The position numbers were made by a program, and so were the translations under genes. A stretch of DNA of 64,000 bases from an uncultured bacterium (GTDB lineage Bacteria > Armatimonadota > UBA5829), in assembly GCA_938074205.1 (NCBI GenBank), contig CALJES010000011.1:62001-126000 (forward strand). Direction: 5' to 3'. Below are positions 1 through 64,000 of this stretch, in pieces (positions within the stretch are counted from its first letter, which is position 1; each line of letters starts with the position of its first letter). The notes beneath the pieces are model-generated. The model was given only the letters and a program-made list of their open reading frames with translations, did no database searches and was not told where the DNA came from.

Positions 1-222
1 TGATTTGAACAGCACGCTCGTCGGGTCGATTTTGGCTGCGACGTCTTCAAGTTCGCACGAAAAGATGCCCTTCGTGAACTTGATGGCTCGAACGTCCTTC
101 ACCAGAGCAAAGTTTCGGTTGTAAACGGTAAGCTGCACGGACTTACGCGCTGTGTCGGCCTGTACCCCCCACAAAGCACAGGACAAAAGAACCGCTGAGA
201 CTGCAATCCAATAATCGTTCAT
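1..222 (-). CDS. DUF4139-like secreted protein, N-terminal fragment
   Basis: Only the first 74 codons are present; the gene runs off the left edge. ATG at 222 follows a strong GGAGGG site. The protein opens with a hydrophobic signal-peptide-like stretch (residues 4-20, ending near VQAD). A segment with VYNRNFALVKDVR and then DVAAKIDPTSVLF follows. That pattern is what I know from the N-terminal part of DUF4139-type proteins, in which a short beta-rich region precedes the DUF4139 domain. The function of that family is not established to my knowledge. It lies 81 bases downstream of the GH36-like gene on the same strand and may be co-transcribed with it. The family call rests on a short segment, so the missing C-terminus could change it. 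Confidence 0.65.
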   Translation of the reverse strand, partial: MNDYWIAVSAVLLSCALWGVQADTARKSVQLTVYNRNFALVKDVRAIKFTKGIFSCELEDVAAKIDPTSVLFKS

Positions 223-303
223 TTTCGTTCGCCCTCCATTTTTATTGCTAGACCGGCCCGGCACCCTATGGCTTCGAATAAATTCCATAGGACCCGCTTA
301 ATT

Positions 304-2373
304 CTACTCTATATTTACGCCTATGTACTTCACCTCCAATGGACCAAGCTCCACCTCCGGCGGGAGGTCGATATCATAGGAACCCATTGGGATGCCCTGC
401 TCGAGGTTGGACCAGTCAGTCAGTTCATGCTTTCTGGTTCCATCCAGTTCCAGCTCCGGCTCGGCAAGCGGGACGCGTACGCTTTGAATCTGGCGCGTAG
501 GGTTCACGAGAACTATGAAACCGGCGCCGTCAATGATGTGTCCCTCTCCGTCGATGCTCTTGCCGTCCGGGAAATTGAGGACGTGCTGGTAGACGTCGAA
601 GTATCTGGCAAATCTTTTGCGGAAGGCGAATAGTTTTTTCAGAAAATCGATGAACTCAGGCGGAGCGTGCTTTAGGTCGAAGCCGCCGCCTGCTTGTGCA
701 ATCCCGTTGCCGATCATGCTCATTTCGGCGTGGATCAGCTCTTCCATCGGGCGTTTGTATAGGTCGCTGTCGCCGGCGTCGTGCCAGTTGATCCCGTACC
801 AGCTTCCCCAGATAGCCTTGTAAGGATGTTCAAATGTCATTTGATAAAGCTGCTGGCGCTGTAGAAGCTCAGACTGCACCGTCGGATAGGAATACGTATC
901 GGAAATTTGTTCCTGATCCAGCCAATGAAGCCTGTGATTGTCTAACGGTAGACTGAAGCATACGAAGAGCAGATCCGGCCTCGCCTCGTGAGCAGCATCG
1001 CACAGCTCCGCCAGCCTCTTCCAGGCTTTCACTTCGAGCTCTTCTTGATCCTTATGGTAGTGGTTCGTGGCCTTGCATTCGGGTATGTTCCAGTCGTTGC
1101 CGTCCCAGTAGATGACACGGGCGTTCATCTCGGTTGCAAGTGCGACAAACCTCTTTTTGACGTAGTCGTAGTAGTCGCTTAGAATACAAAACGCTGTTGC
1201 TCCTGAGCGGCGCGATACGCGTCCCGGAACCAGCCATTCCGGATGTTCATCCTCAAACTTGGACTTCCAGTAGCTTGAGCTAAACGGGTTTACCCAGTAG
1301 GTCATATCCAAGCCAGCCTCTTTGGCGCGCCGAACTATCTCGCTGATGCCATTTGGAAACTTTGCAGTGTCGACCTTCAGCGGATAATCGGCCTCCCAGC
1401 CCAGGTCCAAGTGAAGAATATCGAAAAAGCCCGCTTGACGAATGTATTCGATGTATTCGAGGAGGAATTCCCGATCGTAGTTAGCAAGCAGCGGCTTATT
1501 GTCTGGAAGCGTGACAAGCCAGGTGCTCCAGGAAACGGGCAGCTCCTTATCTGCAACTGCGCACCAGTTGCGAATCAGATACTCGTTGTATCGCTTGAAT
1601 CCTATCTCCGGCGGTCCGGCGTAGGCACCTATCACAGCCGGCCCGGTCGTGACACCCTCAGTAAGTGGCGCATATTCGCGCTCGCGCATTAGCAAACCAG
1701 TCGGGCGATGGTAAGCTTCCTTTCCCAAAAGCGACTGCATAAAGAAAAACAACCCTTCTCCATCACCCCAGAATGTCACTACCGCGCGGGCGAAGTCCCC
1801 GAAAGCAAACCGTTTTTCGGGCTCGGAGGTGTCGCATTTGTCTGGTTCAGAATGGACGTTGTCCTCCATGTTATCGTACTGCCTGGGATAACGGCTGCGA
1901 GGTACCACACCCTCCACCATTTCCCGAAGTTTCATATCCTCAACCATTATCCAACGGATAACCCAGTCCGGCAAATCACACGGATGCACCTGCACCCACT
2001 TCTTGATGAAATTGTCGCCTGCTCGAGCTTCGTAGAAGACGCTGACCCGCAGCGGCTCACCCTCGAAAATCGTTTCCAGCTCGGCCTCGATAGTTCGGCA
2101 AGAGTCGTCCCAAGTGTGAGTTCGATAGCCTTTGCATTCGAAGTCCTTCGACTCAAGCTGGACGCGCCTACCGCCGCCCGTCATCTCGATTTCGAACTCT
2201 GAGTTGGTTTCCTGGAGGTATTCTTCGCAATGAAGGTTATTGAGGAGATTGGTGGTGGCAAGACGGCCTGAGGTCGAATAGACTCGCCGAGTCAGCCAAC
2301 CGTTACCGATCTCAAATACGAATCCTCCTGGAATGTCCTGAACAAACCCTGTTGCAACTTCGTTGTCTTTCAC
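304..2373 (-). CDS. GH36-like alpha-galactosidase (clan GH-D glycosidase)
   Basis: Predicted 689-aa glycosidase, probably cleaving terminal alpha-galactosides. There is an N-terminal beta-sandwich region (about residues 1-260), then a TIM barrel that begins near residue 310 with HLDLGWEADYP. It continues with KFPNGISEIVRRAKEAGL, the arrangement typical of GH27/GH36 melibiases. The likely nucleophile is the Asp in VIYWDGNDW near residue 420. A C-terminal beta domain follows. No signal peptide is seen, so it is probably cytoplasmic. GTG at 2373 is preferred because GAGAGG lies five bases upstream; the GTG at 2379 directly abuts that site. Exact substrate cannot be told from sequence; other clan GH-D activities are possible. 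Confidence 0.8.
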   Translation of the reverse strand: MKDNEVATGFVQDIPGGFVFEIGNGWLTRRVYSTSGRLATTNLLNNLHCEEYLQETNSEFEIEMTGGGRRVQLESKDFECKGYRTHTWDDSCRTIEAELETIFEGEPLRVSVFYEARAGDNFIKKWVQVHPCDLPDWVIRWIMVEDMKLREMVEGVVPRSRYPRQYDNMEDNVHSEPDKCDTSEPEKRFAFGDFARAVVTFWGDGEGLFFFMQSLLGKEAYHRPTGLLMREREYAPLTEGVTTGPAVIGAYAGPPEIGFKRYNEYLIRNWCAVADKELPVSWSTWLVTLPDNKPLLANYDREFLLEYIEYIRQAGFFDILHLDLGWEADYPLKVDTAKFPNGISEIVRRAKEAGLDMTYWVNPFSSSYWKSKFEDEHPEWLVPGRVSRRSGATAFCILSDYYDYVKKRFVALATEMNARVIYWDGNDWNIPECKATNHYHKDQEELEVKAWKRLAELCDAAHEARPDLLFVCFSLPLDNHRLHWLDQEQISDTYSYPTVQSELLQRQQLYQMTFEHPYKAIWGSWYGINWHDAGDSDLYKRPMEELIHAEMSMIGNGIAQAGGGFDLKHAPPEFIDFLKKLFAFRKRFARYFDVYQHVLNFPDGKSIDGEGHIIDGAGFIVLVNPTRQIQSVRVPLAEPELELDGTRKHELTDWSNLEQGIPMGSYDIDLPPEVELGPLEVKYIGVNIE

Positions 2374-2686
2374 TTTCACCTCTCAGATAACGTGCTTCTG
2401 CCATATTTATAGTTCGAGCTTGTAAAGAAGAATAGTTTTGAGTAAGAACAGCCCATCTAAAGCGTGCTGCCACGCGTTGCACCGCCTATGATTGTTGACA
2501 TGATACCAGATTTGAACACCCAATGGCTTGCAAATCGTTTTGCCAGAGCACCCGAACAAATACGGCTTTGGCTACGAGAAACATAATCCTCTTACTTCGC
2601 TCAAGTCTAAATGAAAACGAACTCTCTTGGCAATGTGTTCTATTGCCAAGTGATTGCTGACGTGCTATACTGTCCATGTTCGAAAA
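2374..2686. other. Intergenic region with tRNA promoter and an inverted repeat
   Basis: About 310 bases without a convincing gene. The right end holds the tRNA promoter (2643-2671). A perfect 9-bp inverted repeat with a 7-base loop (arms 2626-2634 and 2642-2650) overlaps the -35 box of that promoter. The left end must contain the promoter of the GH36-like gene, but I see no clear -35/-10 pair there. Confidence 0.6.
2643..2671 (+). promoter_or_regulatory. Sigma-70 promoter of tRNA-Met
   Basis: TTGCCA (2643-2648), a 17-base spacer and TATACT (2666-2671), with a TG one base before the -10 (extended -10). The tRNA begins 15 bases downstream, as expected for a processed tRNA transcript. Confidence 0.75.
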
Positions 2687-2761
2687 GGGCCCGTAGCTCA
2701 ATGGCAGAGCGGCCGGCTCATAACCGGTTGGTTCTTGGTTCGAATCCGAGCGGGCCCACCA
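2687..2761 (+). tRNA. tRNA-Met (anticodon CAT), elongator type or tRNA-Ile2
   Basis: A complete 75-nt tRNA with encoded CCA. The acceptor stem GGGCCCG pairs with CGGGCCC, the D-arm is GCTC/GAGC, the anticodon loop is CTCATAA (anticodon CAT), and the T-arm carries TTCGAAT. The first pair of the acceptor stem is G-C, which argues against initiator tRNA-fMet (normally a C-A mismatch). A CAT anticodon can also be read as AUA after lysidine modification by TilS, so tRNA-Ile2 cannot be excluded by eye. Confidence 0.95.
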
Positions 2762-2770
2762 AGCGAAAGC

Positions 2771-2806
2771 ACAGCCCGCACCCCATTATCCGTGCGGGCT
2801 GTTTGA
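2771..2806 (+). terminator. Rho-independent terminator of the tRNA
   Basis: A perfect 11-bp stem (2771-2781 with 2792-2802) rich in GC is followed by TTGAGTTT. It lies ten bases after the tRNA CCA end. The stem could also act on transcripts arriving from the minus strand, although the T-run is poorer in that direction. Confidence 0.8.
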
Positions 2807-2849
2807 GTTTGCTGCCAAGCCGGTTTCGGCTTTTCAAACCGCTCCTGAG

Positions 2850-5800
2850 TTACCTCGCGGTGCTGAAAACAAGGTTCACGAATAGCTTCCGGCCTAGATC
2901 AGTCATATACTGCGGCGGTCTGTAAAACCCCCATTGATAGAACCTAGATGCTTCCTTGCAGAGGAAGAAGTAACTGGTGTTGGTCCTGTGTCGCAGCATC
3001 CTTGTGGTCAAGCCGTTGGGATCATAAAGTGCCACAATACTAGTAGCACTATTGAACAGTTGGACCACTTCTCCGGGCCTAACCTCCAGTTCATAAGGAT
3101 AATGGTAGATGTCGCCACCAAATACTGCAGCATGAGTATCGCTTCCCACAGCGCTGTTTCCCCAGCCGATATACAGATCAGGCAGAGGCACCTTGTCCAT
3201 GAAAACTGCGCCTCCTTGGCCGATCCCTATGATCGGTTTGGAAGCTGAAACAACCGCATTTACCTGGTTGTGATCCGACCAGTTGCCGGTATCGCTGCCG
3301 ATTAGAATAACGTGGTATTGGCTAAAGTCGGTAAAGGTAACCTTGCTGCGCGGTATCAACGCTGTTGGAACGGAGTTCGCATCCAAGAGATTCTTGAACG
3401 ATTCAGCGTCATTCAGATTGGTGTCGTAGATATAGGCGGCTCTCAATTGGTGTATCACGACATCAGCCTCTGATCTCGGCCGTAGAATCCTCATAGGAAC
3501 GCCGCCGAGTGTCGATGCTCCGCTGATACCAGTTACGCTGACATAAGAGCCCATCGGCGGCACATACCCGGAGGGTACACTATCGACAAGCACCGATGGA
3601 ACCCCGCTTGTGTTGTCGACTACCTTCCCGCCATCGCTTAAGAAGAACCTGGTGCCTGCGCTGCCAACGACTCTACCCGTAGTTCGCACCAGCAGACCCA
3701 CGTTATAGATACCTGTGGCTCCAGCCGGAACAGCAGGGGTATTCGCATCAGGAGATCCGCCGCCGAGCCAGTCGTTTCGGATTTCCAGCGGATTCAGATT
3801 AAATCCTTGGCCCGTCACCAATTCGTAGTACGGTGTTATCTGCCGCTCGGCATAGCTTGTGGAAAGCGGGCCAGCAACGGTGAGCTTGTACCCTGGATTA
3901 TAACCGGCAGTAGTGTTTACACGAATGCCGCCGGTTCGCGTCGGCTCCTCGATGTAGTAGTAGTTGGCGAATTTGGCGGTAGAGATCTTATCCGCTAAAG
4001 ATACCCACTTGCCGTCAGGCAATGTCCTTGCTTGGCTTATATGTGAGTACGGCGTAGCAACGACTATGCGGAATGTTCTCTCAGCCCATAATCCACCGAC
4101 ATCGGTTGCTCGAATTGTCACGTCGCTGTAGCCGGTCCAGTCGGCTGAAGGGTATATGTCGACGAAGTCGTTTGCGTCGATCGATACTCCGCAGTTCGGA
4201 TTCGTATTACCGGTTATTGTGTACACCAGATCGTTGTCGGGCGTCTCTACGTCGTATGCATAGACCCATAGGTCAATGGCATTGTTGCGACCTGTGTTTG
4301 TAGCGACAAGCTGATCTGGAATCTGATAGAGCACAGGCGGGTCATTTACGGAGTATACAGTCACGCGGAAGGTGTCCTCGCTCCACAATCCGCCTGGATC
4401 TGTTGCACGGATTGTCACATCGCTTGTGCCGTACCAGTTTGTCGCCGGGTTGATGTTGATGTAGCGATTGAATCCGATCGACACCCCGCAGCTTGGATTT
4501 GTGTTGGCTGTGATGGTGAAGGTAAGCTCGGAGTCCGAATTGTCCACGTCGGTTGTATATGCCCACAGGTCTGTCGCATTGTTGTATGGCGTATCTTCAT
4601 TCGTTTGCCGGTCAGGCAGATTGCTTATCACCGGAGCGTCGTTGACAGGATTCACTGTTATTCTGAATGTATCTTGAGACCACGCTCCCTGCGGATCCGT
4701 AGCGCGAATTGTTACGTCGCTGTAGCCATACCAATTTGCAACTGGATTAATGTCTACATAATCCGAAGCGTCGATGGAAACACCGCAGTTGGGGTTGGTG
4801 TTGCCCACGATGGTGTAAGTCAAGCCGCTGGGCCCGGACTCAGGATCAGAGGCGTATGCCCACAGGTCTATCGCGTTGTTCCACGAAGTGTCCTCGTTTA
4901 GCGTTCTGTCTGGCAGGCCTGTGATCACCGGTGGATCGTTGACAGCCGTCACCGTTACGACAAACGAGTCGCTTACCGTTCGTATGCCATCGGAACAGCT
5001 AATAGTGACAGTGCTCGAGCCATACCAGTTCAGTGCGGGGTTGACATCGACATAGTCACCGGAGTCTATAGTTACCCCACAGTTGGGATTCGTATTGCCT
5101 ATTATCTTATATTCCAACTCGCTGTCATAGCTCTCTGGGTCATAAGCATATGCCCAAAGGTCGATGGCATTGTTGATGGGTGTATCCTCTGCCGTGGTGA
5201 TGTTCGGCAAACCTGAAAACGTAGGGTACGTGTTATAGTCAATGGTATTCTGATATAGAGCCTTTGTTGGGTGGTGCTTTGGATTTCCTCTATTCTTCCA
5301 CCTGGTCCAGAACTCAGCAAATGTGTTGTCGCGATTAGCGGCTCCATACCACGTATCCCAGATGTATTCCCAGCTCAGGTTGCAGGTGTCGTAGCCGTCC
5401 GCGTTGGAGTCTCCGAAGTCCCACATTGCGCCTGCCGTGCGGCCTTCGACTAAGTCACCCGTATCCCAATAGTTGCCCCAGGTCGAGTTCTCGCAGTCGA
5501 GAGATCCCCCGCCTGCCCAATGGTACACCGGATCATTAGAAACGGCGAACTTGAACCAGTTTGCGAAACCCTCGTACCACGCGCAGTGCGGTCCGCTCTC
5601 CCGCTCAAAGTAATGCGGCGAAGGGCAATCGCTTGACGGCAGCCACTGACCATATCCGTCCCATTGAACCTCGTGGCCGTACTCGTGGAGCACAACGTCA
5701 CAAACGTTCGGCGATGCTGCCTTGAGGTGAATGTTACCGCCGTCGTCAGTGCGGTGATTGTGATCACCGTGAGTGCTAGTGGAGGACCACTCCACCGTGA

Positions 5801-6872
5801 CGCCGCCGTTCATTGTTGTGTGGTCGTTCCACCAATAGGGCCACCAAAATCCCTTGTTCAGGTCCATCATTATCCACCAGGCAGGTTCATTGGTGTCGCC
5901 ATTCACGACGTGCCAGGTGCCCATGTCATACGTTCCATCGCCGCTTGTGCGAATGCCTGTTTGAACAGAGTAGCAGATATTATACACGTTGCCGCCATCG
6001 TCGCGGCCTGCACCCACATTTACAACACGAAGAGCCTTGCCGTCACAGGAATGCGTGTTGTTGTGGTAACACCATGCACGTACGCGGAAACCCGCAGCGC
6101 CGGGGTTAGTTATCGCAGGGAATGTATAGCGGCCGTCATTGTCCGTTACCCAAGTACTTGTCAGCACGGCATCGTCGCTGCCGCGGCGGAGTTCAACGTA
6201 TACCCACTCCATCGGCCGATATGTGTCATCTCGGTCAAAGTAGCACCACCTGCCGGTCACAACCAGTGTTCCTTCGGGTGTGGGTCCCGCCTCCTCCACC
6301 TTTATCTCACCGGGTCCGACGTTGCAGGGTACTGGTTCTATCGTGGCTTGAAGGGGCAGCTTCATATAATCTGCGAGCTTCATGGGCTCCGACTTCTCAC
6401 CAGTCTGCAGGCACTCGGCCGCCGATTGAGTCGGCACAACGTCTGTTATGTGCCCCACCGCCGCAAAACCCGGCTGCGAATTGAAAAACACCTGCCCGAC
6501 GTCACTGAAGGCTGTCCTTTCGTCAACTCGGCAGAAAACGGTTGCAGTGATGGTCTTGTTCCCAGGCGAGATCACTTTTATCGCCATGGGAAGAGTCAAA
6601 GTTTGCTCGGCAGCCAAATCTCCCTGCCAGGTCTTGCTTCCCTTAACTAGCTCAACCCCAGGCGAAAGCTCGAGCGTGAGAGAAACGCCTTTCATTGAGT
6701 AGTGCGCATAGATCTCGCAGTCAAGGGTTGCCTGCTGGCCAAGCTCAGGAATGTTCGCAAGATTGAGTTGGACTTGCAGGGGGCTCGGCATGTCGGCGGC
6801 CGCGCTGCCCGCGAGGCAAAAGGCGAGCAGGGCTGAGCTGAAGACAAGAAACAATGTACGTGCGATACGCAT
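2850..6872 (-). CDS. Secreted HExxH metalloprotease with tandem cadherin-like repeats
   Basis: A 1340-aa exported protein. ATG at 6872 is chosen because AAAGGAGG lies just upstream and a clean signal peptide follows (about residues 1-26, ending SAAADM). In order: an Ig-like N-terminal region; a region resembling carboxypeptidase-regulatory/SdrD B-type sandwiches near residues 205-290; a zinc-protease core with LHEYGHEVQ near residue 394; and WYEGFANWF near residue 432, whose Glu fits a gluzincin third ligand. Four repeats of roughly 98 residues follow (about 553-945), ending in VNDPPV-type linkers as in tandem-95/cadherin-like domains. An OB-fold-like stretch and a novel C-terminal region complete it. 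No LPXTG or PEP-CTERM anchor is seen. Substrate unknown. A strong minus-strand promoter lies at 6966-6994. Confidence 0.75.
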   Translation of the reverse strand: MRIARTLFLVFSSALLAFCLAGSAAADMPSPLQVQLNLANIPELGQQATLDCEIYAHYSMKGVSLTLELSPGVELVKGSKTWQGDLAAEQTLTLPMAIKVISPGNKTITATVFCRVDERTAFSDVGQVFFNSQPGFAAVGHITDVVPTQSAAECLQTGEKSEPMKLADYMKLPLQATIEPVPCNVGPGEIKVEEAGPTPEGTLVVTGRWCYFDRDDTYRPMEWVYVELRRGSDDAVLTSTWVTDNDGRYTFPAITNPGAAGFRVRAWCYHNNTHSCDGKALRVVNVGAGRDDGGNVYNICYSVQTGIRTSGDGTYDMGTWHVVNGDTNEPAWWIMMDLNKGFWWPYWWNDHTTMNGGVTVEWSSTSTHGDHNHRTDDGGNIHLKAASPNVCDVVLHEYGHEVQWDGYGQWLPSSDCPSPHYFERESGPHCAWYEGFANWFKFAVSNDPVYHWAGGGSLDCENSTWGNYWDTGDLVEGRTAGAMWDFGDSNADGYDTCNLSWEYIWDTWYGAANRDNTFAEFWTRWKNRGNPKHHPTKALYQNTIDYNTYPTFSGLPNITTAEDTPINNAIDLWAYAYDPESYDSELEYKIIGNTNPNCGVTIDSGDYVDVNPALNWYGSSTVTISCSDGIRTVSDSFVVTVTAVNDPPVITGLPDRTLNEDTSWNNAIDLWAYASDPESGPSGLTYTIVGNTNPNCGVSIDASDYVDINPVANWYGYSDVTIRATDPQGAWSQDTFRITVNPVNDAPVISNLPDRQTNEDTPYNNATDLWAYTTDVDNSDSELTFTITANTNPSCGVSIGFNRYININPATNWYGTSDVTIRATDPGGLWSEDTFRVTVYSVNDPPVLYQIPDQLVATNTGRNNAIDLWVYAYDVETPDNDLVYTITGNTNPNCGVSIDANDFVDIYPSADWTGYSDVTIRATDVGGLWAERTFRIVVATPYSHISQARTLPDGKWVSLADKISTAKFANYYYIEEPTRTGGIRVNTTAGYNPGYKLTVAGPLSTSYAERQITPYYELVTGQGFNLNPLEIRNDWLGGGSPDANTPAVPAGATGIYNVGLLVRTTGRVVGSAGTRFFLSDGGKVVDNTSGVPSVLVDSVPSGYVPPMGSYVSVTGISGASTLGGVPMRILRPRSEADVVIHQLRAAYIYDTNLNDAESFKNLLDANSVPTALIPRSKVTFTDFSQYHVILIGSDTGNWSDHNQVNAVVSASKPIIGIGQGGAVFMDKVPLPDLYIGWGNSAVGSDTHAAVFGGDIYHYPYELEVRPGEVVQLFNSATSIVALYDPNGLTTRMLRHRTNTSYFFLCKEASRFYQWGFYRPPQYMTDLGRKLFVNLVFSTAR
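4035..5215 (-). repeat. Four tandem cadherin-like (tandem-95) repeats within the metalloprotease gene
   Basis: Four consecutive copies with a period of about 295 bases encode modules that each contain NN-A-DLW-Y, then NTNPNCGV, a YVDINP-like block, WYG, and DVTIRATD. Copies 2 and 3 are the most alike and copy 4 is the most diverged at its start, where the NEDT motif is lost. The repeats are in-frame coding sequence, not a mobile repeat. Confidence 0.85.
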
Positions 6873-7339
6873 ATGCGTACCCTCCTTTCTTTCCGGCCGA
6901 AATCCAGCTTGCTGGCCAGCCCTGCCCATCAGGCACAGTGCGCTGCTTGATTCCGGCACGGACGCATTATGCATCCACTTTTGAATTTTGTCAACCTCGA
7001 AACGAGAGTTAATTAATCGGTAACGGATGTGCGCAAATCTAAATCATCCATGACAACTGCTTTGAGAAAACGTCGGTGCATTCTAAGGAACTTGTGCTAT
7101 TCTGAACAACTGTCCAATGCTGAGTGCATGCGCACGCGTTTTATCAACTCGTCCTGCTTGGATCGCTTGTCGCACGTACCAATTACGACAGGTTTGATGA
7201 GACGCTTTCGGATGAAGTTGCAGGAACGTGGCTTCCGGTTCGCTAAACTATTTCTGAACTACCGCTAATTGTAATGTCGCGCCAGCCTATTCGCTGACAG
7301 CTGGCTTTGTTGTCGTACTATTCAGATCAGGAGTTTGCC
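6873..7339. other. Divergent intergenic region between metalloprotease and alpha-mannosidase
   Basis: 467 bases without a convincing gene. It holds the minus-strand promoter at 6966-6994. On the plus strand a TGCTATTCT (extended -10-like, 7095-7103) lacks a recognisable -35, so the promoter of the alpha-mannosidase operon is uncertain. A 79-codon ORF at 7029-7268 has no ribosome site and a Cys/Arg-rich random-looking composition. Confidence 0.6.
6966..6994 (-). promoter_or_regulatory. Sigma-70 promoter of the metalloprotease gene
   Basis: Read on the minus strand: TTGACA (6994-6989), a 17-base spacer, then CATAAT (6971-6966). The predicted transcript would have a leader of roughly 85 bases before ATG 6872. 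Confidence 0.8.
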
Positions 7340-10300
7340 ATGTCTTTCCAGCAAACAAAGGAACAAATATTCCTGCGCAAAATATGGCGTCGCAAAGAGG
7401 AGATCAAGAACTACCTGTTTACGGATCACGTGCCGGTTCGCGATATCCTAGTCAGAGAAACGCCGCTATTTGAGAGCTATGAACAGGCCGCCAGTGCTTC
7501 GGGTTATCGACCAATCAGAATTGGGGAACAATGGGGTGGCGGGACCAATGCCTGGTTCAAGATATCGTTTTCGATTCCTGAGGAGTTTCGCGGACAGGAG
7601 GTTTTTCTGCTGATAGACATCGACGGCGAGGGCTGCGTTTTCCTAGACGGCAAGCCCTACCAAGGCATCGACCTGAACCACCGCGAGGTTCTGCTTACTC
7701 AGAGTGCTTCCGGTGGCGAGAAATTTGAGCTAGTTATCGATGCTATCTCGAAGCACTGGATGGACTTTCGTGATCAATCACCAAAGACGCTAAGACAAGC
7801 AGCACTCGCCGTGCGCAATGCGGCAGTGTGGGACTACTGGTTCAATCTGGACTTTCTGCATCAACTCGCTGAAGCACTGCCAGAGGACAGCCCGCGGCGT
7901 GCAAAGATAATATACACACTCAATAAGAGCGTGGACGCGTTCGATTACACGCATACGGATACCAACTCACTCAAGCAATCGGCTCTTCGGGCTAATGAAA
8001 TCCTGCGGCCATTGCTTGCGTGCAAATCTTCCGCAAGCGCCACAAATGTAGCCGTCCACGGCCATTCGCACATTGACGTAGCCTGGCTGTGGCCCTACGC
8101 CGAAACTCGCCGCAAGTGCGCTCGTACCTTTTCTACCGTCATGCGGTTAATGGAGCGTTATCCAGATTACATTTTCTCACAAAGCCAGGCACAACTCTAT
8201 CAGTTCGCAAAAGAAAACTACCCCACGCTTTATGCAGAAATAAAGCAGAAGGCAAAAGAAGGCAGATGGGATGTTACCGGCAGCATGTGGGTTGAGGCAG
8301 ACTGCAATCTCTGTTCGGGGGAATCCCTAGTGCGCCAAATCCTTTTGGGAAAGAACTTTTTCAAGGATGAGTTCGGAATAGAAACGGATGTACTCTGGCT
8401 TCCGGACGTGTTCGGTTACTCGGCCGCACTGCCTCAGATATTGAAAAAGGCTGGTATAAACTACTTTTCGACAATCAAGATAAACTGGAGCCAGTTAAAC
8501 CGCTTTCCTTATACCACCTTCTATTGGCGCGGCATAGATGGCACGCGAGTTCTGGCGCATTTTCCACCAACTACGGACTACAACGCCCTGCCTACTCCGC
8601 AGAAACTTCTTGAGCAGGTGAAGTACTTTGTCGAGAAAGACCGATGTGACTGGTCGCTTCTGAGCTACGGATGGGGCGACGGTGGCGGTGGGCCAGATCC
8701 TCGGCACCTTGAGTATTTGCAGCGTGCCCAAGACCTGGAAGGATTGCCCAGATGCCGCCAGATGAAGATCTCGGAGTTCTTTCACACCATTGATGGCACG
8801 CCTGACCTGCCTGAGTGGGTTGGCGAGCTCTATTTGGAACTTCACAGAGGAACCTACACAACGCAGGCGAGGAATAAGCGATTCAACCGGAAGGCGGAGC
8901 TTGTTTACCGCGATGCAGAGATTCTTAGTTCGGTTGCCGAGGGATTTGGTCTTGCATATCCTTACGACAGACTGCATCGAGAGTGGCAGCGCATACTGTG
9001 CAATCAATTTCACGACGTTCTCCCAGGCAGCTCAGTTAGAGCAGTTTATGAGGATACGGACAAAATGTATCCTGAGATACTTGGAGTCGGAGAGGATGTT
9101 GCAGCCTCGGCCATCGGTCGAATTTGCGAGCATATCGACACGTCCGGTCCAGGCGAGACGGTTGTGGTTGTAAATACTTTGCCATGGGACCGCCGAGATG
9201 TGGCATGTGTCGAATTGCCCGTCCCCGGGAATAGTTACGCCGTTTTCGATTGGGAGGGCAGGGAGATCCCCACACAAACGGACGGCTCCAAGATTTGGTT
9301 TCTCGCGAAGGTGCCCAGCGTAGGATACGCCGTTTATAGGCTGGTGGAGTCGACACCGACTGCCGGAGGGAGTGAAATGCGGGTCTCTAAGGATGAGCTC
9401 GAGAACCAATTTTTCCGGATAACTCTGGATTCAAATGGGCTGATCAGCTCTATCACCGAGAAGTCAACTGGGCGAGAGGTGGTCCCTTCCGGTCAGCGCG
9501 CTAATCTGCTCCAGCTTTTCGAGGACAAGCCCAATGACTTCGACGCCTGGGATATCGACCTCTATTACGACGACAAGTGGGAAGACATCACAAACTTGGC
9601 AGGGCTGGACGTTGTGGAAAACGGCCCCGTATCCGGCGCGATAAGGCTCGAGCGCAGGTTTGGGAAGTCGCGTCTTAGGCAGACGATTCGCATCTACGCC
9701 GACATCCCGCGTATCGATTTCCAAACATGGGTCGACTGGCACGAGGGTCATAAGTGTTTGAAAGCTGCGTTTCCGGTGGACGTCAATGCCTCAAAGGCAC
9801 GTTATGAGATTCAGTTCGGCAGTGTGGAACGACCCACGCACACGAATACCAGTTGGGATCTTGCGCGATTCGAGGTGTGCGCGCACAAGTGGGCTGACAT
9901 TTCAGAAGAAGGCTTTGGCGTGAGTCTCATGAACGACTGCAAGTACGGGCATCATACCAAGCATAACGTCATGCGCCTGACACTGCTGCGGTCACCGAAG
10001 GACCCTGACGAAATGGCAGATATGGGCGAACACGAATTCACTTACGCTTTGATGCCCCACAGGGGCAGCTTTGCAGAGGCACAGACTGTTCGACGGGCAT
10101 ATGAGCTCAACGTTCCGCTCAGGACGTGTTTGTGCAAATCGTCTGCTGGTGAGTTGCCCAAGGTCTATTCCTTCATCTCGGTTGATGCAGAAAATGTCAT
10201 CCTGGAAACAGTCAAGCGAGCCGAAAAGGAAAATGCCACAATACTGCGCTTCTACGAGTGCCACAACCAGCGGGCACGTGTGAATGTCAGTCTGCGGATG

Positions 10301-10429
10301 CCGTTTAAATCAGTGCACGAATGCGACCTGATGGAACGCAGCATATCCGAGGTTCACTCCGGAGGTACTTCCTTCACATTTGAGATCAAGCCGTTCGAGA
10401 TAAAGACGTTTAAGGTAGTCAAGAAATGA
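7340..10429 (+). CDS. GH38 alpha-mannosidase
   Basis: A 1029-aa family 38 alpha-mannosidase, predicted to release terminal mannose from alpha-mannosides by a zinc-dependent retaining mechanism. ATG 7340 is used because AGGAG lies seven bases upstream. The zinc-site motif HSHIDVAW is near residue 243. The TGSMWVEADCNL block follows, and the nucleophile Asp is D356 in LPDVFGYSAALPQIL. The family motif NQFHDVLPGSS is near residue 555 and the C-terminal beta domains are intact. Length matches bacterial GH38 enzymes. No signal peptide, so cytoplasmic action on imported oligosaccharides is likely. Its stop overlaps the next start by four bases (ATGA), which implies translational coupling with the UROD-like protein. 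Confidence 0.93.
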   Translation: MSFQQTKEQIFLRKIWRRKEEIKNYLFTDHVPVRDILVRETPLFESYEQAASASGYRPIRIGEQWGGGTNAWFKISFSIPEEFRGQEVFLLIDIDGEGCVFLDGKPYQGIDLNHREVLLTQSASGGEKFELVIDAISKHWMDFRDQSPKTLRQAALAVRNAAVWDYWFNLDFLHQLAEALPEDSPRRAKIIYTLNKSVDAFDYTHTDTNSLKQSALRANEILRPLLACKSSASATNVAVHGHSHIDVAWLWPYAETRRKCARTFSTVMRLMERYPDYIFSQSQAQLYQFAKENYPTLYAEIKQKAKEGRWDVTGSMWVEADCNLCSGESLVRQILLGKNFFKDEFGIETDVLWLPDVFGYSAALPQILKKAGINYFSTIKINWSQLNRFPYTTFYWRGIDGTRVLAHFPPTTDYNALPTPQKLLEQVKYFVEKDRCDWSLLSYGWGDGGGGPDPRHLEYLQRAQDLEGLPRCRQMKISEFFHTIDGTPDLPEWVGELYLELHRGTYTTQARNKRFNRKAELVYRDAEILSSVAEGFGLAYPYDRLHREWQRILCNQFHDVLPGSSVRAVYEDTDKMYPEILGVGEDVAASAIGRICEHIDTSGPGETVVVVNTLPWDRRDVACVELPVPGNSYAVFDWEGREIPTQTDGSKIWFLAKVPSVGYAVYRLVESTPTAGGSEMRVSKDELENQFFRITLDSNGLISSITEKSTGREVVPSGQRANLLQLFEDKPNDFDAWDIDLYYDDKWEDITNLAGLDVVENGPVSGAIRLERRFGKSRLRQTIRIYADIPRIDFQTWVDWHEGHKCLKAAFPVDVNASKARYEIQFGSVERPTHTNTSWDLARFEVCAHKWADISEEGFGVSLMNDCKYGHHTKHNVMRLTLLRSPKDPDEMADMGEHEFTYALMPHRGSFAEAQTVRRAYELNVPLRTCLCKSSAGELPKVYSFISVDAENVILETVKRAEKENATILRFYECHNQRARVNVSLRMPFKSVHECDLMERSISEVHSGGTSFTFEIKPFEIKTFKVVKK

Positions 10430-11496
10430 TCAAACCGGACTGGGATAAATCGATAGAGCGATTCAAGGCGTGGTGGAATCACGACTGCGCCGATCGGGTG
10501 CTGCTGCAGGTTCTGGCGCCTCAAAAACACACCGTCGACGCAAAACCTCCGGCGCCGAAAACTCTTGAGGAGCAGTGGCTTGATACAAGCTATCGAATAC
10601 GCGCTTTCGAGTACCGATTAGCTACTACGTATTATGGAGGAGATGCGTTTCCGTATTTTGATACACATATCGGTCCCGGCACTTTAGCTTTATACCTTGG
10701 CAGCGAACCCTCGCTTGCACCCGATACCGTTTGGTACAACCCCTTCATCGAGGACATAACCGCAGCATCCGTGCCACAATACGACGAGGGCAATCGGTTT
10801 TGGCGGGTAACCTTGGATATGGTGACCAAAGGCGTCGAGCACTTTAGGGATCGAGCGCTGGTGAGCTTTCCGGATCTGATAGAGGGGCTTGATATTATCG
10901 CCAGTTTAGTCGGAACGGATCGGTTGCTTATATACCTAGTTGATGCACCCGAGCACGTGCACAGGTTTCAGGAGGCTTTGGTAGATCGATATTTCGATTA
11001 TTACGATCGCCTCTATCCCATCATAAAAGACGACATCGGAGGCACCTGCTTTTCAGCTTTCCAAACCTATGCTCCCGGCAGGATGGCAAAAGTGCAGTGC
11101 GATTTCTCCGCAATGATATCGCCGTCGATGTTTGAGGAGTTCGTGGCTCCGTATCTGGTCAAACAATGCGCGCGTCTGGACTACTCCGTATTTCACCTGG
11201 ACGGTCCATGCTGTCTGCAGCATCTAGATATACTGCTTTCTATCAAGGAGTTGGACGCGATTCAGTGGACGCCGGGCGCTGGGCAACCCTGCGCTTGCGA
11301 CGAGTCTTACATTCCTCTCTATCACAAGATTAAAGGCGCGGGCAAGAGCTGTATGATACGCGGAGGCAATCCGAATCAAGCAAGGAAACTGGTTGAGGCA
11401 CTGGGCCCTGAAGGGTTGGACATCGCAATCAATGTGTCTTCGCGGGCTGAAGCAGACGATGTTGTTCGCCAGTCATTTCATTGGCGCAGGCTATGA
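10426..11496 (+). CDS. UROD-domain protein (paralogue 1)
   Basis: A 356-aa protein of the uroporphyrinogen decarboxylase/MtaA-CmuA superfamily. It has the barrel pattern of that fold, with the segment YAPGRMAKVQCDFSAMISPSMFEEFV and then FHLDGPC. In the corrinoid methyltransferase branch a zinc-binding HxC stands at that place; here it is HLD. It is not HemE: the N-terminal arginine cluster expected of HemE is not seen and there are no haem genes beside it. The start overlaps the GH38 stop, and a DegT aminotransferase follows 14 bases after its stop codon, so it is part of the sugar operon. A role in processing a sugar-derived compound is inference only; the reaction is unknown. Confidence 0.8.
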   Translation: MIKPDWDKSIERFKAWWNHDCADRVLLQVLAPQKHTVDAKPPAPKTLEEQWLDTSYRIRAFEYRLATTYYGGDAFPYFDTHIGPGTLALYLGSEPSLAPDTVWYNPFIEDITAASVPQYDEGNRFWRVTLDMVTKGVEHFRDRALVSFPDLIEGLDIIASLVGTDRLLIYLVDAPEHVHRFQEALVDRYFDYYDRLYPIIKDDIGGTCFSAFQTYAPGRMAKVQCDFSAMISPSMFEEFVAPYLVKQCARLDYSVFHLDGPCCLQHLDILLSIKELDAIQWTPGAGQPCACDESYIPLYHKIKGAGKSCMIRGGNPNQARKLVEALGPEGLDIAINVSSRAEADDVVRQSFHWRRL

Positions 11497-11510
11497 AAGG
11501 AGCTAAGCTT

Positions 11511-12743
11511 ATGGGCAAGCTTGCAATCAACGGAGGTCCGAAGGTTCGCGAGAAGCCGTTCCCATCTTGGCCAATATGGGACGAAACTGACTGCCAAGCG
11601 CTGGTGGAAGTGTGCAGAAGCGGCCAGTGGTGGTCCGTTGGCGGCACAAAGGTAAAGGAGTTCGAGGAGAAGTTTGCAGATTACTGCGATTGCAAGATCG
11701 GCGTATGTGTTCCGAACGGCACTATAGCGCTGGTGGTGGCGCTGAAGGCCCTCAGTATCGGCTGCGGTGACGAAGTTATCGTAACGCCTTATACATTCAT
11801 CGCATCCGCCAGCTCGATCTTGGATGTCAATGCAGTTCCGATATTTGTTGATATTGATCCGGATACCTACAACATCGACCCATCAAAGATCGAGGAAGCA
11901 ATCACCGAAAAGACCAAGGCGATTATGGCCGTGCACATAGCTGGTCTGCCTTGCGACATGGATGCGATTACGCATATAGCGCGAAAACACAATCTAAAGG
12001 TTATAGAAGACTGCGCCCAAGCACATGGCGCTGAGTGGAAAGGCCGCAAAGTGGGTTCGCTGGGTGATGCAGGCGCATTCAGTTTCCAGGCGTCAAAGAA
12101 CCTCACATCCGGTGAGGGTGGTATAGTGGTAACAACAGAAGAGGAAGTCGGCGAAAGGGCTTGGTCGATTCACAATGTAGGCCGGGTGAGGGACGGCGCC
12201 TGGTACCACCATCCGGTGATGGGCAGTAACTATCGAATGACCGAGTTCCAAGCTGCTATACTGCTCAACCAAATGAGGAAACTCGATGCCGAAACCAAGC
12301 GACGCAACGAAAATGCACTCTACCTTACAGAAAAGCTTTCCAAGATTGACGGTATAAAACCGCTGAAGCGTGACGAACGAGTTACGACGCACGCGTATCA
12401 CATCTACATATTCAAATACTTGGCCGAAGAAGTCACAGGAGTGCCGCGGTCGAAGTTCATACAGGCACTCAACGCTGAAGGGATACCCTGCAGTTCAGGA
12501 TATGTGCCTTTATATCGGTCCGGTATGTTCGACCTAGACCCAGATAAATGTCCCATAGGATGTCCATTCTACGGCAAGAGAATAGTTTACAAGGACTTGT
12601 ACCTCGAAAACTGTGAGCGAGCGTGTGACAAAGAAGCCGTATGGATTATGCAGAGCGTCCTACTCGGCGAGCAACGCGATATGGATGACATCGCGAATGC
12701 TGTAGAAAAGGTCATAACCAACGCAGCAGAACTGAGAGAATGA
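11511..12743 (+). CDS. DegT/DnrJ/EryC1/StrS family PLP aminotransferase
   Basis: A 410-aa fold-type-I PLP enzyme of the sugar aminotransferase family. ATG 11511 is selected since AAAGGAG lies nine bases upstream. The protein opens with LAINGGPKVR, a hallmark of this subgroup. The PLP lysine is K196 in FSFQASKNLTSGEGG. GTIALVVALKAL and PYTFIASASS form the cofactor-phosphate and substrate region. Family members transfer an amino group to keto-sugars or inososes in the biosynthesis of amino sugars. Subgroup members next to hydrolases may work in catabolism instead. Position between a UROD-like gene and two amidohydrolases suggests a shared pathway, but the substrate is unknown. Confidence 0.88.
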   Translation: MGKLAINGGPKVREKPFPSWPIWDETDCQALVEVCRSGQWWSVGGTKVKEFEEKFADYCDCKIGVCVPNGTIALVVALKALSIGCGDEVIVTPYTFIASASSILDVNAVPIFVDIDPDTYNIDPSKIEEAITEKTKAIMAVHIAGLPCDMDAITHIARKHNLKVIEDCAQAHGAEWKGRKVGSLGDAGAFSFQASKNLTSGEGGIVVTTEEEVGERAWSIHNVGRVRDGAWYHHPVMGSNYRMTEFQAAILLNQMRKLDAETKRRNENALYLTEKLSKIDGIKPLKRDERVTTHAYHIYIFKYLAEEVTGVPRSKFIQALNAEGIPCSSGYVPLYRSGMFDLDPDKCPIGCPFYGKRIVYKDLYLENCERACDKEAVWIMQSVLLGEQRDMDDIANAVEKVITNAAELRE

Positions 12744-12795
12744 CTGCGGCAAATACCGCTTCACGCGAATCTATATTGATGGGAATACGAGGCAA

Positions 12796-13539
12796 TTGAA
12801 ACTTGACTTCTTTGACTGTAACGCCCAGATCGGCCGCTTTGGAGCACCTGAAAAGGAACACTATTTCGAGCCTTCGGAGCTGATTAGTAGGCTAGCAGAA
12901 TGCGGTATTCGACGGGCTCTGGTTTTCCATGCTTTGGCTAAGGAACTCCACCCAGCAGAAGGAAACACAGCGCTCACGCGGTCTATACGGGACTTCCCTA
13001 ATCTGAGTGCTTGCTGGGTGGCCATGCCTCATCACACCGGTGAGATGCCGCCACCAGAGGTCTTCATATCGGAAATGCAGAAAGCGGGCGCGCGTGCGGT
13101 TCGCCTGTTCCCGATTGTGCACAACTATCAGCTTTCCGATTGGTGCGCTGGGGAGATGCTCAGTGCGTTCGAAGATAGACGCGTACCGGTGTTCATCGAG
13201 GCTGGTCAGACTAACTACGACCAACTGGCCAACGTGTTAAAGTCACATCCGAATCTTCGAATAATTGTCACGCAGACCTCATACCGCTGCGACCGCCAAA
13301 TCTATCCGCTAATGGAGAAGTTTGAGCACTTCAAAGTTGAAACTTCTTCATACTTGGCTGCGGGTGGAATCGAGGCAATTTGCAGACGTTTTGGTGCGAC
13401 AAGACTCGTTTTCGGCACGGGTGCGCCCTATACGGAGCCAGGCGCAGCCGTCGCTTCGATAACTTTTGCTGACATAGCGCACGAAGAAAAGCAAGCAATA
13501 GCCTCTGATAACCTAGAGCGATTGCTGACGTGGGAGTAG
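12796..13539 (+). CDS. Amidohydrolase-family TIM-barrel protein (1)
   Basis: A 247-aa protein of the amidohydrolase_2 (metal-dependent hydrolase) type. It begins FDCNAQIGRFG, where typical members have DxHxH; here the two metal-binding histidines are replaced (C-N-A-Q). Late in the protein, VFGTGAPYTEPGAA stands where FGSDxP is normal. The family fold is therefore recognisable, but the metal site appears degenerate. The start is TTG at 12796, with a close GAGG. It precedes a second amidohydrolase with a better-preserved site by nine bases. A regulatory or partner role beside the active paralogue is plausible but unproven. Confidence 0.72.
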   Translation: MKLDFFDCNAQIGRFGAPEKEHYFEPSELISRLAECGIRRALVFHALAKELHPAEGNTALTRSIRDFPNLSACWVAMPHHTGEMPPPEVFISEMQKAGARAVRLFPIVHNYQLSDWCAGEMLSAFEDRRVPVFIEAGQTNYDQLANVLKSHPNLRIIVTQTSYRCDRQIYPLMEKFEHFKVETSSYLAAGGIEAICRRFGATRLVFGTGAPYTEPGAAVASITFADIAHEEKQAIASDNLERLLTWE

Positions 13540-13548
13540 AAACACGCG

Positions 13549-14364
13549 TTGGGTGAGCAGGTTCTGAAGTATAGGATGCGAGATGAGGTATTGGCGGGCA
13601 CGCCAGTTAGCGCCTTCGAGATAGTTGACTGCCACGGACATCTAGGGTATTGGCACCACTTTAACATACCGGCTAGGACTGCTGAGGATATGGTGCGGCT
13701 GATGGACCTGTGTGGCATTCGTTGTGTTGTTGCTTCGGCTCATGCGGCTATAGGCCCTGACTACAAACTTGGCAACGATCAGATACTTGAAGCTATGCGG
13801 CGGTTTCCGGGCCGAATATATGGTTATTGCACCATTAACCCACACGCTTCCAGACATGAAATAATCGACGAGCTAAAGCGGTGCTTCGATTCCGGCATGA
13901 TAGCCATTAAACTGCACCCTTCCGTCCACAAGTCAAGGGTCGACGGCGAAGGCTACGCTCTGGCGTGGGAGTTTGCTAACGAGCACTCATTATGTGTGCT
14001 CAGCCACACCGCGGTAAACGATCCTTACTGCAGCGTCAACGCATTCGATACCATAGCTCGAAGTTACCCAAACGCGAAGGTTCTCATAGGACACTGCGGA
14101 TTTGGCTACGAAGGCGCAGGGCAGTCCTGCGATTTGGCTCAAAAGTATACAAACGTTTACTTGGATATTACCTCGTCCACATTTTACACGGGCTTGCTGG
14201 AACGAGTGGTGGTTGGCGCCGGCGCAGATAGGGTGCTCTTCGGAACCGATTGTCCCTTTATTGATTGCAGGGCTCAGATAGGACGGTTTGCTTTTTCCAA
14301 CCTGGATGACGAGGAGCTGCGCCTAACCCTTGGCGCAAACGCGCGCAGGCTCTTCTGCATATAG
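13549..14364 (+). CDS. Amidohydrolase-family metal-dependent hydrolase (2)
   Basis: A 271-aa amidohydrolase_2-type TIM barrel. The metal motif DCHGHLG is near residue 28. AIKLHPS appears mid-protein, then VLIGHCG and the late FGTDCP, which supplies the catalytic Asp. All expected landmarks of the family are present, unlike the preceding paralogue. Such enzymes act as decarboxylases, lactonases or amidases on small ring or chain acids. A lactonase or decarboxylase step in sugar-acid breakdown would suit the neighbouring lyase and mannosidase, but this is inference. The TTG start at 13549 has GGGAG about 13 bases upstream; ATG at 13576 is a possible alternative without a ribosome site. Confidence 0.8.
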   Translation: MGEQVLKYRMRDEVLAGTPVSAFEIVDCHGHLGYWHHFNIPARTAEDMVRLMDLCGIRCVVASAHAAIGPDYKLGNDQILEAMRRFPGRIYGYCTINPHASRHEIIDELKRCFDSGMIAIKLHPSVHKSRVDGEGYALAWEFANEHSLCVLSHTAVNDPYCSVNAFDTIARSYPNAKVLIGHCGFGYEGAGQSCDLAQKYTNVYLDITSSTFYTGLLERVVVGAGADRVLFGTDCPFIDCRAQIGRFAFSNLDDEELRLTLGANARRLFCI

Positions 14365-14416
14365 TGCCCGGTCGGCAGAGGTTCTATGTGAACACTCGGC
14401 AGTGGAGGCTTCGAAA

Positions 14417-17218
14417 ATGAGTTCGATCTGGATGAGGTCAACTAAGATGGCTATGTTTGGGGCTTTCCTCGCGCACCTTTCTATAGGTACGGCTACTCCA
14501 GGTGCTACTGCGGGAAAGACTTCGGGTGCGTTATTTCCAGAAAGCCTTGTGCGAAAGGCTCGCGAGAACGCTGCGAAGTATCAGTGGGCCAGCCAGATAC
14601 AGAAGCAAATAGTTTCTGCTGCGCAACCGTGGATGAACTACTCCGACGACGAGCTTTGGTCGATGATGTTCGGTAATACAATAAAGCGCGCTTGGCAGGT
14701 TTGGTCGAGTGGTTATTGTCCAACCTGCAAAAAGAGCGTGCCAATGTACACCTGGGTGGTGAATGCACTGGAGAGACCCTGGAAGGTTCAATGTCCTCAT
14801 TGCAAAGAGCTCTTTCCTAAGAATGACTTTCTGAAGTACTACCAATCAGGTCTGGACGAGCACGGAATCTTCGATCCCCAAAAAGCAGACCGTTCTTTAC
14901 TCTATAATACGGAGCACCCTAATCCCAACGACCCGCTTCATAAGTTCGGTGTAGACGACGGTGAGGGTTATGTTGAGGGTGACAAACGTTGGCGGTTCAT
15001 TGGTGCCTATCTGATATATGGTCAATGGAAGCAGGCCGTCTTAGGAGGAATCGTCAACCTGGCGGCAGCATATGTGGTGACGGGCGACCGCAGATATGCC
15101 CACAAGGCGGGGATCCTGTTGGATCGCGTAGCGGATGTATATCCCTCTATGGACTTCAAAGAGCAGGGCGTAATGTACGAAGGTCCGGCAGCAGCGGGGT
15201 ACGTTTCAACCTGGCACGACGCCTGTGTGGAAACCCGGTCTCTTGCGATAGCTTACGATCAAATCTTCGAGGCTATCCGAGAAGATAAAGAGTTAGTCGA
15301 CTTCCTAGCTGCAAAGGCTCGCGCTTACAAACTTGGCAACCCAAAACAAACTTGGGCGGATATACAGCGAAACATCGAGGACAACATATTGCGCCACGCA
15401 GTAGATCATAAAGACAGAATCTACTCCAACTATCCTCAGACTGACCTTACAATAGCCATTATAAAGACTGTTTTGGGATGGTCAGCCAACCGCGCCGAGG
15501 TTATGCAGATCCTCGACGAAATCCTGGACAAGGCGACGGCAGTCGACGGCCTCACAGGTGAAAAGGGTCTTGCTGGGTACTCAGCTTGGTCACCCAAGAC
15601 GCTGGCGTCGATATTGTCGATGTATGCCCGTGTGGATCGCGGATTCATACGCGAGGCTTGCCGCAGACATCCGAAACTTCCGGCCGGCTACAGATTTTTT
15701 ATTGATCTGTGGTGCTTGGGCAAGTACTACCCCAACGTCGGCGACACGGGAGCATTTTGTAGACCAAACGAGTCGTACGAAGGAGTTGTGCTCACTCGGA
15801 GTCCAGGTCTGAACCCTTCTGGATTTTCATTTCTCTGGGAGCTATACGAAATTACCCAGGATCCGGCTTTCGTTCAAGTCCTTTATCGCGGAAACGGTTA
15901 CTCAGTCGAAGGCCTACCCTACGACATCTTCGCTGAGGATCCGGAAGTATTCCAAGCCAAGGTGAAAAACGTTATCGAGCAGTTCGGCCGATCGCCGAAA
16001 GTCGGTAGTGTTAACAAAACTGAGTGGCACGTTGCTGTGCTGCGTTCTGGAACAGGCGAGCACGAACGCGCTGTATGGCTTAACTACGAAAGCGGCGGAG
16101 GGCACGGTCACGCCGACGGGATGAACCTGGGGTTGTACGCTAAGGGAATGGATCTGATGTCGGACTTCGGCTACCCTCAGGTGCAATATGGCGGTTGGAC
16201 TTCACCTCGCGCTGTTTGGTACAAGAAATCCGCTGCACACAATACGGTGGTAGTGGATGGTAACGACCTAGTGCGCAGCTCGGGAGTAACAACACTGTGG
16301 GCCAACGGGCAGATGTTTCGCGCGGTCCGCGCTTCAGGTCCAGAAATGATCGGCGCCAAACAGTTTGAGAGAACCGTTGCATTCATTGACATCTCCGATA
16401 CGGATTCGTATGTGTTCGATGTGTTTCGCGTAGTAGGAGGCACAGAGCATGCTAAGTTTACACACGCGTGCTACGGCAGTTTGAAAACCGAAGGCTTGTC
16501 ACTGAAAGCCGCTGAAGATTACGGTCGAAACACACTACTTCGCAACTTCCGGTCTGACTTGTCACCGCGGCCAGCGTGGGTGGCTGACTGGTCTGCTGAA
16601 GATCGCTATAACGTGCACAAGCAGAAACGCGACATACACTTGCGTTGTATAGACCTGACTACTTCAGCAGAGGCGATGATCTGTGAAGCCTGGGTGGGAT
16701 CCGGTTTCAATGAGACAGAGGCCACCTGGATTCCATGCCTAGTATCCCGGCGCCGAGCAGATAGAGCGCCGCTAGCATCAACTTTTGTTACCCTTATCGA
16801 ACCTTACGAGCAGTCCACTAAAATCAAGAGCGTCCGGCGTCTGAGCTTAGAAACGTCCTCTGGCCGGGCATACCCGGATTCCTTTGTAGCCGTGGAAGTG
16901 GTTTTTGCGAACGGATTTAAGGATGTCGTTATCGCAGCAGACGCGGACAATCCTTTGGCACTTGAACCTGCATACCGCGAGAACGAAATAATCATCCAAA
17001 GAGACTGCGGCATAAAACTCAACGGGGAAATGTGCTGGGTACGTTTCGACAGAAACGGATCGGTAGTTCGATTAGCAATGTGTCGAGGGCAATCGGTAAC
17101 TATTGGTGATATTTCTTTGAGTATGAAAGATAAGGTAGAGTTTGTCGAAGTCGACGTTCGCCAAGGCAAAGCTGTAGCGGGCGAAAGCGACAGCGTGCGT
17201 TCTCTGAAGATCAGGTGA
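14417..17218 (+). CDS. Heparinase II/III-like polysaccharide lyase with zinc-ribbon insert
   Basis: A 933-aa exported protein. ATG 14417 has GGAGG ten bases upstream and starts a signal peptide (about residues 1-33). A two-CxxC ribbon follows, CPTC near residue 101 and CPHC near 126, set about 22 residues apart. Next comes an alpha/alpha-toroid (about 150-540) and then the heparinase II/III C-terminal beta-sandwich with GGGHGHADGMNLGLYAKG near residue 565. Family members cleave uronic-acid-containing polysaccharides by beta-elimination, leaving unsaturated ends. The zinc ribbon is an accessory feature that I know from some environmental relatives; its role is unknown. The ORF overlaps the end of the previous gene only if a far upstream start is used, which I reject. 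Confidence 0.82.
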   Translation: MSSIWMRSTKMAMFGAFLAHLSIGTATPGATAGKTSGALFPESLVRKARENAAKYQWASQIQKQIVSAAQPWMNYSDDELWSMMFGNTIKRAWQVWSSGYCPTCKKSVPMYTWVVNALERPWKVQCPHCKELFPKNDFLKYYQSGLDEHGIFDPQKADRSLLYNTEHPNPNDPLHKFGVDDGEGYVEGDKRWRFIGAYLIYGQWKQAVLGGIVNLAAAYVVTGDRRYAHKAGILLDRVADVYPSMDFKEQGVMYEGPAAAGYVSTWHDACVETRSLAIAYDQIFEAIREDKELVDFLAAKARAYKLGNPKQTWADIQRNIEDNILRHAVDHKDRIYSNYPQTDLTIAIIKTVLGWSANRAEVMQILDEILDKATAVDGLTGEKGLAGYSAWSPKTLASILSMYARVDRGFIREACRRHPKLPAGYRFFIDLWCLGKYYPNVGDTGAFCRPNESYEGVVLTRSPGLNPSGFSFLWELYEITQDPAFVQVLYRGNGYSVEGLPYDIFAEDPEVFQAKVKNVIEQFGRSPKVGSVNKTEWHVAVLRSGTGEHERAVWLNYESGGGHGHADGMNLGLYAKGMDLMSDFGYPQVQYGGWTSPRAVWYKKSAAHNTVVVDGNDLVRSSGVTTLWANGQMFRAVRASGPEMIGAKQFERTVAFIDISDTDSYVFDVFRVVGGTEHAKFTHACYGSLKTEGLSLKAAEDYGRNTLLRNFRSDLSPRPAWVADWSAEDRYNVHKQKRDIHLRCIDLTTSAEAMICEAWVGSGFNETEATWIPCLVSRRRADRAPLASTFVTLIEPYEQSTKIKSVRRLSLETSSGRAYPDSFVAVEVVFANGFKDVVIAADADNPLALEPAYRENEIIIQRDCGIKLNGEMCWVRFDRNGSVVRLAMCRGQSVTIGDISLSMKDKVEFVEVDVRQGKAVAGESDSVRSLKIR

Positions 17219-17311
17219 TGCCTCGAGTCCTTATCCCTCAACGGGCAGGCGGTCGGAGGCGGAAGACGATGCGTTCATTGGGATTTAACTCAACAGATAC
17301 GTGGTTTTGCC

Positions 17312-19219
17312 ATGAGCTGTGACGCTTCTTCGCAGAAGTCGTTTTCTTTGCGGCGAGCTGCAATAATAGGGATACTGCTTGTTCCGATCAACTGCTATTG
17401 GGTCATCGCAGCAGAGCTGCGCTGGTATGTTGTCCTGACACTTAATCCCTTGTTTGTTACGCCGATCTTCTACTTGTTCGCTCTTTGTGGGGTCAACTTC
17501 GCCCTTAAGCGCTTTATGCCTCGAGCAGCTTTGAAACCGGCGGAGTTGGTAGTCATCTACGTTATGCTCGTGATGTCGTGCACAGTAGCCACACACGATT
17601 TCATCATCAACCTTATATCGCTCATGCCATGGCCCGCTTGGTTTGCTACCCCTGAAAACCGATGGGAGCAAAATGTGTTTCCGCATCTGCCGAGGTGGTT
17701 GCTTGTGTGGGATAAGCAGCTGCTGAGAGGATACTTCAGTGGCAGCGAGTCTTTTTTGGATCCGCAGGTGCTCGCAATGTGGTTGGGTCCGCTTGCGTTT
17801 TGGGGGCTTTTTATTCTGAACATAGGCTGGATGATGCTCTGCTTGAACGTTCTCATTCGTAGAGCCTGGATAGACGAAACGCGGTTGTCATTTCCTATTG
17901 TAAGACTGCCGCTGGAAATGACGGAGGAGTCGCTCGCGCAAAGGTTCTTCGCGTCCAAAACAATGTGGTTGGGTTTTGCACTTGCCGCAGCGATTAACAT
18001 CTTAAACGGGCTTCACGAGTATTTTCCCAACCTACCGCACCTTCAGACCAGACACACCTGGATCGTTTTCCGAATGCCACCTTGGAGTGCTATTCGAGGC
18101 TTCTGCACCACATTCTACCCATTTGCGATAGGACTTGCCTTCTTAGTTCCTCTGGATGTCTCGTTTTCTTGTTGGTTTTTCTACTTATTTGCGAAGGCGC
18201 AGGCGGTAATCGGCTACCAGTTGGGCTACGGCAACGTCCCCGATTTTCCATTCGTCACCGAACAGAGCATAGGAGCGTGGTTAGCTTTCGGTGCTTCCCT
18301 GCTTTATATGAGTCGCAGACACTTACTGAGAGCCGTTAGAGTCGCACTAGGTCCCCCTGACGGAACTGATCGTGGGGAGCCTATGTCTTATCGGACTGCG
18401 TTCTGGGGATTTGTGGCAGGCACGGTCGTTTTCTTTTCTTTCTGGTGCGCAGCGGGAATGAGTCTTTTCTGGGCTATAGCTACGACTGCCGCATATTTGC
18501 TACTTTCATTGTGCATCACGCGCGTCAGAGCGGAAGCGGGTGGGCAACACACCGTGTGGGATTTAGAGCCGATGAATCTGATGCGGCTTTTCGACTCGCG
18601 CTTAGTGGGAAACGCCAATTTGGCTGTTGGAGCACTTAACCACTGGTACTGGCGGCTCAACAGGTGTCACGTGATGCCTAGCCAGCTCGAAGCGTTCAAA
18701 CTGGCTCAGGAACACGGATTGGAGTTGAGGCGGTTGGTTCCGCCTATGCTTGGTGCATTCGCTTTGTCAATTGTATGCGGTATGTGGAGCTGTCTGGACA
18801 TTCTATATCGCGAAGGCGCCTCCAAGTGTCTCGGCTTTGCGTATTGGACTGGGATTGAAAGCTTCAACTGGCTCGAAAGTTCTTTGGGCCATGGTTTCAG
18901 GGTTGAGGCTTCTCGTTGGTCCGCTGTTTGTGCGGGCGGCATATTCGTTTTCTTACTTGCTTGGCTGAGGTCTCGCTTTGTGTGGTTTCCTTTTCACCCA
19001 CTTGGTTACTGTATTGGCCCTGCACTCATATGGTTGTGGCTGCCCTTTTTGATTGCCTGGGCGATCAAATTGGTAATACTGCGCTACGGAGGGCTTAGGA
19101 TGTATCGCCGGGCGCTGCCTTTCTTTCTGGGGTTGGTACTTGGCGACTACGTAACCGGTGCTCTCTGGTCGCTTATAGGAGTAACCTGGAATATTCCGGT
19201 TTATCAGATATTTCACTAG
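17312..19219 (+). CDS. Polytopic membrane protein, DUF6785/DUF6784-like
   Basis: A 635-aa integral membrane protein with about 12-14 hydrophobic segments. I recognise it as the DUF6785/DUF6784 type by the block LSFPIVRLPLEMTEE near residue 190 and by the AEAGGQHTVWDLEPMNLMR stretch in the second half. Its length and topology suit a transporter related to oligopeptide-transporter-like folds, but no substrate has been shown to my knowledge. It closes the plus-strand run that begins with the alpha-mannosidase, so an uptake or export role for a glycan fragment is reasonable inference. The ATG at 17312 has no strong ribosome site. Gap to the preceding lyase is 93 bases. Confidence 0.7.
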   Translation: MSCDASSQKSFSLRRAAIIGILLVPINCYWVIAAELRWYVVLTLNPLFVTPIFYLFALCGVNFALKRFMPRAALKPAELVVIYVMLVMSCTVATHDFIINLISLMPWPAWFATPENRWEQNVFPHLPRWLLVWDKQLLRGYFSGSESFLDPQVLAMWLGPLAFWGLFILNIGWMMLCLNVLIRRAWIDETRLSFPIVRLPLEMTEESLAQRFFASKTMWLGFALAAAINILNGLHEYFPNLPHLQTRHTWIVFRMPPWSAIRGFCTTFYPFAIGLAFLVPLDVSFSCWFFYLFAKAQAVIGYQLGYGNVPDFPFVTEQSIGAWLAFGASLLYMSRRHLLRAVRVALGPPDGTDRGEPMSYRTAFWGFVAGTVVFFSFWCAAGMSLFWAIATTAAYLLLSLCITRVRAEAGGQHTVWDLEPMNLMRLFDSRLVGNANLAVGALNHWYWRLNRCHVMPSQLEAFKLAQEHGLELRRLVPPMLGAFALSIVCGMWSCLDILYREGASKCLGFAYWTGIESFNWLESSLGHGFRVEASRWSAVCAGGIFVFLLAWLRSRFVWFPFHPLGYCIGPALIWLWLPFLIAWAIKLVILRYGGLRMYRRALPFFLGLVLGDYVTGALWSLIGVTWNIPVYQIFH

Positions 19220-19349
19220 GGTAAAAAAGCTACGTAGGCAAGGTTCAGATGGACGGGAGAACAGGCTGAATTTTTTCTAGTATATCCCTGTTTCGGCGAG
19301 CCGAACAGTTCGACACCTAAAAAAATAATAGGATTTTTGTTCCGACCCC

Positions 19350-19378
19350 TTGACAATGTAAAAATAGGCGGCGATAAT
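19350..19378 (+). promoter_or_regulatory. Strong sigma-70 promoter of the choice-of-anchor gene
   Basis: Consensus TTGACA (19350-19355), 17-base spacer, GATAAT (19373-19378). Transcription should begin near 19385, leaving a leader of about 124 bases. Confidence 0.85.
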
Positions 19379-19384
19379 GTCTGT

Positions 19385-19508
19385 GAGGGCAGCAGCGGTA
19401 GTAGAGCTGCTGTACGCGAATAACCGAGTGGAGACGGCCGGCAGAACTTCGGCCGGGTAGTACGTGAGTGAAACTGGTGCCCAGAGCACCAATAGCAGGA
19501 GGGACAAA
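19385..19508 (+). promoter_or_regulatory. Structured 5' leader with three hairpins
   Basis: Three perfect short hairpins lie between the predicted transcription start and the gene: 19390-19412 (7-bp stem), 19435-19455 (6-bp CGGCCG stem with a 9-base loop) and 19475-19491 (6-bp stem, 5-base loop). GGAGGG follows at 19499. I could not match it to a known riboswitch class. It may stabilise the mRNA or regulate translation. Confidence 0.5.
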
Positions 19509-20219
19509 ATGAAGAGATTGGGTGTAGTTCTTGCGGTTTTGTGTATTATGATGCTCGCGACCGCGCTCACGGCAGACACGGTGCAACAGGTTGGAGAAGC
19601 GCGGACCCCGCCTCTCAGGCCAAATATACCTTGGGTTGAGGAAATAGCGGTTGATAAGTTCGATCCAGCTCTGGGCGAGCTTGTTGCCGTGCGGGTATGG
19701 GCGTTAGCTGAGATATATGGCTGGGCAGACGTACCAGAAGATTCCGGTCCCAGGCTGCTCAGTTTACCTGAGGTTATGATCACAGCTGCGGTTCAGGTGT
19801 CTGCTCCTCCTGGCGCCGGTTCGGATCTGAGCATAGTCGTGGACAGTCAGAATCCAACGGGTGGACCGTCCATATTAGGAGGTCCGCTGAGCGGCAATAA
19901 GTTGGTGTCGCGTCTGGTTTTCCGCGAATATCGGCGAACCCCTGAGATTTGCATTGACCCTACCTTCTTCGCAAGCTACGTAGCTGCGGCTCCGGGAGAC
20001 AAGCTTACGCTTCCGACAACGTCGATAGCAATCAATTCGTTCATAGCCGATGCCGCGCGTCAGATGTATTTCGTGACTACCATAGCTAACACCCAGCTTC
20101 ATGTGGACTATGATTATAAACCTATTATGACAATGGTGATCCCTGAGGCTAGCTCAGTTAGCCTTGCGTGCTTAGGTTTAGTGGCTGGTTTGCCCTTCTT
20201 CAGAAGATTTGCAAGGTAA
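19509..20219 (+). CDS. Choice-of-anchor E-type exported protein with PEP-CTERM-like tail
   Basis: A 236-aa secreted protein. ATG 19509 has GGAGGG directly upstream and starts a signal peptide (about residues 1-22). The mature part begins with a segment like VDKFDPALGELVAVRV, which I know from choice-of-anchor E domains. The tail reads IPEASSVSLACLGLV, then a hydrophobic span and an RRF-R end. This is the tripartite layout of PEP-CTERM sorting signals, with PEA in place of PEP. Such proteins are normally processed by an exosortase and delivered to the cell surface or EPS. No exosortase gene lies in the window. The strong promoter and terminator suggest an abundant surface protein. Confidence 0.72.
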   Translation: MKRLGVVLAVLCIMMLATALTADTVQQVGEARTPPLRPNIPWVEEIAVDKFDPALGELVAVRVWALAEIYGWADVPEDSGPRLLSLPEVMITAAVQVSAPPGAGSDLSIVVDSQNPTGGPSILGGPLSGNKLVSRLVFREYRRTPEICIDPTFFASYVAAAPGDKLTLPTTSIAINSFIADAARQMYFVTTIANTQLHVDYDYKPIMTMVIPEASSVSLACLGLVAGLPFFRRFAR

Positions 20220-20247
20220 AAAAAGTCATCATAGCCTGTCCCCTGGG

Positions 20248-20280
20248 AGCCCTCGCGGCGCAGTCGCGAGGGCTTTCTTG
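20248..20280 (+). terminator. Rho-independent terminator of the choice-of-anchor gene
   Basis: A perfect 10-bp GC-rich stem (20248-20257 with 20265-20274, 7-base loop) followed by TTCTTG, 28 bases after the stop codon. Confidence 0.85.
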
Positions 20281-20344
20281 TGCGTTGGTCAAACCATGCG
20301 GTAAACTTCTCCCTATCAATGCGTTTTCTCCGGAGTGGTGCCCT

Positions 20345-21505
20345 ATGAGCTATTACTTGCACGCAATAGACTTCGCTGAGCACAACGAAGAGGCAAAAGC
20401 CGTCTGGGATGCTTACAACGCCGGGAGGCCCATTAGGGTACCGGTGGTGCTCGGAGTCAATCCCAGGGTGATTCTCCTCAATCCTGAACTGAACCCTGAT
20501 GGAATCACATTTGCCGACTACATGGCCAACCCCGACATCATGGCCACTGTTCAGCTCAAAACGCAAAGTTACGTGAGACATCACCTCTTGCAAGATGCTG
20601 AAATGGGTCCGCCCAGTTGCGGCTGGAGCATCAGCGTTGAAACTCAAAATACGTTCGAGGCCACTTGGTTCGGCGCAAGGATCGTCTTTAGAGATCGACA
20701 GGTTCCGGTTACGGAACCTATGCTGGGCGACGATGACAAGCACAAGCTTTTCGACCGCGGCATCCCCGACCCCTTCGAGGGTGGGATGGCTGCTTGGAAT
20801 TGGCATTTCTATGAGCACATGCTTGCGAATAAGAGTCGCTATGTGCAGGATGGTCAGCCGGTAGCCAATGTGATGCCAGCTGGTCTCGGAACAGACGGTC
20901 CGATGACGGTAGCTGCAAATTTACGCGGTACCACTCGTATTTGTGAGGACATCTATGAAGATCCCGCCTACGTCCACGAACTGCTCGGCTATATGACCCG
21001 CGCAACAATAGAGCGAATCAGAGCTTATAGAAAGGCTCTGGGCCATGAGATGAAGCCGAAATGCTGGGCATTCGCCGACGACAGTGTAGAGTTACTTTCC
21101 CCCGAGACCTACCGTGAGTTCGTGCTCCCTTGCCATAAGATGTTACTCCAAGAACTTGCCGGTGAAGGACCGCACAGTGTACATTTGTGCGGATCCGTTG
21201 ATCACCTGATCTGCATTTTGAAAGAAGAACTCAACGTTCGCGCCTGGGACGCCGGCTATCCTATAGACTACGGCACTATGCGTGCCAAGCTGGGCCGCGA
21301 GTTCCAAATCGCTACTGGTCCCACAGTCAGCACGCTCCTCTACGGTACGCCTGAGAGCGTCTGGGAAGAGACTGAACGAATCCTCTCATCCGGCATCAAG
21401 GAAGGCAGGTTCATCATGCGCGAGGCAAACAACCTGAGCCCGTGCACGCCTGTCGAGAACGTTGCTTCGATGTACGAATGCGTCCGGCAATACGGTAAGT
21501 ACTAG
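20345..21505 (+). CDS. UROD-domain protein (paralogue 2), MtaA-like zinc motif
   Basis: A 386-aa protein of the UROD/corrinoid methyltransferase superfamily. ATG 20345 is used, with GGAG nine bases upstream, since the region before it contains the terminator of the preceding gene. It carries VHLCGSVDHL (HxC) around residue 280 and a late Cys in NNLSPCTPVEN. This matches the H-x-C-...-C zinc site of the MtaA/MtbA/CmuA group, which activates a thiol for methyl transfer from a corrinoid protein. A corrinoid protein is not present nearby, so the methyl donor would have to be encoded elsewhere. It stands alone, between a terminator and an ECF promoter. Confidence 0.82.
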   Translation: MSYYLHAIDFAEHNEEAKAVWDAYNAGRPIRVPVVLGVNPRVILLNPELNPDGITFADYMANPDIMATVQLKTQSYVRHHLLQDAEMGPPSCGWSISVETQNTFEATWFGARIVFRDRQVPVTEPMLGDDDKHKLFDRGIPDPFEGGMAAWNWHFYEHMLANKSRYVQDGQPVANVMPAGLGTDGPMTVAANLRGTTRICEDIYEDPAYVHELLGYMTRATIERIRAYRKALGHEMKPKCWAFADDSVELLSPETYREFVLPCHKMLLQELAGEGPHSVHLCGSVDHLICILKEELNVRAWDAGYPIDYGTMRAKLGREFQIATGPTVSTLLYGTPESVWEETERILSSGIKEGRFIMREANNLSPCTPVENVASMYECVRQYGKY

Positions 21506-21512
21506 TTGCACA

Positions 21513-21541
21513 TGAAACCGGCTTAAGCGGGGATCGTCTAA
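21513..21541 (+). promoter_or_regulatory. ECF-type promoter before the sigma factor gene
   Basis: TGAAAC (21513-21518), a 16-base spacer and CGTCTAA (21535-21541). This equals the known -35/-10 layout of many ECF sigma factors (for example the TGAAAC-N16-CGTA class of SigW). It lies 29 bases before the TTG start. Autoregulation is inferred. Confidence 0.65.
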
Positions 21542-21570
21542 CCTATTAGACTGCCGAATGGGAGCTACCT

Positions 21571-22239
21571 TTGGGCAGGATCAAGGACTACGATTTTTCG
21601 GTTTCCAATGAGATGCTCCTGGAACTCTGCAAACAGCAGGACCAGGAGGCTCTGCGCGTGCTTTTTCGGAGGCACGAGAAGCCCGTGTACAACTTGTTAT
21701 ACCGAATGCTTTCCAACCATGAAGATGCAGAAGAAGCGCTGGCTGATGTGTTTGTAAAGGTGTGGCGCGCAGCAGGGTCGTTCAAAGGCGACTCCAAGTT
21801 CACAACCTGGTTGTTCAAGATAGCGGCAAATACGGCGCGGGACTTTCTTCGCTCCAGAATGATACGACGCGAGGTGTCTCTCGAGGATGGGTTGGTGAGC
21901 GAAGGTGAAGTAGCACGGAGTGCTGCGGCTAGGACTGTCGACCCTGAAGACTCTACTCTCAGAGAAGATGAGTTGAGCCGCATTAGTGCAGCACTGAACG
22001 GCTTGAGCGAAGATGACAGATTGCTGATAACGCTCTATCACTTTCAGGAGTTGGACTATCAGGACATCGCCGAGATAACAGGCATTTGCGCTGGTAACCT
22101 GAAGGTAAAGCTCTTCCGTGCTCGGCAGCGCCTCAAAAAGCTGTGCGCGGAGCTGGATGGAGGTTGTGTGGGAAATGAACTGCGAGGAAGTACAGACGAT
22201 TCTTCTGGATTACGGCAAGGGGCGTGTGAGTGGTCCTGA
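21571..22239 (+). CDS. ECF-subfamily RNA polymerase sigma factor
   Basis: A 222-aa extracytoplasmic-function sigma factor. Region 2 spans about residues 24-95, with FRRHEKPVYNLLYRMLSN, the AEEALADVFVKVW helix and WLFKIAANTARDFLR for core binding and -10 recognition. Region 4 spans about 140-195 (LSEDDRLLITLYHFQELDYQDIAEITG) and reads the -35. TTG start at 21571 with GGGAG six bases upstream. The gene overlaps the anti-sigma gene by 65 bases, as is common for such pairs. A promoter of ECF type lies upstream. The cell-envelope signal is suggested by the third gene, a periplasmic Spy-like protein. Confidence 0.93.
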   Translation: MGRIKDYDFSVSNEMLLELCKQQDQEALRVLFRRHEKPVYNLLYRMLSNHEDAEEALADVFVKVWRAAGSFKGDSKFTTWLFKIAANTARDFLRSRMIRREVSLEDGLVSEGEVARSAAARTVDPEDSTLREDELSRISAALNGLSEDDRLLITLYHFQELDYQDIAEITGICAGNLKVKLFRARQRLKKLCAELDGGCVGNELRGSTDDSSGLRQGACEWS

Positions 22240-22639
22240 GGCTAGGTTGATCAAGGCTCACCTCAAGACCTGCACGGAGTGCAAAGCTCTGTTGGACGAA
22301 GAGCTGGCGTTTGACGCGCGATTGGCGGCTGTGCCGGTTGTAGAACCGGTAAATGATGTGTGGGTACTCGTTCGTGCCAGAACCAAGCCAAGAAAGTTCA
22401 GTCCTTTCGTTTGGCTAGCCAGAATCCGCTCGGCTGGTGCCACCGCCAAGCGAGCAGCGGCAGCAGCTGCAGTGATAGGTGTCGCAGCAGTGACTTTGTA
22501 CAGTTTCACACTTAATAGATCGGATTTAGCACCGAGCTACATTTCCAAAGGCGCTGAAAATGTTATAACGGTCAAGTGGTCCGACGATCCCCTTGGGGGC
22601 CATAGAGAAGCACTGGTGGAATGCATAGGTAAGATGTGA
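22175..22639 (+). CDS. Zinc-type anti-sigma factor
   Basis: A 154-aa membrane protein. An N-terminal zinc-binding anti-sigma (ZAS) domain carries CEEV near residue 3 and H-x3-C-x2-C as HLKTCTEC around residues 28-36. A single transmembrane segment follows near residues 95-115 (AAAAAAVIGVAAVTLYSF), then a short extracytoplasmic tail of about 40 residues. The family binds and holds its cognate sigma factor at the membrane until a signal releases it. ATG 22175 lies inside the sigma gene, with GGAGG about 11 bases upstream. Its stop overlaps the next start (GTGA), so the three genes are translationally coupled. Confidence 0.88.
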   Translation: MNCEEVQTILLDYGKGRVSGPEARLIKAHLKTCTECKALLDEELAFDARLAAVPVVEPVNDVWVLVRARTKPRKFSPFVWLARIRSAGATAKRAAAAAAVIGVAAVTLYSFTLNRSDLAPSYISKGAENVITVKWSDDPLGGHREALVECIGKM

Positions 22640-23475
22640 GTAAGTCGGTAAACGGGTTCGAGCAAACGCCCCTGGGAGCCGAGTTTAAGTTGAATATGAT
22701 AAGGATTATTAACAACAGGGTTGCGGCGTTGGTAGGAGCGCTGGTTGTCGTCGTTTTTTCGAGTGTTCTGGCTGAGCCTGGATCTATTACACCGACTCAG
22801 CGGGAACAATTGAAGACCCTCGCTTCGGAGATGCGAGGCAAGACCCAACGCGTCCTAGACGAGCTCATGCGTGCTCGAAAGGATCTTTTCGATGCTTACC
22901 AATCCTGGGATCTTAACGAACAGAGGGTCAAGCAAGCGATTTCGAGAATCGACAAGGCGCAGCTGGCCCTTTTGAATCTTCACCTAGACGACCAACTTGC
23001 TCTGCGCCGCGTACTCAACCCTGAGCAGTTCGCAGAGCTAGCTCGCCAAACCACAAGGCACGCTGGCCACAGACGAAGGGGCTGGTTCGGATCTTTTGAA
23101 GAAAGCCCCCTTGATAGGCTACCCGATAAGCCGATGCTGGACGCGGCAGGTGTTTCACCTGAGCAAGCTAGAAGGATACTGCAAGTTTCAAACTCACCTC
23201 GCCGACAGGCAGTAATCGAAAGCCTTCAGCGTTATTCCAAACAGCTCATAGATCTACTCTCCTCGTACGACCTGGACGTGGCAGCTGCGCGGCGGCTGAT
23301 AGACAGGATCCATGAGTGTCAGTCGGAGCTGCTGGACTTGAGCCTCGAGAAACAAAAAGTTTTGAGATCGGTGCTGACACGGGAACAGTTTGAGAAGCTT
23401 CGGGCTGAGGTTTTGAAGCGTTTTAGAATGCTCAGACCTGGACCTAGACCTCCCCGTCGGATCGACCGAAACTAA
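22636..23475 (+). CDS. Periplasmic Spy/CpxP-like protein with two LTxxQ-type repeats
   Basis: A 279-aa exported helical protein. A signal peptide (MIRIINNR... to VLAEP) starts at the internal ATG 22696; the GTG at 22636 overlaps the anti-sigma stop and is kept as the coupled start, with the ATG a good alternative. Two similar charged helical blocks follow, each ending in an LTxxQF-like motif: RRVLNPEQFAELARQ near residue 133 and RSVLTREQFEKLRAEV near residue 260. This is the Spy/CpxP/ZraP fold signature, known from small periplasmic chaperones and metal sensors; a duplicated form is unusual. In this operon it may be the effector or a feedback sensor of the envelope-stress response. Confidence 0.72.
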   Translation: MSKSVNGFEQTPLGAEFKLNMIRIINNRVAALVGALVVVVFSSVLAEPGSITPTQREQLKTLASEMRGKTQRVLDELMRARKDLFDAYQSWDLNEQRVKQAISRIDKAQLALLNLHLDDQLALRRVLNPEQFAELARQTTRHAGHRRRGWFGSFEESPLDRLPDKPMLDAAGVSPEQARRILQVSNSPRRQAVIESLQRYSKQLIDLLSSYDLDVAAARRLIDRIHECQSELLDLSLEKQKVLRSVLTREQFEKLRAEVLKRFRMLRPGPRPPRRIDRN

Positions 23476-23571
23476 TCCCACCTACGTACACCTGCTTGGC
23501 TGTTAACTGCGTGCGAAGCAAATAAGCCTAATGCGCGCTCCCATAGGAATTGTTGAAGCTAGAGCTCCGAT

Positions 23572-23601
23572 TTGGAGGATACAAGGTTGCTCTGGTAGAA
23601 T
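23572..23601 (+). promoter_or_regulatory. Probable sigma-70 promoter of the small membrane protein
   Basis: TTGGAG (23572-23577), 18-base spacer, TAGAAT (23596-23601), giving a leader of about 35 bases before 23643. The -35 is a moderate match. Confidence 0.45.
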
Positions 23602-23642
23602 GAATTATCTTGCGTTTGTTTGTACGGCACGGGTAACGAAAC

Positions 23643-23960
23643 ATGAAAAAGGCCGACTTGGCAGGCCGAATAATTGGAATGGCGGTCTTTATGGGTGGTG
23701 TGGGACTGCTTGCATTCGTTTTCTTGACCGCCTATCATTGGTTCACAACGCCTTCCGCTGCCATAGCCACGTCACCAAATCCGACTACCAGTGCCAGCAC
23801 CGTATCGCAGTTGGGGAAATCAGTCGTAGTTATGCTTGAAAAGATCGCGCTGCTGGTTGTTATGACCATCGCCGCGTCACTTGTCGCAAGCAGGGGAGTG
23901 CAGCTATACTTCGCCTCAGCAAACGTAAAACCGCCGCCAATCACCCCTAAAGACGACTAG
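23643..23960 (+). CDS. Small two-helix membrane protein, function unknown
   Basis: A 105-aa protein with two hydrophobic helices (about residues 8-31 and 60-83), separated by a Ser/Thr/Pro-rich loop, and a short Pro-Lys tail. No family is recognised. It follows the envelope-stress operon by 167 bases behind its own candidate promoter, and converges with the polymerase gene, with six bases between the stops. The layout (helix, low-complexity loop, helix) suggests a structural or regulatory membrane peptide, but there is no specific evidence. Coding potential is supported by the clean hydrophobic pattern, not by similarity. Confidence 0.55.
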   Translation: MKKADLAGRIIGMAVFMGGVGLLAFVFLTAYHWFTTPSAAIATSPNPTTSASTVSQLGKSVVVMLEKIALLVVMTIAASLVASRGVQLYFASANVKPPPITPKDD

Positions 23961-23966
23961 CTGTTT

Positions 23967-26108
23967 TCAGTCGAACAACTTCTGCTGGCCGGCAGCTTCA
24001 ACGCGCATTTTATGAGACGGCTTGGGAAAGAGCTCGTCAAACTCGTCGCCGAAAGCCTCTCTCAACCGACAGGCGAACTTGTAGAGTTTATCGAGCAAGT
24101 AATCTCGATCCTCGTCGTGGTTGTATTCAGAAGCAAGTGCAACCGTGCCATCATTGCGATTGTAAACTGATACGTAATCACCTATTTGCGAATGGCTTAC
24201 TGCCTGTGCCACACGCTTTTTTGACGTAACGGAGAAAGTCTTCTCAGTCACGCGCTCGCGTCGGCAGATCATGTCTATACTCATTTCGCCGGCGTTGATT
24301 TTTTGAACGAATGAGTCGTACAGTTCTCTTACCTTGACCCTTTCCCCTTTTAGAAGGAACTCTGCTGCCTTGGATATGAAGATTTGGCCGAACCGCTCGT
24401 CCGCTCGCGAACGCAGTGACGAGCCCTTAAATATCAACCGTCCCGAGTAGTCTGCGAGAACGTAGTTTTTCATCTTGAGGGAGATCATCGCTCGATAGCG
24501 GCCGTCGTGGGCAAGTCGAATCCCAGGTGGTAGGACCGAGCCGATCCGTTGAACGTAATCTATTTCCGCATCCTCACCTTCGATGCCCGGCGGCGGTTTG
24601 AAGTATACGCCGTCAGTATCGACTTCCACCACCTGGCTGCCGGTACGCTCCAGTTCCTCAATGATACGCTTCACTATAGCGCGCCCCGTTGTTGTTACTT
24701 TAGTTGCTGCCTCGTAGTCATTGAAATTAAAAGGCCCTGCCAGGTAGCCGTAGAACGAATTGATGAGGATCTTGAACGCGCTCTGTAGTCCTTCCCAGTA
24801 TGAGCGTTCGCGCCCCTCAGTCTCACGTGACCTTTTCTTTGCCTCTATGCGCCGCTTGGTAAGTTCTTCCAGTGCAGGCAAGAACACATCCAATGTATCC
24901 GACGCAGGCTTGATTCGGTTGGTGAGCATAATGCTCGGATACAAACTCTCAACGTCACACTTGACTATCGTCTCGATAACTCCCGTCGCGCGGACTTCCG
25001 TGTAACCCCCGGGCAGCGATTTTGGGGGATTCTGTTTCGGGATTGCTCGTCCGTTACGTAGGTACTCGCGGATTAGTATCGTATTAATCTTCTCTCCATT
25101 GCCAGTAGAAGCAGCATGTTGGTAGGTGTCCGGCACCATCTGGGTAAGATAGAACTCCGGCGGCGAAACTATTTCTGCCAGCGATCTAGTCTCGCGGACG
25201 TCCTGTAGGGCATATTTTCTTACCCTATCCGGATTCGTTTTGTATTCCGCAGCTATCTTATCGTGCGGTATGATTTCGCGGTCGGGCTCCGATATGCCGA
25301 GCGTCTTGGCCAGAGCCTTGAGCGAATGGCTGGCGAAAGCGCCTTTGCCTACATCGTATCTTTGGGAAAGCAGCATTGTGTCGATAACGTGTCTGCCGTG
25401 GATATAGGCGGGCTGGAAAGGCCTGGTATAGTAGCCGATCGCGCATTGCTGCCTGGTACCAAACGTAACTTCCGATCCGTCGCGCCCCAGCGCGAGCGGT
25501 ATTCCGTGCATTTTGGCTAGAGCAGCCAAGTAAGGAAGATCAAAATCGTAAATGTTGTGGCCCTCGATCACGTCCGGGTCGAGCTCGTGCACGAGCTCGA
25601 CGGTTTTGCGCAAGACATCACGCTCATCGCCTTCAACTATCGTTTCAAAACCTCTGCTGTCGCTAATCGCAACGAGAAGTATCTCGTTTTTTGGATGTGC
25701 AGGCAAGATCGCCGCCGTTTCAATATCGAGTTGTGCGCGGACAATTTCATCAAACGACATCCCTTTAAACAGGGTTATGCCAGATCTCGTGAGAAACTGC
25801 TTTGCCGGAGTTGCAAGTACCAAGTGTTCGGCGTGAGCGTCTCTGAGCCAATAGCGTGCACTTTCGAACGCGTCGCGGTCTTCGAATTCGGCTAGCCAAT
25901 CGAAATCCTGCCCATCGAGCTCGCTCCAAATAGCGCCTGTCAGTTGATGCCTTTCGGTGGTCAGGATCCACCATAGGAACGGGCGTTGCTCGACGACCAC
26001 GCTGTCACCTATGCGGCGATAAAGCTTCGCGCAGTCAGAACCCACCTCGACGGCTACAACGCGTTCCGTCGGATCGCTGCCGAACAATATGTGCTCCGCC
26101 ACCGACAT
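23967..26108 (-). CDS. Family B DNA polymerase (PolB type) with 3'-5' exonuclease
   Basis: A 713-aa family B DNA polymerase, comparable in length to E. coli Pol II and archaeal PolB. The exonuclease domain has ExoI QLDIET near residue 126 and ExoII GHNIYDFDLPYL near 183. Polymerase motif A is KCDVESLYPSIM near 382, motif B is FKILINSFYGYL near 443 and motif C is VDTDGVYF near 493, so all catalytic carboxylates are present. The extreme C-terminus, GQQKLFD, fits the beta-clamp binding pentapeptide QxxLF, which suggests a role at the replication fork, for example in repair or translesion synthesis. A -10 box lies so close to ATG 26108 that the mRNA may be leaderless. Neighbours are unrelated. 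Confidence 0.93.
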   Translation of the reverse strand: MSVAEHILFGSDPTERVVAVEVGSDCAKLYRRIGDSVVVEQRPFLWWILTTERHQLTGAIWSELDGQDFDWLAEFEDRDAFESARYWLRDAHAEHLVLATPAKQFLTRSGITLFKGMSFDEIVRAQLDIETAAILPAHPKNEILLVAISDSRGFETIVEGDERDVLRKTVELVHELDPDVIEGHNIYDFDLPYLAALAKMHGIPLALGRDGSEVTFGTRQQCAIGYYTRPFQPAYIHGRHVIDTMLLSQRYDVGKGAFASHSLKALAKTLGISEPDREIIPHDKIAAEYKTNPDRVRKYALQDVRETRSLAEIVSPPEFYLTQMVPDTYQHAASTGNGEKINTILIREYLRNGRAIPKQNPPKSLPGGYTEVRATGVIETIVKCDVESLYPSIMLTNRIKPASDTLDVFLPALEELTKRRIEAKKRSRETEGRERSYWEGLQSAFKILINSFYGYLAGPFNFNDYEAATKVTTTGRAIVKRIIEELERTGSQVVEVDTDGVYFKPPPGIEGEDAEIDYVQRIGSVLPPGIRLAHDGRYRAMISLKMKNYVLADYSGRLIFKGSSLRSRADERFGQIFISKAAEFLLKGERVKVRELYDSFVQKINAGEMSIDMICRRERVTEKTFSVTSKKRVAQAVSHSQIGDYVSVYNRNDGTVALASEYNHDEDRDYLLDKLYKFACRLREAFGDEFDELFPKPSHKMRVEAAGQQKLFD

Positions 26109-26117
26109 TTCAAGCCT

Positions 26118-26145
26118 ATTATATCACTCCCCATATAACAGCAAA
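26118..26145 (-). promoter_or_regulatory. Probable promoter of the family B polymerase
   Basis: On the minus strand: TTTGCT (26145-26140), 16-base spacer, TATAAT (26123-26118). The start codon at 26108 lies about three bases after the expected transcription start, so the mRNA would be leaderless or nearly so. Confidence 0.5.
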
Positions 26146-26171
26146 GGACCCGGGTGTGATGTCCAGGTCCT
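26145..26171 (-). terminator. Possible terminator hairpin after the MFS gene
   Basis: An AGGACC/GGTCCT stem (26171-26166 with 26150-26145, read on the minus strand) lies 54 bases past the MFS stop, followed by TTGCTGTT. Short stem and mixed tail make it tentative. Confidence 0.35.
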
Positions 26172-26224
26172 GCTTGCCAATGCTGTAAACGACGTGCTAT
26201 TGCGGACTCGTAGTGCCTATTCGC

Positions 26225-27550
26225 TTAAGGGGTAGCTGCCGCTTCCTCATCTGCAGTCAGCTTAACCGGTTTGTAGCCGCCGCGCAGATAGTCCCTCAAC
26301 CACAATATGCCGAATATGACGATGCAAATTCCAGGCAGAACAGCAGTCCACCTGAAGGAAAGCGAAGCTGCCTGAGTGAGCACCTGCGGATTGGTGAACG
26401 TAGTGCCGAGCTGCTTGGCGATCTGCACCTTATAGTGATCATAGATAGCACCAAGCGCAGGCATTGTGATGAGGATGGACAGATTCCCTGCGGTGCCCAT
26501 CAAGCCCATCAAGAATGCGCCGCCTTTAGGAAATTGTTCCGAAGCCACAGCTAGCATCGTGGGCCACATGTAGCAGATGCCTATGCCAAACACGGTGGCT
26601 GCAAGCATTCCCATGGCGGGCGTATTCGCAATGCTAAGGATCAAAAGCCCTATACCTGCCAACAAAGAGGAAAACCACATAAGTCCCACTGGAGATAGTC
26701 GGTGGGCGAGGCCTCCCGCAAAATGTCTCATCACAAACATCAAGCCGCTCCAGTAGACCAAAAGCAGTGTGCCTTTCATTCCGACCGTATTCCGCAGAAA
26801 CGCATCTATCCACTGGCCGGTGGTAAGCTCAGTAGTGGCTGTAAACCACATACAGATCCACCAAACGATAAACAGCGGCCGAAGCGCCTCCTTGAACATC
26901 GCCTTGTCGCTTACGCCGGCTGCAACTCTTTCCGTCGGCGGGAACTTGGTGCTTAAGGCCATAATTCCATATATGAGGGCAGGAAGGATTATCACGGCCT
27001 GCTTGATCTGCCAACCCACGCCCAACTTGCCCAGGCCTACCGCAATCAAACCGCCGATAATAATTCCTCCGGGCCACCACGCGTGGAGCACGTTGAGCTT
27101 GTGAGTTTTGTCGTCTGGATACAAGGTGGCGATCAGTGGATTTATACTCGCTTCTATGAAACCATGAGCCAGACCCACTGACATCATCCCAATCCAGAGT
27201 GTCCAGAAAATAGGAATGAGCTGGCTTATCGGCTCGGTGAAAATGATGATGACAGCTCCGCCGATATGCAGTAAACTTGCCAATGCTAGCAACCACTTCA
27301 TTCCCACCCAGTCGCACATCGGCCCTCCGATAAAGTTCGCAATCGCTAGACCAAGGAACGCCGCACCAACCGCAGCACCCACCAGAGTTGCTGATTGCGC
27401 AGCTTGGGCACCGGTGAAGAACTCTTGCAAGTTCCGCAGGATGTCTGTCCGGATGCTAAAAACCATACCGCCAGTAGCCAACGCGATTACGCTGACCACA
27501 AACAAACGTGTTTTATTGACTTGAGTTACGGATACGTTTTCGTTGCCCAA
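26225..27550 (-). CDS. MFS transporter, FHS/sugar-porter-like
   Basis: A 441-aa major facilitator with about 12 transmembrane helices. The 2-3 loop has DWVGMKWLL, like the MFS signature. The middle contains HGFIEASINPLIATLYPDD and NVLHAWWPGG, which resembles the family of fucose/hexose:proton symporters. The start is TTG at 27550, with GGGGAGAG about ten bases upstream; an out-of-frame ATG lies at the same place. It is likely to import a monosaccharide or small glycoside, fitting the fucose isomerase and hydrolase genes elsewhere in the window. It is not adjacent to them. The two flanking genes (polymerase and presenilin-like) do not help to define its substrate. Confidence 0.85.
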   Translation of the reverse strand: MGNENVSVTQVNKTRLFVVSVIALATGGMVFSIRTDILRNLQEFFTGAQAAQSATLVGAAVGAAFLGLAIANFIGGPMCDWVGMKWLLALASLLHIGGAVIIIFTEPISQLIPIFWTLWIGMMSVGLAHGFIEASINPLIATLYPDDKTHKLNVLHAWWPGGIIIGGLIAVGLGKLGVGWQIKQAVIILPALIYGIMALSTKFPPTERVAAGVSDKAMFKEALRPLFIVWWICMWFTATTELTTGQWIDAFLRNTVGMKGTLLLVYWSGLMFVMRHFAGGLAHRLSPVGLMWFSSLLAGIGLLILSIANTPAMGMLAATVFGIGICYMWPTMLAVASEQFPKGGAFLMGLMGTAGNLSILITMPALGAIYDHYKVQIAKQLGTTFTNPQVLTQAASLSFRWTAVLPGICIVIFGILWLRDYLRGGYKPVKLTADEEAAATP

Positions 27551-27703
27551 TTGTCATCTCTCCCCACTTTAAAGATTTTACTTCGGTGGGCACAAAAATG
27601 CCTACCCACCCGCTATGCTATTTTGCCTATTGCATTGATTTCTCCTTCAAACGGAATATTCACCGACACGCAGAACGCCAAAGAAGCGGGTCTTCCGATT
27701 AGG

Positions 27704-28696
27704 CTATTGGGGCTTCGATATTGGTGCATCTTTTAGCGGAGGCTCGTGAATATGTGCCGGTTTTATCGCGGACCACACCAGTGGAAGAGATGCCAGCAGT
27801 ACCAATCCGACAATTGCAGTCGAGATTATCTCCTGCCGACTCAACTTAAAGTGTTTCCAATTTGCTGCCAGAACACACGCAGCCAAAACAATCAACGCGG
27901 GCAGCGACGGCAGTAATCCGAACAACACAGCCAGCATACCGGCGGTCATACCGATGAACACGTACCAATAGTTGCGGATGCCGTCCATTGCCAATTTGTG
28001 CACGGCCGAAAATACCAGCGCCATAAACAGGAAGTCGCCCGGGCCTACTAGGACTTGCGGGGCAAACGTTCCCGTTCCTGCAGCAGGAACAGGTGCTCCT
28101 ACTGCCATTGCCACCTCCGGCGCCTTCTTGAGCATCGTCGAAACCGGACCCTGGGTTACAGTCCAGAAATCTATATATGCTGCGAACATTACAACAGGCA
28201 AGAGCAGATTCTTGTCGCGCACAAGCAAGCTTACAGCATATCCCAAGCTGCAAGCTGTCGAAATTATCGCAAGCTGCATAGGTATGCGCAGAATAGTTGA
28301 GTAGGCACCCACAATGTATAAAGCTTCTCTTAGATTGGGACTCCTACCAATCTTCGCGCTGATACCGGATTGCTTCACGATAAGCAGTCCAAGAAGCAAC
28401 GCCGCAGCAACACTGCCGAGCAATACAGCAGCTGCACCTTGCCAAGTCAACCTGAGTCGGCTGAAATAATACACCAGTGCAATTTGCACAGCCATAAAGG
28501 CTACTGTAGGGGCAGCCATTAGAATCATCCCCGCAATTGTGAGGAGAACTACGGCAAACGGAGGTGCTAAGTGCACCAATCCGTCGATAACACTGATAAG
28601 TACAGGCAAAAAGGTCGCCCTCGGCACAAGAATCCAGAGGGCAACGTATGCCGCCACCGATAAAGCTAAACATGCTCCCGTAGATTTCACTCGCAA
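27704..28696 (-). CDS. Presenilin/signal-peptide-peptidase-like membrane protein (MEROPS A22-like)
   Basis: A 330-aa protein with nine or ten hydrophobic helices and no recognised bacterial family. The late helices carry, in order, AYIDFW (Asp176), VGPGDFLF (Asp221) and LPAL (266-268). These match the three signatures of intramembrane aspartyl proteases: a catalytic Asp in helix 6 (usually YD), GxGD in helix 7 and PAL at the start of helix 9. The 45-residue gap to GxGD and 45 residues on to PAL are close to archaeal presenilin homologues. Differences: Y-I-D in place of Y-D, and an Ala/Pro-rich loop of about 35 residues between the two helices. The function would be to cleave membrane helices or signal peptides. 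TTG start with GAGGG upstream. The call is by motif only. Confidence 0.62.
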   Translation of the reverse strand: MRVKSTGACLALSVAAYVALWILVPRATFLPVLISVIDGLVHLAPPFAVVLLTIAGMILMAAPTVAFMAVQIALVYYFSRLRLTWQGAAAVLLGSVAAALLLGLLIVKQSGISAKIGRSPNLREALYIVGAYSTILRIPMQLAIISTACSLGYAVSLLVRDKNLLLPVVMFAAYIDFWTVTQGPVSTMLKKAPEVAMAVGAPVPAAGTGTFAPQVLVGPGDFLFMALVFSAVHKLAMDGIRNYWYVFIGMTAGMLAVLFGLLPSLPALIVLAACVLAANWKHFKLSRQEIISTAIVGLVLLASLPLVWSAIKPAHIHEPPLKDAPISKPQ

Positions 28697-28880
28697 CGGG
28701 CTATTACCCTCAGTAAAGCAAGTATCAATACGCAGAATATCTTCGTGTGAAGCACACGGCTACGTGCCGAACTTTAGATCGTGAGGCAAAACAGACACGT
28801 CGGCGGTGAAAAGTGCCGTTCAAAAAGACGCCTCATGTTGCCTCTTGGTTCCCTCCGGAATCGGCCGGGCAATCAGCCTT

Positions 28881-28909
28881 TTGACAGTGATTATACCACG
28901 GGGTACAAT
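28881..28909 (+). promoter_or_regulatory. Strong sigma-70 promoter of the ANTAR two-component operon
   Basis: Consensus TTGACA (28881-28886), 17-base spacer, TACAAT (28904-28909). The leader to ATG 28975 is about 60 bases. Six-base complementary arms (CAGCCT, 28924-28929, and AGGCTG, 28962-28967) flank the region just before the ribosome site and could weakly mask it. Confidence 0.85.
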
Positions 28910-28974
28910 GACGAAAGGAAATCAGCCTGCGTGAGCGACGTGATCTTCCAAAGTTTTCCGAGGCTGGAGAGAAA

Positions 28975-29550
28975 ATGAGCAAGATCCGGATAGTAATTGC
29001 TGACGACGAAGCAATCATACGCATGGACCTCAAGACGATACTGGAAGAAATGGGACACGAGGTCGTAGGCGAAGCTGCCGACGGTGCGAAGGCAATCGAG
29101 ATAACAAGAGCCTTGAGGCCCGACGTTGTCATTATGGATATAAAGATGCCTGTGCTCGACGGTCTCGACGCAGCGAAGGTAATCTCAGAAGAGAAAATAG
29201 CACCCGTAGTCCTGCTCACGGCGTATTCAGACAAGGAGTTAGTGGAGAGAGCCAAGGATGCCGGAGTTTTCGGCTACCTGGTGAAACCGTTTCAGGAATC
29301 GGATCTGCTTCCCGCTATAGAAATTGCGATTTCGCGATACCTCGAAATGCAGGAGCTTGAATCGACTGTTAGCGACTTGGAGGAAAAGCTCGAAACGCGC
29401 AAGTTGGTTGACCGCGCGAAAGGTATACTGATGGACAAGTACAAGATCACAGAGGCGGAGGCTTTCAGACGCATTCAGCAGCAGAGCATGAACCAGCGCC
29501 GCCCAATGAAGGAGATAGCGCAAGCTATAATTATCGCAAACGAAGTGTAG
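28975..29550 (+). CDS. ANTAR-domain response regulator (AmiR/NasR/EutV type)
   Basis: A 191-aa response regulator. The receiver domain (residues 1-118) has the acidic pair DDE at 10-12, phospho-acceptor Asp55 in MDIKMP, the T at 83 and Lys105 in LVKPF. A coiled linker (about 118-135) joins an ANTAR domain (about 137-190) with DRAKGILMDKYKITEAEAFRRIQQQSM. ANTAR domains bind RNA and act as antiterminators on mRNAs that contain a pair of small hairpins. The start has GGAGAG three bases before it. Followed 55 bases later by a GAF histidine kinase, forming a likely EutV-EutW-like pair. The target transcripts are not identifiable here. Confidence 0.92.
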   Translation: MSKIRIVIADDEAIIRMDLKTILEEMGHEVVGEAADGAKAIEITRALRPDVVIMDIKMPVLDGLDAAKVISEEKIAPVVLLTAYSDKELVERAKDAGVFGYLVKPFQESDLLPAIEIAISRYLEMQELESTVSDLEEKLETRKLVDRAKGILMDKYKITEAEAFRRIQQQSMNQRRPMKEIAQAIIIANEV

Positions 29551-29605
29551 AACCGACTTCCCACCGCTAGCAAACGAACAGAGCATAGCTCCTGAGGCAA
29601 AAGCC

Positions 29606-31333
29606 TTGAGTCCCTGGAGAAAGCGCAGTACAAGTGAACAAGAAGCAACGGCAGCAACCCTTAGAGAACTTCCGCCCGAGCAGGAGCTGGAAGCCCTGCG
29701 ACTCCGCGTGGCTGACCTGGAAAAGCGGGTAGCCGAAGCTACGTTGGAGGCAGATGCTCTTCGAGAGATAGGTCAAGCTATCGGCTCGATGCTTAACATA
29801 GATGAAATGCTGCGTCAGGTGGCTGAGATTGTAGTAAAGGTCACCGGAACTGATCTGTGCCTTATTTACCTCCTTGACGAAACCGGTAAGGAGCTGGTCC
29901 TGCGAGGGGCAAGTGGCGACACTAAAGACGTGGTCGGCAAGATCCGGCTGAAGGTAGGCGAAGGCATCACCGGCTGGGTTGCGCAACAGGGCACACACGT
30001 AGTTCTACCTAGAGAAGCATGGCGAGACTCCAGATTCAAACGTGTTCCTCTATCACAGGACACTTACCACTCCATGCTTTCCGTTCCACTGCGCGGACAG
30101 AACGGACTGGTAGGCGTGATCAATGTTCGCACCGATCCGCCACACGAATACACAAGAGTTCAGATTAGCCTGTTGGATTCTATTGCCCGCCAAGTGGGCG
30201 GAGCCGTTGAAAACTACAACACCTACCGCAGGGTTGAACAGAAAGCGTCCCGCCTTTCGACCCTTTCTGAAATCAGTCGTCGGATCACGTCAGATATGTA
30301 TCTCGAGGAGATACTGCAGCTGATTGTGGCGATGACGGCTGAAACTATGAACTTTAAGATATGCTCCATAATGCTGTTAGACGAATCGAAGCAAGAACTG
30401 GTTATCAAGGCAACGCAATCAAAGAGTCGCGCCTACACTAAGAAACCGAACGTGAAGTTGACGGAATCGGTGGCCGGTAGAGCAGTGTTGGAGCGTCGGC
30501 CAATAACGATCCGCGACGTCCGCAAAACGCCGGGCTACCAGTATCCGGATATAGCTCGCAAAGAGGGGCTATGTTCGCTGATCTCGCTACCGCTCATGGT
30601 GAAAAACGACATAATTGGCGTTCTTAACTGCTACACGGGCACTCCACACGACTTTACAGAAGACGAAATCAACCTTTGTACTGCTGTGGCAAACCAAGCT
30701 GCAATATCAATACAAAACGCGCGGCTGCTAGTGCAGACGGCCGTTTTGCAGGAAATGCATCACCGTGTCAAGAACAGCCTTCAGACAATAGCCAGTCTGC
30801 TGCGACTACAGTTGAAACTCGGCAAGGTTGATTCACTCGAAAAAGCTCTTATTCAAAGCATAAACCGCATCCAGTCTATCGCCTCAGTGCACGAGCTGCT
30901 ATCCAGCGAACACTTGGATGACGTGCCGATCCGACGGCTTGCTGATACAATCCTATCTGGAACCGTTAGCAGCTTGCTGCCCGAAGAAGGAAATGTGCGG
31001 CTTTCAGTTGAGGGAGAGGACTTTTTGCTGCCAAGTGGTCAAGCGACCTACGTGGCTCTTATCCTAAACGAACTTCTACAAAACGCTGTCGAGCACGGAA
31101 TCAAGGGAGCCCTCGGAACCGAGCTCAGCATACGATTTGGCCGAGACGAAGACAACGTCATAATTGAAGTGGTCAACGATGGTGACCAGCTTCCGTCTGA
31201 CTTTGATGTGCGCAGCCACAGGAAACTTGGGTTGCGCATCGTTGAGAGCCTAGTCCGGGACAACCTGCTCGGAGACTTCTCTATGACAAGCGAAAACGGG
31301 CGCACACGAGCGACAGTTACATTTCCCAGATAA
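29606..31333 (+). CDS. GAF-domain sensor histidine kinase (HisKA_2, EutW/PdtaS-like)
   Basis: A 575-aa soluble kinase without membrane segments. A coiled coil (about 25-55) is followed by two GAF domains (about 55-210 and 230-375), which bind small ligands or cofactors. The HisKA_2 phospho-acceptor motif MHHRVKNSLQTIASLL lies at residues 384-399, with the His at 385 or 386. A C-terminal HATPase_c domain (about 465-575) has LILNELLQNAVEHG as N-box. This layout is typical of the partner kinases of ANTAR regulators. The TTG start at 29606 has GAGG nine bases upstream. Cognate regulator is the preceding gene. Confidence 0.9.
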   Translation: MSPWRKRSTSEQEATAATLRELPPEQELEALRLRVADLEKRVAEATLEADALREIGQAIGSMLNIDEMLRQVAEIVVKVTGTDLCLIYLLDETGKELVLRGASGDTKDVVGKIRLKVGEGITGWVAQQGTHVVLPREAWRDSRFKRVPLSQDTYHSMLSVPLRGQNGLVGVINVRTDPPHEYTRVQISLLDSIARQVGGAVENYNTYRRVEQKASRLSTLSEISRRITSDMYLEEILQLIVAMTAETMNFKICSIMLLDESKQELVIKATQSKSRAYTKKPNVKLTESVAGRAVLERRPITIRDVRKTPGYQYPDIARKEGLCSLISLPLMVKNDIIGVLNCYTGTPHDFTEDEINLCTAVANQAAISIQNARLLVQTAVLQEMHHRVKNSLQTIASLLRLQLKLGKVDSLEKALIQSINRIQSIASVHELLSSEHLDDVPIRRLADTILSGTVSSLLPEEGNVRLSVEGEDFLLPSGQATYVALILNELLQNAVEHGIKGALGTELSIRFGRDEDNVIIEVVNDGDQLPSDFDVRSHRKLGLRIVESLVRDNLLGDFSMTSENGRTRATVTFPR

Positions 31334-31383
31334 ACCACGCCTTGCGCTCGGTACGCCCGTCTAAGTTTTCGGCTTGAGCAGGC

Positions 31384-31980
31384 TTACTTCTTTGCTGCGG
31401 CAAACCTGGTGGCAACGTTGTCCCAGTTGACCAAGTTCCACCACGCCTCGATCCAATCGGTGCGCCTGTTCTGATATTTTAGGTAATAGGCATGCTCCCA
31501 AACGTCCAGAACCAACAGTGGTACCAATCCCATTACCGTCTGCTTCTGATGGTTTTCGATGTTGGCTATGTAAAGCTTCTTGAAGTGATCACTCCAACCT
31601 AGTACAGCCCAACCGCTTCCCTCGACTGCTGCAGCAGCCGCACTGAATTGCTTCTTGAAGTTCTCGAAATTGCCGAAGTCTTTCTCTATTTGTGCGGCAA
31701 GCTCACCGGATGGTTCGCCTCCCGCATTGGGTGCCATATTCTCCCAGAAAATCGTGTGAAGTTCGTTGCCGGATGCGTGGAAAGCAAGTTGTCTTTCCCA
31801 GTGTTGGATGAGCGCAAAATCGCCTGATTGGCGCGCGGCGGTCAGCATTTCCTCAGCCTTGTTTTGGCCGGCCACATACGCCGCGTGGTGCTTGTCGTGA
31901 TGAAGCCTTACGGTGGCTTCATCGTAGTAGGGCTCGAGCGCGTTGTAATCATAAGGTAGAGGTGGTAATTCGTGTGCCAT
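31384..31980 (-). CDS. sodA: Superoxide dismutase, Fe/Mn family
   Basis: A 198-aa Fe/Mn superoxide dismutase, which converts superoxide to oxygen and peroxide in the cytoplasm. Metal ligands fit the family: His27 in LHHDKHH, His74 in NELHTIFW, and the Asp and His in LDVWEHAYYL. The usual GGHxNH block is SGNELH here, as in some anaerobe and soil-lineage members. Manganese versus iron use cannot be decided by eye. ATG 31980 has AAGGAGG upstream. A palindrome (32001-32012) sits close to the likely transcription start and may be an operator. The stop converges with the GAF kinase gene across 50 bases. Confidence 0.95.
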   Translation of the reverse strand: MAHELPPLPYDYNALEPYYDEATVRLHHDKHHAAYVAGQNKAEEMLTAARQSGDFALIQHWERQLAFHASGNELHTIFWENMAPNAGGEPSGELAAQIEKDFGNFENFKKQFSAAAAAVEGSGWAVLGWSDHFKKLYIANIENHQKQTVMGLVPLLVLDVWEHAYYLKYQNRRTDWIEAWWNLVNWDNVATRFAAAKK

Positions 31981-32000
31981 ATTATCCTCCTTCGCGATAT

Positions 32001-32043
32001 GACAAATTTGTCTTACTCATACCCAATTTGCCCCAGAAATCAA
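32001..32043 (-). promoter_or_regulatory. Candidate sodA promoter with palindromic operator
   Basis: On the minus strand TTGATT (32043-32038), 16-base spacer, TATGAG (32021-32016), then the perfect 12-base palindrome GACAAATTTGTC (32012-32001), which would straddle the transcription start. The -10 is a weak match. Confidence 0.4.
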
Positions 32044-32149
32044 TCCTGGTGCCGCCGGACTAATCCTTAATATGCAAAGGAAATATCTCCTCAAACAAAT
32101 AAGTTGACAACAGCCGGAAAACTAAGCCAAAAGGAGAGGGTTAGCGGAA

Positions 32150-34168
32150 ATGAAAAAACTTCTTGTTGTCCTAGTTGCCTTGTTTGTGCTGCTGTCGACT
32201 GCGTGCACGGCAACCACACTTACTTACGTAGATCTCGTCAAGATGCTAACGGACTTGGAAGGTTTGTCCGTACTACCAGTGCCGGGCGAGTACGGTAGGC
32301 AGTGGTCCAGTTACGACCGAGCAAGCAGATACGACGAGACAACCGGTAAATATGTCGCGTGGGAAGCCAACGGCGACGGACACGGCATCATTCGCCGAGA
32401 GGGCAACTTGCAAGTCTTTGCAGAGATAGAGGGTCCTGGGTGTATATGGAGAATATGGTCTGCGAAGCCTGAGGATGGACGTGTGATGATATACCTCGAC
32501 GGCTCAGACAAGCCTGCAGTAGACCTACCTTTCAGAGCCTACTTCGATCGAAAGCATAGACCATTTGTATACCCCGCGCTGGTTCACTATACCGCGTCGG
32601 GCGCTAACTGCTATGTGCCTATACCATTTCAAAAGTCCTGCAAAATCGTTGCGGAAGACGGATGGGGAGCGTACTATCACTTTACATACTCGGTGTTCCC
32701 CAAGGGCACGATTGTGCCGACCTTCACCAGATCACTGTCTGGGGAAGCCCTGCTTGCGCTCGAAGAAGCAAACCGCAAACTAACGCAGGGCCTCGGCACT
32801 GACCCGGCAGGCGTGCGCACAGGGTTGATAACTCTAACCAGACGTTTGTCGATACCTGCCGGAAGATCAGCCGTTGTCGCTCAGATAAGCGGTCCACGAG
32901 CCATCACTGCTATCAAGTTGAAAGTGGGCAAAGACGTGGCAGATGCCGCATGGACTAGACTTCGCGAGCTTGTCCTGAAGATCACATGGGATGATGACAA
33001 GAAACCAAGCGTATGGTGTCCGCTGGGCGATTTCTTTGGCACAGCTCCGGGAATCAACCTTTATAAGTCGCTTCCGCTTGGGATGACGGAAGATGATTTT
33101 TACTGCTACTGGTATATGCCCTTTGCGAAGAAAGCACGGGTTGAGTTGGTAAATGACGGCAAAGAAGCTGCCGATTTGGAAATCAGCATCAGCCATGCAC
33201 CTCTGACAAAGCCTGTGGAGCAGCTCGGCAGATTCCATGCCAAGTGGCACCGCGATGCATTCCTGCCAGAGGAACCGGAGCGCTGGATCGACTGGACAAT
33301 GCTAAAGACCACCGGCTTGGGCCGCTATTGCGGAGTTATGCTCCACGTTTGGAATCCTAAGGGCGGATGGTGGGGCGAAGGTGACGAGAAGTTCTTCGTA
33401 GACGGCGAGAAATTCCCATCAACGATCGGCACAGGTTCTGAAGACTACTTCGGCTACGCTTGGTGCAATCCGCAGCTTTTTCAGAACGCGTATCACAACC
33501 AGACATTCAATCAAAACTCGAACGCCGGCAACGTTTCAGTCAATCGATGGCACATTACCGACAACGTTCCGTTCCATAAGTCGTTCGAGGGTTGCATTGA
33601 AAAATATTATCCGAATGACCGCCCGACACTGTATGCAGCCGTGGCATATTGGTACCAAGCTGCTGGGCAAGAGGATCCGTACGAGGAAGTGCCCGTTAGT
33701 GAACGAGTCGGATACTACGAGTCTCCTCCGTATATTGTACAGGGTGCGCTTGAGGGAGAAAGACTGCGGGTACTGTCGTGCACAGCAGGGCAGACCTCAG
33801 TTCAAGATATGGGCGGTTTTGAAGGAGAGTGGAGCGGATATGCTCACCTGTGGTGGACAGGTGCGTCGCCTGGAGCTAAGTTAGACCTTGCCGTCCGAAC
33901 CCGACAGGCCGGCACCTACTCGCTGAAAGCTCGTCTCACCAAAGCGCCGGACTACGGCATAGTTCAGCTCTACCTGGACGGCCAGAAGCTGGGCGATCCG
34001 ATAGATCTTTACGCAGACAAGGTTGTGCCTACCGACGAAATACCGCTCGGCACTTTGAAACTGAGTTCCGGAGAGCACAAACTCACAGTCGAGATAGTCG
34101 GAGCGAACGAGAAAGCCCAAAAGGCGTATATGTTCGGCTTGGACTACATCAAGCTCGACAAGCAATAA
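32150..34168 (+). CDS. DUF2961 protein (GH172 family), exported
   Basis: A 672-aa exported protein. GGAGAGGG lies upstream of ATG 32150; the signal peptide covers about residues 1-23. The DUF2961 signature is clear: the N-terminal GPGCIWRIWSA, then CPLGDFFGTAPG near 285, FFVDGEKFPSTIGTGSEDYFGYAW near 415, and YHNQTF. DUF2961 has been renamed GH172 after a member was shown to be an inulobiose/difructose anhydride-forming and arabinofuranose-type hydrolase. The Glu of GTGSEDYF is a catalytic candidate. A C-terminal beta-sandwich (about 545-672) resembles carbohydrate-binding modules. Likely acts outside the cytoplasm on fructans, arabinans or similar. Its exact substrate is unknown. A terminator follows. 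Confidence 0.85.
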   Translation: MKKLLVVLVALFVLLSTACTATTLTYVDLVKMLTDLEGLSVLPVPGEYGRQWSSYDRASRYDETTGKYVAWEANGDGHGIIRREGNLQVFAEIEGPGCIWRIWSAKPEDGRVMIYLDGSDKPAVDLPFRAYFDRKHRPFVYPALVHYTASGANCYVPIPFQKSCKIVAEDGWGAYYHFTYSVFPKGTIVPTFTRSLSGEALLALEEANRKLTQGLGTDPAGVRTGLITLTRRLSIPAGRSAVVAQISGPRAITAIKLKVGKDVADAAWTRLRELVLKITWDDDKKPSVWCPLGDFFGTAPGINLYKSLPLGMTEDDFYCYWYMPFAKKARVELVNDGKEAADLEISISHAPLTKPVEQLGRFHAKWHRDAFLPEEPERWIDWTMLKTTGLGRYCGVMLHVWNPKGGWWGEGDEKFFVDGEKFPSTIGTGSEDYFGYAWCNPQLFQNAYHNQTFNQNSNAGNVSVNRWHITDNVPFHKSFEGCIEKYYPNDRPTLYAAVAYWYQAAGQEDPYEEVPVSERVGYYESPPYIVQGALEGERLRVLSCTAGQTSVQDMGGFEGEWSGYAHLWWTGASPGAKLDLAVRTRQAGTYSLKARLTKAPDYGIVQLYLDGQKLGDPIDLYADKVVPTDEIPLGTLKLSSGEHKLTVEIVGANEKAQKAYMFGLDYIKLDKQ

Positions 34169-34197
34169 TCGGAAAAGTGCCAACTAGAGGATATGTG

Positions 34198-34240
34198 GAG
34201 CACCTGGTCAGGCACTGAGCCATTCGTCCAGGTGCTCTTT
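34198..34240 (+). terminator. Rho-independent terminator overlapping the end of the opposite gene
   Basis: A perfect 10-bp stem (34198-34207 with 34228-34237) followed by TTT. It lies 30 bases past the DUF2961 stop, and its right arm is inside the last codons of the minus-strand aldolase-like gene. Confidence 0.7.
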
Positions 34241-35314
34241 CACAAATGTATCGTCGTTGAGGTGCGAATAGGCTTTGTAAACTCGGTCGATCTCCTCACT
34301 CTGGCCTGGGCTTAGCGTCTCTTTCGGATCCAGACACCATATTCCCTCCAACAAACCCTGTCGCCGCAAAACCTCGTGTAGACCCGCGATGCAACCGGCA
34401 AAGTTATTTGCAGCGTCGAAGAAAGCAGCGTTGCAGTCTGTAATCTGGGCGGCAAGGATAAGCATTTCCATTGGAACGCCTTCGCCACTTGCAGCAATGG
34501 TGTGGCATTGTTCAAGCAGTTCAACTGCCTTCCTAGTCCAGACAGACCAGTGGCCCAGCAACCCTCCTACTATTCTTCGCTCGACGGGTTTGCCGTTGAC
34601 GACGAATCGGTATGGTGTCAAAAGATCAATTACGATATTGTCGTCGTTGCCGGTGTAGAGCGCTACATCGTCCCTGCCTGATTCTGCGACGGCGCGCACG
34701 ACATCGAGCGTTTGATAGCGATTGAATGGCGCGATCTTGATTGCAACGACGTTTTTGATCTCGAGAAACCTTCTCCAAAAGGAGTATGTCAGTTGCGGTC
34801 CGCCAACAGCTCTCTGCAGATAAAAACCCACTAGCGGAATAATCTGCGCTACCGCCTTGCAATGTTCAACAAGTGCTTCCTCGGAAGCGTCGCTCATAGC
34901 GGCTAGGCTCAAGAGTCCCGCGTGGTAGCCCAACTCGCGCAGCTTTTCGGCTTCTCCAACTGCTTGATCAGTCCTGCCGCAGATACCTCCTATGCGGATT
35001 AGAGGATTGTTTGTCCATGTAGAACCTTGACCGCCGCACAAGCCTTCTGCGCGAAGGGCGTCTAGCCTATCCATTTCATCCCTTCCAAGCTCAAGCAGGG
35101 GCTCAAAAAGGCCAATTTTGGGATCTCGAATTGCAAACTGCGTGGTGTGGACGCCTATTGCTATACCTCCAGCCCCTGCAGCGGCGTAATATCGCCAGAG
35201 AGCTCGCTGGCGACGCTCGTCTAGCTTTCGATCTGCCGTGAGGGCGAGGGGGCTTGCGGGAATAACGACCCCTTTTCGCAATAGCTCCCAGTGTGTGTTG
35301 CTACACGAATTCAT
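34208..35314 (-). CDS. DHDPS/NAL-family (DapA-like) aldolase
   Basis: A 368-aa TIM-barrel lyase of the dihydrodipicolinate synthase/N-acetylneuraminate lyase superfamily. The fold begins with LLRKGVVIPASPLALTADR. The Schiff-base lysine is in VVAIKIAPFNRYQT near residue 200. The GGxxT active-site block near the N-terminus is IAIGVHTTQF. It is longer than DapA (about 290 aa), with an extra C-terminal helical part, so it is not a housekeeping DapA. Superfamily members cleave or make pyruvate-containing sugar acids. Downstream of a lyase it may act on a 2-keto-3-deoxy acid. ATG 35314 is chosen; a start at 35389 would overlap the upstream gene by 53 bases. It is the fourth gene of the operon. Confidence 0.75.
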   Translation of the reverse strand: MNSCSNTHWELLRKGVVIPASPLALTADRKLDERRQRALWRYYAAAGAGGIAIGVHTTQFAIRDPKIGLFEPLLELGRDEMDRLDALRAEGLCGGQGSTWTNNPLIRIGGICGRTDQAVGEAEKLRELGYHAGLLSLAAMSDASEEALVEHCKAVAQIIPLVGFYLQRAVGGPQLTYSFWRRFLEIKNVVAIKIAPFNRYQTLDVVRAVAESGRDDVALYTGNDDNIVIDLLTPYRFVVNGKPVERRIVGGLLGHWSVWTRKAVELLEQCHTIAASGEGVPMEMLILAAQITDCNAAFFDAANNFAGCIAGLHEVLRRQGLLEGIWCLDPKETLSPGQSEEIDRVYKAYSHLNDDTFVKEHLDEWLSA

Positions 35315-35336
35315 ACAGCGTGCCGTACTTTGAGAA

Positions 35337-36380
35337 TTAGAACTTGCCGTTCCGTGTTTCGAAATGTGTCGGCTTGCCGAGAGTCTCACCGCCCGCCATA
35401 ATCCAGGCAGCTACCCATTCTATAAGCTTACGAACAGGCACTCGAGGATAGCCGAACAATTGATGTCCAAGCTGACCATTAGAAAGCAACGCATCAGAAG
35501 CCTCAGAACCGACTAGCTTTGGCTCACGGCCCATAAGCTGGCCGAAAAGTTGTGCAGCCCGCCTGACGCTGACTGTTTCGGGTCCGGCAATGTTGACAAC
35601 AAACGGCGGGCTCGATGCCTTAGCCAGCGTTTGAAGCGCCATTGCATTGGCATCCCCTTGCCATATCACGTTTACAACTCCCATCGCTACATCCACAGGT
35701 TCTCCTGTCCAAACCTTTTGAGCAATGTCTACCAACACTCCGTAACGCAGTTCGTTCGAGTAATTAAGGCGAACAATGCTCACTGGCATATTGTATGCCC
35801 GGCTGAAGTGCTCAAAAACACGCTCTCGGGCGAGCGCGCTCCACGCGTACTCACCTTCGGGATTCGGCTCGTCAGTCTCGACAGAGCCGCCGGACCAAAG
35901 AGGAACCAATCCGTAGATGTTGCCGGTCGAGAAAGCCGTTATACGGCTGTTTCGAAACTTGCGGCACACAGCCCCAGGCAGATATGCGTTCAAAGCCCAG
36001 GTGAGAGCTTGATTCTCGGTCGAGCCGAACTTCATACCCACCATATAAACCACGTTAGCCGCATCGGGCAATGAATTCAATTGGGCTTCATTCAGTAGGT
36101 CGCACCTAATCGTCTCCACTCCGACCCCGCTAAGCCTACTCTGCTGCTCAGAAGAAGGGAACAGGTCCACTCCTATAACTCTGCGATCTATTCCAGCCTC
36201 ATCGAATGCCCGCTTTGCCATGCGAGCCAGGCTCGGGCCCATCTTTCCTCCGCATCCGAGCACTATCAGGTCGCCATCTAGCCCAGCCAGTGTTTCGACT
36301 ACTCTCGGCGCCGGCCGACTGATCATTTCTTCTAATTGCTCAACTGATGTTATCTCACCTGTCACTGCGATGCTTTCCAA
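35337..36380 (-). CDS. NAD-dependent epimerase/dehydratase-like SDR with altered active site
   Basis: A 347-aa extended SDR-type protein. The Rossmann motif is VLGCGGKMGPSLARMA near residue 40, followed by the DLFP acidic end of strand 2 and STGNIYG. At the position of the catalytic YxxxK it has EYAWSALARERVFE, so Tyr is present but Lys is replaced by Ala. Close homologues in environmental genomes may share this. The enzyme may have another mechanism or bind NAD without the usual oxidation. The start is unclear: TTG 36380 lies two bases after GGAGG, while GTG 36365 is 17 bases off. Gene order (lyase, this gene, aldolase) suggests it acts on a sugar-acid intermediate. Confidence 0.7.
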   Translation of the reverse strand: MESIAVTGEITSVEQLEEMISRPAPRVVETLAGLDGDLIVLGCGGKMGPSLARMAKRAFDEAGIDRRVIGVDLFPSSEQQSRLSGVGVETIRCDLLNEAQLNSLPDAANVVYMVGMKFGSTENQALTWALNAYLPGAVCRKFRNSRITAFSTGNIYGLVPLWSGGSVETDEPNPEGEYAWSALARERVFEHFSRAYNMPVSIVRLNYSNELRYGVLVDIAQKVWTGEPVDVAMGVVNVIWQGDANAMALQTLAKASSPPFVVNIAGPETVSVRRAAQLFGQLMGREPKLVGSEASDALLSNGQLGHQLFGYPRVPVRKLIEWVAAWIMAGGETLGKPTHFETRNGKF

Positions 36381-36420
36381 AACCTCCGTTAGTAGTTTGG
36401 TTGTCTAGTAAATCTAGTAA

Positions 36421-38631
36421 TCAAAACTTATGGGTCAACTCGGTTCGGGAAAGGTCTTGCACAGTAAGTCTCTGAGCAAGTACCTGAACCCCGTTCCTGC
36501 GAAACACTGTGCCGTCCAGTAGGGCTGCAGCTTCGAGTGAGGAACCATTCATTCGCACGTAGACTCCTAGAGCATCTGCTTCGAAGTCCAAAAACCGCAA
36601 CCTAGCACGTGCCGATGCCTGCACAAAGTAATCCGCTCTGCCATCGACAAACCGAACTACCATGCCGACTGCTTGGATGCCGTCTTCTGACATCACTTCC
36701 AGAGAGTCGACTTGCTTCACGGGGCAAGAACTTCCTTTCGGGATCGGATAAAGAACGTAAGACATAGACGTTATTCCGGGCGTTTCTTTGGAGAACACTG
36801 CTGTCGGGATTGGCCTGCACTTGTAAACAGTCATCCAACCGGCCGGCACCCAGCCCTGCACGACAGGTTCTTCCTGACCCGAAACGATGTTAACGATCAT
36901 ACCTTTGCTCGGTACCGGAATTATCGATAAATTCGCGGCATCATTATTTGTTGTAGCGACACGCTGACTGTACGGATCAACAGTTGCTCCCTCTGCATCA
37001 AGATGGAACAAGCTCTCATAACGATGCTCAATATCGTCTGAAGGGGTCATAAAGTCGGTAATTATCCAATACTCAGGTTTAACAAAGAATATATGCCGTG
37101 TGTGCGTAACCTTGGTTTCGTTCTCACTGCCGTAGCCCCTGTCGTATGTGCCGGCGGCATAATCGTATCGCGCATGGGATGCCCATCTGTTCGGCAAAGG
37201 CTTCGAGACCACATATCCCTCGCGAAGTTTATTTGCTCTATGCTGCTCCTTCCCGTCAACCATGATTGTGTTGTGTGCTCGGGTCGAAAGCACGTACTTT
37301 CGCCACTGGGAGCTGTCGTATGGGTAGTTACCGGGGTCCACTATGTGATATTTGCCGTGGGCGTATAAGACTATCGACAGAGCGTCCTCGTGCTGATGGC
37401 CATAGCCGAACGGTCCAGCATCCATAAACAGATAAAGTGCATCCTGTTCCCAACCGGAACGCATTACAAGCTGTCCTGCAAACGGCAGTGCAACCGACGC
37501 AAAAACAGGAGGTTCCCCTTCCTTGCTGTCAGTTGCAATCCACTGGAAGTCTTTGCGGCTGGGGAACAGCTCAAACGCGCGAGCCAGAGAAGTCTTGACG
37601 TTTATTCGGCCGCCATCATTTATGTCCGGTAATGTGCGATCCGGCATACACACCTTCAGATTGTAATCGTACATTTTCTCGAGTTTGGCTATGTAGTCTG
37701 AGGGCATTTGGATGTCGTTGATGCGTGCAATCTCATAAGCTCGCAGGAAATTCGTCAGGCTCACCTGATGGTATCCGGTGGTCAGCTCTATCTGGGCGCC
37801 ATCCGGGTAGACCTGTCTATCTAGCTCTGCATATAGCCGCTCAGTGGCCGTCTTGCGCCACTCAGAGGCTTCCTTGAATTCCGGAAACAGAACACCGACG
37901 TGCATGAGTCCATTGCGCTCCATTGTGAGCCAGTTACCGCCGGTGTGCCACTTAGTAAGTTGCCGAGCGTGCTCTACGAAAGACTTTACCATAGTCACAA
38001 TTGCATCGTCGGTGAACGAAGGCGACGTAAGAAATAGGAAAAACGCTTCGGGCCAAGATGTACTGCAGCGAATACCCTGCTCTATTGTGCGCCAGGTGTA
38101 AGTTTCGTTGCCTGACGTAGTGAGCGGCACAGGGTTTTTCTTGACCCAGTCCATCATCTGATAGACGAACTCCTGAGCGTACTTTTCTTCCCCGGTCGCC
38201 CAGTATGCCCTGCCGAGCGTCACCCAAAACGCGTGACGATTTAGCTGCCAAGGCCACTCTTTGTAGTCGATGGGGTTGAGGTTCCAATCGATTTCGCCCT
38301 CGAATTTGTGGTACACGCCGACACTGGGCAGTTCGCGGTTGAGGATTCGATCAGCTTCAGAAGTATCCACATTTTCCGGCCGCTTTTCGTGCTTCGGTCG
38401 AGAGTGGGGGTCAAAATGCCAAACCGGCCTCGTGCGCTTTCTCAGGTGTTCGGCAAATTCATGCCTCGCCGCGGCATAATCACCTGCCTTGACGGCTGCC
38501 TCTACCTTTTCCAGCCCGGGATATCCGAGGCTTAGCATCGAAAAGAATTCTTCGTCACTCAGCCGCGGACCCGTGTCCGCAATAGCCGCCGCAGCCAATC
38601 CGATGAACACCAGCATGCCCGCACCTTTCAT
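36421..38631 (-). CDS. Heparinase II/III-like (alginate-lyase-type) polysaccharide lyase
   Basis: A 736-aa exported lyase. A short signal peptide (residues 1-18) precedes an N-terminal region with the FDPHSRPKHEKRPENVD block and the W-x-LNR-HAFWVTLGRAYWATG toroid start. Later come TGGNWLTMERNG near residue 240, where catalytic Asn/His residues of the toroid sit, and ELTTGYHQVSL near 290. The C-terminal beta-sandwich has FGYGHQHEDALSIVLYAHG near 408. This is the heparinase II/III N plus C arrangement. It should cleave uronic-acid polysaccharides, producing unsaturated ends. Its ATG overlaps the stop of the propeller gene (ATGA), so they are coupled. The following epimerase-like and aldolase-like genes may process its product. 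Confidence 0.85.
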   Translation of the reverse strand: MKGAGMLVFIGLAAAAIADTGPRLSDEEFFSMLSLGYPGLEKVEAAVKAGDYAAARHEFAEHLRKRTRPVWHFDPHSRPKHEKRPENVDTSEADRILNRELPSVGVYHKFEGEIDWNLNPIDYKEWPWQLNRHAFWVTLGRAYWATGEEKYAQEFVYQMMDWVKKNPVPLTTSGNETYTWRTIEQGIRCSTSWPEAFFLFLTSPSFTDDAIVTMVKSFVEHARQLTKWHTGGNWLTMERNGLMHVGVLFPEFKEASEWRKTATERLYAELDRQVYPDGAQIELTTGYHQVSLTNFLRAYEIARINDIQMPSDYIAKLEKMYDYNLKVCMPDRTLPDINDGGRINVKTSLARAFELFPSRKDFQWIATDSKEGEPPVFASVALPFAGQLVMRSGWEQDALYLFMDAGPFGYGHQHEDALSIVLYAHGKYHIVDPGNYPYDSSQWRKYVLSTRAHNTIMVDGKEQHRANKLREGYVVSKPLPNRWASHARYDYAAGTYDRGYGSENETKVTHTRHIFFVKPEYWIITDFMTPSDDIEHRYESLFHLDAEGATVDPYSQRVATTNNDAANLSIIPVPSKGMIVNIVSGQEEPVVQGWVPAGWMTVYKCRPIPTAVFSKETPGITSMSYVLYPIPKGSSCPVKQVDSLEVMSEDGIQAVGMVVRFVDGRADYFVQASARARLRFLDFEADALGVYVRMNGSSLEAAALLDGTVFRRNGVQVLAQRLTVQDLSRTELTHKF

Positions 38632-40550
38632 CTTTCTGACCTCTTAAAAGCATAAACATCGACGCCGCACGAGAAATAGACTGTGCCGTCTGGTCCCACA
38701 GCAACATTAGTCACACGCGCCGGCGCTTCTGCCAGTTTCTCACATTTGCCAGTTCGCATATTCAGCGCCACAACCAGGTTGTCCGTTCCGTAGTAGAGTC
38801 TGCCATCACCTGGAAATGCCGTGGAGGTGCAAGTGATGTTGAGTGCATCTACCGGCAGGCTTTCCAGAAATCGCTGCGTTCGCGTGTTGAAGAACTTTAT
38901 GCGCCCGTTTATCGCAACGGCTGTGCGCTTTGTTGCAGGGTCGAAGCAAAGCGGGCGCACGTTGATAGCGCCTTCGATTTCTTGCTGGAACAAGACCTTC
39001 CCGCTGTCAGGATCTACGATGCCGAATCGAGCATGCTCACCCTTCTTGTTGGGCAGACCGTTTGCGCCCAGCGAGGTGCCCACATAGAGCACACCCTCGC
39101 CTATTGCTAGTCCACTTACAGCCTGCTCTCCCAGAGGATTCTCAAGTAGCCTGGTCTCGCCGGTGATCGGATCGGTTATCGCGACAGCACCTCCGTATGT
39201 TCCATACTTGGCCATCCAACCGGAGTAAAGTTTTCCGTCCGGACCTTTCTGCACACCAGCTATAGGTCTGATATAGCCTTTAGGTCCAACGGACGCGATG
39301 ACCCTTGGGTTAACGTGGTCGATCTGGTTCCAAGGTTTCGAAGGATCGTAGCAGATGATGTCGCCTCCGGCGTAGGAAACGCAGTATACCTTGCCACCGT
39401 GGAACACGACATCATATACTTCGCCTCCTGCGTCGCAAACCGTGCTTGTGTTTTCAAAACGGCCGGTTCTCGGATCTAACCAAAACAACGTCTGACCGAA
39501 GTGGGGCCCGCCCCACAGGATGCCCTTCTCGTCAACCCGCAGAAACAGCGTGGGCCGCGGACCAGATTCAGCAGGTATGCGCCTCAGTTCTGCTCTCTTT
39601 GCGCCGGGCTTGACCACTATGTAGTCCTGCCCTCGAACTCCCAACAGCCAGCCTTCTTTGGTGCAGACCGAAACGCCTTGAAACCGAGGATCGACTTCGC
39701 CGACTAGCTCCAGAGCACTGCTGCCCTTTCGAAACCTGTAGAACGTACTTCCCTGGCGGATGAAAAGAGCGTCTTTCGTGGTCATGTCCGACACAACCGA
39801 CCAACTGCCCTTGTCGGCAGGCGGAACCGGAAAAGGAGGCCCCACAGGATTAAGCTCTCGATCAAATACCCTGGACCCCACCAGGAAGTATTCGCCCCAC
39901 GCCACGCCGTTTACCGCGTCCGCCAAGTGCTCCGGCGGCGCAACGTACGTCTTGCTTTTCGGATCGTAGATCAAAGAGGTGGGCTTCTCTTGGATATAGT
40001 GGCAGAGTATCCGGCCGTCCGGCAGTGATGACACGTTTCGGCAGTACAAATTCGGTGGAGCACCTGCCCCACAGTCTTCGACCTCGTAGGTGTTGAGATC
40101 TAGGGCACCCAGCTTCCCTCCGGGATATGTGCCGCCGTAGACGCGTCCGTCACTGCCCATTGCTAAGTTCCAGATGTAGCTCTCCCCTGGAAACCTAGAC
40201 ACATTCGTGAACTCCATTTTGTTGAGATCAAAGATCATGAACGCGCCGTCGTAAAAGGTACCGACCACCAAACGGTCACCGGGAACTTCCATTAATGCCC
40301 ACGATCCCGACCCTGCGGGGGCACGAAAGACTTCCGCTGTGTTCTTCTCGAAATCGACGAATATGAGCTCGCATCCTGTCTGCTCGTTCATATTTGTCAG
40401 GACAAATCGTTCCCTGCCATCGCGCCGGTCGATAACTAGGCACTTGGCAAGCACGTTCTTTGCCCTACACGGCTGCCCAAGGTGGATAATATTTGGCTGA
40501 ACATCTCCCACCGCCAGCACAGCTGCACAACTCACAACTAGACTCAACAT
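38628..40550 (-). CDS. Exported beta-propeller protein (PQQ/Vgb-like repeats)
   Basis: A 640-aa secreted beta-propeller. ATG 40550 is preferred: GGAGGGGAGAGG lies directly upstream and a signal peptide (about 1-17) follows. Repeated blades of about 45 residues contain motifs such as GSDGRVYGGTYPGG, FYDGAFMIFDLN, GPDGKLYSGWM, GEGVLYVGTS and GPDGTVYFSCG. These are the loops of virginiamycin-B-lyase-like or PQQ-type blades. No catalytic residues can be assigned; such proteins bind substrates or act as sugar-lactone or lyase enzymes. It is the first gene of the four-gene minus-strand operon, with a strong promoter at 40577-40605. A glycan-binding partner of the downstream lyase is plausible. Confidence 0.78.
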   Translation of the reverse strand: MLSLVVSCAAVLAVGDVQPNIIHLGQPCRAKNVLAKCLVIDRRDGRERFVLTNMNEQTGCELIFVDFEKNTAEVFRAPAGSGSWALMEVPGDRLVVGTFYDGAFMIFDLNKMEFTNVSRFPGESYIWNLAMGSDGRVYGGTYPGGKLGALDLNTYEVEDCGAGAPPNLYCRNVSSLPDGRILCHYIQEKPTSLIYDPKSKTYVAPPEHLADAVNGVAWGEYFLVGSRVFDRELNPVGPPFPVPPADKGSWSVVSDMTTKDALFIRQGSTFYRFRKGSSALELVGEVDPRFQGVSVCTKEGWLLGVRGQDYIVVKPGAKRAELRRIPAESGPRPTLFLRVDEKGILWGGPHFGQTLFWLDPRTGRFENTSTVCDAGGEVYDVVFHGGKVYCVSYAGGDIICYDPSKPWNQIDHVNPRVIASVGPKGYIRPIAGVQKGPDGKLYSGWMAKYGTYGGAVAITDPITGETRLLENPLGEQAVSGLAIGEGVLYVGTSLGANGLPNKKGEHARFGIVDPDSGKVLFQQEIEGAINVRPLCFDPATKRTAVAINGRIKFFNTRTQRFLESLPVDALNITCTSTAFPGDGRLYYGTDNLVVALNMRTGKCEKLAEAPARVTNVAVGPDGTVYFSCGVDVYAFKRSER

Positions 40551-40576
40551 CCTCTCCCCTCCGGTAGGCTTACCCA

Positions 40577-40605
40577 ATTCTAGGATAGGCTCGTCTGCGG
40601 GTCAA
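40577..40605 (-). promoter_or_regulatory. Strong promoter of the four-gene lyase operon
   Basis: Minus strand: TTGACC (40605-40600), 17-base spacer, TAGAAT (40582-40577). The leader to ATG 40550 would be about 20 bases and contains the GGAGGGGAG site. Confidence 0.8.
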
Positions 40606-40775
40606 CCTTCAGTGTAAATCGGCGCTAACAAGCAACACGCAACCTTGCTTACCTAAACCATCAATGAATGCTTTTGTTTGTAGAGCGTTATCGTTTCCTC
40701 ACTGTCTTCTTCTAGCGGCAGGACCGCAACAACACACGACATAGATCCAATGCCACAACACTTACATTCTCGCAA

Positions 40776-40804
40776 TTGACAACCGTCGGGCGCGGGGATA
40801 AAAT
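40776..40804 (+). promoter_or_regulatory. Strong promoter of the BON-domain gene
   Basis: TTGACA (40776-40781), 17-base spacer, TAAAAT (40799-40804). The leader to the start at 40877 is about 65 bases. Confidence 0.8.
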
Positions 40805-40876
40805 CCTTTTTGACAAGGTGCTTCTGCACTTCTGTGCTGCTGTAGGCATTCACAGCCCGGAAAGGAGATGGTTGCC

Positions 40877-41143
40877 TTGTCGCTTTGCGACGAAGCGCTG
40901 CTTTGTCTGGTGCGAGACCGGCTGCTGAACGACTTCCGACTGGCCGGTCAGACAATCGATGTTCGCTGCTGCGACGGGCGTGTGTCGCTGCTTGGCACAG
41001 TAGATGCCCCAGAGCTCAAAAAGCTGGCAATTGATCTTATCTCAGGGCTCATCGGCGTTCGACATGTCGAGGAAGAGCTTGTCGTGCGAGCCACGGGAAG
41101 GCAGTTTTCTCAAGACCTGAGCAATACTCCTGTAAGTGCGTAG
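40877..41143 (+). CDS. Small BON-domain protein
   Basis: An 88-aa protein that consists of one BON domain: the helix LVRDRLLNDFRL, strand QTIDVRCCDGRVSLLGTVDAPELKKLAIDLISGLIGVRHVEEELVV. BON domains bind phospholipid or act in envelope-stress and osmotic proteins. Here there is no signal peptide, so it may act in the cytoplasm or at the inner membrane. TTG 40877 is preferred over ATG 40868, since AAAGGAG ends at 40867 and would leave no spacing to the ATG but nine bases to the TTG. A strong promoter is upstream. Two adjacent cysteines (near residues 30-31) and one near the start are unusual for this domain. Confidence 0.72.
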   Translation: MSLCDEALLCLVRDRLLNDFRLAGQTIDVRCCDGRVSLLGTVDAPELKKLAIDLISGLIGVRHVEEELVVRATGRQFSQDLSNTPVSA

Positions 41144-41181
41144 ATAAAAAACGTTTTCAGAGCCGAGTGAGTCCTCGAGCT

Positions 41182-42486
41182 CTATGACTCGGAATCAATC
41201 TCTCGCATCGATGCCAGCACCTCAGCCGCTTTCTCCAAGGTGTAATCAATTTCCGTATCCGAATGGGCGGCTGAGACAAATGCAGCCTCGAACTGGGATG
41301 GTGCTAAGTAGACGCCGCGCTCCAACATTCCTCTGAAGAACTGAGCATATCTGTTGGTATCAGACGTCCTAGCTGATGCGTAGTCGGTCACTGGTCCAGG
41401 TGTGAAGAATAGGGTCATCATCGAGCCGACGCGGTTGCAGTGTACCGGTACGTCCAGCCCCCGGGCGATAGTGGTCAACTCTTGCTCAAGCCTTGCCGCA
41501 GTGCGTTCCAGACGCTGGTAAAACCCTGGCTCCTGAAGAGCCCTCAGCGTAGCTATACCTGCCGCTACCGCGAGCGGGTTTCCAGACAAGGTGCCTGCCT
41601 GATAGACCGGACCTGTGGGTGCAACCACGTCCATAATCTCGCGTTTGCCTCCGTATGCTCCTACGGGCAAACCGCCGCCCAGTATTTTCCCAAGGCAAGT
41701 CATATCTGCTCGTACGCCGAAAAGCTCTTGCGCTCCACCGAAGGCTACCCGAAACCCCGTAATTACTTCGTCAAAGATAAGAACTATGCCGTGCTTGTCG
41801 CACAGCTCTCTTAAGCAAGTGAGAAACTCTTTGGTAGGCGGTACAACTCCCATATTCCCAGCTACTGGTTCGACTACTACACAGGCGATTTCATTACCGT
41901 ATTGTGAGATTGCCTGTCGTACGCCTTCAGTGTCGTTATATCGCAAGACAATTGTATCGGCAGTGACACCAGCAGGCACACCAGCGCTGTCCGGAAGGCC
42001 AAATGTTGCGACCCCGGAACCGGCTTTGGCAAGTAACGGATCCGCGTGGCCGTGGTAACATCCTTCGAACTTTATGATCTTGGTTCGGCCTGTGTAGCCT
42101 CGCGCAACGCGTATTGCGCTCATTACAGCCTCCGTTCCCGAATTGACCAGGCGAACCTTCTCGATCGACGAGACAGCTTGGGTGATCATCTCCGCCAGCT
42201 CTACCTCTCGCGCGGTGGCTGCACCAAAACTGGTTCCGTGCCGAGCAGCTTCGCAAACCGCCTCGATGACTTTAGGGTGCGCATGTCCGAGAATAAGAGG
42301 TCCCCAGGAACAGACGTAGTCGATAAAACGGTTTCCGTCCTCGTCCAGCAAATATGCGCCCTCGCCTCGCGAAATAAACACTGGATTACCGCCGACAGAT
42401 TTGAACGCCCGCACAGGACTGTTTACTCCGCCAGGTATTACGCGAAGCGCGCGTTGATAGAGCTCGTTCGAACGCGAGAAATTCAC
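41182..42486 (-). CDS. hemL: Glutamate-1-semialdehyde 2,1-aminomutase (HemL)
   Basis: A 434-aa PLP enzyme that converts glutamate-1-semialdehyde to 5-aminolevulinate, a tetrapyrrole precursor step in the C5 pathway. Landmarks: [18 protein letters not shown] near the N-terminus, GSTEAV-type block as [16 protein letters not shown], the [11 protein letters not shown] segment, PLP lysine in [17 protein letters not shown] and [12 protein letters not shown]. Length matches the family. The start is GTG 42486 (or 42495), chosen by alignment to known HemL starts and by the promoter at 42505-42533: a longer version starting further upstream would extend past that promoter. No other haem gene lies nearby. 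Confidence 0.95.
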
Positions 42487-42504
42487 TCTTATCACCGAAC
42501 GCGG

Positions 42505-42533
42505 AGTATACCAGCCGCTAGCAGTCCTGTCAA
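42505..42533 (-). promoter_or_regulatory. Strong promoter of hemL
   Basis: Minus strand: TTGACA (42533-42528), 17-base spacer, TATACT (42510-42505). Transcription should start near 42498, three bases before GTG 42495 and 12 before GTG 42486, so the leader is extremely short and lacks a Shine-Dalgarno site. Confidence 0.8.
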
Positions 42534-42636
42534 CGTACCGGAGCGTGCAAACAATGGATATCGAACTTGCAGCCAACGTCTTATCTCTGAGACCCCAGGA
42601 AATGTGTAAGTAATTGCACGTGTGAGAGGACTCGTG

Positions 42637-42645
42637 TGCTATAAT
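42637..42645 (+). promoter_or_regulatory. Extended -10 promoter of the GH20-like gene
   Basis: TGCTATAAT (42637-42645) is a perfect extended -10. A TTGCAC lies 20 bases upstream, which is too far for a normal -35. Leader of about 40 bases to ATG 42691. Confidence 0.55.
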
Positions 42646-42690
42646 CACTTTCAGCTACCAATCGACAGACCTGGTAGGAGTGCAGAACAA

Positions 42691-44694
42691 ATGTTGAGAG
42701 CGAGTTTCGTGATTCTAGCCGTAGTCTTCGCGTGTGCAGCAGAATGTGCACCGGTAACAAAGAAGAGTATAAGTCAAAAAGAAGCCTCGCAGTGGGTTCG
42801 CTACACGGTACCGCTGCCAAAGTCGATAAAAATTTCCGGGCAGGTAAGTGTGCCGCGCGGTACCGTGCGTGTAATCCCTTGCCCCGGCCATAGCATTCTT
42901 CTAAAGCAAACCGTAAAAGAGCTGACAGAAGTTTTCGGCGGGAATGCACCGAGCTCGAAGGCTGCGTTTGTTGTGCGACTCCAAATCGGTGGCGCCGAAG
43001 CTGATGCCCTAAAGAAACTGAAGAACGGTGACCAGGCATATAAGATAATAACCCCTGCAAACAAGCCCAACGAACTCCGATTAATCGCTCTCACTCCGAA
43101 CGGTCTTTACTATGCAGCCAAGACGCTGCAGCAGTTAGTGCGAGGTCGAAGTACGACTTCGAAGGTTTATATTCCAATTCTCGAAGTCACCGACTGGCCC
43201 GACATGGCTCAGCGGGGACTTTGGGGCGCCGACAACTACGAGCATCTGAAATGGCTCGGCGACCGCAAGATGAACATTATGGAGCAGATATCCGCCCTAG
43301 GCGTTGACGAGCAGGGAAAGCCGTTCGCGAAGGTGAGGCCGGATCGCATGCCCTTGGTGACTGAAGCGCCGATATACGGCATAGAGTTCGCCCCCGTCAT
43401 TTTGCACCTTGAGCAGGTCGGAAAACTCGGCGTGTTCGAGCACTACCCCGAGTTCAAAGGCAAGACTGAACATCCTGGCGCGCTGTGCTACTCTCAGCCG
43501 GGCGTAGCGGATATGATCGCCGAGTGGATGGTGCAGCTGGCAAGCGTGCCTGGTGTAAAGACACTGGACTGCTGGCTCACTGAGAACATGCACGGCCAGC
43601 CAGGGTGTCAGTGCGACAATTGCAAAAATGAGAAGTGGCAACTATTAGAAGTTCGCACCGTACTGAAGGCGTGGGAAAAGGCGAAGCAGAAACTCGGAAG
43701 GTATTTCACGCTGCGCGTTACGACATCGGAGGCAACAGAGCCTGAGAATAAAGCAATCTTTGCGGAGCTTCCGCCGGACGTACAGGTGACCTACTACCAC
43801 AGCCTGCTCACCTACAACAACCGACGAATGCAGATAATCCCCTCTTACGTAGTGGAAGAAGCGAAGAAAGGACGATGGATGGGTGTGATTCCCAATTTCT
43901 GTTCCCATACGGGCTATTGGGAGCCCTTCACCGGTGCCACATTTGTACACTATAGGCTCAACGAGTTCGTAGACAAAGGGTTGAAGGGACTGGTCGGATA
44001 TGTGACTCCTGGTGTTAACTATTACCGATTCAATACCGAAGCGGCTGCGGAGTGGTCTTGGAATGCGAAAGGCCGATCTCCGCGTGAATTTGCAATCTCG
44101 TATGCCGTGCGCTACGGCATAAAGAACCCAGAAAAGTTTGCTGATTGGTGCGAGATGATAGGGGAAGTTGCGTGGGATGTCTACGGCTGCCACTGGTTAT
44201 ACGGCGAGAAGACTGGCCATCCAGGCAAAGCTGCAGAGTTGCTCAAGAAAGGAGAACTACCCGAGTTGGGCTCCGTGCTTTGGGGCGCGTTTCCGGCACC
44301 GTGGGGCAATATCAAGGACGAGGCGAGGCTCAACGCTGACGTGCAAGCCGCAGCAAAAGCTCTAAAGCTCGCCAGAGAGCTTGGCTACCAACTGGTAGTT
44401 GAGGAGAGCCTTGCAGTGGACGGAACAGTCCGGGCTCTGAAAGCCTTATATGAATTGCGGAAGATAGTGAGGCCCGAGGGCATTGCTCCTGAGCACAAAC
44501 CTGCTGCTGAGAAGCTCTTCCGAGAGTACATTGCCGGACTCACGCAGGCGCGAGAGGTACTTCCGAGATGGGAGAAGATGGTTCGCAATCCCAACTGGCG
44601 CACCACATTCGTGGATAGAGTAACGGTCATTCTAGATGGGATGATCAGCGAAATGAAAAATGTCGCCGCCGAATTGGGAGTGCAAGGCCTATAA
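42691..44694 (+). CDS. Exported GH20/GH67-like glycoside hydrolase (putative)
   Basis: A 667-aa exported protein. TAGGAG precedes ATG 42691 and the signal peptide covers about 1-18. The N-terminal zincin-like (GH20b) fold ends with RLIALTPNGLYYAAKTLQQLVRG near residue 155. Next comes a TIM barrel (about 170-480) with WLTENMHG near 295, whose Glu is a candidate catalytic acid, and the cysteine cluster CQCDNC. YITP-GVNYYRFNTEAAAEWSWN and a helical C-terminal domain follow. This layout is seen in GH20 hexosaminidase-like and GH67 glucuronidase-like proteins. The exact activity is not determined. Transcribed from an extended -10 promoter and closed by a hairpin at 44743-44775. Confidence 0.65.
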   Translation: MLRASFVILAVVFACAAECAPVTKKSISQKEASQWVRYTVPLPKSIKISGQVSVPRGTVRVIPCPGHSILLKQTVKELTEVFGGNAPSSKAAFVVRLQIGGAEADALKKLKNGDQAYKIITPANKPNELRLIALTPNGLYYAAKTLQQLVRGRSTTSKVYIPILEVTDWPDMAQRGLWGADNYEHLKWLGDRKMNIMEQISALGVDEQGKPFAKVRPDRMPLVTEAPIYGIEFAPVILHLEQVGKLGVFEHYPEFKGKTEHPGALCYSQPGVADMIAEWMVQLASVPGVKTLDCWLTENMHGQPGCQCDNCKNEKWQLLEVRTVLKAWEKAKQKLGRYFTLRVTTSEATEPENKAIFAELPPDVQVTYYHSLLTYNNRRMQIIPSYVVEEAKKGRWMGVIPNFCSHTGYWEPFTGATFVHYRLNEFVDKGLKGLVGYVTPGVNYYRFNTEAAAEWSWNAKGRSPREFAISYAVRYGIKNPEKFADWCEMIGEVAWDVYGCHWLYGEKTGHPGKAAELLKKGELPELGSVLWGAFPAPWGNIKDEARLNADVQAAAKALKLARELGYQLVVEESLAVDGTVRALKALYELRKIVRPEGIAPEHKPAAEKLFREYIAGLTQAREVLPRWEKMVRNPNWRTTFVDRVTVILDGMISEMKNVAAELGVQGL

Positions 44695-44742
44695 GCTCGG
44701 CAGCATCTTCATTTTTGAATGCAATAACCGCGGAGTTTCGTT

Positions 44743-44775
44743 GCCCCCAGCGAGCTGCAGTATCCCGCTGGGGGC
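44743..44775. terminator. Bidirectional terminator hairpin
   Basis: A perfect 10-bp GC-rich stem (44743-44752 with 44766-44775, 13-base loop) lies between the convergent stops of the GH20-like and GH38-like genes. The T-run is poor on both sides, so efficiency is uncertain. Confidence 0.6.
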
Positions 44776-44797
44776 CGTGCTGAAGATGGTTGCATCG

Positions 44798-47260
44798 CTA
44801 ACTTATCCAGGTTTCCTGGCGCTTTGGAGCCAATAATATTTCAACCACTTTCCACGGTGGTACGGCGCCCAGGGAGATGCGCTTGCCGTCCAGGGTCCTT
44901 GCCCACTCAGCCTGCCAACGCTCGGATTTGCCCAGCCGAAAGGTTTCTTTCTCGGAACCGGCATTTAACACCCTCAATATAATTCCGGCTTCCGTCTTTC
45001 TGGCGCTGAGCGTTACGAACGGATGCGCATGCCCTTTGTAGAGAGTGTCGGACCATGGGAGTTCACCGCCGCCAGTTTCTGCCAATACGGCAATCGGCTC
45101 AGCCGCCTCACCGGTAGCAATTCGAAGTATTTCAGATTCGGTCGGCATCTGCCGGTTAATGAAAACTGTCTGTCGCAAGACGTACTTGCCTTTCAGCCGC
45201 AGATCCATAGGCTTCAACCAGCTCAGAGGACCCATTATGCCTGGCAGCGGCCCCTGCCTATTATGAAACCGATCGCCGTTGTGACCCCATGCCGCAATGA
45301 AATGGAGCATGCCGTCCTCGTCTAGCCAACACTTTGTCGCACAGTCAAATCTAAATGTGATCGACCCATACTTGCGCGACACGTCCACCACTGGATAGGC
45401 CACGAACGTCTTTCCTCGCCTTGCCGTTTCGACGCACCCACCACAAACATACCGGACAATCGCGTCATCGCCAACGTTCCAGGCTGCTTGGAGCTTTGTA
45501 GTATCGTCGAAGTAGTCGCCGATTTCCCTAGGTTCGGGAAAGTCGAATTCGGTGTCGATCAACATAACATCTTCGCCCTTTAAAAGGGTGATGCGCGTTT
45601 TCACTCGAACGCCGCCAAGATCACAGACTGTCTGCGCAGCTTCGCATACGGAACCTCTCTCAGAAAAGCGTTCACCTTGTATCGGCTCCGGCACAACCTC
45701 TCTGCCGCCGTCAACGTAGTACCATTTGTTACCTTCCCCCACCAGAAGACATCGATTCTCAGTTCTAAGAAGCAACACTCGCCCATCGGCTTGCACTCGG
45801 ACATCGACCGACTTATTTCCAATGTGAGCATTTTGCGGAAACGCAGCTCGCCTAACAAATCCGCCAGGTCCCCTCCTTAACAGCAGTGCGCTGTATCCGA
45901 CGCCGACAACTGGGCAAGCAACCGCAGCCCTGACCGACCCGTCATCCATTCTTCGCTTTTGAAAAATGCCCGCGGCAGATTCGTCCGCCGGCATCAGATC
46001 TTCGCTTGGCAAGTCAATCTCCACGACGCGGCAGCACGGTTCGTGCCCGGCCGATACGATGAGTAAGGCCTGCGAGCCTTCTTGCGTCGGCGGCAGCTTG
46101 TGGCCCAAAGAGCGCACAAGGTTAGCGGCAGCAGCATCGATTTCGGATCCCAACTGCTTCAGCCGATTGATGCACTTCGCTCGAAGTTCAGGTGCGCCGG
46201 TCCAATAGGCGTCGTGATGTTGCGCGGCAAGAAGGGTACGCCAGCTTTCCTCAAACGCAAACTCCGGCACTTCCACCGGCAGGAATGCCGCCACCCTTTC
46301 CAAACGCAGCAGGGAAGCTTCGACCCGAGTGTTAGCGCGCGACAGTTCCTCAGCATCCACCCCTTCGACGTACGCGTAGTTTGGATCGAATTCGACTCGC
46401 GTCAGAATCTCGCCGCGTGTTGACAGTTCCTCAAGCGCTTGATCAAGCTTCACTATATCGCTGTATTGCAGAACGCCGTCCACCCATGCTTGGTCAACCT
46501 CAACCATGTCCGGAAGATCAACCCTCAGCCGTGTGCGATGCAAAAGCCCGCGCTGTATGTCATCTGCAATCGTGGTTTCGTTTGGTCGGCCAAAGCTTCG
46601 CAGCCATACAGGAATAGTCGTGCCGTCTCTTGCTACCCAGTCGACCACGTCGTCCCCGTGCGTCCAGCTCCATTCCCTTGACCAATGCTGCAGAAAACCC
46701 TCGATAATGCGCAGGCCGAACGGGAAACCGGGCGTGGTGGCCGTCTTATAACCGAACGCGCGAAGTATCTGAGGAAGAAGCTGAGAAAAACCGGGTTCCT
46801 GAGAAGCATAGCAGGTGACTTTGTATCCGGTGACTTCCTCAATCGCCCGCAGGCCGAACTCGAACTGGCGAATGATCGACTCAAGCGACAATATGTGAAG
46901 GTGCGGCTGCGAATACGTGCCATTAACAAAAGAGATGCGGCCCTCAGATGTTAGTTTTCGTAGCCTGTCCGCGATATCGGGCCAACGGCCACGCAGGTCC
47001 TCCAATTCTACCCCTGAGAAGTCGAAATTAATGTGGACTTTTTCGAAACGTTCTACAGCGTCAAGCGACACAACTAGCCGCTTGGCATACTCCTCAATTG
47101 TCGGACATCCCCATGGCGGAGTGCGCTCTGCACACACAGAGTCTTCCGCGATCAAGAGCCACATGGGATGCTGCACAAGTGCATATTTCCACCTCCTATG
47201 CGTTGAAGCTTCAGGCGTCGCGCTAGATGAAGGTGATCTTTTCGGCTTGCCATTTGCCAT
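44798..47260 (-). CDS. Divergent GH38-like protein with altered catalytic motifs
   Basis: An 820-aa protein laid out like a GH38 alpha-mannosidase but with key residues changed. After KYALVQHP the HxHxD zinc motif is missing. The middle segment ISFVNGTYSQPHLHILSLES corresponds to TGGMWVExDxNL. At the nucleophile site, SQEPGFSQLLPQIL near residue 157 replaces LPDxFGxSxxLPQIL, so the Asp is absent and a Glu stands one place earlier. AAQHHDAYWTGA near 352 equals QHHDAxTG. C-terminal beta domains are GH38-like. The protein is likely to have a different specificity or a binding role. ATG 47260 has GGAG seven bases upstream. Promoter at 47291-47299. Confidence 0.7.
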   Translation of the reverse strand: MANGKPKRSPSSSATPEASTHRRWKYALVQHPMWLLIAEDSVCAERTPPWGCPTIEEYAKRLVVSLDAVERFEKVHINFDFSGVELEDLRGRWPDIADRLRKLTSEGRISFVNGTYSQPHLHILSLESIIRQFEFGLRAIEEVTGYKVTCYASQEPGFSQLLPQILRAFGYKTATTPGFPFGLRIIEGFLQHWSREWSWTHGDDVVDWVARDGTTIPVWLRSFGRPNETTIADDIQRGLLHRTRLRVDLPDMVEVDQAWVDGVLQYSDIVKLDQALEELSTRGEILTRVEFDPNYAYVEGVDAEELSRANTRVEASLLRLERVAAFLPVEVPEFAFEESWRTLLAAQHHDAYWTGAPELRAKCINRLKQLGSEIDAAAANLVRSLGHKLPPTQEGSQALLIVSAGHEPCCRVVEIDLPSEDLMPADESAAGIFQKRRMDDGSVRAAVACPVVGVGYSALLLRRGPGGFVRRAAFPQNAHIGNKSVDVRVQADGRVLLLRTENRCLLVGEGNKWYYVDGGREVVPEPIQGERFSERGSVCEAAQTVCDLGGVRVKTRITLLKGEDVMLIDTEFDFPEPREIGDYFDDTTKLQAAWNVGDDAIVRYVCGGCVETARRGKTFVAYPVVDVSRKYGSITFRFDCATKCWLDEDGMLHFIAAWGHNGDRFHNRQGPLPGIMGPLSWLKPMDLRLKGKYVLRQTVFINRQMPTESEILRIATGEAAEPIAVLAETGGGELPWSDTLYKGHAHPFVTLSARKTEAGIILRVLNAGSEKETFRLGKSERWQAEWARTLDGKRISLGAVPPWKVVEILLAPKRQETWIS

Positions 47261-47290
47261 CTAAGATCTCCAGCCTCCGTTTAGGCGAAA

Positions 47291-47299
47291 TTGTATCAC
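47291..47299 (-). promoter_or_regulatory. Possible extended -10 promoter of the GH38-like gene
   Basis: TGATACAAT read on the minus strand, 30 bases before ATG 47260, without a clear -35. Confidence 0.4.
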
Positions 47300-47352
47300 G
47301 GAAGTGTTCGACACTCCCATTAGGAATGCCTTTGGGGAGGCACGGCTGAGGG

Positions 47353-47697
47353 TTAGGGCAGTTTGTGGTTAGGTTCGGTGCAGGTTGGATCGATACCTAC
47401 GGGCTGAGGATCGTAAGCGCCCCCTGAAGGGCACGTGGGCCAGGATTTCATAAAGGCTGGCACCAAATCGTTGAGAGCCACTTCATCTCCCGCGGATTTT
47501 TTCTGTTCCATGGCCCAGTGCTCTTTCGCAGTCTCGATCTCGCGGAGGTTTGAAACGCAAGCGCGTTCACGAGCCAACTCTCGAGCCTTCATCCAGTTCG
47601 GCCAGGCTATGCCGAGGAGTGCCACAAGCACGAGAGTGACAATCATTATTTCAACAAGCGTGAACCCTCGCCTGGCTCGAATGCGCGCAGGTTTCAT
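47353..47697 (-). CDS. Type IV prepilin-like protein (GspG-like)
   Basis: A 114-aa pseudopilin. ATG 47697 has GGAGG five bases upstream. The class III signal is RARRG/FTLVEIMIVTLVLVALLGIA, with cleavage before Phe and Glu at +5, and a hydrophobic helix to about residue 37. The rest, KARELARERACVSNLREIETAKEHW, is the short pseudopilin type common in lineages with many such proteins. A Cys pair in PTCPSGG and PTCTEP may form a disulphide. It would enter a type II secretion or type IV pilus-like machine whose core genes are not here. Gap of 246 bases to the isomerase, on the same strand. Confidence 0.85.
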   Translation of the reverse strand: MKPARIRARRGFTLVEIMIVTLVLVALLGIAWPNWMKARELARERACVSNLREIETAKEHWAMEQKKSAGDEVALNDLVPAFMKSWPTCPSGGAYDPQPVGIDPTCTEPNHKLP

Positions 47698-47943
47698 ACG
47701 AACCTCCACACCGTTGAGAGCAGCGTTAATCAACTACGATACGTGACGAGGAAATAATTGTGTCATAGAGGTTTTTCCACAGTCAGCAGTACGAGGCCTA
47801 ACTATTTTGAGGTTTTTGATCTTCGATTAAGGCGCAAGTGCTGTGTAGTAATATTGGCGAACGACCGGTGCGGACAGCGGTCGGCTGGGGACTGGTCAAC
47901 TCACCGACATACTGAACCAACCCCCAGCCGAAGAGTGCTTATT

Positions 47944-49665
47944 CTACCTGCGTTTCGCCAACATCAACTTGGCGTTGTCCTCGCCCCCGTTTGCGAGGTA
48001 TAGAAGCGGAATCGGGCGGTCTACACCCTCGATGAATCTCGGTCGAGCCGCCCAGGGCGCCTGTGAAAGCACATTGTTGAGGTCCATCCAGTATTCCAAC
48101 CGAGCAACCGGCAGGTCCTGGATCATGTGGAAGTGATTCGCCGGTGGGTAGTGCTTATATTCATACATAGAAGCATACTTCGGAACAACAAATGTATGCG
48201 GCCAGGTGGAAGTTGTGGCTTCGCATAGGGCTTTTGCAAGCTTGGGCGGCACTTCGGCAGTCTCTGCTTCGTCCCAACTCAAGCTGAACACACCCGACAA
48301 ACTGCTATACATGAGCCTCCCTGCAATGCCCTTAAGCCCTCCCGGAGAAACGAACGTTACTGAGTTGCCCAATCCGGGGAAGTAACCTTCGTCAGCCAAA
48401 GGCATGGACACGTTCTTCATTATCTCGCTCACGCTCGCACCCGGTTTTGCTGCCCAGTCCAGTGATGCGCTTCCGGAGTTATCGCCGTCAACCAAGCCCT
48501 TCTGAGCCCACAGTTCCTTGGCGGGGAGTTTGACCCCCACCTTCTTCGCCAGCTCTTCCAGTTCCCAACGCTCCCACACTTTGCGGAAGTCCATGAATAG
48601 CGGCGGATTGCCACCCGTGAGGGCGCTGAAAAATAGCATGGTGAGCAACCCCTGCACATCAGCCTCGGTTGCAAAGGGCACCGGCACCTTTCGACCGTTG
48701 TGGTCGAATGTTGAATTGAACAGCGACTCAGCTACGTCTGCCACAGGAAGCGGAATACCGCGCACATCCGAGCCCCACTCTAGCTGGCTCATGAATCCGC
48801 CGCCAACGGCGTTAAGATCCGCCAGCAGGTCGCGCATTATCAGATACAGCGCCAAGCTTTGATTGAATCGTTCCGAATCCGCCTCATCGCGAATCTCTAG
48901 CCGCTTGCCCAGGTGCTTGTCGATGAACGCCCGCAGCGCTTTGAGCTCTTTCTGGTCGTAAGCCTTCTTGGCAATCATATCGGCAAGAAGCTTCATGTCC
49001 AGCCGCGTAATTTCAATGCCGAACTGGTGGCGCGTAGGAATTACGTGCGCCAACGCCGTTTCCATGCCCATGGAATCGTGACCGAATATGACCACGCGCC
49101 TACCTTTGAGTGCTTGAGTCGTGACGGCAGCAAACGCCCAGTCGACCAGCGCCTGCGCCGTGCTCTCTGTCATTACAGGCTCCATGCCAGTGTCGGGCCA
49201 GGTTCCGACGTTCAAGTGCGCCAGTCTGCCGTACTGGGCCAGAGCTCCATTAATCGCATGCGAGAAGACGACTCCTGGTTTGGGCCCCGAGTTACCGCAT
49301 GTGAAATTTATGGGCGTGTCGGACGGAAACTGCTGCAAAAGCGAGATCACACTGAGCTGTGGAAATGCCCAGGTATCGGGTGTGCACACCAAAACCTTTA
49401 CTCCGGCGTCCTGAAACTGCTTGGCTACTATGTCTGCCTGCTTCTCACCGTCAACGAGTATGGGCGCATATACGACCTTAACAGGCGATCCATCGGGCAG
49501 CTTGACCCGCTCCGCCAGAATATCGGCAGCCATCCTCACTATGTTCTGGCAGCGCTTCCGGCTAACTGTGTCAATACGAGGGTCCCCAGCCACAAACACC
49601 CCTATCACAGGAGTATTCTGTTCAACCTTCGTCACGTTCTCAGACAAAGCAAGGGCTTTCGGCAT
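47944..49665 (-). CDS. L-fucose/D-arabinose isomerase family protein
   Basis: A 573-aa ketol isomerase of the FucI type. Mn-site candidates: Glu near residue 332 in FATEADVQG, Asp near 358 in LFMDFRKV, and a late His near 509 in PANHFHM. These agree in order and spacing with Glu337, Asp361 and His528 of E. coli FucI. The N-terminal VIGVFVAGDPRID and GHDSMGME segments match the family. It would convert L-fucose (or D-arabinose-like aldose) to the ketose, a first step of catabolism. No fuculokinase or aldolase gene is adjacent. ATG 49665 has GAGGTG upstream. Not convincingly distinguished from L-arabinose isomerase-like paralogues; call given as family. Confidence 0.85.
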   Translation of the reverse strand: MPKALALSENVTKVEQNTPVIGVFVAGDPRIDTVSRKRCQNIVRMAADILAERVKLPDGSPVKVVYAPILVDGEKQADIVAKQFQDAGVKVLVCTPDTWAFPQLSVISLLQQFPSDTPINFTCGNSGPKPGVVFSHAINGALAQYGRLAHLNVGTWPDTGMEPVMTESTAQALVDWAFAAVTTQALKGRRVVIFGHDSMGMETALAHVIPTRHQFGIEITRLDMKLLADMIAKKAYDQKELKALRAFIDKHLGKRLEIRDEADSERFNQSLALYLIMRDLLADLNAVGGGFMSQLEWGSDVRGIPLPVADVAESLFNSTFDHNGRKVPVPFATEADVQGLLTMLFFSALTGGNPPLFMDFRKVWERWELEELAKKVGVKLPAKELWAQKGLVDGDNSGSASLDWAAKPGASVSEIMKNVSMPLADEGYFPGLGNSVTFVSPGGLKGIAGRLMYSSLSGVFSLSWDEAETAEVPPKLAKALCEATTSTWPHTFVVPKYASMYEYKHYPPANHFHMIQDLPVARLEYWMDLNNVLSQAPWAARPRFIEGVDRPIPLLYLANGGEDNAKLMLAKRR

Positions 49666-49779
49666 TATTCGTCACCTCAATCGTGCTGCGTTTTTCAACA
49701 CTCTGTAAATACTCGAATGGGATCCGATTTTCCTTGTTGCTGTGGAGGAGATTTGTGCTAACCAGACGTAGTATCCGGT

Positions 49780-50919
49780 GTGAACGCACTAGAAAAAATA
49801 AACTGCGCATTCGATCCGCAGGGCACACCTGAGATAGCGGCTGTCCTGCCGTATGAGGAAATATATATCCGCGACCGATGGGAGGATCTCACTTCCTGCC
49901 CCTGGTGGTATAGATACTCCCCCGAAATTGAGCTGCAAATTCAGTGGTGGCAAGACATACGCAGGTTCCTGGACATTGATTGGTTTGCAGTGCCGTTTTT
50001 CTATTCGCGAAGCGAGCGAAAGCACATATTCATCGATCATCGAATCGACGGAGATTATCTGGTCAACTCACTCACGGACCTTCAGCAGAAGATCGAGCGC
50101 CCGGCTGTAGGAGGCTGGAACAGAGAAGGCGCGGTCGAATCTGCCAGACCGGTTAACCCACCCGATACTTTCGAGGAGATCGACAGGCGAATCAAGGTGC
50201 CCGAGGAAACAGATAAAGATTTCAACCTTGACGGCAGAGACGATCTAGCAAAGGCATTGATGAGCGGTCCCGCAAAAGAGCTTTGTCCGATTGCGCACGT
50301 GTCGTCGCCTCTGTGGAACTGCTACGGGCTTTGGGGTTTCGAGGGTCTGATGATACGCATCGCCGAACGCCGAGATCTGGTCGAACACGCTTGCAACAGA
50401 CTGCTCCTCAGACAGCTTCACGGAATCAGGCTCTCTGCAGCGCTCGGAGCTAAGGCAATCTGGATAGAAGAATGCATGACCGACATGATCCATCCCTCGG
50501 TTTTCGCTGAGCTGAACGTTCCTCTGATTGCCCGTATGGCAGAAGAAATCAGGTCCCGCGGAATGAAGAGCATCTATTACTTCTGCGGCGACCCAAGGGG
50601 CAAGCTAGAGTACATACTTTCAGCTCAAACTGACGCCGTCGCTTTTGAGGAAAGCAAGAAAGGATTCAGTGTCGATATCGAAGAAATGGCAGAGTATTTC
50701 GGCGGACGCCGCGTGCTTTTGGGGAACATCGATGTGGTAAACGTTTTGCAGAACGGTTCAGCAGACGACCTGCGGTCTGAAATTGCTCGGCAAATGAGAG
50801 CAGGCAGACGGAACAAGAATAGGTTCATAATGAGCGTCGGCAGCCCCGTTACACCGCTAACGCCGCCGGAGCGAGTGAGGCTTTACTGCGACATCGCGCA
50901 TGAAATGTCAGCCTTATAG
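49780..50919 (+). CDS. UROD-domain protein (paralogue 3)
   Basis: A 379-aa UROD-superfamily protein. The N-terminal region includes IYIRDRWEDLTSCPWWYRYSPE and the barrel motif IWIEECMTDMIHPSVFAELN. At the zinc position of the methyltransferases it has YYFCGDPRGK, i.e. Tyr instead of the first His but with Cys kept; the late Cys is absent (FIMSVGSPVTPLTP). The late block GPSVPLxTP is seen in CmuA-like members. The only in-frame start after the upstream stop is GTG 49780, with no nearby Shine-Dalgarno, since the GGAGG at 49744 is 32 bases away. Function unknown. It is convergent with the PAS kinase and overlaps it by six bases at the stops. Confidence 0.75.
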   Translation: MNALEKINCAFDPQGTPEIAAVLPYEEIYIRDRWEDLTSCPWWYRYSPEIELQIQWWQDIRRFLDIDWFAVPFFYSRSERKHIFIDHRIDGDYLVNSLTDLQQKIERPAVGGWNREGAVESARPVNPPDTFEEIDRRIKVPEETDKDFNLDGRDDLAKALMSGPAKELCPIAHVSSPLWNCYGLWGFEGLMIRIAERRDLVEHACNRLLLRQLHGIRLSAALGAKAIWIEECMTDMIHPSVFAELNVPLIARMAEEIRSRGMKSIYYFCGDPRGKLEYILSAQTDAVAFEESKKGFSVDIEEMAEYFGGRRVLLGNIDVVNVLQNGSADDLRSEIARQMRAGRRNKNRFIMSVGSPVTPLTPPERVRLYCDIAHEMSAL

Positions 50920-52332
50920 ATGTAGAGTATTCCAATCAACAGTAAATCCGCAAGCGCTTGAGTTGGAGTTCGATTTGAAAATGTTTTGTATCAGCAGGAT
51001 TGTGGTGCCTCGCTTGCCCGTCTTAAGAAGTACACGGTCTGCAACGTTTAGCATAATCGTATAACCCATCCCGAGCGAAGGTTTTGTCGAGTATCCTGGT
51101 TGCAGGGTGGCTCTGGGGAGAATGAGCGAGGAAATGCCGGGACCTTTATCTGCCACACCGACCCATACGCATTCCTTCGTTCTTCCAACATACACGCGCC
51201 CGCCGTGAGCATGCTTGAGAGCATTGGTAATAGCCTCACCTACACCGATCATGAAAGATTCCAAGCGCTCGCCCAATAGGCCAACCTGCTGGCAGTACGC
51301 TTGGGTTTCACGACGCGCAAGCGAGACCTCCGACGGCTGCCGAACTTCCAGACGCAATCTGGCTTTGCATATGTAAGAGTTTATCTCGCGAGGTTCGCAG
51401 ATATCGAGTTTGCCATTGGTTATGCTCAGTATGGTATCGCGGTAGAATTGACGCTTGTGCTGTTCCAGTTGTCGTTTGAGTTCTCGGCGGTGTTGCTCAA
51501 CTTTCTTGCGCTCAGTTATGTCACGTATCATTGCAAGGACAGCCGGCTGACCATCATAGTCAATGCGCGCAGCGGCGACTTCCGCGACAAACGGCACGCC
51601 GTCGAGCTTACGGAAGCAAACTTCAGCAGCTAGTGACGCAGTGGCGTCTCCATCGAGCACCGATCTCAGCCGAGCTGCAAAGCTGTCCCTTTCGGAAAGC
51701 TCAACTAGGTCCGCTAGCCTCCTGCCCATTAGTTCATCTGCCGACGAGGCACCGTAAATCGAAAGGGCAGCACCGTTAACGAACACTACATGGCCTCCAC
51801 AGACAACAACGATCGCATCAGGCGAAAGATCGACTAGCTTTCGGTAACGGTGCTCGCTTTCGCTCAGGCCGCGCTCAGCGCGCTTACGATCCGTTATGTC
51901 TATTATGTTATCGAGAACCGCCGGCTCGCCATCGTATTGAATCAAAGTGGCTCTCAACTCTACGTGTCTAATCTCGCCGGTTTTGGTAATCACGCGGAAC
52001 TCGTATTGTTCCAGAGATTCTTCTCCTCGCATACGTGCAAGGTAGTGATGTTTTACGCGGTCTCGGTCTTCTGGGTGGACAATCTGCCATATGTCAATGT
52101 GGGGCAATTCTTCTTCTGTATAACCCATCAACCGGAGGATGTAGGGGTTGGCATAAACCACTTTGCCGCGTTGTATGATGATGATTCCGGTGGGTGCATT
52201 GTCGGTAAGTGCCGCATAGTTGGCGGCTATTTCATCGGCAGACCGCTTACAACATGCTTCCGAGTGTTTATCAGCAGAAGTATATTCTTGTTTACTATCG
52301 CAGTTACTCGAATGCTCGTCGAGGCCAGACAT
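50914..52332 (-). CDS. PAS-domain kinase with RsbW-type ATPase domain
   Basis: A 472-aa soluble signalling protein. Two PAS domains with PAC tails (about 38-155 and 160-280) contain APTGIIIIQRGKVVYANP and SPDAIVVVCGGHVVFVN. A coiled linker (about 280-320) leads to an HATPase_c_2 domain (about 345-455) with GVGEAITNALKHAHGG and DKGPGISS. No H-box with a phospho-acceptor histidine is seen between PAS and ATPase, so it resembles anti-sigma or partner-switching kinases (RsbW/SpoIIAB) rather than a histidine kinase. ATG 52332 is preferred to TTG 52341, because GTGGGG then has workable spacing. No STAS partner or sigma factor lies beside it. Confidence 0.78.
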   Translation of the reverse strand: MSGLDEHSSNCDSKQEYTSADKHSEACCKRSADEIAANYAALTDNAPTGIIIIQRGKVVYANPYILRLMGYTEEELPHIDIWQIVHPEDRDRVKHHYLARMRGEESLEQYEFRVITKTGEIRHVELRATLIQYDGEPAVLDNIIDITDRKRAERGLSESEHRYRKLVDLSPDAIVVVCGGHVVFVNGAALSIYGASSADELMGRRLADLVELSERDSFAARLRSVLDGDATASLAAEVCFRKLDGVPFVAEVAAARIDYDGQPAVLAMIRDITERKKVEQHRRELKRQLEQHKRQFYRDTILSITNGKLDICEPREINSYICKARLRLEVRQPSEVSLARRETQAYCQQVGLLGERLESFMIGVGEAITNALKHAHGGRVYVGRTKECVWVGVADKGPGISSLILPRATLQPGYSTKPSLGMGYTIMLNVADRVLLKTGKRGTTILLIQNIFKSNSNSSACGFTVDWNTLHL

Positions 52333-52467
52333 AACTACCAAGGCCCCACAATCTGAAGCGTTCTAACCCCTTCTTTTACCCTAATTATAGGCTCGGCAAA
52401 ACCCACCAATTAGAATGCTGGCGCGTTTTGGACTAAACAATCCAGCCGCATAGATAGTTCGAGAATT

Positions 52468-53124
52468 CTATTTGTAGGGATTCCACTTGTTGGAGGACTT
52501 GGCCGCTTTGAGCTCCTTGTAGCTTTGATACCTAGCGTGCTGATCGACGTAGACGACTGTCGATCCGTCGTAATGCACGTCGGAAGGAGCATCATAAGCG
52601 CCCCAGTTGAAGTCACCGTCGTTTATGGTGTCTCTGCCTTCGTGGATCATAAGCAGCACCTGACTCTGACGGCGAATGTAATCCAGCAACATCGTCCGCT
52701 TCGTATACGGATCCACAAACATATAGTTCATACTGTAGCTCAGCGGGTAATCGCGCCGATCGCTGTTTCCGATCATTTTGGCAATTCGACCTTTATCCGT
52801 AGGGCAAAGGTAAACCTCACGGTTCTTTACGTAAGACCAAATCTGCCCTTGTTCGGGATACACCCAACTGCCAACACCCAGCGAGCCTTCCCAACTCGGT
52901 TTCGCTACGCATACCCTAGGATTAGGGGAGAAGCCATTATTGTCGTTTGCATACATTAGCACTACCCCGGCAAGCTGACGCAAGTTTCCGAGGCACTTCT
53001 GCTGTCTAGCGCGCTCCTTCGTATTTGCAAATACCGGAAAAAGTATCGCTGCCAGTATCGCGATGATTGCGATTACAACCAGAAGCTCGATAAGCGTAAA
53101 ACCGGATCGGATATTTTTCCTCAC
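52468..53124 (-). CDS. Prepilin-type H-X9-DG-like protein
   Basis: A 218-aa surface pseudopilin. A class III signal of [27 protein letters not shown] type (Phe at +1, Glu +5) is followed by [19 protein letters not shown], the DUF1559-like helix. A C-terminal [18 protein letters not shown] stands where typical members show the H-X9-DG motif. These proteins are very numerous in Armatimonadota and Planctomycetota; their substrate or partners are unknown. GTG 53124 has GGAGGGGG upstream. It has its own promoter (53145-53174) and is separated from holB by 59 bases. Cys residues in LCPTDKG may bind metal or form a disulphide. Confidence 0.88.
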
Positions 53125-53144
53125 CGCCCAATACCCCCTCCTGT

Positions 53145-53174
53145 ATTATCCATCCAAATCTCCGGACACGTCAA
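53145..53174 (-). promoter_or_regulatory. Promoter of the H-X9-DG prepilin
   Basis: Minus strand: TTGACG (53174-53169), 18-base spacer, GATAAT (53150-53145). It lies just after the holB stop, which makes the prepilin a separate transcription unit. Confidence 0.7.
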
Positions 53175-53183
53175 GTAGTTTGT

Positions 53184-54338
53184 TTAGACAATCGAACCTA
53201 GGCTAGTACCGAGCGTCGCTGACGCATTGCTATCCGTTTGCCAACCAGCCAGTTCGATCATCAGCGCCTCAACGGCTATTTGGGGGTTGGCGTTCCCGAT
53301 TATCCTGCGCCGGCAATTCTGAATTGCATCAATTGCTGAGAGAAGGTCTTCTACGGTTCGATATCTATCAGAGTGTGCCTGGAGCATGTCCAGCCTGTCT
53401 ACATTGACTACAGATGCCTGCTGCCCTTGAACCTTGACGGCAAGCAGGTCGCCGTACCAGCTAAGAAGCAAATCCAGGCTGCGGATTGCGCTGTCACGCG
53501 CGCTGAGTCTATACGCCCTGCCCGTCTCTTCGACGCGATCATCGTCCTGGAACGTTTCTACATTCTCGGCTGAAGAAGTGCCGTCCGAAACGTGCATTGC
53601 CGTCCTCAGATCTTCAGCCAGTCTGGGGGCCCACCATAATCTTCGCCGGCTCAGTCCATCTGCTACACGTGCAACAGCGTCACGCTGAGCCGCAAACTGC
53701 GAGTTGCCGATAAGTCGAATGGCCCTTCCCGGACAACCCTGTGCATATGAAGCCAAAAGCTGAGCCTGGCTGCGGTCCAGGCCAAAGTCTGAAGCGAGAC
53801 GATCTGCTAAGTCCTCCTTGGCTACCGGAACAAAGCGGACAACAGAACACCTGGACCATATCGTTGGCAGAACCGCCGCAGCATTGCGGTATAACAGTAT
53901 GTTGACTAGAAACTCCGGCGGCTCCTCTACGAGCTTCAGAATACAGTTTGCGGCTTCCTCGTTTAGGGTGTCGCCCTGCTCGATGATGTTCACCTTCCAC
54001 CTTGCACGCAAGGGTTTTAGTATTGCAAGGTCGCGCATTTCTCGCATCAGATCTATGCGGGTGTTCTTGCCTTCAGGCGACCAGATCCTAACATCTGGCA
54101 GGTTTCCTTGATCGATCATCCTACAGATTGCGCACTCGCAGCAGGGCGAACCCTCTTCTGCGTTATCGCAGTTAAGCGCTTTGGCAAACTCAACAGCGGT
54201 GGTAAGCTTACCGACGCCCTCCGGACCCAGGAAAATGTACGCATGTGCTGGGGATCCGCTGCCGGCGGCTTTTCGCAACACGCGCTTGGCGAAGTCGTGT
54301 CCTATTATCTTATCGAATCCCCTCGGTATTTTGTCCAT
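53184..54338 (-). CDS. holB: DNA polymerase III subunit delta' (HolB)
   Basis: A 384-aa clamp-loader subunit. It opens FDKIIGHDFAKRVLR, then Walker A-like GPEGVGKLTTA near residue 40, a four-Cys zinc module CCECAIC around 70, LVEEPPEF near 143 and the SRC motif TIWSRCSVV near 163. These identify the delta'/gamma AAA+ type. The P-loop is intact as written (GPEGVGK), while delta' of E. coli has lost ATP binding, so DnaX identity was considered; the length and lack of a C-terminal tau region favour HolB. ATG 54338 is a family-based choice; the ORF extends 46 codons upstream without homology, and no strong ribosome site marks the start. Confidence 0.82.
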   Translation of the reverse strand: MDKIPRGFDKIIGHDFAKRVLRKAAGSGSPAHAYIFLGPEGVGKLTTAVEFAKALNCDNAEEGSPCCECAICRMIDQGNLPDVRIWSPEGKNTRIDLMREMRDLAILKPLRARWKVNIIEQGDTLNEEAANCILKLVEEPPEFLVNILLYRNAAAVLPTIWSRCSVVRFVPVAKEDLADRLASDFGLDRSQAQLLASYAQGCPGRAIRLIGNSQFAAQRDAVARVADGLSRRRLWWAPRLAEDLRTAMHVSDGTSSAENVETFQDDDRVEETGRAYRLSARDSAIRSLDLLLSWYGDLLAVKVQGQQASVVNVDRLDMLQAHSDRYRTVEDLLSAIDAIQNCRRRIIGNANPQIAVEALMIELAGWQTDSNASATLGTSLGSIV

Positions 54339-54551
54339 TGCATCGGTTTCTGATTCATGCGCCCTCACAACATTTATTCTATTGTCTACAGGGAGGGATT
54401 CGCAAACTTTTCTGCGTTTGCCTTTTGACTCTGTTGCTGGAAGAGGGCTCTGCGCCGTGTTGGGAAGCGTGCGCAATTAACTCTTTTGGGATGTGATGCG
54501 GGTGTTTACAAGTGTGCAGGTGGCTATTGGAAGTGCGCCGGCTGATACGAT

Positions 54552-54633
54552 TCTTGCTTTTAGCTTGCGGCAGGTTCTGTCTCCTGTCTGACGGGCGGAA
54601 AGCAAGACGGGCAATAGAAAGATCTCAGACAGG
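54552..54633. other. Two interleaved 9-bp inverted repeats (pseudoknot-like)
   Basis: Helix A: 54552-54560 pairs with 54599-54607 (TCTTGCTTT/AAAGCAAGA). Helix B: 54583-54591 pairs with 54625-54633 (CCTGTCTGA/TCAGACAGG). The order A5', B5', A3', B3' is that of an H-type pseudoknot. Both stems are perfect. No known RNA family was recognised; it may be a small RNA or a leader element on either strand. Confidence 0.4.
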
Positions 54634-54749
54634 GCGTAAGACGTCCTCGTCCAGCAGGCATCCCTCCCTTAGGCGCTCCAATGCCACTGCAATGCGCAAT
54701 GGTGGAGGATCGGGGTAGTCCGCTTCGGTTTGCGGTCGTTGCACGCTGG

Positions 54750-54758
54750 TGCTATAAT
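54750..54758 (+). promoter_or_regulatory. Extended -10 promoter of cdsA
   Basis: TGCTATAAT (54750-54758), with no good -35 (TTTGCG at 18 bases). Leader of about 32 bases to ATG 54796. Confidence 0.55.
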
Positions 54759-54795
54759 GCCGCTATTCTCCGTTTCGCCTGGCAGAGAGTGGACT

Positions 54796-55635
54796 ATGGC
54801 GACACGCGTAATTACAGGCATCGTAGGTATTCCTATCGCAGTCGTGCTTATCTTTTGGCCCGGCGGAGTGCCGTTTGCCGCGGGGGTCACGCTTGTCGCG
54901 TTAGTTGGCGCCAGCGAATTCTACGCCCAAGTTCGTAAAACTGGTGCACGGCCGGTGGAGTGGGTTGGTCTGCTCGCTGTGGTCGTATTCGTTGTCTCCG
55001 CTGGTGCTCAGCACAATGAGCATAGCGAATTAGCTGTTCGTTTGCTATTCAGCGTGCTCCTTGTCTTATCTTTTTTGGCTGAGCTTGTCCGCAGAAATCG
55101 CTCTCCGATCGTCAACTTGGGCACCACGGTGCTTGGAGCGATCTATGTGGGTTGGATGCTCTCGCACGTTGTCATGCTGCGCCGCTTTAGTGAAAAGTTA
55201 GTCTTGGTCGGCTTTGAATCTACGGCCGGCGCGTGGTTGGTTATGTATGTTTTCCTTTGCACTTGGGCTTGTGACACAGCAGCATATTTTGTTGGGAAAT
55301 ACTACGGAAGGACGAAACTCGCACCAAGACTGAGCCCGGGCAAAACGGTAGAGGGTTCGATCGGAGGAGCAATTGCATCCATATTAGTATCCTCCGCACT
55401 GGGAGCCTTTATCGGGTTACCCGCTGAGCATTCTCTGGCGCTCGGCTTGATTTTGGGAATATTTGCCCAGCTTGGTGACCTTACCGAATCTGCGCTGAAG
55501 CGCGAAATAGGAATAAAAGATTTTGGTAATATAATGCCAGGGCATGGTGGGGTCCTTGATCGTTTTGATAGCCTGCTTTTCACCGGAACTGCTGCTTACT
55601 ACTACGCTTCGTACTTTCTGAAGCATTGGCCTTAG
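54796..55635 (+). CDS. cdsA: Phosphatidate cytidylyltransferase (CdsA)
   Basis: A 279-aa polytopic membrane enzyme (about eight helices) that makes CDP-diacylglycerol from phosphatidate and CTP, the branch point of phospholipid synthesis. The family signature SALKREIGIKDFGNIMPGHGGVLDRFDSLL is near residues 230-260 and complete, with the KD, PGHGG and D-R-x-D residues. The start ATG 54796 has GAGAG upstream and lies 32 bases after a promoter-like extended -10. Length is usual for the family. The common neighbours (frr, uppS, dxr) are absent, so the usual lipid/isoprenoid cluster is broken up here. Confidence 0.95.
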   Translation: MATRVITGIVGIPIAVVLIFWPGGVPFAAGVTLVALVGASEFYAQVRKTGARPVEWVGLLAVVVFVVSAGAQHNEHSELAVRLLFSVLLVLSFLAELVRRNRSPIVNLGTTVLGAIYVGWMLSHVVMLRRFSEKLVLVGFESTAGAWLVMYVFLCTWACDTAAYFVGKYYGRTKLAPRLSPGKTVEGSIGGAIASILVSSALGAFIGLPAEHSLALGLILGIFAQLGDLTESALKREIGIKDFGNIMPGHGGVLDRFDSLLFTGTAAYYYASYFLKHWP

Positions 55636-55728
55636 CTCACATCAGAGATTTGGCAATGGGGCTCGGTTGTATCAGCCCAGGTTATATGTTTCCATCTTGG
55701 GCTACCCTTGCCGCCACTCCGGGGACAC

Positions 55729-57582
55729 TTACTTAGTGATTGGTTCCTCCTGCTGATTCTTCTCTGCCTTGTTGAGTTCAGGCTCGATGTACAATGGACT
55801 CAAAAAGCTCAAAGTGATCGGGTCTAGTCCTTCTGCGGCGAAGGTAAATGAATACTTGAACTGCTTTCCTAAACGTTCCGCCTGCCCTCTGATGGTTATT
55901 GGTAAGTCTTGGACCAAAAGATAAGACGCGTTCCTGGAGCTGATGAGCTTTTCGGCCAACTGCCATTGCTCCGGAGTGAGTGTGTAGAGATCGAGTCCTT
56001 GCGCTGAGAAGAGTGTAATTCGCTGTTCTTCGCTGAGTGTCCCGTAAAGTCTCAAAATGTCGCGGTTGGCAAAGTAAATACCGATCAGGTTGGCCCTGGA
56101 CAGAACGTTGTCAGGAATGAGGTTCATCCTGACTTGTTCAGGGGTCAAACCGGCGATCTGAGCTAGATCGCTGATCTCCAGCGTTCCAGTCTTCTTCAGT
56201 GTATCGCACCACGTTTGAATCCAGGCCTGCGGTATAAGCGCCGCGCGCTTCTGATACCATTTCTTGTCGCGAAATTCCAGTACCGAGCCGCGCTTTTCCC
56301 AGTTGCAACCATAGCCTTGGGCGATGGAATCCAGAATCTCTTTGAGCTCGAGCTCTCCGGTCTTGGCGGGCAGCATTCCGAGCACTAACCCGTGATAACT
56401 GTCGGAAACAATGGATAATCGGGTCACCTTGGCCAGTTCCGCTAGTACTTCGGCGAAGCTAGAACTCTGCGGCTTGAATTCGAACTTTTCATGCAGGGCG
56501 GGTTCGTCCGGATGTTCCGGTTCAGGTTCGCCTCCTTCCAATTTATTGAACTCATCTTCGAAAATCTTCCGAATTTCGCTTCCGAAAAGTTCCGACATTT
56601 CCTGAAAGGGCTTGTTCTGTTCATCACTGGCGATAACAGCTTTTCCAAAGAGCTTAGCAATTGCCGATTCTGGGTCAATCAGGGGTATGTTAACATTTTG
56701 CCCTTCAATGTCTATCTGGATCATACCGAGCAGCATATCAGCTCCTCTAATGTCCTGTATATCCTCGATGTATCGGTTTATGTGGATCGCTGCTCGGTCC
56801 ATGTTCCCCGCTAGTTCTTCAGGAGATAGCCTTTCACGTCCACTCAGCTTGCTTTCGAAGCGTCGAAGGTTTTGCACGGCCTGCAGCGCAAGCGACTGTG
56901 CTTCCTGGGGCAGCGTACTGATAGGCACTGTCAGCCGTTGCCCCGTGGTCAGCGCGTTAATGGCGCCGGGGGTTCTCGCCAACAATCCACTTAGCGGTTG
57001 CAATATATTGGCTTTTGAAACTGCGTAGAGAAATGGATTCTGTGTTTTGAGCTTTTCAAGATCTTCTTCGGAAATTGTAGCCGCAGCAAGATAGGAGTCC
57101 AGCGCTTTCTTTCTTTTTTCGATCGACCTGTCGCGAGCGTTTTGTTCTTCTCGCAGGCGCCGTGCTTCGGCTTCCATTTTCGTTCGACCACTCATATAGA
57201 AGCGATAGGTATACTCGCCGGGCTTGCCTTCGCGCACCCATCGGAACTTCATCACCCGCGCCATCGAGTTCATTAGTTCTCTCAATGAGAGGTCCTTGGC
57301 GAATATGATCATCTTAACATCGCGGCTTTCCCAATCCTTACTGTTCTGACCTGCATTCATGGTAACGCCGGTCTCTCTGCTCAGATCTGAGAGGATCTCC
57401 GCAACAGTCTTCTGCTTTGCTTCATAATTGACCTTTTGATCCAGCCGATCGTCCTTTTCAACCATGGTTTCCGACTTTGGTGCATTGCCAGGAGCATTAG
57501 GATCGACTGTAATCTTGCCTTCAGCATACAGGTAGCTCGGAGTTAGGATGGCTAGAAGCACGATAAGGGAAGTGGCACGCAT
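55729..57582 (-). CDS. Exported protein with two STN-like modules
   Basis: A 617-aa exported protein. ATG 57582 has GAGAGGGGG upstream; the signal peptide is about residues 1-20. Two STN/secretin-N-like modules are visible: VNYEAKQKTVAEILSDLSRETGVTMNAG near 52-120, and FEFKPQSSSFAEVLAELAKVTRLSIVSD near 380-455. Each holds a TVAEIL-like helix, a strand and a basal ELxEIL helix. STN domains usually sit before TonB receptors or secretins, but here neither follows. A coiled, charged middle (about 130-180) and an acidic linker (PEPEHPDEPALHEK) separate them. Role unknown; protein-protein recognition in the periplasm is the best guess. Confidence 0.62.
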   Translation of the reverse strand: MRATSLIVLLAILTPSYLYAEGKITVDPNAPGNAPKSETMVEKDDRLDQKVNYEAKQKTVAEILSDLSRETGVTMNAGQNSKDWESRDVKMIIFAKDLSLRELMNSMARVMKFRWVREGKPGEYTYRFYMSGRTKMEAEARRLREEQNARDRSIEKRKKALDSYLAAATISEEDLEKLKTQNPFLYAVSKANILQPLSGLLARTPGAINALTTGQRLTVPISTLPQEAQSLALQAVQNLRRFESKLSGRERLSPEELAGNMDRAAIHINRYIEDIQDIRGADMLLGMIQIDIEGQNVNIPLIDPESAIAKLFGKAVIASDEQNKPFQEMSELFGSEIRKIFEDEFNKLEGGEPEPEHPDEPALHEKFEFKPQSSSFAEVLAELAKVTRLSIVSDSYHGLVLGMLPAKTGELELKEILDSIAQGYGCNWEKRGSVLEFRDKKWYQKRAALIPQAWIQTWCDTLKKTGTLEISDLAQIAGLTPEQVRMNLIPDNVLSRANLIGIYFANRDILRLYGTLSEEQRITLFSAQGLDLYTLTPEQWQLAEKLISSRNASYLLVQDLPITIRGQAERLGKQFKYSFTFAAEGLDPITLSFLSPLYIEPELNKAEKNQQEEPITK

Positions 57583-57605
57583 TTCGGGTAGCCCCCTCTC
57601 AAGTG

Positions 57606-57634
57606 TTACAATGTATTTCGTGCGCACATACCAT
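57606..57634 (+). promoter_or_regulatory. Weak promoter candidate of UROD paralogue 4
   Basis: TTACAA (57606-57611), 17-base spacer, TACCAT (57629-57634), with two mismatches in each box. Leader about 25 bases. Confidence 0.35.
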
Positions 57635-57664
57635 ATGTCCTACTGATCTGGAGGCCTTTCGTTG

Positions 57665-58762
57665 ATGACTTTCAGAGAACGAACAATCGCAATACTTGCC
57701 CACAGACCCGTCGACAAGATCGTTTACCAGCCCCGCATAGAGCACTGGTACAAAGTCAATAAAAATAATGGCACTTTACCTGAGCGATACAAGAATATGT
57801 CTTTATTGGACGTCTACGATGACCTCCAGTGTTCCATACGAACCTATCCGTGGTTCAACTGCTGCCTGAAGGTACAAGAAGATTCGAAGGTCAAAGTTGA
57901 AACAATAGTTGCCGACCAGGTTCGGATAACGCGCTGGGAGACGCCGGTTGGAACCATCGAATCGCACCATACATTCACGGATCTTGCCTCCCATACGAAG
58001 AAGTTCCCTGTTTCAAATCCGGACGATGCAAGGGTGATGGAATACATTTTGCGTGGGCGTACCTGGAGCTTTGACTATGAGCTCTTCGAAGAAAACGATA
58101 AACTGATAGGTGATCGTGCCGCGCCAATGATATACATCCCCCGAGTCAATTTCCAGAGGCTTTTGATTGAGATCATGGGATTCGAACAGACACTCTACGC
58201 ACTTTACGATGACAAGCCCACAGTCGATCGACTCGCCAAAGTGATCGATGAAACTGATCAACAGCTTCTGGATGTTGTATGCGCATCTCCAGTGCAGCTA
58301 GTAAACTATGGGGACAATATCGACCACCATTTCGTTACGCCTCAGATATACGAGGAATATATTCTTCCGGCCTACCTTGCGCGTTCCGAAAAGTTGCATT
58401 CCGCGGGAAAGTACACATTTGCACACTGGGACGGATATATTAAAAACTTACTACCATATGCACAGACGTCCGGACTTGATGGAATAGAGGCGCTTACACC
58501 GGTCCCTCAGGGCGATGTTACAATCGAGGAGATCAAAGATGCTCTTGGCGATGTGGTACTCCTCGACGGAATTCCAATGACTTGCTTCCTACCACACGAG
58601 CCGATCGAAGAGTTGATTGCCCAGACTCGCAAGATTATCGATCTCTTCTCGCCCAACTTAATACTTGGCGTTTCCGACGAGCCGTCGCCAGTCTGCGACA
58701 TTGAGCGCGTGCGGCTCGTAGCTGAGATGGTCAATGGTTTGCCTGAAATGCCGTTGAAGTGA
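57665..58762 (+). CDS. UROD-domain protein (paralogue 4)
   Basis: A 365-aa UROD-superfamily protein. It begins MTFRERTIAILAHRPVDKIVYQPRIEHWY, with the start at ATG 57665 (or TTG 57662, seven bases after GGAGG). The middle holds INYGDNIDHHFVTPQIYEEYILP, typical of this superfamily; at the metal position it has FAHWDGYIK, i.e. H-x-D rather than H-x-C. A late Cys is present in EPSPVCDIERV. GIEALTPVPQGDVTIEEIKDALG is the second part of the barrel. As with the other paralogues, no corrinoid protein or haem gene lies nearby. Possible substrate is unknown. It precedes a ligase-like membrane protein by 66 bases on the same strand. Confidence 0.78.
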   Translation: MTFRERTIAILAHRPVDKIVYQPRIEHWYKVNKNNGTLPERYKNMSLLDVYDDLQCSIRTYPWFNCCLKVQEDSKVKVETIVADQVRITRWETPVGTIESHHTFTDLASHTKKFPVSNPDDARVMEYILRGRTWSFDYELFEENDKLIGDRAAPMIYIPRVNFQRLLIEIMGFEQTLYALYDDKPTVDRLAKVIDETDQQLLDVVCASPVQLVNYGDNIDHHFVTPQIYEEYILPAYLARSEKLHSAGKYTFAHWDGYIKNLLPYAQTSGLDGIEALTPVPQGDVTIEEIKDALGDVVLLDGIPMTCFLPHEPIEELIAQTRKIIDLFSPNLILGVSDEPSPVCDIERVRLVAEMVNGLPEMPLK

Positions 58763-58828
58763 TATTTTTCAGACGGCTTTCGACGAGATTCCTATCGGGT
58801 GTTGCCAATGGACATCGGGGGATTTTTG

Positions 58829-60946
58829 ATGGGAGCAGATTGTCTTGTCTTGCCAGTGCTCCTCGCCGCTTTTGCACTTGCTCCGATCATCGGGGGTGGA
58901 TTCGACGAATCGCCGACAGCAGTTATCGAGTTGCTCATGTTCATATCGGCGGTATTGTTCTTTGCGCGCTTCAAGAGTGTTCAAATCCCTCGGTTTGCGG
59001 CATTGGTGCCCCTCACATTGTTTTGCGTACTCGTATGCGTCTCAGCGTTCTTTGGTGAGAACATCTATGCTGCAATCAAGTCCGTTCTTTACCTGGGTAG
59101 CTGCTTTCTCACATATTGTCTTGCTGGTAAGCTCTGCAGGTCCAGCAGAGTCGCGTCGATAGTTGTTTGGACTTTCGTATTGGTTGCTTTCGGCATTTCT
59201 CTCTTCGGTATCCGCGATTATGCAATAGGAACTGGCGGAGGAGCGAAATTCTGGCGGGCTCTAGTTCACGGCAGCGAACACTGGCGACTTTTTGGTACAT
59301 TTCTCAACCCCAGTTTGTTTGGAGGATATCTCGTTGTTACGATTCCTGTTACTCTGGGCGCTTACTTGTCGTCGGTGCATCCCATTGGGTGCTTTGTGGC
59401 TGGCATTGGGTTGGTCTTGCAAGTTTCTGCCATACTGCTTACTGGGACCAAGTTTGCAGCGGTTGCGTTAGCTATTGCGCTGCTCACAATGTTTGTGCAC
59501 ATTGGCATCTTCAGAATACTAGGGAGACGAGAACTCGTCCTATTCGTGCTGATCTTTATCGCCCTTTTTCCGTGTATCCTGCTGTTCTCAGCACCATTGA
59601 CGGAACGGGTGAGGGAAGCTGAATCAGGCGGCACTCAGGTACATTCGACGAAGTTTCGCGTCTATGTGTGGCGTTCGACTCTGCAAATGATACGCGACAA
59701 TCCCATTGTAGGGTTAGGACCGGGAACTTTTGAAGTGGCATATCCCAGGTACGCCATAGCAGGTCCGACAAAGCACGCCCACCAATCATATCTTCAAATT
59801 GGCGCTGAGTCCGGCGTTCCAGCTCTTCTGGCGCTTTTGGCCGCGATCATTTTTGTTGTAAGGGACTGCCTCTGCTCGCTTAGATCTGCGGGCAAACGAC
59901 CGATTCAGCTAAGTGGCAATGATGCCAATGTTGGGCTTCTGGACAAATGGTGTGCGTTTCGGAGTTGGCGGCTACTGAACTGCGCAATCTTCTCTGCGTT
60001 TGTGGGGTCTTGCCTCAGAAACCTTGTTGATTCGGACTGGTTCGTAATTGGAATTGCGCTGCCGGTGTCTGGACTTGTTGGAGTTCTTAGCGCACAGACC
60101 TCGGAATCTCGGTCTGTTGTAAATATCGGAGGTCGTGTCCGGACCGGTTTGATGGCACTCACTGCAGTGGCGGGAGTTCTGTCGGTGTCGATAGCATTAG
60201 GCGACTACTTGGCTCCGGACGAAGATCTTCGCTCCTATGCCGAAAGAGATGTGAAAGCTCAATGTAACCGCTATCGATTGGCCGTGCTTACTAACCCGCT
60301 GAATCCGGAGTTCAGACGAGAGTACTCGAAGTGTATCGCGCTGACAGCGTCGGATTTGGGAGCAGCTGAAAAACAGATAGCAATCGCCATCCGTATAGCT
60401 CCCACAGATGCAGCAAACTACTTCACCCGCGGTTTGTTGGCGCTCTTCGAGGATAAACCGCGACAGGCAATTTACTGGTTCAGGCGAGCACTAAAATACA
60501 ATCCGAACTCAACACAAATTCTGCATCAGCTTGCTTTAACTTACAGACGCCTTGATGACGCAAAGGCGTATGAGTGTGTACTTAAGCGGCTTATTCAAAT
60601 CGAAAACAGCGACTACGAGCGCATCAGAGGCGTACCGGAACTCGTCGATCTTAACTACACCTACGCACACATGTACTTTGGCGACAAGTACTTGGCTCAA
60701 GGCAAATACGGTAAAGCCGTTAGTGAATATAAAGCCGTTGTGACTCGCATAGAGAACTGGCGGTCTCAGAGGAAAACATTGAAGATGCTGCGTGCGCTGG
60801 GTATGCTCACTGAAGGGCAAGAGAGGGCAATACTCCAGAACCTGTACCACGCCTATTGGCGCTTGTCGAAAGCATATCAGTTGATCGGCCAGCCAGAACT
60901 TGCTAAATCTGCTCAGCGCAAGGCAGAATCGCTCAAGCTTTGGTAG
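58829..60946 (+). CDS. O-antigen ligase-like membrane protein with C-terminal TPR repeats
   Basis: A 705-aa membrane protein. About 12 transmembrane helices fill the first 440 residues. The large loop has the Wzy_C/O-antigen ligase motif VWRSTLQMIRDNPIVGLGPGTFEVAYPRYA near 285, then HAHQSYLQIGAESGVPALL with the typical His. The C-terminal third carries TPR-like repeats (about 500-700), e.g. DAANYFTRGLLALFEDKPRQAIYWFRRAL and KYLAQGKYGKAVSEYKAVV. Such proteins polymerise or attach glycan chains at the periplasmic face of the membrane. ATG 58829 follows GGGGGA by six bases; upstream GTG 58799 is less likely. This suggests surface-polysaccharide synthesis rather than degradation. Confidence 0.82.
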   Translation: MGADCLVLPVLLAAFALAPIIGGGFDESPTAVIELLMFISAVLFFARFKSVQIPRFAALVPLTLFCVLVCVSAFFGENIYAAIKSVLYLGSCFLTYCLAGKLCRSSRVASIVVWTFVLVAFGISLFGIRDYAIGTGGGAKFWRALVHGSEHWRLFGTFLNPSLFGGYLVVTIPVTLGAYLSSVHPIGCFVAGIGLVLQVSAILLTGTKFAAVALAIALLTMFVHIGIFRILGRRELVLFVLIFIALFPCILLFSAPLTERVREAESGGTQVHSTKFRVYVWRSTLQMIRDNPIVGLGPGTFEVAYPRYAIAGPTKHAHQSYLQIGAESGVPALLALLAAIIFVVRDCLCSLRSAGKRPIQLSGNDANVGLLDKWCAFRSWRLLNCAIFSAFVGSCLRNLVDSDWFVIGIALPVSGLVGVLSAQTSESRSVVNIGGRVRTGLMALTAVAGVLSVSIALGDYLAPDEDLRSYAERDVKAQCNRYRLAVLTNPLNPEFRREYSKCIALTASDLGAAEKQIAIAIRIAPTDAANYFTRGLLALFEDKPRQAIYWFRRALKYNPNSTQILHQLALTYRRLDDAKAYECVLKRLIQIENSDYERIRGVPELVDLNYTYAHMYFGDKYLAQGKYGKAVSEYKAVVTRIENWRSQRKTLKMLRALGMLTEGQERAILQNLYHAYWRLSKAYQLIGQPELAKSAQRKAESLKLW

Positions 60947-60987
60947 AACTATTCAAACAGTTATGCCTGTCAGCTTGAACGTCCATT

Positions 60988-62211
60988 TCACGCGTGCTTC
61001 TCAGCGATTTCAATAGCCATACGTGTCCACACGTGCAGTCTGTCGTAGTGTCCGGCCAGCGTCTGCAGTTCCCGTAGTACGACTTGGTAGTAGCAGCCGT
61101 GAAGCTTACTCATTCCGTTTTCTAGATGCTGTCTAATGCGGTCCAGTTCACAGTCCTTAGCGAACACGACGTCACTAGCTTTCTGCCGCCACATTATCGT
61201 GTATCGCGTGCCGCATTTATCTATCACCTTATCTAGATCTGTCCAAGCGCTGCAGACAAAGATCCGCAAGTTTGGGATCGTAAGCACCCCGTCTATTTTG
61301 TCTGTCAGGTCGTCGCAGCAGCCGTAAGAAACAAGGCCGAACCTCGTGAGCACGGGCATCTGATAGTTCAGTGCGAACTCTTCCCACATGCGCGGTGAGA
61401 TCCTGTCAAATTCTTGATTGTTTGCATGCCCCCATAGGTTTGAGTAGGTCAGCCGACCGTTTTGGGGTATGTTTCCTATGGGGTCACTCTCATACATTGG
61501 TCCTATACCATTGAATGTCAGGAGCCCTGTTGCTTCGATCTGGCTCATCACCGCAAGCGTGGCGTCTCGCACGTGCGTCATCAACCGGTGAACAAGGTGC
61601 GGTTTTTCTGCCATATCTAGCAGAAGCTGACCTAAACCACGCAGTTCAGCGGCTTGCGTCTCCAAAGTAGGGTTGACGTTCGGACCGCATGTGAGTTTAA
61701 CAGGCAATACGTCGCCTATTGTCTCGTGCGCTCTTGCCAGTGCTTCTTCCGTCTTTGCCGCGCTGAACGTGTAAGTCGGTATTTTGAGCCGATCGAAGTC
61801 TTCTTCAGTTTTGAGTGGCGGATCGTAGGCCCAAGCCCCTCCATCAATATCAGGCTTGTTACGTTTGATTTCTACTCCCCAAATGTTCGGGGGATCGACA
61901 TCAAATACCGCGGGTATGGGCCAAAAATTCTGAACTGGGGTGTCGTCTCCAATGTCGTGCTTTATCAGGATCTGCCGAAGCTCACGTTCGATACCTCTTA
62001 GGTAAGTATCGGAGCATTGCAGTGAATCATCCGGCAGTAGTTCAGCCCAGCAGCCGACGGGGCAGCACCATACAGGGGCCCGGTCAGGTTTGCGCAACGC
62101 ATTTACGTCGCGCCAACGTTTCTTTATTTTCTCGTTTTCCGGCGTCGATGCCAACTCAGCTACTTTTCTAGCAAGTTCCCTTACGTATTCTCGTTCCTGG
62201 CAGTAACTCAT
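60988..62211 (-). CDS. UROD-domain protein (paralogue 5)
   Basis: A 407-aa UROD-superfamily protein, longer than the others. A helical N-terminal extension (about 1-45) is followed by APVWCCPVGCWAELLP. The barrel shows LPVKLTCGPNVNPTL, FNGIGPMYESDPIGN and WEEFALNYQMPVLTRFGLVSYGCCDDLTDKID. At the metal position YGCCDDL replaces HxC. C-terminal helices follow. It is downstream of the DUF2961 gene (stop to start gap 23 bases) on the same strand, so the two are probably co-transcribed: a GH172 hydrolase plus a UROD-like protein. ATG 62211 has AGAGGTG upstream. Function is unknown; it is not HemE. Confidence 0.77.
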   Translation of the reverse strand: MSYCQEREYVRELARKVAELASTPENEKIKKRWRDVNALRKPDRAPVWCCPVGCWAELLPDDSLQCSDTYLRGIERELRQILIKHDIGDDTPVQNFWPIPAVFDVDPPNIWGVEIKRNKPDIDGGAWAYDPPLKTEEDFDRLKIPTYTFSAAKTEEALARAHETIGDVLPVKLTCGPNVNPTLETQAAELRGLGQLLLDMAEKPHLVHRLMTHVRDATLAVMSQIEATGLLTFNGIGPMYESDPIGNIPQNGRLTYSNLWGHANNQEFDRISPRMWEEFALNYQMPVLTRFGLVSYGCCDDLTDKIDGVLTIPNLRIFVCSAWTDLDKVIDKCGTRYTIMWRQKASDVVFAKDCELDRIRQHLENGMSKLHGCYYQVVLRELQTLAGHYDRLHVWTRMAIEIAEKHA

Positions 62212-62234
62212 CGAGTTGCACCTCTGGTTCGGAT

Positions 62235-63299
62235 CTAGCTCTGTGTTCTCGGAAGTCGCTTTTCAACGGGGAGTATGGGCGAAAATGGCTTGTGTGGTTC
62301 CGTTTGATACCAGTAACCGACACTAGACCAGTCATCTCGCCCGGCATTGGCGTGCCTGTGTTCGATGGTGACACGTATTGACTTTTGGAAAACTACCGGG
62401 TCCTCGATGTGGTGTCGGTAGACGGTCATCTTGCCTTTGTACTCTACTGGATCTTCGATGAAGCTTACACCGTGATAGGGCCCAGCGTACTCGCCAGTCG
62501 GGAATCCCCACGCGCTGCAGAAGTAGTCTTCAGTTCCGGTTCCGTGCAAGCTTGGAGGCCATTGTTCGCCGTCCACGAATATCATATCGTCTCCCTCGCC
62601 GGGCCAATTTCCTTCCAAGTTGTCGATGGAAACGTTGCACCCAACGTAGTGTCCGCGGCCGACCGCGTCCACTATCACATAATTGTCCTTACCATCTAGG
62701 TTTACAAGCTTACTCTCTTCAACAGCTCCGGGACCAGATGTGTTTTCCTCGCGGTTCCACCACGCGTGGAAACGCAGTACATCATCGCCCAGACGGTCTA
62801 GCTCCTCATAATCTATGTAGTAGTACAACGCCTTGCAAGGGGCATCACTGTCGTTTGTCATTGTGATTTTTGCCGAAGACGCGAATGGCATCGGGAAGAA
62901 ACAGTTCATAGCCATCTCAGTGACATTCTTCTCCCGAGACCCTACCATATTGAGTGCCAAGGCGACATAGTGCCGTACTCTCCCGTGTCCGACGCCGAAA
63001 AAGTCGCCGACAGGGCATTCCACACTTGGCGATTCCTCTCCGTCCCAGTACATCCTAAGTACCATCTTCCGAGGCCACAGTTTATCGTTGTGCCATATTG
63101 TGAACCAAATATGGTTTATGCACCCTGCTCCAGCAATGTCTGCAATAGTAAGCGTTTGGCCAGCCTGGATTTCTTTCCAGTCACGATTCCCGCCTGTCGT
63201 GTCGTAGCTGGATATGCGTTTGCTGCGGGATTGACGCGCGTTGGCTAATCCTCGCAAAGGGCTGAGACATGTTGCGTGTGCCAAGTTCTTCTCTGACAT
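62235..63299 (-). CDS. DUF2961 protein (GH172 family), cytoplasmic
   Basis: A 354-aa DUF2961/GH172 protein without signal peptide, about half the length of the exported paralogue at 32150-34168. It has GAGCINHIWFTIW near residue 57, ECPVGDFFGVGHG near 94, NCFFPMPFASSAKI, YYIDYEELD and FVDGEQWPPSLHGTGTEDYFCSAW near 240, including the GTGxEDYF block with a candidate catalytic Glu. It lacks the C-terminal sandwich of the paralogue. A six-subunit assembly is known for the characterised family member; not testable here. It is probably an intracellular hydrolase of a fructo- or arabino-furanoside. Start ATG 63299 has AGAGGTAGG upstream. First gene of a two-gene operon with UROD paralogue 5. Confidence 0.85.
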   Translation of the reverse strand: MSEKNLAHATCLSPLRGLANARQSRSKRISSYDTTGGNRDWKEIQAGQTLTIADIAGAGCINHIWFTIWHNDKLWPRKMVLRMYWDGEESPSVECPVGDFFGVGHGRVRHYVALALNMVGSREKNVTEMAMNCFFPMPFASSAKITMTNDSDAPCKALYYYIDYEELDRLGDDVLRFHAWWNREENTSGPGAVEESKLVNLDGKDNYVIVDAVGRGHYVGCNVSIDNLEGNWPGEGDDMIFVDGEQWPPSLHGTGTEDYFCSAWGFPTGEYAGPYHGVSFIEDPVEYKGKMTVYRHHIEDPVVFQKSIRVTIEHRHANAGRDDWSSVGYWYQTEPHKPFSPILPVEKRLPRTQS

Positions 63300-63489
63300 G
63301 TTTGCCTACCTCTAAAGGTTGTTTAACTCCCAATTCGCTACTGATTTTCTGAAGACCTGCTTGCCTTGGGAATCCTCCGCAGATGTCGGTGCCGGCTGGC
63401 CCGGATATTCCTTAAGGGATCGTGCCTGCTTGACACCCCGCCGTCGTGTCGCGTTCATGCGTTTATGAGACCTATGTGTGAGCTTAAGC

Positions 63490-63498
63490 ATTATAACA
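63490..63498 (-). promoter_or_regulatory. Extended -10 promoter of the DUF2961/UROD operon
   Basis: TGTTATAAT on the minus strand. No good -35. Leader of about 185 bases to ATG 63299. Confidence 0.5.
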
Positions 63499-63581
63499 TC
63501 GCGGAGGTGACTCAGTTCGGCACCTGAGTCGTGGAACAACCTAGTCGCTGGTTAAACCCAGCACAAAACAATGAGATAGCG

Positions 63582-63610
63582 TTGACAGTGCTGTGAGGTG
63601 CGAGTATCAT
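63582..63610 (+). promoter_or_regulatory. Strong promoter of the alpha/beta hydrolase gene
   Basis: TTGACA (63582-63587), 17-base spacer, TATCAT (63605-63610). Leader of about 40 bases to TTG 63656, with GAGGTG upstream of that start. Confidence 0.8.
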
Positions 63611-63655
63611 GCGCCTGGCGGGCGATTGTTGGTGTTAAGATAGAGGTGCGATCGG

Positions 63656-64000
63656 TTGCCGACTATCAACCTGGATGGCTTGCGGCTAGCCTACACAGAT
63701 GATGGCCACGGAGTAACTATAATTTTCATCCCGGGACTTTGCGGGTCAAGGAAGTGGTTTCTCTATCAAACTGCGGGGTTGGCCAAGGTATTCCGGATAG
63801 TTGCCACAGATCTTAGGCCGGCTCGCAAGCAGATCTATTCACTGGAGCTACTGGCAAGTGACATATATAAGCTGTTGATGCATTTGCACGTGCCTGCAGC
63901 AGTGATTGCCGGCCATGGGCTGGGGGCGCTCGTAGCGATGGAATTTGCCGCACGGTATCCAGAGAGATGTTCTGCACTGGTCTTATCCTCAGCCTGTCCC
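63656..64000 (+). CDS. Alpha/beta hydrolase-fold protein, N-terminal part; nucleophile Ser replaced by Gly
   Basis: The first 115 codons are present; the gene runs off the right edge. TTG 63656 follows GAGGTG by seven bases, and a stop codon precedes it in frame. The sequence reads as an alpha/beta hydrolase: LAYTDDGHG, the oxyanion region FIPGLCGSRKWF, IVATDLRPARKQ and then VIAGHGLGALVAMEFAARYPER. At the nucleophile elbow the usual G-H-S-x-G is GHGLG, so the catalytic Ser is Gly (codon ggg). Unless this is a sequencing error, the protein cannot use the normal mechanism. It may be a non-catalytic binder or use another residue. The C-terminal Asp/His cannot be seen. Confidence 0.75.
   Translation, partial: MPTINLDGLRLAYTDDGHGVTIIFIPGLCGSRKWFLYQTAGLAKVFRIVATDLRPARKQIYSLELLASDIYKLLMHLHVPAAVIAGHGLGALVAMEFAARYPERCSALVLSSACP

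Follow-up and report, generated by a model that had tools for sequence, protein, structure and literature searches.

A predicted presenilin/signal peptide peptidase-like intramembrane protease family in the bacterial phylum Armatimonadota

A 330-amino-acid (aa) polytopic membrane protein encoded by an uncultured member of the Armatimonadota represents a family that is predicted, from sequence comparisons, to be a distant branch of the A22 (presenilin/signal peptide peptidase, or SPP) intramembrane aspartyl proteases, a reading to which we assign a probability of about 0.86. Its gene lies on the minus strand of a 64,000-nucleotide stretch of genomic DNA, here called the window. Di-aspartyl intramembrane proteases are known from eukaryotes and archaea, and one of them, presenilin, is the enzyme central to Alzheimer's disease. 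Our literature search for a bacterial presenilin or a characterized bacterial A22 enzyme, whose scope excluded most subscription journals, found no such title or abstract. The preliminary description of this DNA had read the protein as a bacterial intramembrane aspartyl protease forming a distinct A22 branch, and the profile searches, Pfam scans, and helix couplings reported below support that prediction.

Motifs, conservation, and distribution of the family

The gene, together with the predicted features of its product, is laid out as follows (residue numbers are those of the 330-aa protein; TM, transmembrane helix; PS1, presenilin-1).

27704..28696, minus strand: gene for the presenilin/SPP-like membrane protein, 330 aa, TTG start, stop codon included (open reading frame and translation)
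28145..28204, minus strand: core TM5, residues 165-184, with the DxWxV..GP motif, equated with presenilin TM6 (family hydropathy; Val at Asp+4)
28169..28171, minus strand: codon of Asp176, predicted first catalytic aspartate (Asp in 194/194 non-redundant homologues)
27998..28060, minus strand: core TM6, residues 213-233, equated with presenilin TM7 (hydropathy; alignment to PS1 TM7)
28034..28045, minus strand: GPGD, residues 218-221, in which Asp221 is the predicted second catalytic aspartate (G218 and D221 in 193/193 non-redundant members aligning there)
27893..27901, minus strand: PAL, residues 266-268, opening the helix equated with presenilin TM9 (P in 186/194 and L in 184/194 non-redundant members; aligned to PS1 P433-A-L)
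27830..27862, minus strand: N279-E289, N-x3-F-x-L-x-R-x-E motif, predicted to be cytoplasmic and to lie between the PAL and C-terminal helices (conservation)
27767..27826, minus strand: extra C-terminal transmembrane helix after the PAL helix, residues ~291-310 (family hydropathy)

An alternative GTG start lies two codons past the TTG. The translation bears out exactly the three motifs that had been noticed at the outset, Y174-I175-D176, G218-P-G-D221, and L265-P-A-L268, with 45 residues separating D176 from D221 and another 45 separating D221 from P266. The earlier count of nine or ten hydrophobic helices also stands, in that hydropathy averaged over the family gives nine core helices and the 330-aa protein has ten segments, the additional hydrophobic stretch lying at residues ~30-55. 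By the same hydropathy, D176 falls on core TM5 and D221 on TM6, and PAL opens TM8, which is followed by the ninth helix.

A protein search detected family members in 91 of 101 relatives, and those relatives that have informative names are Armatimonadota metagenome-assembled genomes. With a profile of 79 members, homologues were recovered from 269 of 291 Armatimonadota genomes (186 of the 194 good ones), nearly always as one copy per genome; a search of viral contigs and plasmids yielded no homologue. One genome, G084, carries a tandem pair of family genes (L054:2723-4618). In another, a single-contig genome, a frameshift immediately ahead of the PAL helix divides the homologue (L073; G047:C1, ~2346786-2347714) into two overlapping frames; it reflects either an error of sequencing or decay of the gene copy.

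Mean column identity across the family is 18%. Besides the residues listed above, Glu289 is present in 191 of 192 aligned members and N279 in 172 of 194. The PAL triplet reads literally PAL in 111 members, PGL in 37, and PLL in 22, and the distance between the two aspartates ranges from 43 to 61 residues. Judged from this alignment, the motifs are under strong constraint and are not products of chance, since a chance origin would not be expected to leave two invariant aspartates within hydrophobic, strongly diverged helices, a pattern typical of di-aspartyl membrane proteases. Two traits that the preliminary description had proposed as marks of a distinct branch do not hold for the family: Tyr174 of the Y-x-D arrangement is not conserved, the residue before D176 being mostly V, I, A, or F, and the Ala/Pro-rich loop between the aspartate helices is not a family feature. 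Tyrosine directly precedes the first aspartate in only 6 of 194 members (the 330-aa protein reads Y-I-D); these six read YDxFLVLxPxG, like YDLVAVLCPKGP (YDLVAVLCPKG) of PS1.

Residue 220 is Gly in 105 members and Ala in 88, dividing the family into GxGD and GxAD (46%) forms. This split is a naturally occurring experiment at the counterpart of presenilin-1 Gly384, a glycine affected by a familial Alzheimer mutation. For the requirement for the GxGD glycine, PMC2947513 cites Steiner et al. (2000).

Profile searches and the relation to A22

Searched singly against Pfam, NCBIfam, and the PDB, the 330-aa protein had no match; the relationship emerges from family profiles. A full-length profile of 79 members, run against all PDB sequences, had presenilin-1 (2kr6, E=0.0045) as its top hit and presenilin-2 (E=0.029) in third place, with the matches aligned across GxGDF...PAL, and a core-only profile (104 members) run against 177,635 PDB sequences returned presenilin-1 as its sole match at E<=10 (E=0.0018). 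The family profile matched none of the archaeal presenilin homologue (PSH) chains in the PDB. As a yardstick, a single-sequence search with human SPP, whose kinship with presenilin is accepted, reached presenilin-1 at E=0.18 and did not reach archaeal PSH. The human SPP query is only partly verified, by its match to SPPL2A, and the PSEN1 query matched 5a63 over 467/467 residues.

Pfam scans point the same way. Among 24,736 families, PF01080 (Presenilin) was matched most often, both by the 79 full-length members (5/79) and by the 104 cores (13/104, best E=0.012), and PF04258 (Peptidase_A22B) came third for the cores, with 5. In whole-genome scans with the Pfam models PF06550, PF04258, and PF01080, run blind to the 27704-28696 locus, a family member in G036 was the best hit of PF06550 and the third hit of PF04258, and PF01080 matched the G028 and G035 homologues over the stretch of the model that runs from GxGD to PAL (positions 333-392). 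No family member reached the gathering cut-offs of PF01080, PF04258, or PF06550, and the family is thus a member of no curated A22 family as now drawn.

The HMM-HMM comparison with presenilin and SPP that the preliminary description had suggested was made with shuffled controls. Scored by hhalign against single proteins, the family reached 28.8 with PSEN1, 28.7 with SPP, and 24.5 with SPPL2A, all three in GxGD register, where the maxima from window-shuffled targets were 26.2 (n=300), 27.5 (n=300), and 28.1 (n=270), respectively. With a joint PSEN1/SPP/SPPL2A profile the family reached 44.7 (P=3e-6, probability 88%), compared with a maximum of 23.8 among column-shuffled controls (n=210), which kept local composition. 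That these controls stay below the profile-profile score argues against the reading that the protein is an unrelated transporter-type membrane protein whose short hydrophobic motifs look alike by chance. That reading could appeal to the modest E-values against every single known protein, to the inflation of similarity by hydrophobic helices, and to isolated weak matches between individual members and various membrane families; we consider it highly improbable, as the invariant residues are exactly the catalytic ones of A22 and every other Pfam family has fewer matching members. A transporter match, which the preliminary description had named as evidence against its proposal, was looked for directly: none was significant for the 330-aa protein, and transporter identity was rejected after the Pfam scan of cores gave no transporter family common to several members.

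The other di-aspartyl membrane proteases with GxGD are the type 4 prepilin peptidases (A24), which are polytopic membrane proteins too, but there is scant likelihood that the family is related to them. The Pfam scan found no PF01478 match in the 330-aa protein, a true A24 enzyme is encoded elsewhere in the same genome (G000:C12), and A24 enzymes have no PAL and carry their catalytic aspartates in soluble regions (PMC2947513). Comparison by hhalign with 13 Armatimonadota A24 enzymes gave P=0.14 without motif alignment, a result on which prepilin peptidase identity was rejected.

A distant relationship of the family to A22 is well supported by these comparisons, and the family probably works like an A22 protease. 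The significant alignment spans GxGD to PAL, and the D176 helix, which adds nothing to the hhalign scores, is aligned by motif and spacing only, its likeness consisting of the invariant Asp, a Val at Asp+4 (as PS1 V261), and the ensuing G(P).

Topology, genomic neighborhood, and proposed function

Lys and Arg together amount to ~0.20 per residue in loops 77-90, 156-165, 231-245, and 281-290 and to ~0.07 in the D176-D221 loop. Because basic residues concentrate in the other loops, the positive-inside rule places the Asp-Asp loop outside, and the predicted orientation is therefore SPP-like and opposite to that of presenilin; reversed orientation is a key difference between presenilin and SPP (review, PMC7768045). 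From hydropathy and this orientation, both aspartates and PAL are predicted to lie at about equal depth, near the outer membrane face.

In a regularized coupling analysis, 7 of the top 50 pairs link the D176, GxGD, and PAL segments (among them 179-220, 180-224, 180-266, and 220-270), where 0.8 were expected and 25 column-permuted alignments gave a mean of 1.8 and a maximum of 4. Since the strongest single coupling scores do not exceed the permuted top scores, and since shared descent also causes couplings, only the location of the couplings counts; read in this way, the enrichment lends moderate, indirect support to a predicted presenilin fold in which the two aspartates would face each other beside PAL. 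The AlphaFold models built with six sequences were of low confidence (pLDDT 58 at full length, 46 for the core), and a Foldseek search with the full-length model (pLDDT 58) returned noise only.

Two genes divergent from the family gene in the window, listed here as association only, encode a two-component pair.

28975..29550, plus strand: response regulator with ANTAR domain (PF00072 and PF03861)
29606..31333, plus strand: GAF-GAF-HisKA_2 histidine kinase (Pfam)

Of 57 family loci whose flanks are long enough, 18 have the divergent ANTAR regulator, and the kinase occurs in 18 of 50 loci that extend 2 kb or more upstream. In 21 of 58 loci the family gene is followed downstream, on its own strand, by leuS (leucyl-tRNA synthetase; e.g., L036:3624-6218). 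One family clade carries a glycosyltransferase gene instead. The family gene has no constant genomic partner, and a dedicated pathway with the ANTAR pair is not claimed, with the pair in about one-third of loci and leuS in about one-third as well. Within the window the gene is followed downstream by one for an MFS transporter, against which the family gave P=0.54 in hhalign. An Rfam scan of the region gave no match. A small protein of 114-126 aa with zinc-ribbon-like CxCGE/CxxCGE motifs recurs beside the family gene (L061:2464-2805, L077:2539-2880, and L078:3156-3533); a Pfam scan of one such protein gave no match. The window also encodes, at 23967-26108, a 713-aa DNA polymerase of family B with an exonuclease domain, here in a bacterial chromosome.

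We propose that the 330-aa protein is probably a di-aspartyl intramembrane protease of the presenilin/SPP superfamily. Asp176 and Asp221, carried by adjacent transmembrane helices and equally deep in the cytoplasmic membrane, close to its outer face, would activate water to cut a substrate helix. The PAL strip, which opens the helix after next and would lie beside both aspartates, would hold the unwound substrate. Because an SPP-like orientation is predicted, the expected substrates would be membrane segments of type II (N-in), for example residual signal peptides. Near-universal presence, mostly single-copy occurrence, and the want of a fixed operon partner suggest a housekeeping role, and our guess is clearance of membrane peptides rather than one dedicated signaling pathway.

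It is unlikely, though less so than either reading weighed above, that the family has the A22 fold without being a general protease, that is, that it is a non-catalytic or narrowly specialized relative, for example a transporter or chaperone reusing the acidic pair. Both aspartates are invariant and the PAL proline is kept in 96% of members, the pattern of an active enzyme; the replacement of GxGD by GxAD in 46% of members is what such a relative might show, but a GxHyD motif serves the active archaeal prepilin peptidase PibD (PMC4343526). The missing fixed substrate or partner also fits a non-protease, as do the invariant Glu and the extra helix, which are unlike known A22 enzymes.

Significance and comparison with known systems

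Somewhat less firmly than the A22 relationship itself, we favor the view that the protease-like family constitutes a phylum-wide, ancestral, and undescribed bacterial presenilin/SPP branch, characterized by a predicted SPP-like orientation, aspartates on TM5 and TM6, an extra helix, a GxAD variant, and a cytoplasmic Glu that is invariant and peculiar to the branch. Its near-universal presence in the Armatimonadota suggests that enzymes of this kind, which cleave proteins within the membrane, have long belonged to the standard equipment of at least one bacterial phylum as well. If the family is active, A22 chemistry would be a core, mostly single-copy function of that phylum, would be relevant to how presenilin and SPP arose, and would offer many natural single-subunit enzymes for structural work.

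With presenilin (MEROPS A22A, PF01080), the bacterial family shares aspartates in consecutive helices, DxxxV...G(P), GxGDFxF, and PAL, along with the literal YDxFLVLxPxG of six members. It differs in scoring below the curated threshold, in mostly lacking the Tyr, in the commonness of GxAD, in a short Asp-Asp distance without the autocleavage loop, in its predicted opposite orientation, and in its extra C-terminal helix. The resemblance to SPP/SPPL (A22B, PF04258) extends to GxGD followed by (R/K)F at Asp+13, to the hydrophobic helix and basic stretch that come after PAL, and to a predicted outside position of the Asp loop; unlike SPP/SPPL, the family falls below the Pfam cut-off, has the invariant E289, and lacks one of the helices that precede the first Asp helix but has one more after PAL. 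For the N-x3-F-x-L-x-R-x-E motif (N279-E289) we know of no counterpart in presenilin or SPP. Whereas the nine-helix plan of A22 puts the aspartates on TM6 and TM7 and PAL on TM9, the nine core helices of the family, by hydropathy, have them on TM5 and TM6 and PAL on TM8.

Type 4 prepilin peptidases (A24, PF01478) are alike as GxGD di-aspartyl membrane proteases, but the family has no profile similarity to them, and they lack PAL and have the first Asp positioned differently. A review of regulated proteolysis in bacteria (PMC7593790) lists aspartyl intramembrane proteases with eukaryotic presenilin as the example, and the described prokaryotic example, MCMJR1 (PSH, PF06550), is archaeal (PMC2947513, PMC4343526). 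The family resembles archaeal PSH as a single-subunit prokaryotic membrane protein of the di-aspartyl protease type with GxGD and PAL, and differs from it in helix count and in being bacterial and near-universal in its phylum.
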